Below are positions 1-45,040 of a stretch of 45,040 bases of DNA, one piece after another. The first letter of the stretch is position 1, and every line of letters starts with the position of its first letter. A program made the position numbers and the translations under genes. Under the pieces are notes generated by a model. That model had not been told where the DNA came from. It saw only the letters and a program-made list of their open reading frames with translations, and made no database searches. The stretch is from an uncultured beta proteobacterium (GTDB lineage Bacteria > Pseudomonadota > Gammaproteobacteria > Burkholderiales > Burkholderiaceae_C), in contig CAIWPS010000598.1 of assembly GCA_903914615.1 (NCBI GenBank), forward strand, positions 1 to 45,040, read 5' to 3'.

Positions 1-1
1 C

Positions 2-205
2 CGCGATGTCGCCGTGGCCGGCCGCTACGTCGAGTACTTCGTCGACGAGAACTGGGTCGAGCACCAGCGACGGCTGGAACGCTTCACCGCCTTCGACGCC
101 GAACTGCGCGACCTGCGCCTGGCCTTCCACCTCGGCGCCGAGCCGCCGCTGCTGCGCCGCTACGTCGCCGACAGCGCCGCCGGCCCCGTGGGTCTGCCCC
201 CCTGA
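2..205 (+). CDS. C-terminal fragment of an MFS transporter (transmembrane secretion effector type)
   Basis: Only the last 67 codons are in the window; the gene enters from the left edge and stops at TGA 203-205. The frame reads RYVEYFVDENWVEHQRRLER, then a short acidic/basic helix, then FHLGAEPPLLRRYVA. This resembles the soluble tail found after the last membrane helix in MFS proteins of the transmembrane secretion effector family (PF05977), which are putative drug or siderophore efflux proteins. No membrane segment lies in the visible part, so the assignment rests on the tail pattern alone. The next gene starts 45 bases downstream on the same strand. Another function with a similar tail cannot be excluded. 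Confidence 0.55.
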   Translation, partial: RDVAVAGRYVEYFVDENWVEHQRRLERFTAFDAELRDLRLAFHLGAEPPLLRRYVADSAAGPVGLPP

Positions 206-250
206 GTTCGCCGCCCATCACAATCCACCATCCACGCCACGCCGACGCCC

Positions 251-1870
251 ATGCACCCCTTCGACTGGAACACCGGCTACGCCAGCCGCCGCTCGCCCAT
301 ATTCGCCCGCAACATCGTCTCCACCTCGCACCCGCTGGCCGCGCAGGCCGGCCTGCGCATGCTGCAGGCGGGCGGCAATGCCGTGGACGCCGCGATCGCG
401 GCAGCGGCGGCGATGACCATCGTCGAGCCCTGCAGCAACGGCCTGGGCTCCGACGCCTTCTGCATCCTCTGGGACGGCCACGAGTTGCAGGGCCTGAACG
501 CCAGCGGCTGCGCGCCGCAGGCCTGGACGCCCGGCTACTTCAAGGCCAAGTACGGCGCCGACGTGCGCACGCCGCCCAAGCGCGGCTGGGACTCGGTGAC
601 CGTGCCCGGCGCGGTGGCCGGCTGGGTGGCGCTGCACGAGCGCTACGGCCGCCTGCCCTTCGCCGACCTGCTGGCGCCGGCCATCGACATCGCCGAGCGC
701 GGCTACGCGGTGCCGGTGATCGTGCAGCAGAAGTGGCACAACGCCGCGGCGCTGCCCGAGATCACCTCGCAGCCGGGCTGGGCCCAGGCCTTCATGCCGC
801 ACGGCCGCGCACCGGCGGTCGGCGAGCGCTTCTGCTTCCCCGAGGCCGCGCGCACCCTGCGCCTGATCGCGCTGACCACGGGCGAGGCCTTCTACGCCGG
901 CGAGGTCGCCGCCGCCGCCGAGGCCCATGCCCGCGCCCATGGCGGCAGCATGACGGCGGCCGACTTCGCGGCCTACCGGCCCGAGTGGATCAAGCCGATC
1001 GCGCGCGACTACCGCGGCCACACGCTGCACGAGATCCCGCCCAACGGGCAGGGCATCGCGGCGCTGATCGCCCTGGGCATCCTCGACCAGTTCGACCTCG
1101 CGGCGCTGCCGGTCGATGGCACGGCCTCGCAGCATCTGCAGGTCGAGGCGATGAAGCTGGCCTTCGCCGATGTCTACCGCTACGTCGCCGAGCCGAAGTC
1201 GATGCGCCTGACGCCGGCGCAGATGCTCGACCCAGCCTACCTGGCCGAGCGCGCGAAGCTCATCGACCCGCGGCGCGCCCAGGACTTCGGCCCCGGCCAT
1301 GCGCCCAAGGGCGGCACGATCTACCTCACGGCCGCAGACGAGCGCGGCATGATGGTCAGCTTCATCCAGAGCAACTACATGGGCTTCGGCTCGGGCATCG
1401 TGGTGCCGGGCTACGGCCTGAGCCTGCAGAACCGCGGCCACGGCTTCACGCTGAACCCGGACAGCGACAACCTCGTCGGCCCCGGCAAGCGCCCCTTCCA
1501 CACCATCATCCCGGCCTTCCTGACGAAGGACGGCAAGCCGGTGATGAGCTTTGGCGTCATGGGCGGCGACATGCAGCCGCAGGGCCACCTGCAGACCGTC
1601 GTGCGCATGCTGGACTACCACCAGCAGCCGCAGGCCGCCTGCGACGCGCCGCGCTGGCGCTGGAACGCCGGCACGCTGAACACCGAGGACGGCATGCCCG
1701 CCGACACCGTGGCCGGCCTGCGCGCGCTGGGCCACAGGGTCGAGGACTTCAGCGACAGCTACCAGGACTTCGGTGCCGGCCAGTTCATCTGGCGCCTGGG
1801 CGACCCGGCCGTGGAGGGCTACGCCGCCGCCAGCGACCCGCGTCGCGACGGCCAGGCAGCGGGCTGCTGA
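251..1870 (+). CDS. Gamma-glutamyltransferase family Ntn-hydrolase (539 aa)
   Basis: Family members cleave gamma-glutamyl bonds (for example in glutathione) after self-cleavage of a proenzyme at a conserved Thr. The N-terminal landmarks LQAGGNAVDAAIAAA and PGAVAGW, and the C-terminal FGVMGGDMQPQGH, are family hallmarks. The expected autoprocessing and nucleophile Thr is Thr356 in KGGTIYL, which would give chains of about 355 and 184 residues. No signal peptide is visible (the N-terminus is MHPFDWNTGYASRR), so this is probably the cytoplasmic YwrD-like branch rather than periplasmic Ggt. The substrate is unknown. The EamA permease gene follows 11 bases later and may be co-transcribed. No clear ribosome binding site precedes ATG 251. 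Confidence 0.88.
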   Translation: MHPFDWNTGYASRRSPIFARNIVSTSHPLAAQAGLRMLQAGGNAVDAAIAAAAAMTIVEPCSNGLGSDAFCILWDGHELQGLNASGCAPQAWTPGYFKAKYGADVRTPPKRGWDSVTVPGAVAGWVALHERYGRLPFADLLAPAIDIAERGYAVPVIVQQKWHNAAALPEITSQPGWAQAFMPHGRAPAVGERFCFPEAARTLRLIALTTGEAFYAGEVAAAAEAHARAHGGSMTAADFAAYRPEWIKPIARDYRGHTLHEIPPNGQGIAALIALGILDQFDLAALPVDGTASQHLQVEAMKLAFADVYRYVAEPKSMRLTPAQMLDPAYLAERAKLIDPRRAQDFGPGHAPKGGTIYLTAADERGMMVSFIQSNYMGFGSGIVVPGYGLSLQNRGHGFTLNPDSDNLVGPGKRPFHTIIPAFLTKDGKPVMSFGVMGGDMQPQGHLQTVVRMLDYHQQPQAACDAPRWRWNAGTLNTEDGMPADTVAGLRALGHRVEDFSDSYQDFGAGQFIWRLGDPAVEGYAAASDPRRDGQAAGC

Positions 1871-1881
1871 CGCCGGCCGGG

Positions 1882-2787
1882 GTGGGTGCGCAGACGCCGT
1901 CGGCGCGACGCGGGCTGGCGCTGGCGGCGGCGGGGGCGATCGGTTTCTCGGGCAAGGCCATCATCGCCAAGCTGGCCTACCGCCATGGCGTCGACGCGGT
2001 GACGCTGGTGATGTACCGCATGCTGTTCGCGCTGCCGCTGTTCCTGGCGCTGGCCTGGTGGTCGGGCCGGGGCAGGGCGCCGCTGGCGCGGCGCGACCTC
2101 GCCGTCGTCACCGGGCTGGGTTTCTGCGGCTACTACCTGGCCAGCACGCTGGACTTCGCCGGCCTGCAGTACACCAGTGCCAGCCTGGAGCGGCTGATCC
2201 TGTACCTCAACCCGACGCTGGTGCTGGGCCTGGGGATGCTGCTGCACGGCCACCGTCCGCAGCCGCGTCAGTTTGCGGCGCTGGCGCTGTCGTACGCCGG
2301 GGTGCTGCTGGTCTTCGGCCACGAGCTCGACTTCAGCGGCCGCAACGCGGCGCTCGGTGCGGCGCTGGTGTTCGGCAGCGCCGTCAGCTACGCCGTCTAC
2401 CTGCTCTACAGCGGCCGCGAAGTGCGGCGCCTGGGCGCGCTGCGGCTCACCGGCTGGGCCAGCTCGGTGGCCTGCCTGTTCTGCATCGCGCAGTTCGCGC
2501 TGCTGCGGCCCTGGTCGGCGGCTGCGGTGGCCGCGCCGGTGATCTGGCTCTCGCTGCTCAACGCCAGCCTGTGCACGGTGGCGCCGGTGCTGATGGTGAT
2601 GATGGCGGTGGAGCGCGTCGGCGCCACGGTGACGGCGCAGACCGGCGCCATCGGGCCGATCTCGACGATCATCATGGGCGTGCTGCTGCTGGGCGAGCCC
2701 TTCAACGCATGGATCGCTGCCGGCACGGTGCTGGTGCTGTTGGGCGTGTGGCTGCTGGCCCGCGCCTCCTTCAAGCCTGTGGAGTGA
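1882..2787 (+). CDS. EamA/DMT-family permease (301 aa)
   Basis: Inner-membrane drug/metabolite transporter family protein with two EamA repeats and about ten hydrophobic segments, the first around residues 10-30 (LALAAAGAIGFSGKAIIAKL) and the last ending in VLLGVWLLARASF. The C-terminal repeat carries IGPISTIIMGVLLLGEPF, a typical EamA signature. The GTG at 1882 is the first plausible start after the upstream stop at 1870 and leaves the first helix intact; CTG 1867 is a less likely alternative. It lies between the gamma-glutamyltransferase (11-base gap) and an SDR (4-base gap), so it is probably in one transcript with them. The substrate cannot be told from sequence. Confidence 0.82.
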   Translation: MGAQTPSARRGLALAAAGAIGFSGKAIIAKLAYRHGVDAVTLVMYRMLFALPLFLALAWWSGRGRAPLARRDLAVVTGLGFCGYYLASTLDFAGLQYTSASLERLILYLNPTLVLGLGMLLHGHRPQPRQFAALALSYAGVLLVFGHELDFSGRNAALGAALVFGSAVSYAVYLLYSGREVRRLGALRLTGWASSVACLFCIAQFALLRPWSAAAVAAPVIWLSLLNASLCTVAPVLMVMMAVERVGATVTAQTGAIGPISTIIMGVLLLGEPFNAWIAAGTVLVLLGVWLLARASFKPVE

Positions 2788-2791
2788 AACG

Positions 2792-3580
2792 ATGGATCTG
2801 GGATTACGAGGCAAGTGGGCGCTGGTCTGCGCCGCCAGCAAGGGGCTGGGCAAGGGCTGCGCGCAGGCGCTGGCGGGCGAGGGCGTGAACGTCGTCATCA
2901 CGGCGCGCGGCGACGCGGCGCTGCAGGCCACCGCCGCCGAGCTGCGCGCGCTGGCGCCGGCGGTGCAGGTGGTGGCGGTGGCCGGCGACATCACCACGCC
3001 CGAGGGCCGCACCGCCGCGCTGACCGCCTGCCCGCAGGTGGACATCCTGGTCAACAACGCCGGCGGCCCGCCGCCCGGGGATTTCCGTGACTGGGACCGC
3101 GAGGCCTGGCTGAAGGCGGTGGAGGCCAACATGCTCACGCCCATCGAGCTCATCCGCGCCACGGTGGACGGCATGGCGGGGCGCGGCTACGGCCGCGTCG
3201 TCAACATCACCTCGTCGTCGGTGAAGGCGCCGATCGACTTCCTGGGCCTGTCCAACGGCGCGCGATCCGGCCTCACCGGCTTTGTCGCCGGCACGGCGCG
3301 GCAGGCGCGGCTGGCGGCCCACGGCGTGACGATCAACAACATCCTGCCCGGCAGCTTCGACACCGACCGCCTGCGCGGCGGCTTTGCCAGCGTGGCGCAG
3401 AAGTCGGGGCAGGCGCTGGACGCGGTGATGGCGGCGCGCCGCAAGACCGTCCCGGCCGGCCGCTTCGGCACGCCGGCCGAATTCGGCGCCCTGTGCGCCT
3501 ACCTGTGCAGCCTGCAGGCCGGCTACATCGTCGGCCAGAACCTGCTCATCGACGGTGGCGCCTACCCCGGCACCTTCTGA
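2792..3580 (+). CDS. SDR-fold protein lacking the catalytic YxxxK pair (262 aa)
   Basis: A Rossmann-fold short-chain dehydrogenase/reductase homologue. The nucleotide-binding motif is ASKGLGKG near residue 13, NNAGG follows near residue 88, and VNITSSS is at 137-143. Where classical SDRs have Tyr-x-x-x-Lys, this protein reads LGLSN: Leu151 and Asn155 occupy the Tyr and Lys positions. The rest (GLTGFVAGTARQ, then NNILPGSFDTDRLR and the C-terminal GQNLLIDGGAYPG) aligns normally. It fits the BKR-like SDR subgroup described as deviating from the catalytic tetrad. It may be catalytically altered or inactive. Its last 19 bases overlap tail-to-tail with the minus-strand permease gene. Confidence 0.85.
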   Translation: MDLGLRGKWALVCAASKGLGKGCAQALAGEGVNVVITARGDAALQATAAELRALAPAVQVVAVAGDITTPEGRTAALTACPQVDILVNNAGGPPPGDFRDWDREAWLKAVEANMLTPIELIRATVDGMAGRGYGRVVNITSSSVKAPIDFLGLSNGARSGLTGFVAGTARQARLAAHGVTINNILPGSFDTDRLRGGFASVAQKSGQALDAVMAARRKTVPAGRFGTPAEFGALCAYLCSLQAGYIVGQNLLIDGGAYPGTF

Positions 3581-4494
3581 AGCGACGGCCGCGCGCCCAT
3601 GCCCACCGCGATGCCGCCGACGATGAGCACGAAGGCGGCCGCGTGGTAGGCGTGCGGCGCCTCGCCCAGCACCAGCGCCGAGAGCAGCGCCGCGAACAGC
3701 GGCGTGAGGTTGTTGAAGAAGGCGGCTAGCGCCGGGCCGCCCTCGGCCACGCCCAGGCCCCAGCAGCGGTAGGCCAGCACCGAGGCGCCGAGCGACACGT
3801 ACAGCAGCGCCGCGGCGATGCCGGGGCTCCAGCGTATCGGCGCCGCGCCCAGCGCCTGCTCGCCGCCGGCGAAGAAGGCGGCCGCGAACAGGCCGAACAT
3901 CGTCTGCACCAGCAGGAAGCCGGCCCAGTCCCAGTCGGGCCGCGCGCTGCCGCGCATGTGCGCCGGCGGCCGCGCCAGCAGCCAGCTGTAGAAGGCCCAG
4001 CCGATCACCGCGAGCAGGATGTAGAGGTCGCCGGGAACGAAGCGCACCTGCAGCAGGGTGTCCATCGAACCGCGGCCGATCACCAGCACGACTCCGGCCA
4101 GCCCCAGCACCGCACCCGCGATCTGCCGCCGCCGCGGCCGCTCGCCGAAGAACAGCGCGCCCACCACCAGCATCCACACCGACATGCTGGCCGCCACCAG
4201 CGTCACGTTCAGCGGCGAGCTCGTCACCAGCGCCAGGTACTGCAGCGAATTGAACAGGCCGACGCCGAAGACCCCGACCGCCAGCAGGTAGGGCCAGCGT
4301 GCGGCGATGCGCGACCACGGCCGCAGCGCCCGCCAGGCCAGCGGCAGCAGGAAGCAGGCGGTGAGCGACCAGCGCAGCAGGTTCAGCGTCAGCGGCGGCA
4401 CCTGGCCGGCGAGCAGGCGGCCGGTGACGGCATTGCCTGCCCACAGCAGCGGTGGCAGCGTCATCAGCCCGGCCAGGCGCGGCGTGAGCCTCAA
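3562..4494 (-). CDS. EamA/DMT-family permease (about 310 aa)
   Basis: A second drug/metabolite transporter family permease, reading leftward. It has about ten hydrophobic helices in two EamA repeats (for example LPPLLWAGNAVTGRLLAG at the start and FFNNLTPLFAALLSALVLGE near the end). The start is uncertain. TTG 4494 overlaps the stop of the upstream DUF2007 gene in a TTGA arrangement and gives the N-terminus MRLTPRLAGLMTLPPLLWAG, which fits the family. ATG 4530 would add twelve atypical residues and overlap more; ATG 4464 would cut into the first helix. The TAG stop at 3562-3564 lies inside the convergent SDR gene. The substrate is unknown. Confidence 0.82.
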   Translation of the reverse strand: MRLTPRLAGLMTLPPLLWAGNAVTGRLLAGQVPPLTLNLLRWSLTACFLLPLAWRALRPWSRIAARWPYLLAVGVFGVGLFNSLQYLALVTSSPLNVTLVAASMSVWMLVVGALFFGERPRRRQIAGAVLGLAGVVLVIGRGSMDTLLQVRFVPGDLYILLAVIGWAFYSWLLARPPAHMRGSARPDWDWAGFLLVQTMFGLFAAAFFAGGEQALGAAPIRWSPGIAAALLYVSLGASVLAYRCWGLGVAEGGPALAAFFNNLTPLFAALLSALVLGEAPHAYHAAAFVLIVGGIAVGMGARPSLQKVPG

Positions 4495-4802
4495 GCCGGC
4501 GCCTGCAGCAGTGCGCCGCAGTTCCAGCATTGCTCGAAAGGCCCGTCGACGGCCTCGCCGCAGCACCGGCACAGCCAGTGGCGGTGCGGGCGGTGGTGCA
4601 GGTCGTGCAGCAGCGCGGTGGCGCGGGCGTGCTGGCCGTCGTCCTGCACCCAGACCTCGGGCAGGGCCTGGTCGGGCGGGATCTGGCCCGCGATGCCGCA
4701 GGCGAAGGCGCGCTGCACGCTGGCGGCGATGCCGGCGCCCGTGAGCTGGTCGGCCCACAGCGTGGCGATGGCGAGGTTGGGGGCTTGCAGCAGGCGTTTC
4801 AT
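4491..4802 (-). CDS. DUF2007-type protein with C-terminal zinc ribbon (103 aa)
   Basis: Small cytoplasmic protein starting MKRLLQAPNLAIATLWADQL. This is the usual opening of DUF2007 'putative signal transducing' proteins, in which a short alpha/beta domain is followed by PEVWVQDD. The last 25 residues add a zinc-ribbon-like CRCCG...CWNCG, four cysteines in two CxxC pairs. An upstream in-frame ATG at 4859 exists but would add 19 residues unlike the family. Function is unknown; the ribbon suggests metal binding. It overlaps the start of the downstream permease gene, so the two are probably translationally coupled. It is divergent from the quinone oxidoreductase across a gap of about 95 bases. 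Confidence 0.75.
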   Translation of the reverse strand: MKRLLQAPNLAIATLWADQLTGAGIAASVQRAFACGIAGQIPPDQALPEVWVQDDGQHARATALLHDLHHRPHRHWLCRCCGEAVDGPFEQCWNCGALLQAPA

Positions 4803-4897
4803 CGTCGGCGTCGATCGTGCCACGAAGCGCCGGTCCCGCGCTGCAGGCGCACGCGTCATCGCTTAACCTCTCGGCCGCCATCAACCCAGGAGTCGGT

Positions 4898-5881
4898 ATG
4901 CCCCGCGCCATCCAGATCGCCGCCTATGGCGGCCCCGAACAACTCCAGCTGGTCGACGTGACCGTGGGCGAACCCGGACCCGGCGAGATCCGCATCCGCC
5001 ACCACGCCTGCGGCCTGAACTACATCGACGTCTACCAGCGCACCGGCCTGTATGCCAACCCGCTGCCGCTGCGCCTGGGCATGGAGGGCGCCGGCATCGT
5101 CGAAGCCGTGGGCCCGGGTGTCACCCACCTGGCCTCAGGCGACCGCGCTGCCTATGCCAGCAACCCTCCGGGCAGCTACAGCGAGCTGCGCGTGATGCCG
5201 GCGCGCAACGTCGTCAAGCTGCCCGACGGCATCGCCTTCGACACCGGCGCGGCCATGATGCTCAAGGGCCTGACGGCGCAGTACCTGCTCAAGCGCACGC
5301 TGCCCGTGCAGGGCCTGCAGCCCGGTGACCATGTGCTCTTCCATGCTGCCGCTGGGGGTGTCGGCCTGATCGCCTGCCAGTGGGCCAAGGCGCTGGGCCT
5401 GCAGCTCATCGGCACCGCCGGCAGCGCCGAGAAATGCGCGCTGGCGCTGGCCCATGGCGCGGCCCACGTCATCGACTACGGCAAGGAAGACTTCGTCGCC
5501 CGCGTCAAGGACATCACCGGCGGCCGCGGCGTCAAGGTGGTCTACGACTCGGTGGGCAAGGACACCTTCGAAGGCAGCCTGGACTGCCTGCAGCCCTTCG
5601 GCCTGCTGGCCAGCTTCGGCAATGCCTCGGGCCCGGTGCCGCCCTTCGCCCTGGGCACGCTGGGCCCCAAGGGTTCGCTGTACGTGACGCGGCAGACGCT
5701 GTTCACGCACATCGCCACGCGCGAAGCCACGCAGGCCATGGCCGACGACCTCTTCGCGGTGGTGCTGAGCGGCGCGGTGAAGATCCGCATCGACCAGCGC
5801 TACCCGCTGGCCGACGCGGCGCAGGCGCACCGCGACCTGGAGGCGCGCAAGACCACCGGCAGCACCGTGTTGCTGCCGTGA
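4898..5881 (+). CDS. qor: NADPH:quinone oxidoreductase, QorA type (327 aa)
   Basis: Zinc-independent medium-chain dehydrogenase/reductase that reduces quinones with NADPH in the cytoplasm. The GroES-like N-terminal domain contains CGLNYIDVYQRTGLY and GMEGAGIVEAVG. The Rossmann domain carries AAAGGVGLIACQWAKALG at about residues 149-166, then a typical C-terminal RYPLADAAQAHRDLEARKT. The catalytic-zinc cysteine of alcohol dehydrogenases is absent, as expected for QOR. ATG 4898 is chosen because AGGAG lies just upstream (4888-4892) and the protein then starts MPRAIQIAAYGGPEQL; an earlier start at 4817 would add unrelated residues. Length matches the family (about 325). Confidence 0.92.
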   Translation: MPRAIQIAAYGGPEQLQLVDVTVGEPGPGEIRIRHHACGLNYIDVYQRTGLYANPLPLRLGMEGAGIVEAVGPGVTHLASGDRAAYASNPPGSYSELRVMPARNVVKLPDGIAFDTGAAMMLKGLTAQYLLKRTLPVQGLQPGDHVLFHAAAGGVGLIACQWAKALGLQLIGTAGSAEKCALALAHGAAHVIDYGKEDFVARVKDITGGRGVKVVYDSVGKDTFEGSLDCLQPFGLLASFGNASGPVPPFALGTLGPKGSLYVTRQTLFTHIATREATQAMADDLFAVVLSGAVKIRIDQRYPLADAAQAHRDLEARKTTGSTVLLP

Positions 5882-5920
5882 CCGGCCCGACCACCGCGGC
5901 CGGCCCGCACATCCGCAACC

Positions 5921-8701
5921 TCAGGGCGAGTTCAGCAGGCTCTTGACCTCGGCCTGGCCGGAGAACCTGTCGCCCAGCTGGGCCAGCGCCTCCAGCTGGC
6001 CCCGCGCCTCGCTGCGCTCACCGGCCTGGATCAGGTAGCGCGCCAGCGCCAGCTTCAGCGCCGGGTCCTGCGGAGACGCCGCGACGGCCAGGCGCTGGGT
6101 CTTCACGGCCTCGGGCACTTTGCCGCTGGCGGCCTGAATGGTCGCCAGCGTGTCGAGGATCGGTGCGCGGTTGGGCAGCAGCGCATTGGCCTGACGCGCC
6201 ATCTCCAGCGCACCGGGCCTGGCCTGCTTGTGCAGCAGCCAGGCGATGTTGTTCATGGCCAAGGCATTGTCGGGCTGGCTCGCCAGCACGGCGCGGTAGT
6301 GCGTCTCGGCCACGTCGTAGTGCTGCGCCTGCGTCGCGACATCGCCGAGGTAGAAGCGGAAGGCGGCATCCTTGGGGTGCCGCAGTTCCCAGTCGGCAGC
6401 CAGGCGGTCGGCCGCCGCAGCCTGGTTCGACGCTCCCAGCGCGACGTGCAGCTTGATCGCCGCTTCGCTGGCGTCGCTGCGCTGCAGGGCCGCCTGGTAG
6501 GCGCGCGCTGCGGCCTGCCAGTTCTTGCGCTGCGCCTCGATGTCGCCTTCCACGGCATAACCCAGACCGCTCTGCGGCTCCAGCTTCTGCATCTCGTGCG
6601 CGATGGCCAGGGCGTCGCTGGCACGCTTGTCACGCAAGGCCAGCATGGCCAGACCGCGGCGCGCTTCGCCGAGCCTGGGGTCGAGCTCCAAGGCCCGCTT
6701 CATCGCGCGCCCCGCCTCGTCGTAGTCCTTGCTTGCCACGAAGGCCTCCGCCAGGTTCATCTGCGCCGCGGCGCTGGTCGGCTGCAGGCCCGTGAGCTTG
6801 CGGAAGGTCGCGGTCGCCTGCCGGGTATCGCCCGCGAGCAACTGGGCCTGGCCCAGCGCCTCCATGATGGCCAGGTCGTTGGGCAGAGTCACCGCGGCGG
6901 CCTGCGCTGCGGCCAGCGCCGAGGCCTTGTCGCCGCGCCGCAGGTGGGCACCGATGAGCGCCAGGCGCAGGCGCGCGTCCGCGGGGCTCGCACGCACCGC
7001 CTCGACCAGTTGCGCGGTGGCATCCTCGGCCGGCTCGCCCTTGGCGCCCGGAAGTGCCGACAGCATGAGCTGGGCCTGGCCATTTTCTGGCGCTGCCGCG
7101 ATGAAGGGGGCGACGCGCCGGCGCGCCTCGTCGGGCCGGCCCGTGGCAACCTCCATCGATGCCAGCGCGGCGACGGCCGGAAAGTACTTGGCGTCCTTCT
7201 GCTGCGCGGCTTCGAAGCTGCGTCGCGCGCCTGCGCCGTCACCCAGCGCCACGAGCACCTGGCCGCGGAGCTGGTCGGGCAAGGGCTGGCCGGGCAACTT
7301 CGGCTGCAGCGCGTCGATGGCCTTCAGCGCGGCCCGATAGTCCTGGCGCGCAATGAGGGCGCTGACCAGGGCGATGTCCGCGCGCGGCCCCTTGTCAGCT
7401 GCAGCCAGGTCGCGCAACTCCTGCAGCCCTTCCTCGGCCCGGGCACCGCCCGTCAGCGCCCATGCCGTCTGGGTACGCACCTTGTTGTTCTCAGGCGCCA
7501 GTTGTGCTGCTCGCCTGAAGGCCGCGTCGGCCCGCTTGGCATCGCCCGCCTGCATCAAGGCCGTGCCTGACAGCGCCAGGCTTTCGGCATCGGGGCGGGC
7601 GCCCTGGACGAGCGGCTGCAGCGCCTCCAGGGCCAGGGCTGGCTGGTTGGAACGCAGGTAGCTCTGGGCCAGGATCTGGCGCGACAGGATGAGCCCGGGC
7701 GCGATCTTCAGGGCCCGGGCCAGGAAGGACTGCACCATGGCATCGTTGCCCAGGTGGTACTCCGCCGCAGCGGCCAACTCAAGCGCTCGCAGATGCTCGG
7801 GTGTCACCTTCAGCAGGGCATCGGTGAACTCGCGCGAGGCCTTGTACTGCTTGTCGACGTAGGCGAACTGGGCATCGAAGAAGAGCGTCTCCGGGTGATT
7901 GGGCGCTGTCTTCTTAAGTGCCGCGAACTGCTGGCGGGCCTCGTCGAACTTGCCCTCCCGGAACAGGATGGTCACGATTTCCGCCTGCGCCGATGCCGAG
8001 CCGGGATGCGCCGCGAGTACCTTGCGGTAGGTCTGCAAGGCCGCGGCGGCATCGCCCTTGCCCAGCCACTGCAGATTGCCCCGCGCGATGCCGGCGGCCT
8101 CGTTGCCGGGCTCCCTGGACAACAGGGCGTCAAGCAGGGCCAGGGCGCCGTCCACGTCGCCAGCCGACGCTCGCAGCCGCGCCTGCACCATCACCGCTGG
8201 CGCGTGCTGCGGCTGGGCCTGGAGCGCGGCCGCAACGGCAGCTTCGGCTTGCTCGGTATGGCCGAGCTGGGCGTGGGCGGCAGCCACCCAGGTCAGCAAA
8301 TCGGCCTGCGCCGACGGCGTGCGCAGCTTGACTTCGCCGAACTGCAGGATGACCTTGGCAGGTTGCCCCAGCAACAGCATCGCGCGCGCCAGCGCTGGCA
8401 GGGTCTGGTCCTCGTCCGCTCCGGCTTCGACGGCCTTGCGGAACTCGACTTCCGCGGCGGCCGGATCGCCGCTCTCGAGCAAAGCCTTGCCCAGCAGCTG
8501 GCGGGTCTCGCCGGAGGCGGCGTTCTTGTCGAGCGCACGCCGCAACTCGATCACTGCGGCGCTGGTCTGCCCTCGGTCAAGGTAGGACCTGGCGTTCGCG
8601 ATGAGCTTGCTTTCCGATGGCTCGCCGCAGCCTGCCAGCAGCACGCAGAACAGACTGCCTGCCAGCAGGCTCCGGCTGCGCATGAAGGTGAAGTTCGTCA
8701 T
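5921..8701 (-). CDS. prsT: PEP-CTERM system TPR-repeat lipoprotein PrsT (926 aa)
   Basis: Large tetratricopeptide lipoprotein of the PEP-CTERM/exosortase system (TIGR02917-like), thought to sit in the envelope and assist polysaccharide or protein export. The N-terminus MRSRSLLAGSLFCVLLAGC is a lipoprotein signal; with ATG 8701 the lipidated cysteine is Cys25 in the lipobox LAGC. The rest is helical TPR units from about residue 30 to the end, for example LIANARSYLDRGQTSAAVIE and ALAMNNIAWLLHKQARPGAL. Length is close to the usual 900-930. Starts upstream of 8701 give no signal peptide; ATG 8683 is an alternative. The ribosome binding site is weak. The gene is divergent from a PEP-CTERM substrate and has a sigma-54-like promoter (separate entry). 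Confidence 0.9.
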   Translation of the reverse strand: MTNFTFMRSRSLLAGSLFCVLLAGCGEPSESKLIANARSYLDRGQTSAAVIELRRALDKNAASGETRQLLGKALLESGDPAAAEVEFRKAVEAGADEDQTLPALARAMLLLGQPAKVILQFGEVKLRTPSAQADLLTWVAAAHAQLGHTEQAEAAVAAALQAQPQHAPAVMVQARLRASAGDVDGALALLDALLSREPGNEAAGIARGNLQWLGKGDAAAALQTYRKVLAAHPGSASAQAEIVTILFREGKFDEARQQFAALKKTAPNHPETLFFDAQFAYVDKQYKASREFTDALLKVTPEHLRALELAAAAEYHLGNDAMVQSFLARALKIAPGLILSRQILAQSYLRSNQPALALEALQPLVQGARPDAESLALSGTALMQAGDAKRADAAFRRAAQLAPENNKVRTQTAWALTGGARAEEGLQELRDLAAADKGPRADIALVSALIARQDYRAALKAIDALQPKLPGQPLPDQLRGQVLVALGDGAGARRSFEAAQQKDAKYFPAVAALASMEVATGRPDEARRRVAPFIAAAPENGQAQLMLSALPGAKGEPAEDATAQLVEAVRASPADARLRLALIGAHLRRGDKASALAAAQAAAVTLPNDLAIMEALGQAQLLAGDTRQATATFRKLTGLQPTSAAAQMNLAEAFVASKDYDEAGRAMKRALELDPRLGEARRGLAMLALRDKRASDALAIAHEMQKLEPQSGLGYAVEGDIEAQRKNWQAAARAYQAALQRSDASEAAIKLHVALGASNQAAAADRLAADWELRHPKDAAFRFYLGDVATQAQHYDVAETHYRAVLASQPDNALAMNNIAWLLHKQARPGALEMARQANALLPNRAPILDTLATIQAASGKVPEAVKTQRLAVAASPQDPALKLALARYLIQAGERSEARGQLEALAQLGDRFSGQAEVKSLLNSP

Positions 8702-8759
8702 CCTTGGGCTACCCAGTTGACTCGCAATAACGCCCAGTGTGAGGGGTCTTGGGTCGGAT

Positions 8760-8775
8760 TGCATCCCCCTCGCCA
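8760..8775 (-). promoter_or_regulatory. Candidate sigma-54 (-24/-12) promoter for prsT
   Basis: On the minus strand the bases read TGGCGAG-GGGG-ATGCA. Compared with the consensus TGGCACG-N4-TTGCW, the invariant GG and GC are present with exact spacing, and three other positions differ. The predicted transcript start is about 12 bases downstream, near 8749, giving a leader of about 48 bases before the prsT start at 8701. Sigma-54 control of PEP-CTERM genes is known from betaproteobacterial floc and biofilm formers, which supports the reading. This is a sequence match only. Confidence 0.5.
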
Positions 8776-8904
8776 TCAGGGAGTTCGCTGCCCCAGGCCC
8801 TTTCTTTGGCATCCACCCGAGTGTCGGAGATATTTACAGGCGACGTGCCGAAGCGCGCCTTGGGTAGAGCCAAAGTATTGATTTGCAAAGTTATGTGTGC
8901 CAGT

Positions 8905-8920
8905 TGGCACGCCTTTGGCT
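8905..8920 (+). promoter_or_regulatory. Candidate sigma-54 (-24/-12) promoter for the vWA PEP-CTERM gene
   Basis: The bases TGGCACG-CCTT-TGGCT match the consensus TGGCACG-N4-TTGCW with a perfect -24 element and exact GG-to-GC spacing; one base of the -12 element differs. A transcript would start near 8931, about 46 bases before ATG 8977. The -24 element is also the right half of a perfect palindrome GTGCCA-GT-TGGCAC (8897-8910), which could be incidental or a regulator contact. The enhancer site for the activator (PrsR-like) was not identified. Confidence 0.6.
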
Positions 8921-8976
8921 TGTTAGGTCGCGCGACGGCAGGGCGCCGTCCTCTACCCTACCGGAGGAATAAAGTG

Positions 8977-9741
8977 ATGAAGATTCGCAAATATGTTCTC
9001 GCCGCGGTGTCTGCATGCACGCTGGCGTTGAGCGCCAGCCCGTCGAACGCCGCGGTGACGCAGCTCGGCTTCATCCTGGACAGCTCGGGCAGCATCGGTT
9101 CGGGCAACTGGACGATGATCGTCAACGGCCTGTCCAGCGCGGTCAGCACGCTGATCCCGGTCGATGGCAGCTACGAGGTCTCGGTGGTGACCTTCGCCAC
9201 CAACGCGGTGACCGTCGTCAACCACGTGTTGATCGACAGCGCCGCGACCCGCACGTCGGTCGCCAATTCGATCGCTGCGGCATCGTTCCTGGGCACGACC
9301 ACCGACTTCGCGCTCGCTTTCTCAACGATGCAGACGGCGCTCACGGGCTCGTCGAATTTCTCGAAGGCAGGGACGTCCTACGTCAACTTCGCCACCGACG
9401 GCATCCCCAACGACAGCGCAGCGGCCATCACGGGGCGCAACAACCTGATCGGCGCAGGCATCGACAACATCAGCATCGAGGGCATCGGGGGCGGCGTCGA
9501 TGCGGCCTACCTGCAGAACAGCATCTGCTATCCGACGCCGTGCGACACCACCTCGCCCTACAACTTCCCGACGCAGGGCTTCTACATCGCGGTGGCGAAC
9601 GCCAACGCTTACGTGGCGGCCATCCAGAACAAGATCAAGATCGTCACCGGCCAGGTGCCTGAGCCTGCCTCTGTGGCGCTGGTCGGTCTTGCGTTGGCCG
9701 GGCTGGCCTTTTCGCGTCGGCGCCGGCCGGACGCCACCTGA
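8977..9741 (+). CDS. Exported von Willebrand factor A-domain protein with PEP-CTERM sorting signal (254 aa)
   Basis: A cleavable signal peptide covers residues 1-25 (ending SPSNA/A). A vWA domain follows with metal-ion-dependent adhesion site residues in LDSSGSIGSGNW (Asp35, Ser37, Ser39), a Thr in GTTTD and an Asp in ATDGIPND. The last 28 residues are a PEP-CTERM signal: the VPEP motif near 227-230, the hydrophobic ASVALVGLALAGLAF, then RRRR. Such tails are processed by exosortases (EpsH/XrtA family). GGAGG at 8963-8967 is well placed for ATG 8977; a GTG just before it is unlikely. It probably works at the cell surface or in matrix. It is divergent from prsT and followed by a strong terminator. 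Confidence 0.9.
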   Translation: MKIRKYVLAAVSACTLALSASPSNAAVTQLGFILDSSGSIGSGNWTMIVNGLSSAVSTLIPVDGSYEVSVVTFATNAVTVVNHVLIDSAATRTSVANSIAAASFLGTTTDFALAFSTMQTALTGSSNFSKAGTSYVNFATDGIPNDSAAAITGRNNLIGAGIDNISIEGIGGGVDAAYLQNSICYPTPCDTTSPYNFPTQGFYIAVANANAYVAAIQNKIKIVTGQVPEPASVALVGLALAGLAFSRRRRPDAT

Positions 9742-9762
9742 GGCGGTACGTTCCCAGTCATC

Positions 9763-9790
9763 AAAAAGCCGGTCATCGACCGGCTTTTTT
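9763..9790. terminator. Bidirectional intrinsic terminator
   Basis: A perfect 12-bp inverted repeat (9763-9774 with 9778-9789), AAAAAGCCGGTC-ATC-GACCGGCTTTTT, is flanked by A on the left and T on the right. It can therefore end transcription of the vWA gene on the plus strand and of ppiC on the minus strand. It lies between their convergent stop codons. Confidence 0.92.
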
Positions 9791-9823
9791 CTGGGCGTTT
9801 CGGCTTGCGGCCGACTTCGACGG

Positions 9824-10645
9824 TTACTTGGCGCCGAACTTGTAGTCGGTCTTGGCCTTGTTGCGCAGCTCTTCCTGGAACTGCTGCATCTTGGCCTGTT
9901 CCATGCGCTGCTTGAGTTGCGCCTTGACGTCGTCGAAGGCCGGGAAGGCGGCCTCGCGCACGTCTTCCAGGCGGATGATGTGCCAGCCGAACTGGCTCTT
10001 CACCGGCTCTTCGGTCATCTCGCCCTTCTTCAGCTTGACCAGCGCGCCGCCGAACTCGGGCACGTAGGACTCGGGCTTGGCGAAGTCGAGGTCGCCGCCG
10101 TTCTGTGCCGAGCCGGTGTCCTTGCTGTTCTTCTTGGCCAGTTCCTCGAAGTTGCCGCCGGCCTTGATCTGCGCGATCAGCGCCTTGGCTTCGTCTTCCT
10201 TCTCGACCAGGATGTGGCGGGCCCGGTATTCGGTGCCGGTGGCCTGGGCCTTGAACTTGTTGTATTCGACCTGCGCATCGGCGTCGCTGATCGGGTTCTT
10301 CTTGCGGTAGTCCTCGAACAGCTCGCGGATGAGGATGCTCTGCCGCGCCAGTTCCATCTGCGCCTTGAAGGTCGGGGCCGTGGCCATGCCGCGCTTCTCG
10401 GCTTCCTGCACGAAGATCTCGCGCAGGATGACCTGGTCCTTGGCCTGCTGCTGCATCTCGGGCGTGACTTGCTGCCCGGCGCGGGCGGCCTGGTCCAGCA
10501 ACACGTCGACGCGCGACTTGGGCACGGGCTTGCCGTTCACGGTGGCGATGTTCTGCGCCGAGGCCGTCAGCGATGCGAAGGGCATCAGCAGGGCGAACAG
10601 GACAGGCGCCAGGGCCGCGCGCGCGGCAGGGGTCTTCAGCATCAT
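9824..10645 (-). CDS. Periplasmic parvulin-type peptidyl-prolyl isomerase (273 aa)
   Basis: PpiC/PrsA/SurA-like foldase that catalyses cis-trans isomerisation of prolyl bonds in exported proteins. With ATG 10645 the signal peptide is residues 1-30 (hydrophobic core ALAPVLFALLMPFASL, cleavage after ASA). A SurA-like helical N-region follows (VNGKPVPKSRVDVLLDQ). The rotamase domain covers about residues 135-225 with RARHILVE, GGDLDF and FGWHIIRLED, the usual parvulin landmarks. The C-terminus is a basic helix. ATG 10642 is an equal alternative; no clear ribosome binding site precedes either. It lies 88 bases downstream of bolA, the common gene order in this order of bacteria, and is probably co-transcribed. 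Confidence 0.9.
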   Translation of the reverse strand: MMLKTPAARAALAPVLFALLMPFASLTASAQNIATVNGKPVPKSRVDVLLDQAARAGQQVTPEMQQQAKDQVILREIFVQEAEKRGMATAPTFKAQMELARQSILIRELFEDYRKKNPISDADAQVEYNKFKAQATGTEYRARHILVEKEDEAKALIAQIKAGGNFEELAKKNSKDTGSAQNGGDLDFAKPESYVPEFGGALVKLKKGEMTEEPVKSQFGWHIIRLEDVREAAFPAFDDVKAQLKQRMEQAKMQQFQEELRNKAKTDYKFGAK

Positions 10646-10733
10646 GGGCAGGAGGCTTTCAGGGGTGGTGCCGCGGCCGGAAGGGCTCGGGGCCGGGCCG
10701 CGAAGGGAACGCGGCGGGGGTTTTGCGATGACT

Positions 10734-10994
10734 TCAGTTTTCGTCCGGCGCCAGGGCCACGATGGCCAGCGCATGCACGCCCTGGGCGGCAAGTGAACCC
10801 AGGGCATCATACACAAGGCGGTGGCGGGCCACCCGTTGCAGCCCGGTAAAGCGCGGGCTGCGCAGCCGCACCGTGAAGTGCCGGCCTTCGCGCGCGCCGG
10901 CATGGCCGGCGTGCAGGTGGCTGTCGTCGCTGACCTCGATGTCCAGCGGCGCCAGCGCCGCGCTCAGGCGCGCCTCGATCTCGGCCGCCGTCAT
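10734..10994 (-). CDS. bolA: BolA-family protein (86 aa)
   Basis: Small class-II-KH-like protein that partners monothiol glutaredoxins in iron-sulfur cluster handling and stress response; some members bind DNA. The family signature [19 protein letters not shown] is at about residues 22-40, and the C-terminal [11 protein letters not shown] matches the conserved HRxVYxxL helix. ATG 10994 overlaps the msrB stop (TGA 10993-10991) as ATGA, indicating coupled translation. The conserved histidines allow cluster binding with glutaredoxin, but none is encoded here. Confidence 0.9.
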
Positions 10995-11413
10995 CCGGCC
11001 GCCGGCTTGAAGGCGATGGCCGCCGAGTTGATGCAGAAGCGCTCACCCGTGGGCTCCGGGCCGTCGGGAAAGACATGGCCGAGGTGGCTGCCGCACTTGT
11101 TGCATCGCACCTCGATGCGCACCATGCCGTGGCTGACATCGCGCACACGCTCGACCACCTCGGCATTCACCGGTTCGTAGTAGCTGGGCCAGCCGCAGCC
11201 GGCGTCGAACTTGGTCGCCGATGCGAACAGCGGCGTGCCGCAGCCGACGCAGTTGTACTGACCGGCGTCGAAGTGGTCCCAGTACAGGCCGGTGAAGGCG
11301 CGCTCGGTGGCGGCATGGCGGGCGACCTGGTACTGCATCGGGTCGAGCTCGGCGCGCCATTCCTCGTCGGTCTTGCGGACCGGGTAGCGCGGGTCGTCGT
11401 GGCGGTGTGTCAT
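10991..11413 (-). CDS. msrB: Peptide-methionine (R)-S-oxide reductase MsrB (140 aa)
   Basis: Reduces the R epimer of methionine sulfoxide in oxidised proteins. Two CxxC pairs for structural zinc are present: Cys55/Cys58 (CVGC) and Cys104/Cys107 (CNKC). The catalytic Cys127 is in RFCINS, and [10 protein letters not shown] places a possible resolving Cys at 73. The domain fills the whole protein and no signal peptide is visible, so it is cytoplasmic. ATG 11413 overlaps the selO stop as ATGA, and its own stop overlaps bolA. Full length for the single-domain family. Confidence 0.96.
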
Positions 11414-12912
11414 GAGGAGCAGGAAACCTCCAGTTGCGAGGCCCAGTCGGGCGGGAAGCCGGCGTCGGCGGCATGTTCGGGCTGTTCGTCGAACGGCCGG
11501 GCCAGAACTTTCATCAGCCGCTGCACCTCGGTGAAATCGCCCTCCTGCGCGCGCTGGATGGCGGCTTGTGCGAGGTGGTTGCGCAGCACGAACTTGGGGT
11601 TGATGCGGTTCATGCGCAAGGCCCGCTCGGCGTCGATGGCGGCCTCCACGCGCAGGCGCTCGGCGTACCTCAGCGCCCAGGCATCGAAGGCCGCGCGGTC
11701 GATGAAGAGGTCGCGCACGGAGGCGTTGACGGCGCCCGGCGCGCTGCTGAACCCGGCCAGGCGCCTGAAGGTGATCGTGAAGTCGGCGCGGTCGGTGGCC
11801 ATCAGGCGCAGCAGGTCGTCGGCCAGGGCGCGGTCTTCCTCGCGCGCCTCGAGCAGCCCGAGCTTGGCCCGCCAGGCCGCCGTCATGGCCTGCGCGAACA
11901 CCTCGGCGTAGGGCTTCAGCACCTCGATGGCGGCTTCGCCGTCGCCGATGAGCGGCATCAGCCCGTGGGCCAGCGCGTGCAGGTTCCACAGCGCCACCTG
12001 CGGCTGGCGGTTCCAGGCGTAGCGCCCGCGATCGTCGCTGTGGTTGCAGATGTGGCCGGGGTCGAAGGCGTCGAGGAAGCCGAAGGGGCCGTAGTCGATG
12101 GTCAGGCCCAGCATCGACATGTTGTCGGTGTTCATCACGCCGTGGCAGAAGCCCACCGACTGCCACTGCGCCAGCAGCCGGGCCGTGCGCTCGGACACCG
12201 CATGCAGCAGTGCGAGGACGGGCTGGGGTTCGCGCAGCAGCTCGGGATAGTGGTGGGCGAGCGTGAAATCGACCAGCCGCCGCAAGGCATCGGTGTCGCC
12301 GGCCGTGTGGGCGAAGTGCTCGAAGTGGCCGAAGCGCAGGAAGCTGGGCGCGACGCGGCAGACCACGGCGGCCGTCTCCACCGCCTCGCGGCGCACCGGC
12401 AGCGGCGAGCCGACGACGGCCAGCGCGCGCGTCGTCGGAATGCCCAGCGCGTGCATGGCTTCCGAGCACAGGAACTCGCGGATCGACGAGCGCAGCACGG
12501 CGCGGCCGTCGGCGCGGCGTGAATAGGGCGTCATCCCCGCGCCCTTGAGCTGCAGTTCCAACGTCCCGCTGGGGGTTTGAAGCTCGCCGAGCAGCAGGGC
12601 GCGCCCATCGCCCAGCTGGCCGGCCCAGACGCCGAACTGGTGGCCGCTGTACACGCTGGCCAGCGGTTGCATCCCCGGCCACAGCGCGTTGCCGGCCATC
12701 ACGTCCAGCGCGTTCCAGTCGCTGCGCCGGGCCCAGTCGGCGGGCAGGCCCAGCAGGCGGGCGCAGTCGGCGCTGGTGGCCACCCAGTGCGGCTGCGGCA
12801 GCGGCTGGGGCCCGAGTGCGGTGTAGTGCGCCGGCCCCAGTTCGAGGAAGCGGTTGCGCCACTGCAGCTGCTCGGGGCGGGCGGCTTCGGTCGGGGGCTG
12901 GGCGAGCGTCAT
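11410..12912 (-). CDS. selO: Protein adenylyltransferase SelO (YdiU family, 500 aa)
   Basis: Pseudokinase-fold enzyme that transfers AMP from ATP to Ser/Thr/Tyr of proteins in redox homeostasis. Characteristic segments are [51 protein letters not shown] and [14 protein letters not shown]. The C-terminus is LEVSCSS; its cysteine occupies the position that is selenocysteine in human SELENOO. ATG 12912 ([13 protein letters not shown]) is chosen over an upstream start at 12960 that adds a basic, non-conserved stretch. It is the first gene of a coupled selO-msrB-bolA run (ATGA at both joints) and is divergent from the Liv binding-protein gene. Confidence 0.95.
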
Positions 12913-13095
12913 GGCGCGCAGTCTAGCCAGCCGCGCGCGGGCTGCGGCCCGCAAGGCCAATGGCGCCGGCGCGGGCCCGGAAGCGCCTGCAGCGGGTGTC
13001 CCTCGCGCGACAGGGCTTCGGGGTAGTCCCTCTAGCCCTTGCGGGCCTACTTCCGATACCTTCGCAGGCCACCCCGAAATCGCATGGAGACAGAC

Positions 13096-14370
13096 TTGAA
13101 CAGCACCCTCGCGTCACCCGCCCGCCGCCTTCTGAGCCTCGCTATCGGCACCGCCCTCACGCTGGGCGCCGGCGCCGCGCTGGCCCAGGCCAAGCCGCTG
13201 GCCGGCCAGACCGTCAAGCTGATGTGGATCGACCCGCTCACCGGCCTGATGGGCCCGGTGGGCAACAACCAGCTCAAGACACAGCAGTTCCTGGCCGAGA
13301 AGTTCAGTGCCAGCAACCCTGCCGGCGTGAAGTTCGAGGTCGTCGGCGTCGACAACAAGCTCAGCCCCACGGAGAGCCTGAACGCGCTGAAGTCGGCCAT
13401 CGACCAGGGCATCCGCTACGTCATCCAGGGCAACGGTTCATCCGTGGCGATCCCGCTCATCGACGCCATCAACAAGCACAACGAGCGCAACCCGGGCAAG
13501 GAGATCGTGTTCCTGAACGAGGCCGCTGTGGACCCCGACCTCACCAACAGCAAGTGCAGCTTCTGGCACTTCCGCTTCGACGCCGACACGACGATGAAGA
13601 TGGAAGCCATGACCACCTTCATCAAGGACCAGAAGGACATCAAGAAAGTCTTCATCCTGGGCCAGAACTACTCGCACGGCCAGCAGGTCGCGCGCTATGC
13701 GAAGGAAGACCTGGCACGCAAGCGCCCGGACATCCAGATCGTCGGCGAGGACCTGCACCCGCTGGCCCAGGTGCGCGACTTCGCGCCCTACATCGCCAAG
13801 ATCAAGGCCTCGGGGGCCGACACCGTCATCACCGGCAACTGGGGCTCGGACCTCTCGCTGCTGGTCAAGGCGGCCAACGAGGGCGGCTACACCGGCAAGT
13901 TCTTCACCTACTACACCGGCGTCACCGGCACGCCCTCGGCGCTGGGCACCAACGGTGCCGGCAAGGTCTACCAGGTGGCCTATGCCCACTACAACATGGG
14001 CGGGCAGATGGACACCTACATGAAGGAATTCAAGGCCAAGTTCAACGACGACCTGTACACCGGCGCCGTGGTGCGCCAGTTCGAGCTGCTGGGCGCGGCG
14101 ATGGCCAAGGCCAAGTCCACCGACCCGGTGAAGGTGGCGTTCGCGATGGAGGGCCTGCGGGTGAAGAGCGCCTTCGGCGGCGAGGTCGAGATGCGCAAGA
14201 CCGACCACCAGCTGCAGCAGACCCTGTACATGACGGTGTGGCAGAAGACCGACGCCAAGAACCCCTATTCGCCCGAGAACACCGGCATGACGCTGGCGCC
14301 GGTGGCGACCTACGAGCCCTACGTCTCCAGCACGCCCACCAGCTGCCAGATGACTCGCCCGGCCTCCTGA
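13096..14370 (+). CDS. Branched-chain amino acid-type ABC importer, periplasmic binding protein (424 aa)
   Basis: Type I periplasmic binding protein of the Leu/Ile/Val (HAAT) class that delivers ligand to the LivH/LivM permease. The signal peptide is [20 protein letters not shown] onward, cleaved after GAGAALA. The mature protein begins [20 protein letters not shown] and shows the two-lobe pattern ([19 protein letters not shown], later [20 protein letters not shown]). TTG 13096 is preferred because GGAGA lies 5 bases upstream and the signal peptide becomes standard; ATG 13084 adds four residues and has no ribosome binding site. The ligand is uncertain: such proteins also bind aromatic or other carboxylates, and the neighbouring catabolic genes favour a non-amino-acid ligand. 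Confidence 0.88.
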
Positions 14371-14400
14371 ACGCGGCCACGGCATACTGCGCCGCCGCCT

Positions 14401-14437
14401 GGGCCCGACCGGGGCAACCCGTCGGGCCCTGTTCTTG
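14401..14437 (+). terminator. Strong hairpin with GNRA loop between binding-protein gene and livH
   Basis: A 12-bp stem with one bulged C (left arm 14401-14413, right arm 14418-14429) closes on the tetraloop GCAA and is followed by TGTTCTTG. Such structures after binding-protein genes commonly act as partial terminators or 3'-end stabilisers that keep the binding protein in excess over the permease. The T-run is imperfect, so read-through into livH is expected. Confidence 0.6.
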
Positions 14438-14480
14438 ACCCGGCCGCGCGTCGACCCCCGCACTGAGAACCACCGCCACG

Positions 14481-15515
14481 ATGGAGTTCTTCACGATCTC
14501 GATGCTCAATGGCCTGAGCTACGGGCTGTTGCTGTTCATGCTGAGCTCGGGGCTGACGCTGATCTTCAGCATGATGGGCGTGCTGAACTTCGCCCACGCC
14601 AGCTTCTACATGGTGGGCGCCTACGTGGCCTACAGCATCGCGCGTGTCGTCGGCTTCTGGCCGGCGCTGGTCCTGGCGCCGCTGGTGGTGGCGCTGCTGG
14701 GGGCGGGCTTCGAGAAGTACTGCCTGCGCCGGGTCCACAAGTTCGGCCATGTGCCCGAACTGCTCATCACCTTCGGCCTGAGCTACGTGATGCTGGAGCT
14801 GGTGCAGCTGATCTGGGGCCGCACGGCGGTCGAGTTCCAGCCGCCCGAAGTGCTGCGCGGCCCCTTCTTCACGATCGTCAACTCTTCCGTCAGCGGCTTG
14901 AGCGTCACCCTGGGCGCCGTGCCGCAGGCGCTGTGCAGCAGCGCCGATGCGGCGGTGCGCATCGTCTGCTCGCCGTTCCCGGCGACGCGCGGCTTCATGA
15001 TGTTCATCGCGCTGGTGATGCTGCTGGCGCTGTGGCTGATGCTCACCCGCACGCGCATCGGCCTGGTCATCCAGAGTGCGCTGACGCACCCGGAAATGGT
15101 CGAGGCACTGGGCCACAACGTGCCGCGCGTCTTCATGCTGGTGTTCGGCGCCGGGGCCGGCCTGGCCGGACTGGCCGGCGTCATCGGCGGCAGCACCTTC
15201 GTCACCGAGCCCTCGATGGCCGCCACCGTGGGCTCGGTGATCTTCGTCGTCGTCGTCGTCGGCGGCATGGGTTCGCTGGCCGGGGCCTTCGTCGCTTCGC
15301 TGCTGATCGGCGTCCTGCAGACCTTTGCGGTGGCGCTGGACTACTCGGTGTTCACGGCGCTGCAGGGGCTCGGCCTGACGCTGTCTGCCGACGCCGCCGG
15401 GCATTCGCTGATGAAGCTGACGCTGGCGCAGGTGGCGCCCATCCTGCCCTACCTTTTCCTGGTGCTGATCCTGATCTTCAGGCCCAAGGGCTTGATGGGC
15501 ACGCGCGAGGGTTGA
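14481..15515 (+). CDS. livH: Liv-type ABC transporter permease LivH (344 aa)
   Basis: Inner-membrane permease of the HAAT importer. About eight to nine hydrophobic segments run from LLFMLSSGLTLIFSMMGVLN to LFLVLILIFRPKGLMGTREG. MMGVLNFAHASFYMVGAY is the standard LivH opening. The cytoplasmic coupling loop reads HPEMVEALGHNVPRVF, and the glycine-rich VVVVVGGMGSLAGAFVASLL matches the family. At 344 residues it is somewhat longer than E. coli LivH (308); the extra residues lie in the periplasmic loop around 130-170 (EFQPPEVLRGPFF to CSPFPATRGF). It is followed one base later by livM. Confidence 0.92.
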   Translation: MEFFTISMLNGLSYGLLLFMLSSGLTLIFSMMGVLNFAHASFYMVGAYVAYSIARVVGFWPALVLAPLVVALLGAGFEKYCLRRVHKFGHVPELLITFGLSYVMLELVQLIWGRTAVEFQPPEVLRGPFFTIVNSSVSGLSVTLGAVPQALCSSADAAVRIVCSPFPATRGFMMFIALVMLLALWLMLTRTRIGLVIQSALTHPEMVEALGHNVPRVFMLVFGAGAGLAGLAGVIGGSTFVTEPSMAATVGSVIFVVVVVGGMGSLAGAFVASLLIGVLQTFAVALDYSVFTALQGLGLTLSADAAGHSLMKLTLAQVAPILPYLFLVLILIFRPKGLMGTREG

Positions 15516-15516
15516 G

Positions 15517-16812
15517 ATGAGCGGCGCAGCCAACCCCTACGGCGCCCTGGGCGCGCGCGATCTCATCGCCTGGGCGCTGGCCGCGGCGGTGATGGCCGTC
15601 GCGCCGCTGGTCTTCAGCAGCAGCCTGTCGGTGACCATGCTGTCGCAGATGGGCATCGCCATCGTCGCCTGCCTGTCCTACAACATGCTGCTGGGCCAGG
15701 GCGGCATGCTCAGCTTCGGCCATGCCGTCTATTCGGGGCTCGGCAGCTTCGTCGCCATCCATGCGCTGAAGGCAGTGGGCGGCGGCACGCTGCCGCTGCC
15801 GGTGAGCCTGATTCCGCTCGTCGGCGGCGTCGCCGGGCTGGGCTTCGCGGTGCTGCTGGGCTTCGTCACCACGAAGAAAGCGGGCACGACCTTCTCGATG
15901 ATCACGCTGGGCATCGGCGAGCTGGTGTTCGCGATGTCGCTGATGGTGCCCGAGTTCTTCGGCGGCGAGGCCGGCGTCAGCGCCAACCGCGTCGTCGGCA
16001 AGCCGGTGCTGGGCATCAGTTTCGGGCCGCAGATCCAGGTCTACTACCTGCTGGCGGTGTACACGCTGCTGTGCACGGCCGGCATGTACGCCTTCACGCG
16101 CACGCCGCTGGGCCGCATGCTCAACGCCGTGCGCGACAACCCCGAGCGCGTGGAGTTCACCGGCTACAACACGCAGCGGGTGCGCTACTTCAGCTTCATC
16201 ATCGCCGGCTTCTTCGCCGGCGTGGCCGGCGGCATGTACGCGCTGAACTTCGAGATCGCCACCGCCGAGGTCGTCGGCGCCGGCCGCTCCGGCGCCTACC
16301 TGCTCTTCACCTTCCTCGGCGGCGCCACCTTCTTCTTCGGCCCCATCATCGGCGCCGTGCTGATGGTGGTGGCCTTCGTGCTGCTGAGCGAGTTCACCAA
16401 GGCCTGGCTGCTCTACCTGGGCGGCGTCTTCCTGCTCATGGTGATGTACGCGCCCGGCGGCATCGCCAGCCTGGTCATGATGAACCTGCGCGTGGCCCGC
16501 CACGGCAAGCTCAAGGGCCTGCTGGGCAGCTATGCCTTGCTGGCGGTGACGGGCCTGGTGGCTTTCTTCGGCACCTCGGCCATGATCGAGATGGTCTACC
16601 ACCTGCAACTCAACGAAGCCCTGGGGCCGGTGATGAGCTTCCTGGGCCTGCAGCTCGATGCCAAGGCACCCGCCACCTGGGTGAGCGCGTTTGCGGTGGC
16701 GGCCGTCGGTGGCACGCTGTTCTGGATGGCGCGCCAGCGCTTTGCGCGGCAGTGGAGCGCGGTGCAGGGCGAGATCGAGGCGCTCCATCAAGCCCGCGAG
16801 GCCGCGCCGTGA
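15517..16812 (+). CDS. livM: Liv-type ABC transporter permease LivM (431 aa)
   Basis: Second HAAT permease. The conserved SYNMLLGQGGMLSFGHAVYSG appears near residue 50 and the coupling motif PLGRMLNAVRDNPERVEFTG near residue 195, among about nine to ten helices. A C-terminal extension of about 100 residues past the last conserved PGGIASLV segment holds two further hydrophobic stretches (ALLAVTGLVAFFGTSAMIEM and TWVSAFAVAAVGGTLFWMA) and a charged tail, making it longer than many LivM proteins. The start follows the livH stop by one base; the stop overlaps the livG GTG as GTGA. The extension may be specific to this subfamily; its role is unknown. Confidence 0.92.
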   Translation: MSGAANPYGALGARDLIAWALAAAVMAVAPLVFSSSLSVTMLSQMGIAIVACLSYNMLLGQGGMLSFGHAVYSGLGSFVAIHALKAVGGGTLPLPVSLIPLVGGVAGLGFAVLLGFVTTKKAGTTFSMITLGIGELVFAMSLMVPEFFGGEAGVSANRVVGKPVLGISFGPQIQVYYLLAVYTLLCTAGMYAFTRTPLGRMLNAVRDNPERVEFTGYNTQRVRYFSFIIAGFFAGVAGGMYALNFEIATAEVVGAGRSGAYLLFTFLGGATFFFGPIIGAVLMVVAFVLLSEFTKAWLLYLGGVFLLMVMYAPGGIASLVMMNLRVARHGKLKGLLGSYALLAVTGLVAFFGTSAMIEMVYHLQLNEALGPVMSFLGLQLDAKAPATWVSAFAVAAVGGTLFWMARQRFARQWSAVQGEIEALHQAREAAP

Positions 16813-17585
16813 CGCCTTCGCTCGAGCTGCGCGACCTGCGCAAGGCCTTCGGCAAGACCGAGATCATCCGCGGCGCCAGCCTGGCCGTGGCGCCGGGCGA
16901 GCGCGTGGCCATCATCGGCCCCAACGGCGCCGGCAAGAGCACGCTGTTCAACCTCATCAGCGGCCGCTTCGGCGCCACCAGCGGCGAGATCCTGCTGCAC
17001 GGCCGGCGCATCGACGGCCTGGCGCCCTACGAGATCAGCCGCCTGGGCCTGGCGCGCAGCTTCCAGGTCAGCAACCTCTTCAACCGCCTGTCGGTTTTCG
17101 AGAACCTGCGCTGTGCCGTGCTCTGGAGCCTGGGCTACAAGTACGCCTTCTGGAAGTTCCTGGCCGGCGCGCGCGACGCCAACGCGCGCGCCGAGGAAGT
17201 GCTGCACATGATCAAGCTCGACCGCCGGCGCGACGTGCTGGCGATGAACCTCACCTATGCCGAGCAGCGTGCGCTGGAGATCGGCATCACCATCGCCGGC
17301 GGCGCCGAGGTGGTGCTGCTGGACGAGCCCACCGCCGGCATGAGCCGCAGCGAGACGGCGCGCTTCGTCGAGCTCATCCGCGAGATCACGGTCGGCAAGA
17401 CGCTCTTGACGGTGGAGCACGACATGGGCGTGGTCTTCGGCCTGGCCGACAAGATCGCGGTGCTGGTCTACGGCGAGGTGATCGCCTTCGACACGCCCGA
17501 GAAGGTGCGGGCCGACGCGCGCGTCAAGGAAGCCTACCTGGGCTCGGTGCTGGCCGAGGCGCAGGCCGCCGCCGCGGGCCACTGA
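16809..17585 (+). CDS. livG: Liv-type ABC transporter ATP-binding protein LivG (258 aa)
   Basis: ATPase subunit of the HAAT importer. Walker A is GPNGAGKST (about residues 37-45), the ABC signature is the variant LTYAEQRALEIG, Walker B is VVLLDEPTAGMS, and the switch His is in TVEHDMGVVFGLAD. The C-terminal tail KVKEAYLGS type (here RVKEAYLGSVLAEAQ) is typical of LivG. GTG 16809 overlaps the livM stop by 4 bases and gives MTPSLELRDLRKAFG, as expected. It pairs with LivF to form the nucleotide-binding heterodimer. Confidence 0.95.
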   Translation: MTPSLELRDLRKAFGKTEIIRGASLAVAPGERVAIIGPNGAGKSTLFNLISGRFGATSGEILLHGRRIDGLAPYEISRLGLARSFQVSNLFNRLSVFENLRCAVLWSLGYKYAFWKFLAGARDANARAEEVLHMIKLDRRRDVLAMNLTYAEQRALEIGITIAGGAEVVLLDEPTAGMSRSETARFVELIREITVGKTLLTVEHDMGVVFGLADKIAVLVYGEVIAFDTPEKVRADARVKEAYLGSVLAEAQAAAAGH

Positions 17586-17590
17586 AGATC

Positions 17591-18286
17591 ATGCTCACGC
17601 TGACCGACGTCCATGCCTACTACGGCAAGAGCCACGTCCTGCACGGGGTCGAGTTCGTGGTCGGCCCGGGCGAGATCGTCGCCCTGCTGGGCCGCAACGG
17701 CTCGGGCCGCAGCACCACCGTCAAGGCCATCATGGGCCTGGTGCACGGCACCGGTTCCGTCAACTGGAAAGGCCAGGAAGTGCTGGGCCGGCCCGCCTTC
17801 GAGATCGCCCACGCCGGCATCGGCTACGTGCCCGAGAACCGCGACATCTTCCCCAGCCTGACGGTGCACCAGAACCTCATGCTCGGCGAGAAGCGGGGCG
17901 CGAAGTCGCCTCGGTGGAGCTTCGAGGACATGTACCGGCTGTTCCCGCGGCTGCGCGAACGCCAGCACACCGAAGCCGGCGTGCTGTCCGGCGGCGAGCA
18001 GCAGATGCTGACGCTGTGCCGCACGCTGATGGGCGACCCCGAGCTGATCATGATCGACGAGCCCACCGAGGGCCTGGCGCCGATGATCGTCGAGCTCGTC
18101 GCCGATTACCTGCGCGAACTCAAGCGGCGCGGCATGTCGGTGCTGCTGGTCGAGCAGAAGCTGACCATCGCGCTCGAGGTCGCCGACCGCTGCCTCGTCA
18201 TGGGCCATGGCCAGATCGTCTTCGAGGGCACGCCGGCAGAACTGCGAGCCAATGCCTATATTCGCAAGGAGTGGCTCGAAGTCTGA
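17591..18286 (+). CDS. livF: Liv-type ABC transporter ATP-binding protein LivF, Walker A Lys replaced by Arg (231 aa)
   Basis: Second ATPase subunit of the HAAT importer. The signature is LSGGEQQMLTLCRTL, Walker B is LIMIDEPTEGLAP, and the switch region reads LLVEQKLTIALEVADR. The P-loop is GRNGSGRST: the invariant Walker A lysine is Arg40 (codon CGC 17708-17710). LivG keeps its lysine, so the dimer would have one normal and one altered site. The rest of the protein is intact and under evident coding constraint, so this is not a decayed gene. Length is typical (about 235). It is followed by a short hairpin and the promoter region of the catabolic run. Confidence 0.93.
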   Translation: MLTLTDVHAYYGKSHVLHGVEFVVGPGEIVALLGRNGSGRSTTVKAIMGLVHGTGSVNWKGQEVLGRPAFEIAHAGIGYVPENRDIFPSLTVHQNLMLGEKRGAKSPRWSFEDMYRLFPRLRERQHTEAGVLSGGEQQMLTLCRTLMGDPELIMIDEPTEGLAPMIVELVADYLRELKRRGMSVLLVEQKLTIALEVADRCLVMGHGQIVFEGTPAELRANAYIRKEWLEV

Positions 18287-18300
18287 ACCGCCCCCGGGCT

Positions 18301-18316
18301 TGTCGCACCAGCGACA
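18301..18316. terminator. Short hairpin after livF, weak terminator candidate
   Basis: TGTCGC-ACCA-GCGACA is a perfect 6-bp stem with a 4-base loop, followed by TTCCCT rather than a real T-run. It may be a weak end of the liv transcript or a protein-binding palindrome. No other termination signal is visible in the 106-base gap. Confidence 0.3.
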
Positions 18317-18341
18317 TTCCCTCGCCGAGCCCGGCACCTAG

Positions 18342-18361
18342 AATCGAACGACCGTTCTATT
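18342..18361. promoter_or_regulatory. Palindromic operator candidate in the promoter of the acyl-CoA catabolic run
   Basis: The core GAACG-AC-CGTTC (18346-18357) is a perfect inverted repeat, and flanking AAT/ATT extends it with one mismatch per arm. It overlaps a -10-like TAGAAT (18339-18344), so a bound protein would block transcription. The size and symmetry are those of TetR-family operators; fatty-acid regulators of this family (FadP-like) are known in betaproteobacteria. No regulator gene is present in the window. The assignment to a specific regulator is inference. Confidence 0.5.
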
Positions 18362-18392
18362 CCGCCAGCCTGAACTGACCGAAGGAGACGCC

Positions 18393-20501
<2,109 letters not shown>

Positions 20502-20523
20502 ACCGGTTGAAGGAACACCCACC

Positions 20524-21695
<1,172 letters not shown>

Positions 21696-21699
<4 letters not shown>

Positions 21700-22583
21700 C
21701 CGTCCCCGCGAAGCGCACGCCCGACGAGCGCTTCGCCGGGCTGCCCGGCTGGCCCTGGGCGCCGCAGTACACCCAGCACGCCGGGCTGCGCGTGCACCAC
21801 ATCGACGAAGGCCCGCGCGACGCGCCGGCCACGGTGCTGTGCCTGCACGGCAACCCGAGCTGGGGCTACCTCTACCGGCACATGATCCCGGTGTTCCTGC
21901 AGGCCGGGCTGCGCGTGGTGGTGCCGGACCTCATCGGCTTCGGCCGCTCAGACAAACCCGCCGACGAAGCCGCGCACACCTTCGATCTGCACCGCGGCAT
22001 GCTGCTGGGCTTCGTCGAGCGGCTCGACCTGCGCAACATCCTGCTGGTCTGCCAGGACTGGGGTGGCATCTTCGGCCTGACCCTGCCGATGGCTGCGCCC
22101 GAGCGCTGGACGCGCCTGCTGGTGATGAACACCGCGCTGGCCACCGGCACGCTCACCGAAGGCTTCCGCCAGTGGCGCGCCTACTCCAACTCGCAGCCCG
22201 ACCTGGCCGTGGGCAGGCTGCTGCAGCGCGGCAAGCGCGACATGAGCGCCGCCGAGGTCGCGGCCTACGACGCGCCTTTCCCCGACGCCAGCTGCAAGGC
22301 CGCGCTGCGCGCCTTCCCGAACCTGGTGCCCGACGGCGCCGACGCGCCCGGCGCGGCGCTGGCGCGCGAGGCCGCCGGGTTCTGGCAGCAGCGCTGGACG
22401 GGCGACAGCTTCATGGCCGTCGGCATGCAGGACCCCGTGCTGGGGCCGCCTGCGATGCAGGCGCTGCGTGCCGTCATCCGCGGCTGCCCGCCGCCGCTGG
22501 AAGTGGCCGAGGGCGGGCACTTCGTGCAGGAGTGGGGCGCCCCGATCGCCAGGGCCGCGTTGGCACATTTCAAGCTGGTCTGA
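21696..22583 (+). CDS. Alpha/beta hydrolase of the haloalkane dehalogenase subfamily I (DhlA-like, 295 aa)
   Basis: Closely resembles DhlA of Xanthobacter, which hydrolyses C-halogen bonds. The nucleophile is Asp121 in CQDWGG, the acid Asp246 is in GMQDPVLGP and the base His275 is in GGHFVQEWG. The first halide-binding Trp (122) is present. By ungapped alignment to the conserved APFPD downstream, the second halide-binding Trp (DhlA 175) is Gly179 here (QRGKRDM). The substrate is thus uncertain: dehalogenase, epoxide hydrolase or C-C/ester hydrolase are all possible. GTG 21696 is coupled to the thiolase stop and gives [19 protein letters not shown], the family-type N-terminus. Setting in a beta-oxidation operon suggests a CoA-ester or degradation-intermediate role. 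Confidence 0.87.
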
Positions 22584-22593
22584 GGCCGATCCG

Positions 22594-23007
22594 ATGGACC
22601 TCGACACCGTCCGCGGCTTCTTCGCCCAGGCGCCTTTCATGGTCGATCTCGGCGTCGAGCCGGTGGCCGTGGCGCCGGGCAAGCTCAGCACCAAGCTCGT
22701 CATCGCGACGCGCCACCTGCAGCACACCGGCCAGGTCCATGCCGGCGTGATGGCAGCGATGGCCGACCACACGATGGGCGCCGCAGCGCAGTCGCTGGCC
22801 CCCGAGGGCCACTGGGCGCTGACGGCCGAACTCAAGACGGCGCAGCTGCGCCCGGCCCGCGGCGAGCGCCTGGTCTGCGAGGCGGTGGTGCTCAAGGCCG
22901 GCCGCAACCTCAGCTTCACCGAAGCCGAGGTCTATGCCGAAGCCGCCGGCCAGCGAACGCTGGTCATGAAGGCCTCGGCCACCATGGCTTTGGCCAAGGC
23001 AGGATGA
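22594..23007 (+). CDS. PaaI-type hotdog thioesterase (137 aa)
   Basis: Single hotdog domain that hydrolyses acyl- or aryl-CoA thioesters. HTGQVHAGVMAAMADHTMG at about residues 45-63 contains the conserved HxG...D arrangement of the PaaI group. The ATG lies 10 bases after the hydrolase stop; the TGA overlaps the next ATG (ATGA). Probably releases dead-end CoA esters and recycles CoA in the pathway. The exact acyl group cannot be inferred. Confidence 0.88.
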   Translation: MDLDTVRGFFAQAPFMVDLGVEPVAVAPGKLSTKLVIATRHLQHTGQVHAGVMAAMADHTMGAAAQSLAPEGHWALTAELKTAQLRPARGERLVCEAVVLKAGRNLSFTEAEVYAEAAGQRTLVMKASATMALAKAG

Positions 23008-24830
23008 CCTTCATGCGCAACACCCTTAACTTCCTGCTCCACGACTGGCTGGGCGTGGCCACGCTGCTGCAACGGCCGCGCTTCGCCGACCACAGCACCG
23101 AGACCTTCACGCAGGTGCTGGACACCTGCGAGCGCATCGCGCGCGAGAAGTTCGCGCCCTTCAACCGCCTGTCCGACGCCCAGGAACCCCACTTCGACGG
23201 CGAGAAGGTGCACCTGCCGCAGGCCACGCACGAGGCGCTGGCGGCCTACGTCGGCTCGGGCATGCTCGCCGCGGCGCAGGACTATGACGATGGCGGCATG
23301 CAGCTGCCCTGCGTCATCGAGATGGCGGCCAATGCCTACTTCAGCAAGGCCAGCGTGGCGATGGGCGGCTACGCCATGCTCACCAGCGGCAACGCCAGCC
23401 TGCTGATGGCGCATGGCACGCCGCTGCAGCGCGAGGTCTTCGCGCGCAACGAATTCGCCGGCCGCTGGTTCGGCACGATGTGCCTGAGCGAGCCGCAGGC
23501 CGGCTCTTCGCTGAGCGACGTGGCCACGCGCGCAACGCCCGATGGCGATGGCTTCGAGTCCGACCCGCTGGGCCCGCGCTACCGCCTGCGCGGCAACAAG
23601 ATGTGGATCTCGGCCGGCGAGCACGAGATCACCGAGAACATCGTCCACCTGGTGCTGGCGAAGATTCCCGGCGCGGACGGCAAGACCGTGCCGGGCACCC
23701 GGGGCATCTCGCTCTTCATCGTGCCCAAGCGGCTCGTGAACGAACGCGCCGAGCTCACCGGCGAGCGCAACGACGTCGCGCTCGCGGGCCTGAACCACAA
23801 GCTGGGCTACCGCGGCACCACCAACACGCTGCTGAACTTCGGCGAGGGCAAGTTCCCGGTGCGCGGCGCCGCCGGTGCCATCGGCTACCGCGTCGGCGCG
23901 CCGGGCGAAGGCCTGCGCTGCATGTTCCACATGATGAACGAGGCGCGCATCGGCGTCGGCCTGGGCGCGGTGATGCTGGGCTATGCGGGCTACGAGGCCA
24001 GCCTGGACTATGCGCGGCAGCGGCCGCAGGGCCGCCCCATCACCGGCGCCGGCAAGGACGCGACGCAGCCGCAGGTGCCGCTGATCCAGCATGCCGACAT
24101 CAAGCGCATGCTGCTGGCGCAGAAAGCCTATGTCGAAGGCGGGCTGGCGCTGGCCCTCTTCTGCGCGCGGCTGGTCGACGAACAGCACACCGGTGAGCCC
24201 GCCGCGGCGCAGGAAGCGGCGCTGCTGCTGGAGATGCTCACGCCCATCGCCAAGAGCTGGCCCAGCGAGTGGTGCCTGGAAGCCAACTCGCTGGCCATCC
24301 AGGTGCTGGGGGGCTACGGCTACACGCGCGACTTCATGGTCGAGCAGTACTGGCGCGACAACCGCCTGAACATGATTCACGAAGGCACCCACGGCATCCA
24401 GGCGCTGGACCTGCTGGGCCGCAAGGTGGTGATGCAGGGCGGCGCCGGATTCAAACTGCTGGCCGGGCGCGTGCAGGCCAGCGCCACGCAGGCGCGTGAC
24501 GTGCCGGCACTGGCCGAGCCCGCCGCGGTGCTGGTCGCCGCACTGCAGCGCCTGGCCGCGGCCACGCAAGCGGCCTGGTCCACCGGCGTGCCCGAGGAAG
24601 CCCTGGCCAATGCCACGCCCTACCTGCAGGCCTTCGGCCACGTGGTGCTGGCCTGGCTGTGGCTGGACGTCGCCCGCGTGGCCTCGGCTGGCGAAGGTGA
24701 CCTCAAGGCAGGCAAACTCGCGGCCATGCGCTACTTCTACGCCTACGAACTCCCCCGCATCGACGCCTGGCTGGCCGTCGTCGCCCGGCGCGAGCCGCTG
24801 CCGCGCGAGATGCGCGACGCCTGGTTCTGA
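23004..24830 (+). CDS. Acyl-CoA dehydrogenase, long form (608 aa)
   Basis: FAD-dependent alpha,beta-dehydrogenation of an acyl-CoA, feeding electrons to ETF. FAD/substrate motifs are TMCLSEPQAGSSLSD and KMWISAGEHE. The catalytic base is Glu460 in MIHEGTHGIQALDLLGRK. About 130 residues follow the core as a C-terminal helical domain, and an N-terminal segment starts RNTLNFLLHDWL; both are typical of the roughly 600-residue group that includes DmdC-like (methylmercaptopropionyl-CoA) enzymes. The substrate is not assigned. ATG 23004 overlaps the thioesterase stop; ATG 23013 is an alternative. It is one of two acyl-CoA dehydrogenases of different subfamilies in the run. Confidence 0.94.
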   Translation: MTFMRNTLNFLLHDWLGVATLLQRPRFADHSTETFTQVLDTCERIAREKFAPFNRLSDAQEPHFDGEKVHLPQATHEALAAYVGSGMLAAAQDYDDGGMQLPCVIEMAANAYFSKASVAMGGYAMLTSGNASLLMAHGTPLQREVFARNEFAGRWFGTMCLSEPQAGSSLSDVATRATPDGDGFESDPLGPRYRLRGNKMWISAGEHEITENIVHLVLAKIPGADGKTVPGTRGISLFIVPKRLVNERAELTGERNDVALAGLNHKLGYRGTTNTLLNFGEGKFPVRGAAGAIGYRVGAPGEGLRCMFHMMNEARIGVGLGAVMLGYAGYEASLDYARQRPQGRPITGAGKDATQPQVPLIQHADIKRMLLAQKAYVEGGLALALFCARLVDEQHTGEPAAAQEAALLLEMLTPIAKSWPSEWCLEANSLAIQVLGGYGYTRDFMVEQYWRDNRLNMIHEGTHGIQALDLLGRKVVMQGGAGFKLLAGRVQASATQARDVPALAEPAAVLVAALQRLAAATQAAWSTGVPEEALANATPYLQAFGHVVLAWLWLDVARVASAGEGDLKAGKLAAMRYFYAYELPRIDAWLAVVARREPLPREMRDAWF

Positions 24831-24837
24831 TCCGCCG

Positions 24838-25023
24838 ATGAGCAACAGCGCGCTCGAGAAGCTGATCTGGGTGCTGATCTACGCCGGCCTGCTGGCGGTC
24901 TGCCTGGGCCTGTTCGTGCGGCTGCGCGACGGCGCCTTCGGCCTGTCCATCATCGCCGGCGGCGCCACGGCATCGGCCGTCGGCGCCTTCCTCGTCTGGG
25001 TGCGCGCGCGGCGCGGGCCCTGA
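24838..25023 (+). CDS. Small two-helix membrane protein, unknown function (61 aa)
   Basis: Not recognised. It has two hydrophobic segments, about residues 8-26 (KLIWVLIYAGLLAVCLGLF) and 35-54 (GLSIIAGGATASAVGAFLVW), joined by a short RLRDGAF loop and ending in a basic RARRGP tail. This is consistent with an inner-membrane hairpin protein. The start is 7 bases after the acyl-CoA dehydrogenase stop, and the next gene begins 28 bases downstream, so it lies inside the operon. The base composition matches the neighbours. The close spacing and lack of frame disruption argue it is a real gene. Confidence 0.68.
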   Translation: MSNSALEKLIWVLIYAGLLAVCLGLFVRLRDGAFGLSIIAGGATASAVGAFLVWVRARRGP

Positions 25024-25051
25024 ACCTCGAACCACCACAAGGAAACCCGCC

Positions 25052-25840
25052 ATGGGCACTCCCGTCCAGCAGCTCTTCGACCTCAGCGGCCAGGTCGCCC
25101 TCGTCACCGGCGGCTCGCGCGGCCTGGGCCTGCAGATGGCCGAGTCGCTGGGCGAGGCGGGCGCGAAGATCATGCTCAGCTCGCGCAAGGCCGGCGACCT
25201 GCAGGAAGCCGCAGCACACCTCGCCGAGCGCGGCATCACGGTGGACTGGATCGCCGCCGACGCCGCCGACCCGGCGCAGGTGACGAAGGTCGTCGAGGCG
25301 ACGATGCAGAAGTACGGCCGCATCGACATCCTCGTCAACAACGCCGGCGCCACCTGGGGCGCGCCGGCCGAGGACTACCCGCTGGAAGCCTGGGACAAGG
25401 TGATGAACCTGAACATCCGCAGCCTCTTCCTCTACGCCCAGGCGGTGGGCAAGGCCAGCATGATCCCCAACAAGCACGGCCGCATCATCAACGTCGCCAG
25501 CATCGCGGGCCTCAGCGGCAGCATCGACGTCAAGTTCATCGCCTACGGCACCAGCAAGGGTGCGGTGGTCAACTTCACGCGCACCCTGGCCGGCGAGTGG
25601 GGCGCCCATGGCATCACCGTCAACGCCGTGGCGCCGGGCTTCTTCCCGAGCAAGATGACGCAGGGCGTGCTCAAGCAGTACGGGGCCGAGAACCTGGCGA
25701 AGTCGGCTCCGCTCAAGCGCCTGGGCGATGACGACGACCTGAAGGGCGCCGTGCTGCTGTTCGCCAGCGCGGCGGGCAAGCACATCACGGGGCAGATCCT
25801 GGCCGTGGACGGTGGCGTCAGCGCGGTGCACGGCGGCTGA
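25052..25840 (+). CDS. SDR family oxidoreductase (262 aa)
   Basis: Classical short-chain dehydrogenase with all motifs: TGGSRGLG (about 20-27) for the nucleotide, NNAG near 97, catalytic Ser in NVASIAG and YGTSK for Tyr/Lys. It ends with GQILAVDGGVSAVHGG. Likely an NAD(P)-dependent oxidoreductase acting on a hydroxy- or ketoacyl intermediate (FabG-like). AAGGAAA precedes ATG 25052. A thioesterase gene follows after 2 bases. The substrate is unknown. Confidence 0.92.
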   Translation: MGTPVQQLFDLSGQVALVTGGSRGLGLQMAESLGEAGAKIMLSSRKAGDLQEAAAHLAERGITVDWIAADAADPAQVTKVVEATMQKYGRIDILVNNAGATWGAPAEDYPLEAWDKVMNLNIRSLFLYAQAVGKASMIPNKHGRIINVASIAGLSGSIDVKFIAYGTSKGAVVNFTRTLAGEWGAHGITVNAVAPGFFPSKMTQGVLKQYGAENLAKSAPLKRLGDDDDLKGAVLLFASAAGKHITGQILAVDGGVSAVHGG

Positions 25841-25842
25841 GG

Positions 25843-26310
25843 GTGGACCGCCCGCTCAAGTTTCCGCTGCACATCCCCTTCGTCGAGGAACTGGGCTTCG
25901 AGCTCTGGGCCTTCGGCGGCGGCCAGGCCGAGGTGCGCGTCGACCTCGCCGAGGCCCACCTCAACAGCTGGGAAGTGGCGCATGGCGGCGTGCTGATGAC
26001 GCTGCTGGACGTGGCCATGGCCCATGCGGCGCGCAGCATCAACGCCCATGCCGCCGACTTCGGCCCCGGCGTGGCCACGGTGGAGATGAAGACCAGCTTC
26101 ATGCGCCCGGCCGAGGGCGCGCTGCGCGGCCTGGCCACGCTGCTGCACAAGACCTCGACCATGGCCTTCACCGAAGGCCGCGTCGTCGACGAGGCCGGCC
26201 GCCTGTGCGCCCACGCCACCGCCACCTTCAAGTACCTGCGCGCGCTGCCCACCTCGGGGCGCCACGCCAAGACGCTGCAGCCCGCAGCGCCACCCACGGA
26301 GACACCATGA
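25843..26310 (+). CDS. PaaI-family hotdog thioesterase (155 aa)
   Basis: Second hotdog thioesterase of the run. WEVAHGGVLMTLLDVAMAHAA (about residues 43-63) carries the HGG...D active-site pattern, and VATVEMKTSFMRPA is the usual central strand. GTG 25843 is the first start after the SDR stop; GAGGG just before it serves weakly as a ribosome binding site. The stop overlaps the ATG of the CurA-like gene. Sequence clearly differs from the upstream PaaI-type protein, so this is not a recent duplicate. Confidence 0.87.
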   Translation: MDRPLKFPLHIPFVEELGFELWAFGGGQAEVRVDLAEAHLNSWEVAHGGVLMTLLDVAMAHAARSINAHAADFGPGVATVEMKTSFMRPAEGALRGLATLLHKTSTMAFTEGRVVDEAGRLCAHATATFKYLRALPTSGRHAKTLQPAAPPTETP

Positions 26311-27320
26311 CCAACCACCGCATCGTCCTCGCCTCGCGCCCCGCCGCCGAGGCCACCGTGTCCAACTTCCGCCTCGAATCGGTCGAGCTGCCGCCGCTGA
26401 AGGAAGGCCAGGTGCTGGTGCGCAACCATTACCTCAGCCTGGACCCCTACATGCGCATGCGCATGAACGACGCCAAGAACTACGCCGCGCCGCAGGCCCT
26501 GAACGAGGTGATGATCGGCGGCACCGTGGGCGAGGTGGCCGAGTCGCGCCACCCGGGGTTCGCCGCCGGCGACAAGGTCGTGGGCATGGGCGGCTGGCAG
26601 GAATGGGTGGTCGTCGATGCCGGCACGCCGGGTGCCATGCGCAAGGTCGACACCACGCACATCCCGCTGTCGGCCTACCTCGGCGCGGTCGGCATGCCCG
26701 GCGTCACGGCCTGGGTCGGGCTCATCCACCTCATCGAGCCCAAGGCCGGCGAGACCATCGTCGTCGATGCCGCCAGCGGCGCCGTGGGCAGCGCCGTGGG
26801 TCAATTGGCGAAGTCGCGCGGCTGTCGCGCCGTGGGCATCGCCGGCGGCGCCGACAAGTGCGCCTACGTCGTCGACGAACTGGGCTTCGACGCCTGCATC
26901 GACTACAAGGCGCACCGCGACTTCGCCTCGCTGGCGGCGGCGCTGGACGCGGCGGCGCCGGGCGGCGTCGACGGCCTGTTCGAGAACGTCGGCGGCCTCA
27001 TCTTCGACGTCGTGCTCTCGCGCATGAACGCCTTCGGCCGCATCGCGCTGTGCGGGCTGATCTCGGGCTACGAGGGCGAGTCGCTGGCCATCACCAACGC
27101 CCGGCTGCTGCTGACGCAAAGGCTCAAGCTCCAGGGCTTCATCGTCAGCGAGCACATGGCGCTGTGGCCCAAGGCGCTGCAGGAACTGGGCGGGCTGGTG
27201 GCCACCGGCAAGCTCAAGTACCGCGAGACCGTGGCGCCGAACCTGGCGGCGGCGCCCGAGGCCTTCCTCGGCCTGCTGAAAGGGCGCAACTTCGGCAAGC
27301 AGATCGTGAAGCTGACTTGA
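26307..27320 (+). CDS. NADP-dependent oxidoreductase, CurA / leukotriene B4 dehydrogenase type (337 aa)
   Basis: Zinc-independent medium-chain reductase that saturates activated C=C bonds with NADPH. The family signature LSLDPYMRMRMN is at about residues 48-59, the nucleotide loop AASGAVGSAVGQLAKSRG at about 154-171, then FENVGG and the C-terminal GLLKGRNFGKQIVKL. ATG 26307 overlaps the thioesterase stop. The stop overlaps the next TTG start (TTGA). In this operon it could reduce an enoyl intermediate; the actual substrate is not known. Confidence 0.92.
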   Translation: MTNHRIVLASRPAAEATVSNFRLESVELPPLKEGQVLVRNHYLSLDPYMRMRMNDAKNYAAPQALNEVMIGGTVGEVAESRHPGFAAGDKVVGMGGWQEWVVVDAGTPGAMRKVDTTHIPLSAYLGAVGMPGVTAWVGLIHLIEPKAGETIVVDAASGAVGSAVGQLAKSRGCRAVGIAGGADKCAYVVDELGFDACIDYKAHRDFASLAAALDAAAPGGVDGLFENVGGLIFDVVLSRMNAFGRIALCGLISGYEGESLAITNARLLLTQRLKLQGFIVSEHMALWPKALQELGGLVATGKLKYRETVAPNLAAAPEAFLGLLKGRNFGKQIVKLT

Positions 27321-27769
27321 ACTGGTCCTACCTGCGCTTCCATGAACTCGGCGTCGACAACCTCTACGACGCCCTGGCGTTGCGCTGCGCCGTCTTCATC
27401 CTGGAGCAGGGCGCCTTCCTGGACACCGACGGCGTCGACCGCCAGAGCGGCCACCTGCTGGGCCGCGACGAGGCCGGGGTGCTGCAGGCCTACCTGCGCA
27501 TCGTGGACCCGGGGGTGAAGTACGAGGAGGCGTCGATCGGCCGCGTCATCACCTCGGCCGACAGGCGCGGTACCGGGCTGGGCAAGGCCTTGATGGCCGA
27601 GGGCATGGTGCGCTGTGCCGCCGCCTGGCCTGGACGGGCCGTGCGCATCAGCGCACAGTCGCGGCTGGAGCGCTTCTACGAAGGCTTCGGCTTCCGCCGC
27701 GCGCAAGCCGACCACATCGAAGACGGCATCCCCCACTGCGAGATGCTGTGGCTGCCCCCCACCGACTGA
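27317..27769 (+). CDS. elaA: ElaA-like GNAT N-acetyltransferase (150 aa)
   Basis: Acetyl-CoA-dependent acyltransferase fold. LYDALALRCAVFILEQ near the N-terminus, IGRVITSADRRGTGLGKALM (acetyl-CoA loop) and the end FYEGFGFRRAQADHIEDGIP closely match the ElaA family. The only sensible start is TTG 27317, which overlaps the upstream TGA. ElaA function is not established. It lies 11 bases before the second acyl-CoA dehydrogenase. Confidence 0.87.
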   Translation: MNWSYLRFHELGVDNLYDALALRCAVFILEQGAFLDTDGVDRQSGHLLGRDEAGVLQAYLRIVDPGVKYEEASIGRVITSADRRGTGLGKALMAEGMVRCAAAWPGRAVRISAQSRLERFYEGFGFRRAQADHIEDGIPHCEMLWLPPTD

Positions 27770-27780
27770 AGGAGGCCTGC

Positions 27781-29433
27781 ATGCACGCCACCCACGAAGT
27801 CACCAACCAGGCGCGGCCGCTCGTCGGTGCCAACCTGTTCGAGATCAACAGTCCGCTGCGCGACGCACTGGCCGTGCATGCGCCGGACCTGGACCTGTCG
27901 CGCCTGCGCGCGCTGGGTGCCGAGGCCGGCTCGCCGGCGATGCAGGCGCATGCCCGGCTGGCCAACACCCACGCCCCGGTGCTGCACACCCACGACCGCC
28001 TGGGCCACCGCATCGACGAGGTCGAGTTCCACCCCAGCTACCACGCGCTGATGGCCTCGGCGCTGCGCCACGGCCTGCACGGCTCGCCGTGGACCGGGCC
28101 GGCCGGCGCGCACATCGAGCGCGCCGCCGCCTTCATGCTCTACACCGAGGCCGAGCCCAGCGTGCTGTGCCCGGTCTCGATGACGTATGCCGTGACCCCG
28201 GCGCTGCGTGCCAACCCGGCGCTGCAGGCGGCCTGGGGCGGCAAGCTGGCCAGCCGCGACTACGACGCCCGCTTCATCCCCTTCGAGCGCAAGACCGCGG
28301 TGACGATGGGCATGGGCATGACCGAGAAGCAGGGCGGCTCGGACGTGCGCGCCAACACCACGCGCGCCGAGCCCGACGGCGACGACGCCTGGGGCGCGCG
28401 CGTGCGCATCACCGGCCACAAGTGGTTCATGTCGGCGCCGATGTGCGACGCCTTCCTGGTCCTGGCGCAGGCCGCCGGCGGCCTGAGCTGTTATTTCCTG
28501 CCGCGCTGGCTGCCCGATGGCACGCGCAACGCCATCGCCATCCAGCGCCTGAAGCACAAGCTGGGCAACCACGCCAACGCCAGCAGCGAGGTCGAGTTCC
28601 ACGGCGCCACCGCCTGGCGCGTCGGCGACGAGGGCCGCGGCGTGCCGCAGATCCTGACCATGGGCGCGATGACGCGGCTGGACTGCGCCCTGGGCACCGC
28701 CGGGCTGATGCGCCAGGCGCTGACGCTGGCCATCCACCACACGGCGCAGCGCGCCGCCTTCGGCAAGGCCTTGGTCGCACAGCCGCTGATGAAGAACGTG
28801 CTGGCCGACCTGGCCCTGGAAAGCGAGGCCGCGACGGCACTGGCCATGCGCCTGGCCGCGGCCGTCGACCGCACCGAGCAGACCGCGAACGACCACGAAG
28901 CCGTGATGCGGCGGCTGCTCACCCCGGTGGCCAAGTTCTGGATCTGCAAGCGCGGCAGCCACTTCGGCCAGGAGGCGATGGAATGCCTGGGCGGCAATGG
29001 CTACGTCGAGGAAGGCGGCGAGGGCGTGATGGCGCGCATCTACCGCGAGATGCCGCTCAACAGTATCTGGGAAGGCGCCGGCAACATCATGGCGCTGGAC
29101 CTGCTGCGCGCCTTGCGCGGCGCCGACGTGGCGCCGGCGCTGGAACATGAATTCGCCCCCGCCCGCGGCCGCCATGCCGCCTTCGACCGTGCCGCCGACG
29201 GGGTGCTGCTGTGCGTGGCCGCAGGCACCGAAGAAGGCCAGGCACGCGGCCTGGCCCGCGACGTGGCGCTGGTGCTGCAGGCCAGCCTGCTGCATCGCCA
29301 GTCGCCGCAGGCGGTCTTCGACGCCTTCTGCGACACGCGCCTGGCGCAGGCCAGCGACGTCTTCGGCACGCTGCCGGCGCGCCACGACGCCGACGCCCTC
29401 GTCCACCGAGCCTACCCCCTGGAGACCCACTGA
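27781..29433 (+). CDS. Acyl-CoA dehydrogenase, AidB-like (550 aa)
   Basis: Flavoprotein of the AidB/isovaleryl-CoA dehydrogenase branch. The N-terminal region GANLFEINSPLRDAL and the tail SIWEGAGNIMALDLLRALRG are characteristic; Glu431 sits in the WEGAGN motif. The FAD region reads GMGMTEKQGGSDVRANTT. AidB of E. coli binds DNA and has weak dehydrogenase activity; placement in a catabolic operon favours a metabolic role here. GGAGG (27772-27776) precedes ATG 27781. The stop shares one base with the next ATG (TGATG). Confidence 0.93.
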   Translation: MHATHEVTNQARPLVGANLFEINSPLRDALAVHAPDLDLSRLRALGAEAGSPAMQAHARLANTHAPVLHTHDRLGHRIDEVEFHPSYHALMASALRHGLHGSPWTGPAGAHIERAAAFMLYTEAEPSVLCPVSMTYAVTPALRANPALQAAWGGKLASRDYDARFIPFERKTAVTMGMGMTEKQGGSDVRANTTRAEPDGDDAWGARVRITGHKWFMSAPMCDAFLVLAQAAGGLSCYFLPRWLPDGTRNAIAIQRLKHKLGNHANASSEVEFHGATAWRVGDEGRGVPQILTMGAMTRLDCALGTAGLMRQALTLAIHHTAQRAAFGKALVAQPLMKNVLADLALESEAATALAMRLAAAVDRTEQTANDHEAVMRRLLTPVAKFWICKRGSHFGQEAMECLGGNGYVEEGGEGVMARIYREMPLNSIWEGAGNIMALDLLRALRGADVAPALEHEFAPARGRHAAFDRAADGVLLCVAAGTEEGQARGLARDVALVLQASLLHRQSPQAVFDAFCDTRLAQASDVFGTLPARHDADALVHRAYPLETH

Positions 29434-30359
29434 TGGCCGCGCTGATCCTGCACCACTACGACGGTTCGCCCTTCGCCGAGAAAGCCAGACTGATGCTGGG
29501 CTACAAGGGCCTGGCCTGGCAGTCGGTGAAGATCCCGGTCATCTTGCCCAAGCCCGATGTGGTGGCGCTGACCGGCGGCTACCGGCGCACGCCCATCCTG
29601 CAGGCCGGCGCCGACGTCTACTGCGACACCGCGCTGATCGCGCAGGTGCTCGAGGCCCGGCAGCCCGCGCCCACGCTGTTCCCCGCCAGCGCGCCGCTGG
29701 CGCCGCTGCTGGCGCAATGGGCCGACAGCACGCTGTTCTGGACGGCCATCCCCTACACGATGCAGCCGGCAGGTCTGGCCGAGGTCTTCAAGGGCCTGCC
29801 GCCCGAGGCGCTGAAGGCCTTCGCGGCCGACCGCGCGCCCTTCACCGCCGGCATGCGTCGGCAGACCCTTGCCGACGCCACGGTGGCGCTGGCAGCGCAC
29901 CTGGCGGCACTGGACGCGCAGCTGGCCGACGGCCGCGCCTTCCTCTTCGGCGCCGAGACCTCGATCGCCGACTTCTCGGTCGCGCATTGCCTGTGGTACG
30001 TGCGGCGCGGCGGGCCCGTGGGCGCCATCGTGGCGCGGCATGCGGCCCTGTCGGCCTGGCTCGATCGCGTGCTCGCCTTCGGCCATGGCCGGCCCGAGCC
30101 GCTGAGCAGCGCCCAGGCGCTGGAGATCGCCGCCGGGGCGGCGGCCTACGCGCCGGTCACGGTGCAGCCCGGCCTCGGCTTCGAGGCGGGCCAGGCAGTC
30201 ACCGTCACACCCACCGACTACGGCCTCGACCCGGTGGCAGGTGCGCTGGTCGGGCTCACCGCCGACGAGGTGGTGGTGGCGCGTCGCGACGAGCGCGCCG
30301 GGCTCGTCCACGTCCACTTTCCGCGCATCGCGTACCAAGTCAAGAAGGAGCAGGCATGA
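29433..30359 (+). CDS. Glutathione S-transferase-like protein with extra C-terminal domain (308 aa)
   Basis: The N-terminal thioredoxin-like GST domain (about 1-80) starts ALILHHYDGSPFAEKARLML, and Asp at CDTALIAQVLE is the usual glutathione-site region. A helical GST C-domain runs to about 215. Then about 85 residues follow that are not part of a normal GST: a beta-rich segment with [41 protein letters not shown] and a Lys-rich end. I do not recognise this domain by name. The gene is coupled at both ends (TGATG, ATGA). Possible roles are conjugation or isomerisation of a pathway intermediate. Confidence 0.85.
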   Translation: MAALILHHYDGSPFAEKARLMLGYKGLAWQSVKIPVILPKPDVVALTGGYRRTPILQAGADVYCDTALIAQVLEARQPAPTLFPASAPLAPLLAQWADSTLFWTAIPYTMQPAGLAEVFKGLPPEALKAFAADRAPFTAGMRRQTLADATVALAAHLAALDAQLADGRAFLFGAETSIADFSVAHCLWYVRRGGPVGAIVARHAALSAWLDRVLAFGHGRPEPLSSAQALEIAAGAAAYAPVTVQPGLGFEAGQAVTVTPTDYGLDPVAGALVGLTADEVVVARRDERAGLVHVHFPRIAYQVKKEQA

Positions 30360-31261
30360 GCGAGTGGCAGGGCCGCACCGCGGTCATCACGGGGGCGGCT
30401 TCCGGCTTCGGCCTGGAGGCCAGCCGCATCGCCGCGCGCCGCGGCATGAACGTCGTCATGGCCGACGTGCAGCAGGGCGCGCTGGACGCTGCTGCGGCCG
30501 AGGTCGAAGGCCTGGGCGCGAAGGTGCTGCCCTTCCGCCTGGACGTGTCCAAGGCCGCCGAGGTCGAGGCCCTGGGCGCGGCGACGGTCGCGCGTTTCGG
30601 CGCGCCGTCCTTCGTCTTCAACAACGCCGGCGTCGGCGCCGGCGGGCTGATCTGGGAGCACACGCTGAAGGACTGGGAATGGGTCGTCGGCGTCAACCTG
30701 ATGGGCGTGGCGCACGGCGTGCGCGTCTTCACGCCGCTGATGCTGGCCGCCGCGGCGGTCGACCCGTCGTTCGAGGGCCACATCGTCAACACCGCCAGCA
30801 TGGCCGGGCTGCTGAACGCGCCCAACATGGGCGTCTACAACGTCACCAAGCATGCCGTGGTGGCGATGAGCGAGACGCTGTACCAGGACCTGGCGCTGGT
30901 CAGCACCCGGGTCCACGCCCATGTGCTGTGCCCCTTCTTCGTGCCCACCGGCATCCACCAGAGCGAGCGCAACCGCCCGGCCGAGTTCCGGCAAGCCGCG
31001 GCGCCCACGCGCAGCCAGCTCATCGCCCAGGCCATGAGCGACCAGGCGGTGACCAAGGGCAAGGTGACGGCGGCGCAGGTGGCGCAGTTCGTCTACGACG
31101 CGATGGACGAGAACCGCTTCTACGTCTTCAGCCACCCGAAGTCGCTGGCCAGCGTGCAGACGCGGCTGGAAGACATCATGACGCCGCGCAACCCCACCGA
31201 CCCCTTCGTTGCCCGGCCCGACATCGGCCAGCAGCTGCGCGCAGCGCTCAAGGGCGCCTGA
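30356..31261 (+). CDS. SDR family oxidoreductase (301 aa)
   Basis: Short-chain dehydrogenase with TGAASGFG (about 13-20), NNAGVG near 88, catalytic Ser in NTASMAG and YNVTK (Tyr/Lys). It is longer than the classical 250 residues: a C-terminal part of about 60 residues (FYVFSHPKSLASVQTRLEDI) fits the 300-residue SDR group often found beside acyl-CoA genes. AAGGAG 8 bases upstream supports ATG 30356, which also overlaps the GST stop. It is the last gene of the run; six bases later it meets the convergent DUF1223 gene with no visible terminator. Confidence 0.92.
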   Translation: MSEWQGRTAVITGAASGFGLEASRIAARRGMNVVMADVQQGALDAAAAEVEGLGAKVLPFRLDVSKAAEVEALGAATVARFGAPSFVFNNAGVGAGGLIWEHTLKDWEWVVGVNLMGVAHGVRVFTPLMLAAAAVDPSFEGHIVNTASMAGLLNAPNMGVYNVTKHAVVAMSETLYQDLALVSTRVHAHVLCPFFVPTGIHQSERNRPAEFRQAAAPTRSQLIAQAMSDQAVTKGKVTAAQVAQFVYDAMDENRFYVFSHPKSLASVQTRLEDIMTPRNPTDPFVARPDIGQQLRAALKGA

Positions 31262-31267
31262 GCCGGC

Positions 31268-31993
31268 TCAGCAGCCCAGCGCCACGGCCTGCAGCGGGCG
31301 GTTGCTCGCCGCGTCGGTGACGACGAAGACGACGCGCCTGGGGTGCGTGGCCTCGCCGGCCGACACTGTCAGCTGGGCGCGCCCGCCCAGCGTCGCCGGC
31401 CAGGCGGGCACCGGGCGATACAGCCGCACGACATGGTCGTGTCGCAGCGTTTCGCCGGCGTTCTCGCCCGCCTTCACCGCGCTCTGGTAGCCGTCTTCCA
31501 GCACCGCCCAGTAGCCGGCCAGGCGGGTCGGAGCGCCCTCCTTGGCGACGATGCTCGCGGTGACGAGGTCGCCTTCGCGCTCCAGCGCCACCGTCACCGG
31601 CCCGGCGTCGTGGGCGGCGGGCAGCCGCGGCCAGGTCTGCCAGTCACGGCCATCGACCCGCACCTGCGGCGTGTAGACCTGGCCGCTGCCGTCGGCGCGT
31701 GCCAGCTCGCGCTGGCGTGCCGTGCCTTCGGGGCTGGCGTAGCGGTCGGCCCAGCCGAGCTGGTCCCAGTAGTTGACGTGGAAGGCCAGGGCCAGCACGT
31801 CGGGGCGGCCCTTGAGCGTGGACAGCCAGCGGTCGGCCGGCGGGCAGGAGCTGCAGCCTTCCGAGGTGTAGAGCTCGACGACCGTCGGCGCCGTCGCGGC
31901 GGAGGCGGCGCGGCAAGTGGCCGCCGGGCCGGCCGATGCGGCGCCGGCCAGCGCCAGGCCGGTCGCGGCGAGCAGGGGGCTCAGGACGTTCAT
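31268..31993 (-). CDS. DUF1223 exported thioredoxin-like protein (241 aa)
   Basis: The signal peptide is residues 1-21 (LSPLLAATGLALAGAASA). The mature part begins with VVELYTSEGCSSCPPADRWL, a CxxC (Cys47/Cys50) in thioredoxin-like context characteristic of DUF1223, then FHVNYWDQLGWADRYASP. The C-terminal half is beta-rich. Function is unknown; a periplasmic thiol role is plausible. The gene is single and convergent with the catabolic run, and divergent from the flavoprotein gene (gap of about 100 bases). Confidence 0.9.
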   Translation of the reverse strand: MNVLSPLLAATGLALAGAASAGPAATCRAASAATAPTVVELYTSEGCSSCPPADRWLSTLKGRPDVLALAFHVNYWDQLGWADRYASPEGTARQRELARADGSGQVYTPQVRVDGRDWQTWPRLPAAHDAGPVTVALEREGDLVTASIVAKEGAPTRLAGYWAVLEDGYQSAVKAGENAGETLRHDHVVRLYRPVPAWPATLGGRAQLTVSAGEATHPRRVVFVVTDAASNRPLQAVALGC

Positions 31994-32094
31994 GGCAGTT
32001 TTCCCGAAGTGGACCAGGAAGTCGCGTCAGCGGCGACTATCTTTCATCGCCTGTCGCGCGGAACCGCGGGGCCACTGCCGTACAGTGCCGCGCC

Positions 32095-33321
32095 ATGCGA
32101 CAGCTGGCAGTGATCGGGGGTGGCCCCGCGGGTTTGATGGCCGCCGAGGCGGCGTGCGCGGCGGGCTGCGAGGTCGATCTCTACGATGCCATGCCCTCGG
32201 TCGGGCGCAAGTTCCTGCTCGCCGGCAAGGGCGGGCTGAACCTCACGCACAGCGAGCCTTTCGAGCCCTTCCTGGCCCGCTACGCCGACCGCTCACGGGC
32301 CCTGCGCCCGCTGCTGCAAGCCTTCGACGCCGACGCGCTGCGTGCCTGGGCCGACGGCCTGGGCGTGGCCACCTTCGTCGGCAGCTCGGGCCGGGTGTTT
32401 CCGCAGGACATGAAGGCTGCGCCGCTGCTGCGCGCCTGGCTGCATCGCCTGCGCGTGCAGGGCGTGCGGCTGCACATGCGCCACCGCTGGCGTGGCTGGG
32501 ACACGGAGGGCGCGCTGCGCCTGGCCACACCCCAGGGCGAGCTGCGGCTGCGGCCCGACGCCACCGTGCTGGCGCTGGGCGGCGCCAGCTGGCCGCGGCT
32601 GGGCTCGGACGGCGCCTGGGTGCCCTGGCTGCGCGAGCGCGGCGCCGAGGTGGCAGCACTTGCACCGAGCAACTGCGGCTTCGACGTCGCCTGGAGCGAG
32701 CACTTCCGCCAGCGCCAGGCCGGCCAGCCCTTGAAGTCGGTGGCCATGGCCATCGGCTCTTGGCGGCAGCCGGGCGAGTTGGTCGTCACGGCCACCGGCG
32801 TCGAAGGCAGCCTGGTCTATGCCGCCTCGGCCACCTTGCGCGACACCATCGCGCGCGACGGCCACGCGGTGTTCCACCTCGACCTGCTGCCCGCACGCAG
32901 CCTGGACTGGGTGCAGCGCGAACTGGCGCACCCGCGCGGGCCGCGGTCGCTGGCCACGCACCTGAAGACGCGGCTGAACCTTTCGGGCGTCAAGGCGGCC
33001 CTGGTGTGGGAGCGCGTGCCCAAGGAGGCGCAAGCCGACCCGGCCCGCTTCGCCGCGCTGATCAAGGCCCTGCCCGTCACCGTGACGGCGCCGCGACCCG
33101 TCGAGGAGGCCATCAGCAGCGCCGGGGGCGTCTGCTTCGAGGCACTGGACGAGCGGCTGATGGTGCGTGCCGTGCCCGGCCTGTTCTGCGCCGGCGAGAT
33201 GCTGGACTGGGAAGCGCCCACGGGCGGCTACCTGCTCACCGCCTGCTTCGCCAGCGGCCTGGCCGCAGGGCAGGGTGCGGCGGCCTGGCTGCGCACGATC
33301 GGCCCTTGGACCGGCCCTTAA
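32095..33321 (+). CDS. FAD-dependent oxidoreductase of the HI0933/TIGR03862 flavoprotein family (408 aa)
   Basis: The N-terminal dinucleotide fold is VIGGGPAGLMAAEAA (about residues 5-19), followed by VGRKFLLAGKGGLNLTHSEP, the family hallmark. C-terminal FCAGEMLDWEAPTGGYLLTA binds FAD and fits the group. Physiological substrate unknown; related BaiN-type proteins reduce steroid double bonds, but transfer of that function is not justified. ATG 32095 gives MRQLAVIGGGPAG. The tex gene follows after 36 bases on the same strand. Confidence 0.9.
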   Translation: MRQLAVIGGGPAGLMAAEAACAAGCEVDLYDAMPSVGRKFLLAGKGGLNLTHSEPFEPFLARYADRSRALRPLLQAFDADALRAWADGLGVATFVGSSGRVFPQDMKAAPLLRAWLHRLRVQGVRLHMRHRWRGWDTEGALRLATPQGELRLRPDATVLALGGASWPRLGSDGAWVPWLRERGAEVAALAPSNCGFDVAWSEHFRQRQAGQPLKSVAMAIGSWRQPGELVVTATGVEGSLVYAASATLRDTIARDGHAVFHLDLLPARSLDWVQRELAHPRGPRSLATHLKTRLNLSGVKAALVWERVPKEAQADPARFAALIKALPVTVTAPRPVEEAISSAGGVCFEALDERLMVRAVPGLFCAGEMLDWEAPTGGYLLTACFASGLAAGQGAAAWLRTIGPWTGP

Positions 33322-33357
33322 ACTGCGCGGCTTCGCGCCTTCCGGACCCCAGACTTC

Positions 33358-35685
<2,328 letters not shown>

Positions 35686-35704
35686 GGCCGGGGCAGCACA
35701 GGCG

Positions 35705-36778
35705 GTGAAGGCGCTGCAGGTACTTGCCGGACCGCGGGCGCGCGAGCAGCTGCGCCGGCACGGCCTGTCGCCCGCGGACGTGCGCGTGATCCCGGCCGCT
35801 GCGGGCGGCCCCAAGGGGCTGGCGCTGCTGCCGCTGGACCGCTTTCTGTTCGGCCACTGGCTGGGGCAGGGCGGCCCCACGGTGCATCTGCTGGGGGCCT
35901 CCATCGGCGCCTGGCGCATGGCCTGCGCCTGCCTGCCCGATGCCGACGCCGCGCTGGCGCAGCTGGGCGAGGACTACATCACACAGCAGTACGAGCATTC
36001 GCCCGGCCGCCCGCCGACGCCCACCGAGGTCAGCCGCACCTTCGGCCGCAAGATCGAGCGGCGGCTGGGCGCGCGCGCCGCCGAGGTGCTGTCGCACCCG
36101 CAGCGCCGACTGCATGTCTTCACCAGCCGCGGCCGCGGGCTGCTGCGCCGCGAAGGCCGGCTGCGCTCGCCGGTGGGCTACCTGGGCGCCTTCGCGGCCA
36201 ACGCGCTGAGCCGCCGCGCTCTGGGAGGCTGGATCGAACGCGTCGTTTTCGGCGACACCCGCGACCCGCTGCCGGTGCCGCTGACCGATTTCCGCAGCGT
36301 GCACCTGCCGCTTCGCGCCGACAACCTGGCGCCGGCCGTGCTGGCCAGCTGCTCGATCCCGTTCTGGCTCGACGCCGTACCGCGCATTCCCGGCGCGCCG
36401 CCCGGCGCCTACTGGGACGGGGGCATCACCGACTACCACCTGCACCTGAACTACGCCGCGATGGGCGAGGGGCTGGTGCTCTACCCGCACTTCCAGGCCC
36501 GCGTCGTGCCCGGCTGGCTCGACAAGGCCTGGAAGCGCCGCCACCGCGCCAGCCCGGCGCTGGACAACCTGGTGCTGCTGGCGCCCCACCCCGACTGGCT
36601 GCGCACGCTGCCGAACGGCAAGCTGCCCGACCGCGGCGACTTCAAGGCCTACGGCGACGACCACGCGGCGCGCCAGCGCGACTGGCGCCGTGCCCTGGCC
36701 GAAAGCCAGCGCCTGGCCGATGAGTTCGAGCAACTCGTCTCGTCTTCGGCTGCCGTCGAAGCGCTGCCCTTGGTCTGA
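35705..36778 (+). CDS. Patatin-like phospholipase (357 aa)
   Basis: Patatin-fold lipid acyl hydrolase. The glycine-rich oxyanion loop is AAAGGPKG (31-38). The nucleophile elbow is GASIG with Ser66, and the catalytic Asp238 is in DGG (YWDGGITDYH). No signal peptide is visible, so it is cytoplasmic or a secreted effector by another route. GTG 35705 gives MKALQVLAGPRAREQL; GGCGG upstream is a weak ribosome binding site. It lies 19 bases after tex. Substrate unknown. Confidence 0.88.
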   Translation: MKALQVLAGPRAREQLRRHGLSPADVRVIPAAAGGPKGLALLPLDRFLFGHWLGQGGPTVHLLGASIGAWRMACACLPDADAALAQLGEDYITQQYEHSPGRPPTPTEVSRTFGRKIERRLGARAAEVLSHPQRRLHVFTSRGRGLLRREGRLRSPVGYLGAFAANALSRRALGGWIERVVFGDTRDPLPVPLTDFRSVHLPLRADNLAPAVLASCSIPFWLDAVPRIPGAPPGAYWDGGITDYHLHLNYAAMGEGLVLYPHFQARVVPGWLDKAWKRRHRASPALDNLVLLAPHPDWLRTLPNGKLPDRGDFKAYGDDHAARQRDWRRALAESQRLADEFEQLVSSSAAVEALPLV

Positions 36779-36799
36779 GCAGGGGCCGTCGGCTAAACT
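36770..36799 (+). promoter_or_regulatory. Candidate promoter of the thrS translation operon
   Basis: TTGGTC (36770-36775) and TAAACT (36794-36799) are separated by 18 bases and resemble -35 and -10 elements. Transcription would begin near 36806, about 33 bases before the leader peptide. The -35 overlaps the end of the patatin gene. The match is moderate. Confidence 0.4.
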
Positions 36800-36838
36800 C
36801 GCTCCACCCTGCAACCTACAAGGAACGGGAAAGGCATC

Positions 36839-36886
36839 ATGGTTATGACACCGCGGACTACCCGGCGCTTCTTCACCGAGGCTTGA
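36839..36886 (+). CDS. Candidate leader peptide [15 protein letters not shown] (15 aa)
   Basis: Short open frame between the patatin gene and thrS. It reads [15 protein letters not shown]-stop: four Thr and two adjacent Phe codons in fifteen. These are the amino acids charged by the downstream synthetases ThrRS and PheRS. GGGAAAGG (36827-36834) is a well-placed ribosome binding site. Its stop codon lies in the loop of a hairpin that can compete with the antiterminator (next entry). It is analogous in logic to E. coli pheM but positioned before thrS. Not seen as a protein; functional status is inferred. Confidence 0.6.
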
Positions 36887-36953
36887 TCGGTCGCGCTGTC
36901 ACACCCACTTTTCCCCTGACAAAGCGCGGCACCCCCCGCGCTTTGCTGTTTTC
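36865..36953 (+). promoter_or_regulatory. Transcription attenuator with mutually exclusive hairpins before thrS
   Basis: Segment 1:2 pairs ACCGA (36875-36879) with TCGGT (36887-36891), extendable by GCGC (36865-36868) with GCGC (36893-36896). Segment 2:3, the antiterminator, pairs CGCGCTGTC (36892-36900) with GAC-AA-AGCGCG (36918-36928), nine pairs with a two-base bulge. Segment 3:4, the terminator, is a perfect 10-bp stem (36920-36929 with 36936-36945), loop CACCCC, followed by CTGTTTTC. Segment 2:3 excludes 3:4. A ribosome stalled at the Thr or Phe codons would block segment 1 and favour read-through. The thrS ribosome binding site GGAGG (36955-36959) lies just past the terminator. Confidence 0.65.
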
Positions 36954-36968
36954 TGGAGGCACTCGAAC

Positions 36969-38876
36969 ATGGTCCACATCACGTTGCCGGACGGCTCCCG
37001 GCGGGATTTCGAAGGCCCCGTCACGGTGGCCGAGGTGGCCGCATCGATCGGCGCCGGCCTGGCCAAGGCGGCGCTGGCCGGCCGCGTCGACGGCAAGGTC
37101 GTCGACACCAGCCACCGCATCGACCACGACGCTGCGCTTGCCATCGTCACCGACAAGGACGCGGACGGCCTGGAGGTCATCCGCCACAGCACGGCGCACC
37201 TGCTGGCCTATGCCGTGAAGGAGCTGTTCCCCGAGGCCCAGGTGACCATTGGCCCGGTGGTCGAGAACGGGTTCTACTACGACTTCGCCTACAAGCGCCC
37301 CTTCACGCCCGAGGACCTGGCGGCGATCGAAAGGCGCATGGGCGAGCTCGCTGCGAAAAACGAACCCATCGTTCGCCGCGTGCTGCCCCGCGACGAGGCG
37401 GTGGCCTACTTCAAGGGCCTGGGCGAGCACTACAAGGCCGAGATCATCGGCAGCATCCCGGCCGGCGAAGACGTCTCGCTGTACCGCGAGGGCACCTTCG
37501 AGGACCTCTGTCGCGGGCCCCACGTGCCCAGCACCGGGCGCCTCAAGCACTTCAAGCTGATGAAGGTGGCTGGAGCGTATTGGCGCGGCGACCAGGCCAA
37601 CGAGCAGCTGCAGCGCATCTACGGCACCGCCTGGGCCAGCAAGGACGAGCTGCAGGGCTACCTGCGCATGCTGGAAGAAGCCGAGAAGCGCGACCACCGC
37701 AGGCTCGGCCGCGAGCTGGACCTCTTCCACCTCGACGAGTTCAGCCCCGGCATGGTCTTCTGGCACCCCAAGGGCTGGACGGTGTGGCAGGAGGTGGAGC
37801 AGTACATGCGCCGCGTCTACCGCGACAACGGCTACCAGGAGGTCAAGGGCCCGCAGATCATCGACCGCTCGCTGTGGGAGAAGTCGGGCCACTGGGAGAA
37901 GTACCGCGACGCGATGTTCACGACGGAGTCGGAAAAGCACGACTACGCCATCAAGCCGATGAACTGCCCCGGCCACATCCTGATCTTCAAGCAGGGCATC
38001 AAGAGCTACCGCGACCTGCCGCTGCGCTACGGCGAATTCGGCCAGTGCCACCGCAACGAGCCCACCGGCGGCCTGCACGGCATCATGCGCGTGCGCGCCT
38101 TCACGCAGGACGACGGCCACATCTTCTGCACCGAGGACATGATCCTGCCCGAGTGCGTGGCCTACACGGCGCTGCTGCAGAAGGTCTACAAGGACTTCGG
38201 CTTCACCGACATCATCTACAAGGTGGCCACGAGGCCGGCCGCGCGCATCGGCAGCGATGCCATCTGGGACAAGGCCGAACACGCGCTGATGGAGAGCCTG
38301 CGCCAGAGCGGCTGCGACTTCGTCATCTCGCCCGGCGACGGCGCCTTCTACGGCCCGAAGATCGAGTACACGCTGAAGGACGCCATCGGACGCCAGTGGC
38401 AGTGCGGCACGATGCAGGTCGATTTCTCGATGGCCGAGCGGCTGGACGCGGTCTACGTGGCCGAGAGCGGCGAGCGCCGCCACCCGGTGATGCTGCACCG
38501 GGCCATCGTCGGCAGCCTGGAGCGTTTCATTGGCATCCTCATCGAACAGCATGCCGGCGCGCTGCCCGTCTGGCTGGCGCCGGTGCAGGTGGTGGTGAGC
38601 TCGATCACCGACCAGCAGGCCGATTACGCCGCCGAGGTGGCGAAAATGCTGCAAAAACAAGGCGTTAGAACCCACCTCGACCTGCGCAACGAGAAAATTA
38701 ACTATAAAATCCGCGAGCATTCAATGCAGAAGGTCCCGTTCATCCTGGTCGTCGGCGACAAGGAGAAGGCAAACGGGGCCGTTGCCGTGCGCGCCCGGGG
38801 CCATCAAGACCTGGGGGTCGTGCCGCTGACCGACTTCGCAAAGAAGATCGAGAGCGACATCGCCACCAAGGCCTAA
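36969..38876 (+). CDS. thrS: Threonyl-tRNA synthetase (635 aa)
   Basis: Charges tRNA-Thr with threonine and edits mischarged Ser. Domains: TGS (about 1-60), editing domain containing [15 protein letters not shown] (about 75-90) and the [10 protein letters not shown] segment, class II catalytic core and C-terminal anticodon-binding domain. The zinc ligands are Cys333 (MNCPGH), His384 (DDGHIF) and His510 (VMLHRAI), one residue offset from E. coli Cys334/His385/His511. ATG 36969 follows GGAGG with 9-base spacing. It is the first structural gene of the operon and lies behind the leader attenuator. Confidence 0.98.
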
Positions 38877-38945
38877 TCCCGCCCAGGCGCGCGTTCATTT
38901 TTTGCGTGGCCCGTCTGCCTTCGGGTTGCATCAGGAGCTGGAACC

Positions 38946-39494
38946 ATCGCTACTTTCATGGACCGCCGCGTCCCCAACGCGGAACGCAAGCACAGGCTGA
39001 ACCGGGAGATCATGGCGCTGAACGTGCGCCTGAACGGGGTTGAAAACGAGCCCTTGGGCATCGTCAGCACGCTGGAGGCGTTGCGCATGGCGGGGGAACT
39101 GGACGTCGATCTGGTCGAGATCGCGGCCACGGCTGATCCCCCGGTGTGCCGGTTGATGGACTACGGCAAGTTCAAGTACCAGGAACAGAAGAAGGCGGCC
39201 GAGGCCAAGTCCAAGCAGAAGGTCATCGAGATCAAGGAAGTCAAGTTCCGTCCGGGCACCGACGACGGCGACTACCACATCAAGATGCGCAACCTGCGCC
39301 GCTTCATTGCCGAAGACGGCGACAAGGGCAAGGTCACGCTGCGCTTCCGCGGCCGCGAGATCACCCACCAGGACATCGGCATGCGGATGCTGGAACGCAT
39401 CCGCGACGAGCTGGCCGACGTGGCGATGGTCGAGCACATGCCCAAGCTGGAAGGGCGCCAGATGATCATGGTGCTGGCGCCGAAGAGGAAGTAG
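38946..39494 (+). CDS. infC: Translation initiation factor IF-3 with non-canonical ATC start (182 aa)
   Basis: Binds the 30S subunit, prevents premature 50S joining and rejects wrong start codons. The N-domain contains [20 protein letters not shown] and [20 protein letters not shown]; the C-domain contains [21 protein letters not shown] cut by a Lys-rich linker. AGGAG at 38933-38937 is 8 bases from ATC 38946 but 20 from the first ATG (38958), so ATC is the probable start, giving Met-Ala-Thr-Phe-Met-Asp-Arg. Rare starts (AUU in E. coli) allow IF-3 to repress itself. An annotation starting at 38958 would be 178 residues. Confidence 0.93.
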
Positions 39495-39515
39495 TTCGAA
39501 TTGAAGGATTTCGCT

Positions 39516-39596
39516 GCCGCGGTCTGGTCACCGCGGCTGCGAGAAGAAGCGGCTGCAGGCCAGCAAGTACGTCGGAAGCCCGGCGTCGCCTGCAGC
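39516..39596 (+). promoter_or_regulatory. Structured RNA leader upstream of rpmI, possible L20/L35 control element
   Basis: Two perfect stems lie in the 124-base infC-rpmI gap. The first is GCCGCGGT (39516-39523) with ACCGCGGC (39530-39537), loop 6. The second is GCTGCAGGC (39552-39560) with GCCTGCAGC (39588-39596), enclosing 27 bases. Neither is followed by a T-run, so they are not terminators. In E. coli ribosomal protein L20 represses rpmI by binding leader structures in this same place. The analogy is positional; no shared primary sequence was checked. Confidence 0.45.
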
Positions 39597-39618
39597 AGCA
39601 AACGAAGAAGGAGCAGTC

Positions 39619-39822
39619 ATGCCCAAGATGAAGACCAAGAAGAGCGCGGCCAAGCGGTTCCGCGTGCGTCCGGGGGGTACCGTCAAGCGCGGTCAGGCGT
39701 ACAAGCGCCACATCCTCACCAAGAAGACGACGAAGAACAAGCGCCACCTGCGTGGCCCGGCCAACGTGCACGAGACCAACATGGGGCACATCGCTGCGAT
39801 GCTGCCCTTTGCCGGCCTCTGA
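39619..39822 (+). CDS. rpmI: 50S ribosomal protein L35 (67 aa)
   Basis: Small basic protein of the large subunit. [20 protein letters not shown] and [18 protein letters not shown] are the complete family pattern. AAGGAG precedes the ATG at 8 bases. It lies 29 bases before rplT in the conserved infC-rpmI-rplT order. Confidence 0.98.
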
Positions 39823-39851
39823 CCTCACCCACAACGCACTAGGAGCAAGAC

Positions 39852-40208
39852 ATGCCTCGCGTCAAACGTGGTGTCACCGCACACGCCCGCCACAAGAAGA
39901 TCCTCGCCCTCGCCAAGGGCTACCGCGGCCGCCGCAAGAACGTCTTCCGCATCGCCAAGCAGGCGGTGATGAAGGCCGGGCAATACGCCTACCGCGACCG
40001 CCGCACCCGCAAGCGGGTGTTCCGCCAGCTCTGGATCGCGCGCATCAACGCCGCGTCCCGGGGCCTGGGGCTGACCTACAGCAAGTTCATGGCCGGCCTG
40101 AAGAAGGCCAACATCGACATCGACCGCAAGGTGCTGTCGGACATGGCCATCCACGACCCGGCTGCCTTCAGCAGCATCGTCGACAAGGTGAAGGCTCAGC
40201 TGGCTTGA
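39852..40208 (+). CDS. rplT: 50S ribosomal protein L20 (118 aa)
   Basis: Large-subunit assembly protein and, in enterobacteria, repressor of its own operon. [40 protein letters not shown] and the globular C-part [20 protein letters not shown] are standard. AGGAG (39841-39845) is 6 bases before ATG. It is followed by two hairpins and a T-run that separate it from pheS. Confidence 0.98.
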
Positions 40209-40214
40209 TCCCCT

Positions 40215-40289
40215 CGCCACCCGGCTGCGGCCGGGTGGCGACCCAAGCGCATGAAGGCCGTCACCTGTGGGCGGCCTTTTTTTGTTTTG
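40215..40289 (+). terminator. Tandem hairpins ending in an intrinsic terminator between rplT and pheS
   Basis: Hairpin one is a perfect 11-bp stem (40215-40225 with 40230-40240) with loop TGCG. Hairpin two pairs AAGGCCG (40254-40260) with CGGCCTT (40272-40278), loop 11, and runs into TTTTTTTGTTTTG. The T-run ends about 6 bases before the pheS start. It should end a fraction of transcripts after rplT and lower pheST expression. E. coli has an attenuator at this location (with pheM); here no separate Phe-rich leader peptide with a stop was found. Confidence 0.8.
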
Positions 40290-40295
40290 TCGGAC

Positions 40296-41339
40296 ATGAA
40301 CGAACTCGATCAACTGGTCTCGTCGGCACAGGCCGACTTCGATGTCGCGCCGACCCCGGCCGAGCTCGAGAATGCCAAGGCCCGCTACCTCGGCAAGAGC
40401 GGCCGTGTGACCGAGCTGCTGAAGGCGCTCGGCGCTTTGCCCTTCGAGGCCAAGAAGGCACGCGGCGCCGAGATCAACCAGGCCAAGGCGCGCATCGAGG
40501 CGGCGCTGCAGGCGCGGCGCGAAGCCCTGGCCGAGGCCGAGCTGCAAGCCCAGCTGCGTGCCGAGGCGCTGGACGTGACCCTGCCCGGCCGCCAGCGCGG
40601 CATCGGCGGCCTGCACCCCGTGAGCCGCACCATCGAGCGCATCGAGGCCATCTTTGCCAGCATGGGCTTCGACGTCGCCGAAGGCCCGGAGATCGAAACC
40701 GACTGGATGAGCTTCACGGCGCTCAACAACCCCGAGAACCACCCGGCGCGCTCGATGCAGGACACCTTCTACGTCGACCTGAAGGACGAGCAGGGCCGCT
40801 GGCTCAACCTGCGCCCGCACACGAGCCCGATGCAGGTGCGCTATGCCCGTGCCCACGCGGCGCGCTGCGCCGGCATGGACCCGATGCCCGAGATCCGCGT
40901 CATCGCCCCGGGCCGCACCTACCGCGTCGACAGCGACGCCACGCACTCGCCGATGTTCCACCAGTGCGAGGGCCTGTGGATAGGGCAGAACATCAGCTTC
41001 AAGGACCTGAAGTTCGTCTTCAGCGACTTCGTGCGGCAGTTCTTCGAGACCGACGATTTCGACGTCCGATTCCGGCCCAGCTTCTTCCCCTTCACCGAGC
41101 CCAGCGCCGAGATCGACATCGCCTTCCGCAGCGGCCCGCTGGCCGGCCGCTGGCTGGAGGTCGCGGGCTCGGGCCAGGTGCACCCGAACGTCGTCCGCAA
41201 CTACGGCCTCGACCCTGAACAGCACATCGGCTTCGCCTTCGGCATGGGCCCGGACCGCCTGGCGATGCTGCGCTACGGCATCGACGACCTGCGGCTGATG
41301 TTCGACGGCGACCTGCGCTTCCTGCAGCAATTCAACTGA
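40296..41339 (+). CDS. pheS: Phenylalanyl-tRNA synthetase alpha subunit (347 aa)
   Basis: Catalytic alpha subunit of the (alpha-beta)2 enzyme. An N-terminal coiled-coil ([15 protein letters not shown] onward, about 1-85) precedes the class II core with [33 protein letters not shown] (motif 2) and [18 protein letters not shown] (motif 3). ATG 40296 matches family N-termini. An in-frame ATG at 40251 would run through the terminator stem and T-run and is rejected. No Shine-Dalgarno sequence precedes ATG 40296, which is unusual for this operon. pheT follows after 2 bases. Confidence 0.97.
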
Positions 41340-41341
41340 CC

Positions 41342-43768
41342 ATGCAATTCCCCGAATCCTGGCTGCGCGAGTTCTGCAACCCGCCGCTCTCCACCCAGCA
41401 ACTGGCCGACCTGCTGACGATGTCGGGCCTGGAGGTCGAGGACCTGCGGCCGGTCGCGCCGCCCTTCCACGGCGTCGTCGTGGCCGAGATCCTCAGCGCC
41501 GAGCCGCATCCCCAGTCCGATCGCCTGCGCTTGTGCCGCGTGGATGCCGGTTCGCAGCACTCGGCGGCCGGCCCGCTGCAGATCGTCTGCGGTGCGCCCA
41601 ACGCCCGTGCGGGCCTGCGCGTGCCGCTGGCTCTCGCCGGCGCCGAACTGCCACCCGGCGACGACGGCAAGCCCGTCGGGATCGATGTCAGCAAGGTGCG
41701 CGGCGTCGAGAGCTTCGGCATGCTGTGCTCGGCGCGTGAACTGAAGATCGCCGACGACCACGGGGGCCTGCTCGAACTGGCGGCCGATGCGCCTGTCGGC
41801 GCCGACCTGCGTGGCTGGCTCAGGCTCGACGACACGGTCTTCACCCTCAAGCTCACACCCAACCTGGCGCATGCGCTGAGCGTCTTCGGCATCGCGCGCG
41901 AGGTCTCGGCGCTGACCGGCGCGCCGCTGTGCACGCCGGTCATCTCGCCCGTCGCCCCGGCGCATGACGAGCGGGTGCCGGTCGATGTGCAGGCCCCGGA
42001 GCTCTGCGGCCGCTTCTCCGGCCGCGTCGTGCGTGGCGTGGACACCCGGGCAGCGACGCCGGCCTGGATGGTCGATCGCCTGGCGCGCTGCGGCCAGCGC
42101 AGCGTCAGCGCGCTGGTCGACATCTCGAACTACGTCATGTTCGAGTTCGGCCGTCCAACCCACATCTTCGACCTCGACAAGATCCACGAGAAGCTCGTCG
42201 TGCGCTGGGGCCGCCCCGGCGAGACGCTGCAGCTGCTCAATGGCAACACCGTCGAGCTCGACGGCAGCGTCGGCGTGATTGCCGACGCGCAGGGCGTGGA
42301 GTCGCTGGCCGGCATCATGGGGGGCGAGGCGACCGCAGTGTCCGACGCGACGCGCAACGTCTACGTCGAGGCCGCCTTCTGGTGGCCCGAGGCCGTGGCC
42401 GGCCGTTCGCGGCGCTACAACTTCGCCACCGACGCCGGCCACCGCTTCGAACGGGGTGTCGACCCTGCGCTGACCGCCGTCCACATCGAACACATCACCC
42501 GGCTCATCATCGACATCTGCGGCGGCCAGGCCGGCCCCCTGGATGACCAGACCCTGCGCTTGCCCGAGGCCACGCCGGTGGCGCTGCGCGTGGACCGCGC
42601 CGCACGGCTCATCGGCATGCCGCTGACGCAGGCGCAGTGCGCCGATGTCTTCCGCCGACTGGGCCTTCAGTTCAGCGAGGTGCCTGGCGTGCTGACCGTG
42701 ACGCCGCCGAGTTGGCGCTTCGACCTGAAGATCGAGGAAGACCTGGTCGAGGAGGTCATCCGCGTCATCGGCTACGACAAGCTGCCCGCCTCGCCGCCCG
42801 TGGCGCCGGTGACGGCGCGCGTACGGCGCGAGGCCCGCCGCAGCGCGAACGCCGTGCGCCACGCGCTGGCCGACCTGGGCTACCAGGAGACGATCAACTT
42901 CGCCTTCGTCGAAGAGCGGTGGGAGCATGAGCTGGCGGGCAACCCCGACCCCATCAAGGTCCTCAACCCGATCGCCGCGCCGCTGGCGGTGATGCGGTCC
43001 AGCCTCGTCGGCAGCCTGGTGCAGGTGCTGCGCCACAACCTGGCGCGCAAGGCGCCGCGCGGGCGCGTCTTCGAGATCGGCCGCGTCTTCAGGCGCAACC
43101 CCGAGGCGACGGCGGGCCCGCTGGCGGTGGCGGGCGTCGACCAGCCCGTTCGCGTGGCCGGCCTGGCCTGGGGTGCGGCCGACGGCCTGCAATGGGGCCG
43201 CAAGGAACAGGACGCCGACTTCTTCGACCTGAAGGGCGATGTCCAGGCCCTGCTGGCGCCGCACCGCGCCGTCTTCGTGGCCGACAGCCACCCGGCCCTG
43301 CACCCCGGTCGCTGCGCCCGGGTGGAAGTCGACGGGCGCGCGATCGGCCACATCGGCCAGTTGCACCCGCGCTGGCGCCAGGCCTACGAGTTGCCGCAGG
43401 CACCGGTGCTGTTCGAACTGGACCTGGACGCGGTGCTCGACACGCCCGTGCCGCAGTACCGCGGCGTGTCGCGACAGCAGGCCGTGCTGCGCGACGTGGC
43501 CCTGGTGGTGCGCGACGACGTTTCGCACGACGCCCTGATGCAGCCGCTGCGCGCAGACCCGGCCGGCCTGGTCCGTTCGGCGACCCTGTTCGACATCTAC
43601 AAGCCCGCGGCGCCCGCCTCCGGGCTGCTGGCCGGCGAGCGCAGCCTGGCCGTGCGGCTGGAACTGCTGGACTCCGAAGCCACGCTCACCGACGAACGCA
43701 TCGAAGCCGCGGTCGGCGCGGCCGTGCTGCGCGCTGAACTCGCATGCGGGGCGCGCCTGCGCACCTGA
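41342..43768 (+). CDS. pheT: Phenylalanyl-tRNA synthetase beta subunit (808 aa)
   Basis: tRNA-binding and editing subunit. Order: N-terminal EMAP-like tRNA-binding domain (about 38-150, with [20 protein letters not shown]), B3/B4 editing domain ([20 protein letters not shown], about 257-276), B5 domain, class II-like core and a C-terminal FDX-ACB domain (about 715-808, with [18 protein letters not shown]). Length is the bacterial norm. It is two bases from pheS and 14 before ihfA. Confidence 0.97.
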
Positions 43769-43782
43769 GAGGACAAGACGAC

Positions 43783-44145
43783 ATGGTTGCCGAGGACACC
43801 CCGAACGAGCCGCTGATCCTGCCGTCGCTGGAGACACCGACACTGACCAAGGCCGAGCTGGCCGAACTGCTCTTCGACCGCCTGGGCCTCAACAAGCGCG
43901 AGAGCAAGGACATGGTGGAGGCCTTCTTCGAGATCGTCCACGGTACGCTCGTGGCCGGCCAGGACGTCAAGCTCTCGGGCTTCGGCAACTTCAACATCCG
44001 GCGCAAGGCGCCGCGCCCGGGGCGCAATCCGCGCACCGGCGAGGCCATTCCCATCAAGGCCCGAAACGTCGTGACCTTCCACGCCAGCCACAAATTGAAA
44101 TCGATCGTGCAAGGCGACACCCCTCCCGACGGAGACTTCGAGTAG
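43783..44145 (+). CDS. ihfA: Integration host factor alpha subunit (120 aa)
   Basis: DNA-bending nucleoid protein that pairs with Ihf[21 protein letters not shown] starts the conserved body near residue 20; [20 protein letters not shown] contains the beta-arm with the intercalating Pro. An N-terminal extension of about 18 residues ([19 protein letters not shown]) is longer than in E. coli IhfA (99 aa) but common in this order. ATG 43783 is chosen from GAGAGGAC upstream and the family N-terminus. IHF often assists sigma-54 promoters, which exist elsewhere in this window. Confidence 0.95.
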
Positions 44146-44179
44146 AGTCTAGATAAACTCCCCGATCCCATTGATTTCA

Positions 44180-44596
44180 ATGGAGAAATTGCTCCCGGCC
44201 ATACCGCCAAAACGCTACTTCACGATCGGTGAGGTGAGCGAGCTTTGCGGCGTCAAGCCTTATGTGCTGCGCTACTGGGAGCAGGAGTTCACGCAGCTCA
44301 AGCCGATGAAGCGGCGCGGCAACCGGCGCTACTACCAGCACCACGAGGTGCTGCTCATCCGCCGCATCCGCGACCTGCTTTACGACCAGGGCTTCACCAT
44401 CATCGGTGCCCGCAACCGGCTTGGCGACGCCCCCGGCGGACCCGCCATCGCCGCGCTGGACGACGACGAGATCGACCGCTTGCCAGCGGTCGAGCCCGTG
44501 GCGGCTGCGCTGCCGACAGTGGCCGCAGGGACGCCCGCGGAACCCCTGCATCTGCGCGCCGAGTTGCTGTCGATCCGCGAGCTGCTGTCGGCCTGA
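44180..44596 (+). CDS. MerR-family transcriptional regulator (138 aa)
   Basis: The N-terminal winged helix-turn-helix is YFTIGEVSELCGVKPYVLRY (about residues 13-32), followed by WEQEF, MKRRGNRRYYQHHEVLLIRR and a short helix. The C-terminal half is low-complexity Ala/Pro with no effector domain or metal cysteines. It is the conserved partner downstream of ihfA in betaproteobacteria; its target is unknown. ATG 44180 gives MEKLLPAIPPKRYFTIGEV; TTG 44171 is possible. No ribosome binding site is visible for either; TAGATAAACT at 44149-44158 resembles a -10 and could give a short or near-leaderless transcript. Confidence 0.9.
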   Translation: MEKLLPAIPPKRYFTIGEVSELCGVKPYVLRYWEQEFTQLKPMKRRGNRRYYQHHEVLLIRRIRDLLYDQGFTIIGARNRLGDAPGGPAIAALDDDEIDRLPAVEPVAAALPTVAAGTPAEPLHLRAELLSIRELLSA

Positions 44597-44612
44597 GGGC
44601 CGGTCGCCACGC

Positions 44613-44618
44613 TATAAT
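44613..44618 (+). promoter_or_regulatory. -10 element (TATAAT) of the tRNA-Pro gene
   Basis: A perfect TATAAT lies 12 bases before the tRNA and is followed by a GC-containing start region. A good -35 is not obvious at 16-18 bases upstream (GGCCTG). Stable-RNA promoters with a strong -10 fit this. Confidence 0.6.
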
Positions 44619-44630
44619 GCGAAGCTCAGT

Positions 44631-44707
44631 CGGGGTGTAGCGCAGCCTGGTAGCGCACTTGCATGGGGTGCAAGGGGTCGCGAGTTCGAATCCCGCCACC
44701 CCGACCA
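44631..44707 (+). tRNA. tRNA-Pro (anticodon GGG), CCA encoded
   Basis: A complete 77-base cloverleaf: acceptor CGGGGTG with CACCCCG, D-arm GCGC/GCGC, anticodon stem CTTGC/GCAAG with loop ATGGGGT (anticodon GGG, decoding CCC and CCU), T-loop TTCGAAT and genome-encoded CCA. In the T-stem GCGAG/CCCGC the second pair from the loop is A-C rather than Watson-Crick; the other four pair. A terminator-like repeat follows ten bases after the CCA. Confidence 0.97.
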
Positions 44708-44716
44708 TATCGAATC

Positions 44717-44751
44717 AACGGGCTAGCTTTCTCATCGGAGCTAGCCCGTTT
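44717..44751 (+). terminator. Inverted repeat after tRNA-Pro
   Basis: AACGGGCTAGCT (44717-44728) pairs perfectly over 12 bases with AGCTAGCCCGTT (44739-44750) around a 10-base loop. Only three T residues follow before GGC and then TTT. This is the probable terminator of the tRNA transcript, though the T-run is weak. Confidence 0.7.
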
Positions 44752-44825
44752 GGCTTTCCGGGCCTTGCGCGTGGGCCCACGCGGGAAGCGACGGCACGCG
44801 CGATCACCGGGAGTCGGCCTTGAGC

Positions 44826-45040
44826 ATGGCTTGCAAACTCGGGCATCTGCGACGCCGGCTTCCGAACCTGCGGGCCTTGGCCCTGGCCGGCCTGGCCGTC
44901 TGCATGATGGCGCGGTCGCAGGTTGCCGAGGTCGCGAGCCCCGGGCCTCGCGAGGCCAAGGCCAACCACTTCAACGACCCCTTCTTGCAGGTCACGGGCG
45001 GCATCGCCGATTGTCCGGTGCCTGAAGGCCCGGAGATCAC
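44826..45040 (+). CDS. N-terminal part of a probable BON-domain envelope protein
   Basis: The open frame runs off the right edge. A basic start (MACKLGHLRRRLPNLR) leads into the hydrophobic ALALAGLAVCMM, like a signal peptide or anchor. It is followed by NHFNDPFLQVTGGIADCPVP, which I recognise as the lead-in of a Burkholderiales family whose C-terminus carries a BON lipid-binding domain. That domain lies outside the window, so the name is tentative. GGGAG (44809-44813) is better spaced for TTG 44820 (6 bases) than for ATG 44826 (12 bases), so the start may be 44820. Confidence 0.55.
   Translation, partial: MACKLGHLRRRLPNLRALALAGLAVCMMARSQVAEVASPGPREAKANHFNDPFLQVTGGIADCPVPEGPEI

Follow-up and report, generated by a model that had tools for sequence, protein, structure and literature searches.

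Organization of the thrS region

The stretch of DNA analyzed (45,040 nucleotides, the window hereafter) carries, according to protein family assignments, genes in the order thrS, infC, rpmI, rplT, pheS, pheT, ihfA. The leader described below is located between thrS and a gene labelled patatin-like in the initial annotation, the product of which found no match at 1e-10 in an NCBIfam search. A thrS-pheST operon had been proposed; both genes reside in the cluster, but infC, rpmI and rplT intervene, and given this gene order the genes for IF3, L35 and L20 separate thrS from pheST. No terminator-like site was found on the + strand between thrS and the end of rplT in the window. The leader region (36800-36968) folds better than its shuffled versions (z -3.04). 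The features of the region, with the evidence for each in brackets, are:

36794..36799, + strand, candidate -10 box TAAACT of a putative leader promoter (TANNNT in relatives)
36827..36834, + strand, leader ribosome binding site GGGAAAGG (GAGAAAGGCA or GGGAAAGGCA precedes most leaders)
36845..36886, + strand, Thr leader peptide frame of 13 codons, alternative start 36839 (GGTTATGACACCGCG or near copy in 48 of 79 loci; Thr enrichment)
36845..36860, + strand, region 1, putative sequestering strand overlapping the first Thr codons (duplex with 36888-36902, -15.0 kcal/mol)
36891..36902, + strand, region 2, antiterminator strand directly 3' of the stop codon (pairs with 36916-36929; one column covaries)
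36916..36929, + strand, region 3, terminator left arm and flank (pairing, terminator position, relatives)
36920..36945, + strand, intrinsic terminator hairpin formed by regions 3 and 4 (151 of 171 thrS upstream regions have a terminator-like site)
36955..36959, + strand, thrS ribosome binding site GGAGG (read from the sequence)
36969..38876, + strand, thrS, threonine--tRNA ligase, predicted controlled gene (TIGR00418, 712 bits)
38958..40208, + strand, infC, rpmI and rplT, probably co-transcribed (TIGR00168, TIGR00001, TIGR01032)
40214-40241, strong hairpin between rplT and pheS (sequence)
40253-40279, terminator-like site directly before pheS (sequence scan)

A conserved leader frame upstream of thrS

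A frame of 15 codons, extending from the ATG at 36839 to a TGA stop at 36884-36886 and including four Thr and two adjacent Phe codons, is directly readable in the sequence, as initially annotated. The frame itself stands, its annotated start less so: the 36839 ATG is found in 12 of 48 leaders, GGTTATGACA in all 48, and the second ATG, at 36845, is for this reason the likelier start. The frame had also been credited with a ribosome binding site of its own, and GGGAAAGG is indeed conserved ahead of ATG 36845; translation of the leader is predicted. A TANNNT sequence lies 40-56 nt ahead of the GGTTATG motif in 34 of 47 leaders (a raw count made by eye), and a consensus promoter scan of the window leader found no full promoter. 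The segment GGTTATGACACC around the leader start codon (window 36841-36853) is invariant in alignment A1, which includes 38 of the 48 leaders, and could fold into a small hairpin whose loop holds the ATG. GTTATGACACCGC recurs in several families, a conservation beyond coding need.

The 48 leaders come from a scan of one genome per species, from which the best 80 of 574 stretches were taken; two of them (L074 and L075) lack a thrS start, and the remaining 78 and the window make up the 79 loci compared. GGTTATGACACCGCG or a near copy is found in 48 loci, and 31 lack the motif. Roseateles, Acidovorax, Delftia, Comamonas, Ottowia, Rhodoferax and Aquincola are represented among the best 80 of the 574. 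In the 48 leaders the frame reads MTPRT (MTART in L078), followed by six or more further codons, and MTPRT is encoded with few base changes in 46 of the 47 leaders parsed; L034, mis-parsed because of a short upstream region, is included among the 48 in codon and stem counts. Of 399 genomes of the order that were scanned, 35 carry the pattern GGTTATGACASCGCG, each in a single copy, whereas its reversed version, used as a control, turns up in 4. Among 18 of the 35 genomes compared, the pattern lies beside thrS in 16, and the two sites away from thrS (G009, G188) are probably due to chance.

In the family sample, leaders with at least three Thr codons were found in 35 of 85 distinct loci, belonging to 16 of the 30 families of the order sampled, to which the window's own family is to be added; the other 14 families had no leader at this threshold. 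Divergent families keep Thr runs in differing surroundings (MFRTRTTTHR, MSFRTTTTGIKHFA, MFKRTTTTRISR), and the Arg-Thr core recurs along with them across differing sequence in many families. Two Ralstonia loci feature MIQAPRTTTASERQ, one Pandoraea locus MIARTFTVVKVRR, with two Thr only. Many leaders of the family sample come after a tRNA gene, and Rfam calls a tRNA in L073 and L078; as read from the sequence, the tRNA preceding many leaders would be a tRNA-Val. Forty thrS upstream regions were monitored outside the order but within the same class (which we take to be Gammaproteobacteria in GTDB usage), chosen, mostly as better matches, from 113 genomes: 19 have a terminator-like site, one has a 3-Thr frame. 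Limnohabitans and other relatives (L013, L023, L028, L056, L060) carry a GCGCGG..CCGCGC terminator before thrS without the MTPRT motif, possibly the result of decay of the switch.

Enrichment of threonine codons

Codon content was analyzed in 171 distinct thrS upstream regions, made up by the 79 best-match loci and 97 further loci, minus short or duplicate ones; among the further loci, 60 were chosen for family spread and 29 (L091-L119) are best matches. A terminator preceded by at least 100 nt is present in 141 regions. Frames with at least three Thr codons precede the terminator in 82 of the 141, vs. 8.2 in shuffles (maximum 13), and frames with at least four in 59, vs. 2.5 (maximum 4). The small frame and its Thr codons, as annotated in the window, are conserved in many relatives. 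Six of the 82 frames (L035, L036, L054, L126, L128, L173) look by eye like ends of upstream genes or like unrelated frames; they are kept in the 82/141 figure and in the equilibrium and terminator-site counts, and left out of the 76-leader model and of the peptide and family tallies. In the same 141 regions Pro (16 vs. 7.5, maximum 14), Val (15 vs. 7.3, maximum 14), Glu (8 vs. 1.9, maximum 5) and Arg (34 vs. 21.6, maximum 34) are raised too, all far less than Thr.

The enrichment stands out at the sites upstream of thrS. Frames with at least three Thr precede 53 of 86 terminator-like sites located at most 260 nt upstream of thrS, vs. 41 of 649 sites elsewhere on both strands of the best 80 of 574 loci and the window; for frames with at least four Thr the figures are 41 of 86 and 13 of 649. 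It is also peculiar to one frame: in the variable part of the 48 leaders, Thr accounts for 25.2% of the in-frame codons, vs. 1.2% and 1.8% in the other frames.

Terminator and competing stems

The terminator annotated at 36920-36945 was recovered, with a stem of 10 pairs and a loop of 6 nt; its tail, CTGTTTTCTG, makes a poorer T tract than is seen in most of the relatives compared. Terminator-like sites are found in 151 of the 171 thrS upstream regions, vs. 14-25 in five shuffle sets. The antiterminator (36892-36900 with 36918-36928) was likewise found, interrupted by a 2-nt bulge, the larger match having a duplex energy of -14.7 kcal/mol, and both in the window and in comparative pairing it shares the left arm of the terminator. 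Duplex z-scores for the pairing of regions 2 and 3 average about -0.7 and are uninformative.

One antiterminator column is paired in 22 of 30 loci (T-A 13, G-C 5, G-T 4), vs. a permutation mean of 13.5 (p 0.0004), the 30 loci having been selected because they fit the remainder of the helix, and shuffle and permutation values ignoring relatedness. Alignment A2 comprises 30 loci; MAFFT mixes two types of region 2. RNAalifold, run on 38 leaders, reports only the terminator and the small start-codon hairpin; two-sided changes affect 1 of 11 pairs. The stem annotated around the stop codon (36875-36879 with 36887-36891) behaves as expected by chance. This stem is present in the window, with 5 pairs vs. 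a shuffle mean of 4.7, but stretches of 5 or more consecutive pairs spanning the stop codon are found in 24 of the 48 leaders, vs. 26.3 in shuffles, and it was rejected as a conserved part of the leader.

The predicted sequestration of region 2 by region 1 varies among loci. In the window, gap-free complementarity between the two does not exceed chance (p 0.80); p is 0.05 or less for 15 of 42 loci of the best-80 and pattern-scan sets and for 1 of 36 other loci. The predicted helix is convincing only in loci in which region 2 features GTTCGCGC, which we take to be of the Comamonadaceae type; since it is weak outside these loci, the case for a switch is not made to rest on it.

Modelled dependence of the proposed switch on ribosome position

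Leaders were modelled by masking the RNA up to the ribosome and computing the upstream pairing of the terminator left arm before the right arm exists. The stalled state corresponds to a ribosome on the middle Thr codon, and 20 sets in which the stretch from stop codon to terminator was shuffled served as controls. In 76 leaders the left arm is paired upstream at 0.55 in the free RNA, 0.71 with the ribosome stalled and 0.55 with the ribosome at the stop codon; the values with shuffled spacers are 0.58, 0.60 and 0.55. The difference between stalled and free states is 0.157 (shuffled maximum 0.063), that between stalled and stop states 0.163 (shuffled maximum 0.077). When the six doubtful frames are included, the stalled value exceeds the stop value by more than 0.1 in 48 of 82 leaders, and falls short in 4. 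The window is a weak case, less clean than the 76-leader mean (0.78 free, 0.74 stalled, 0.49 at stop); in the model, its states differ mainly because the ribosome at the stop codon covers region 2.

At equilibrium, terminator formation averages 0.79 with the ribosome stalled, 0.92 in the free RNA and 0.93 with the ribosome at the stop codon in the 82 loci (stalled value for the window, 0.85). Because the terminator still forms at equilibrium when the ribosome is stalled, the switch must work kinetically.

Phenylalanine codons and the rplT-pheS interval

The two adjacent Phe codons had led to the proposal of a combined attenuator sensing both Thr and Phe, since pheST follows further along the cluster. 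One or two Phe codons are indeed found in the leaders of 7 of the 10 best-matching loci (L003-L012), and at least one in 21 of the 48 leaders of the window's type; moreover, Phe-Phe frames of any kind are over-represented (10/141 vs. 2.65, maximum 6), and there is a slight excess of frames with two or more Phe (19/141 vs. 12.8, maximum 18). But Phe-Phe occurs in 3 of the 48 leaders, frames with at least three Phe in 1 of 141 regions, vs. 3.0 in shuffles, Phe is irregular in divergent leaders, and in the variable part of the 48 leaders Phe makes up 5.9% of the codons in frame, vs. 2.3% and 3.8% in the other frames. The Thr excess in frame has no comparable Phe counterpart, and combined sensing was rejected as a general reading; as an account of the leader it is unlikely. 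Comparison of the leaders indicates that Phe is not a conserved control codon. A role for Phe restricted to a lineage is kept, at low probability, because of the excess of Phe-Phe frames and the Phe codons of 7 of the 10 best-matching leaders.

In the window and 43 relatives (44 loci) the interval between rplT and pheS looks terminator-like by eye, and it features AAGGGCTAG..CTAGCCCTT in many loci of the Comamonadaceae type. Of 39 terminator-like sites located before pheS, 3150-3500 nt downstream of the thrS start, none is preceded by a frame with three Phe. The cluster is probably segmented ahead of pheS. As a terminator-like site lies before pheS both in the window and in relatives, there is no need for the thrS leader to serve pheST as well, and Phe control of pheST, if needed, could act elsewhere.

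Interpretation of the leader

A conserved leader, enrichment of Thr codons, a terminator, an antiterminator pairing and a dependence on the modelled ribosome position were all computed. The reading proposed is a Thr-specific ribosome-mediated transcription attenuator of thrS-infC-rpmI-rplT, to which a probability of about 0.8 is assigned on comparative sequence grounds. The attenuator annotated before thrS is thus well supported by the comparative data, though not the Thr/Phe combination nor the stem at the stop codon.

Three further explanations were weighed. The leader RNA might act as an operator to which threonyl-tRNA synthetase or tRNA-Thr binds, the small frame being incidental. Autoregulation of thrS is known in E. 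coli (cited in PMC2965389), and the start of the leader is conserved in nucleotides, third codon positions included; the enrichment of Thr is however specific to one frame and recurs in differing surroundings, and a terminator ahead of thrS fits transcription attenuation, all of which makes an operator quite improbable. The near constancy of MTPRT in the parsed leaders, encoded with few base changes, and the recurrence of the Arg-Thr core in many families would also suit an arrest peptide sensing Thr, as opposed to a mere series of Thr codons. This is very improbable, as MTPLT, MVPPT or MRPPT replace MTPRT in f23, f3 and one f10 locus, and the conserved bases may also serve pairing with region 2. 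Hardly any credit is given to a terminator of the upstream gene accompanied by a chance frame: an upstream gene or a tRNA gene does end shortly before in many loci, but the frames are in excess relative both to the remaining terminator-like sites of these loci and to shuffles.

In the Thr-specific attenuator proposed, the RNA would start a few bases past the candidate -10 box of the putative promoter and carry the 13-codon leader (36845-36886), the translation of which would make transcription responsive to Thr. When charged Thr-tRNA is scarce, the ribosome would stall at the Thr codons and occupy region 1, so that region 2 (36891-36902) could pair with region 3; formation of the terminator would be hindered, and RNA polymerase would enter thrS-infC-rpmI-rplT. 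When Thr-tRNA is plentiful, the ribosome would reach the stop codon and cover region 2, and the terminator (36920-36945) would form. The terminator would form also if the leader is untranslated, region 1 pairing then with region 2. More tentatively, and at somewhat less than even odds, a Thr-only attenuator may be widespread in the order, synthesis of IF3, L35, L20 and ThrRS following the charging of Thr-tRNA instead of feedback through a ThrRS operator as in E. coli, and the near-invariant GTTATGACACCGC segment having a further function beyond its codons.

Relation to known regulatory systems

The thrL attenuator of the E. coli thrABC operon features a Thr-rich leader peptide, with Thr and Ile codons, and a terminator/antiterminator switch. 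The leader described here resembles it in both respects, but thrL serves a biosynthesis operon and draws on Ile codons as well, whereas the present leader would control thrS and shows no Ile enrichment (1/141 vs. 2.0). In the pheM attenuator of E. coli pheST, Phe codons are located between rplT and pheS. The two systems would share leader-peptide attenuation of an aminoacyl-tRNA synthetase in corresponding gene clusters; here the codons are for Thr, and the leader precedes thrS. E. coli thrS is controlled by a translational operator, ThrRS binding its own mRNA. The gene is the same and feedback from ThrRS supply would operate in both cases, but here a leader frame and a terminator are found.

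Gammaproteobacterial pheST is described as being under a classical attenuator in PMC1262725, which also lists classical attenuators before the trpS and leuS synthetase genes of Streptomyces. The latter likewise precede synthetase genes, but deal with other amino acids in another phylum. Synthetase genes attenuated through cognate codons are therefore already known (pheST, trpS, leuS; PMC1262725). At thrS itself, E. coli uses another mechanism. Searches of an open-access library found no account of thrS attenuation in betaproteobacteria; Panina 2001 and Vitreschak 2004 are the likeliest sources of an earlier prediction. The window leader and those of seven relatives match no Rfam 15 family at curated score, and matches below the gathering threshold in relatives were taken as chance. 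If the reading is correct, much of the neighbouring order would rely on transcription attenuation at thrS, the supply of Thr would gate IF3, L35 and L20, and a testable regulatory RNA, absent from Rfam, would reside in many betaproteobacterial genomes. A tRNA-SeC, not reported by the Rfam gathering search, is called by ARAGORN at window 28503-28584 (minus strand).
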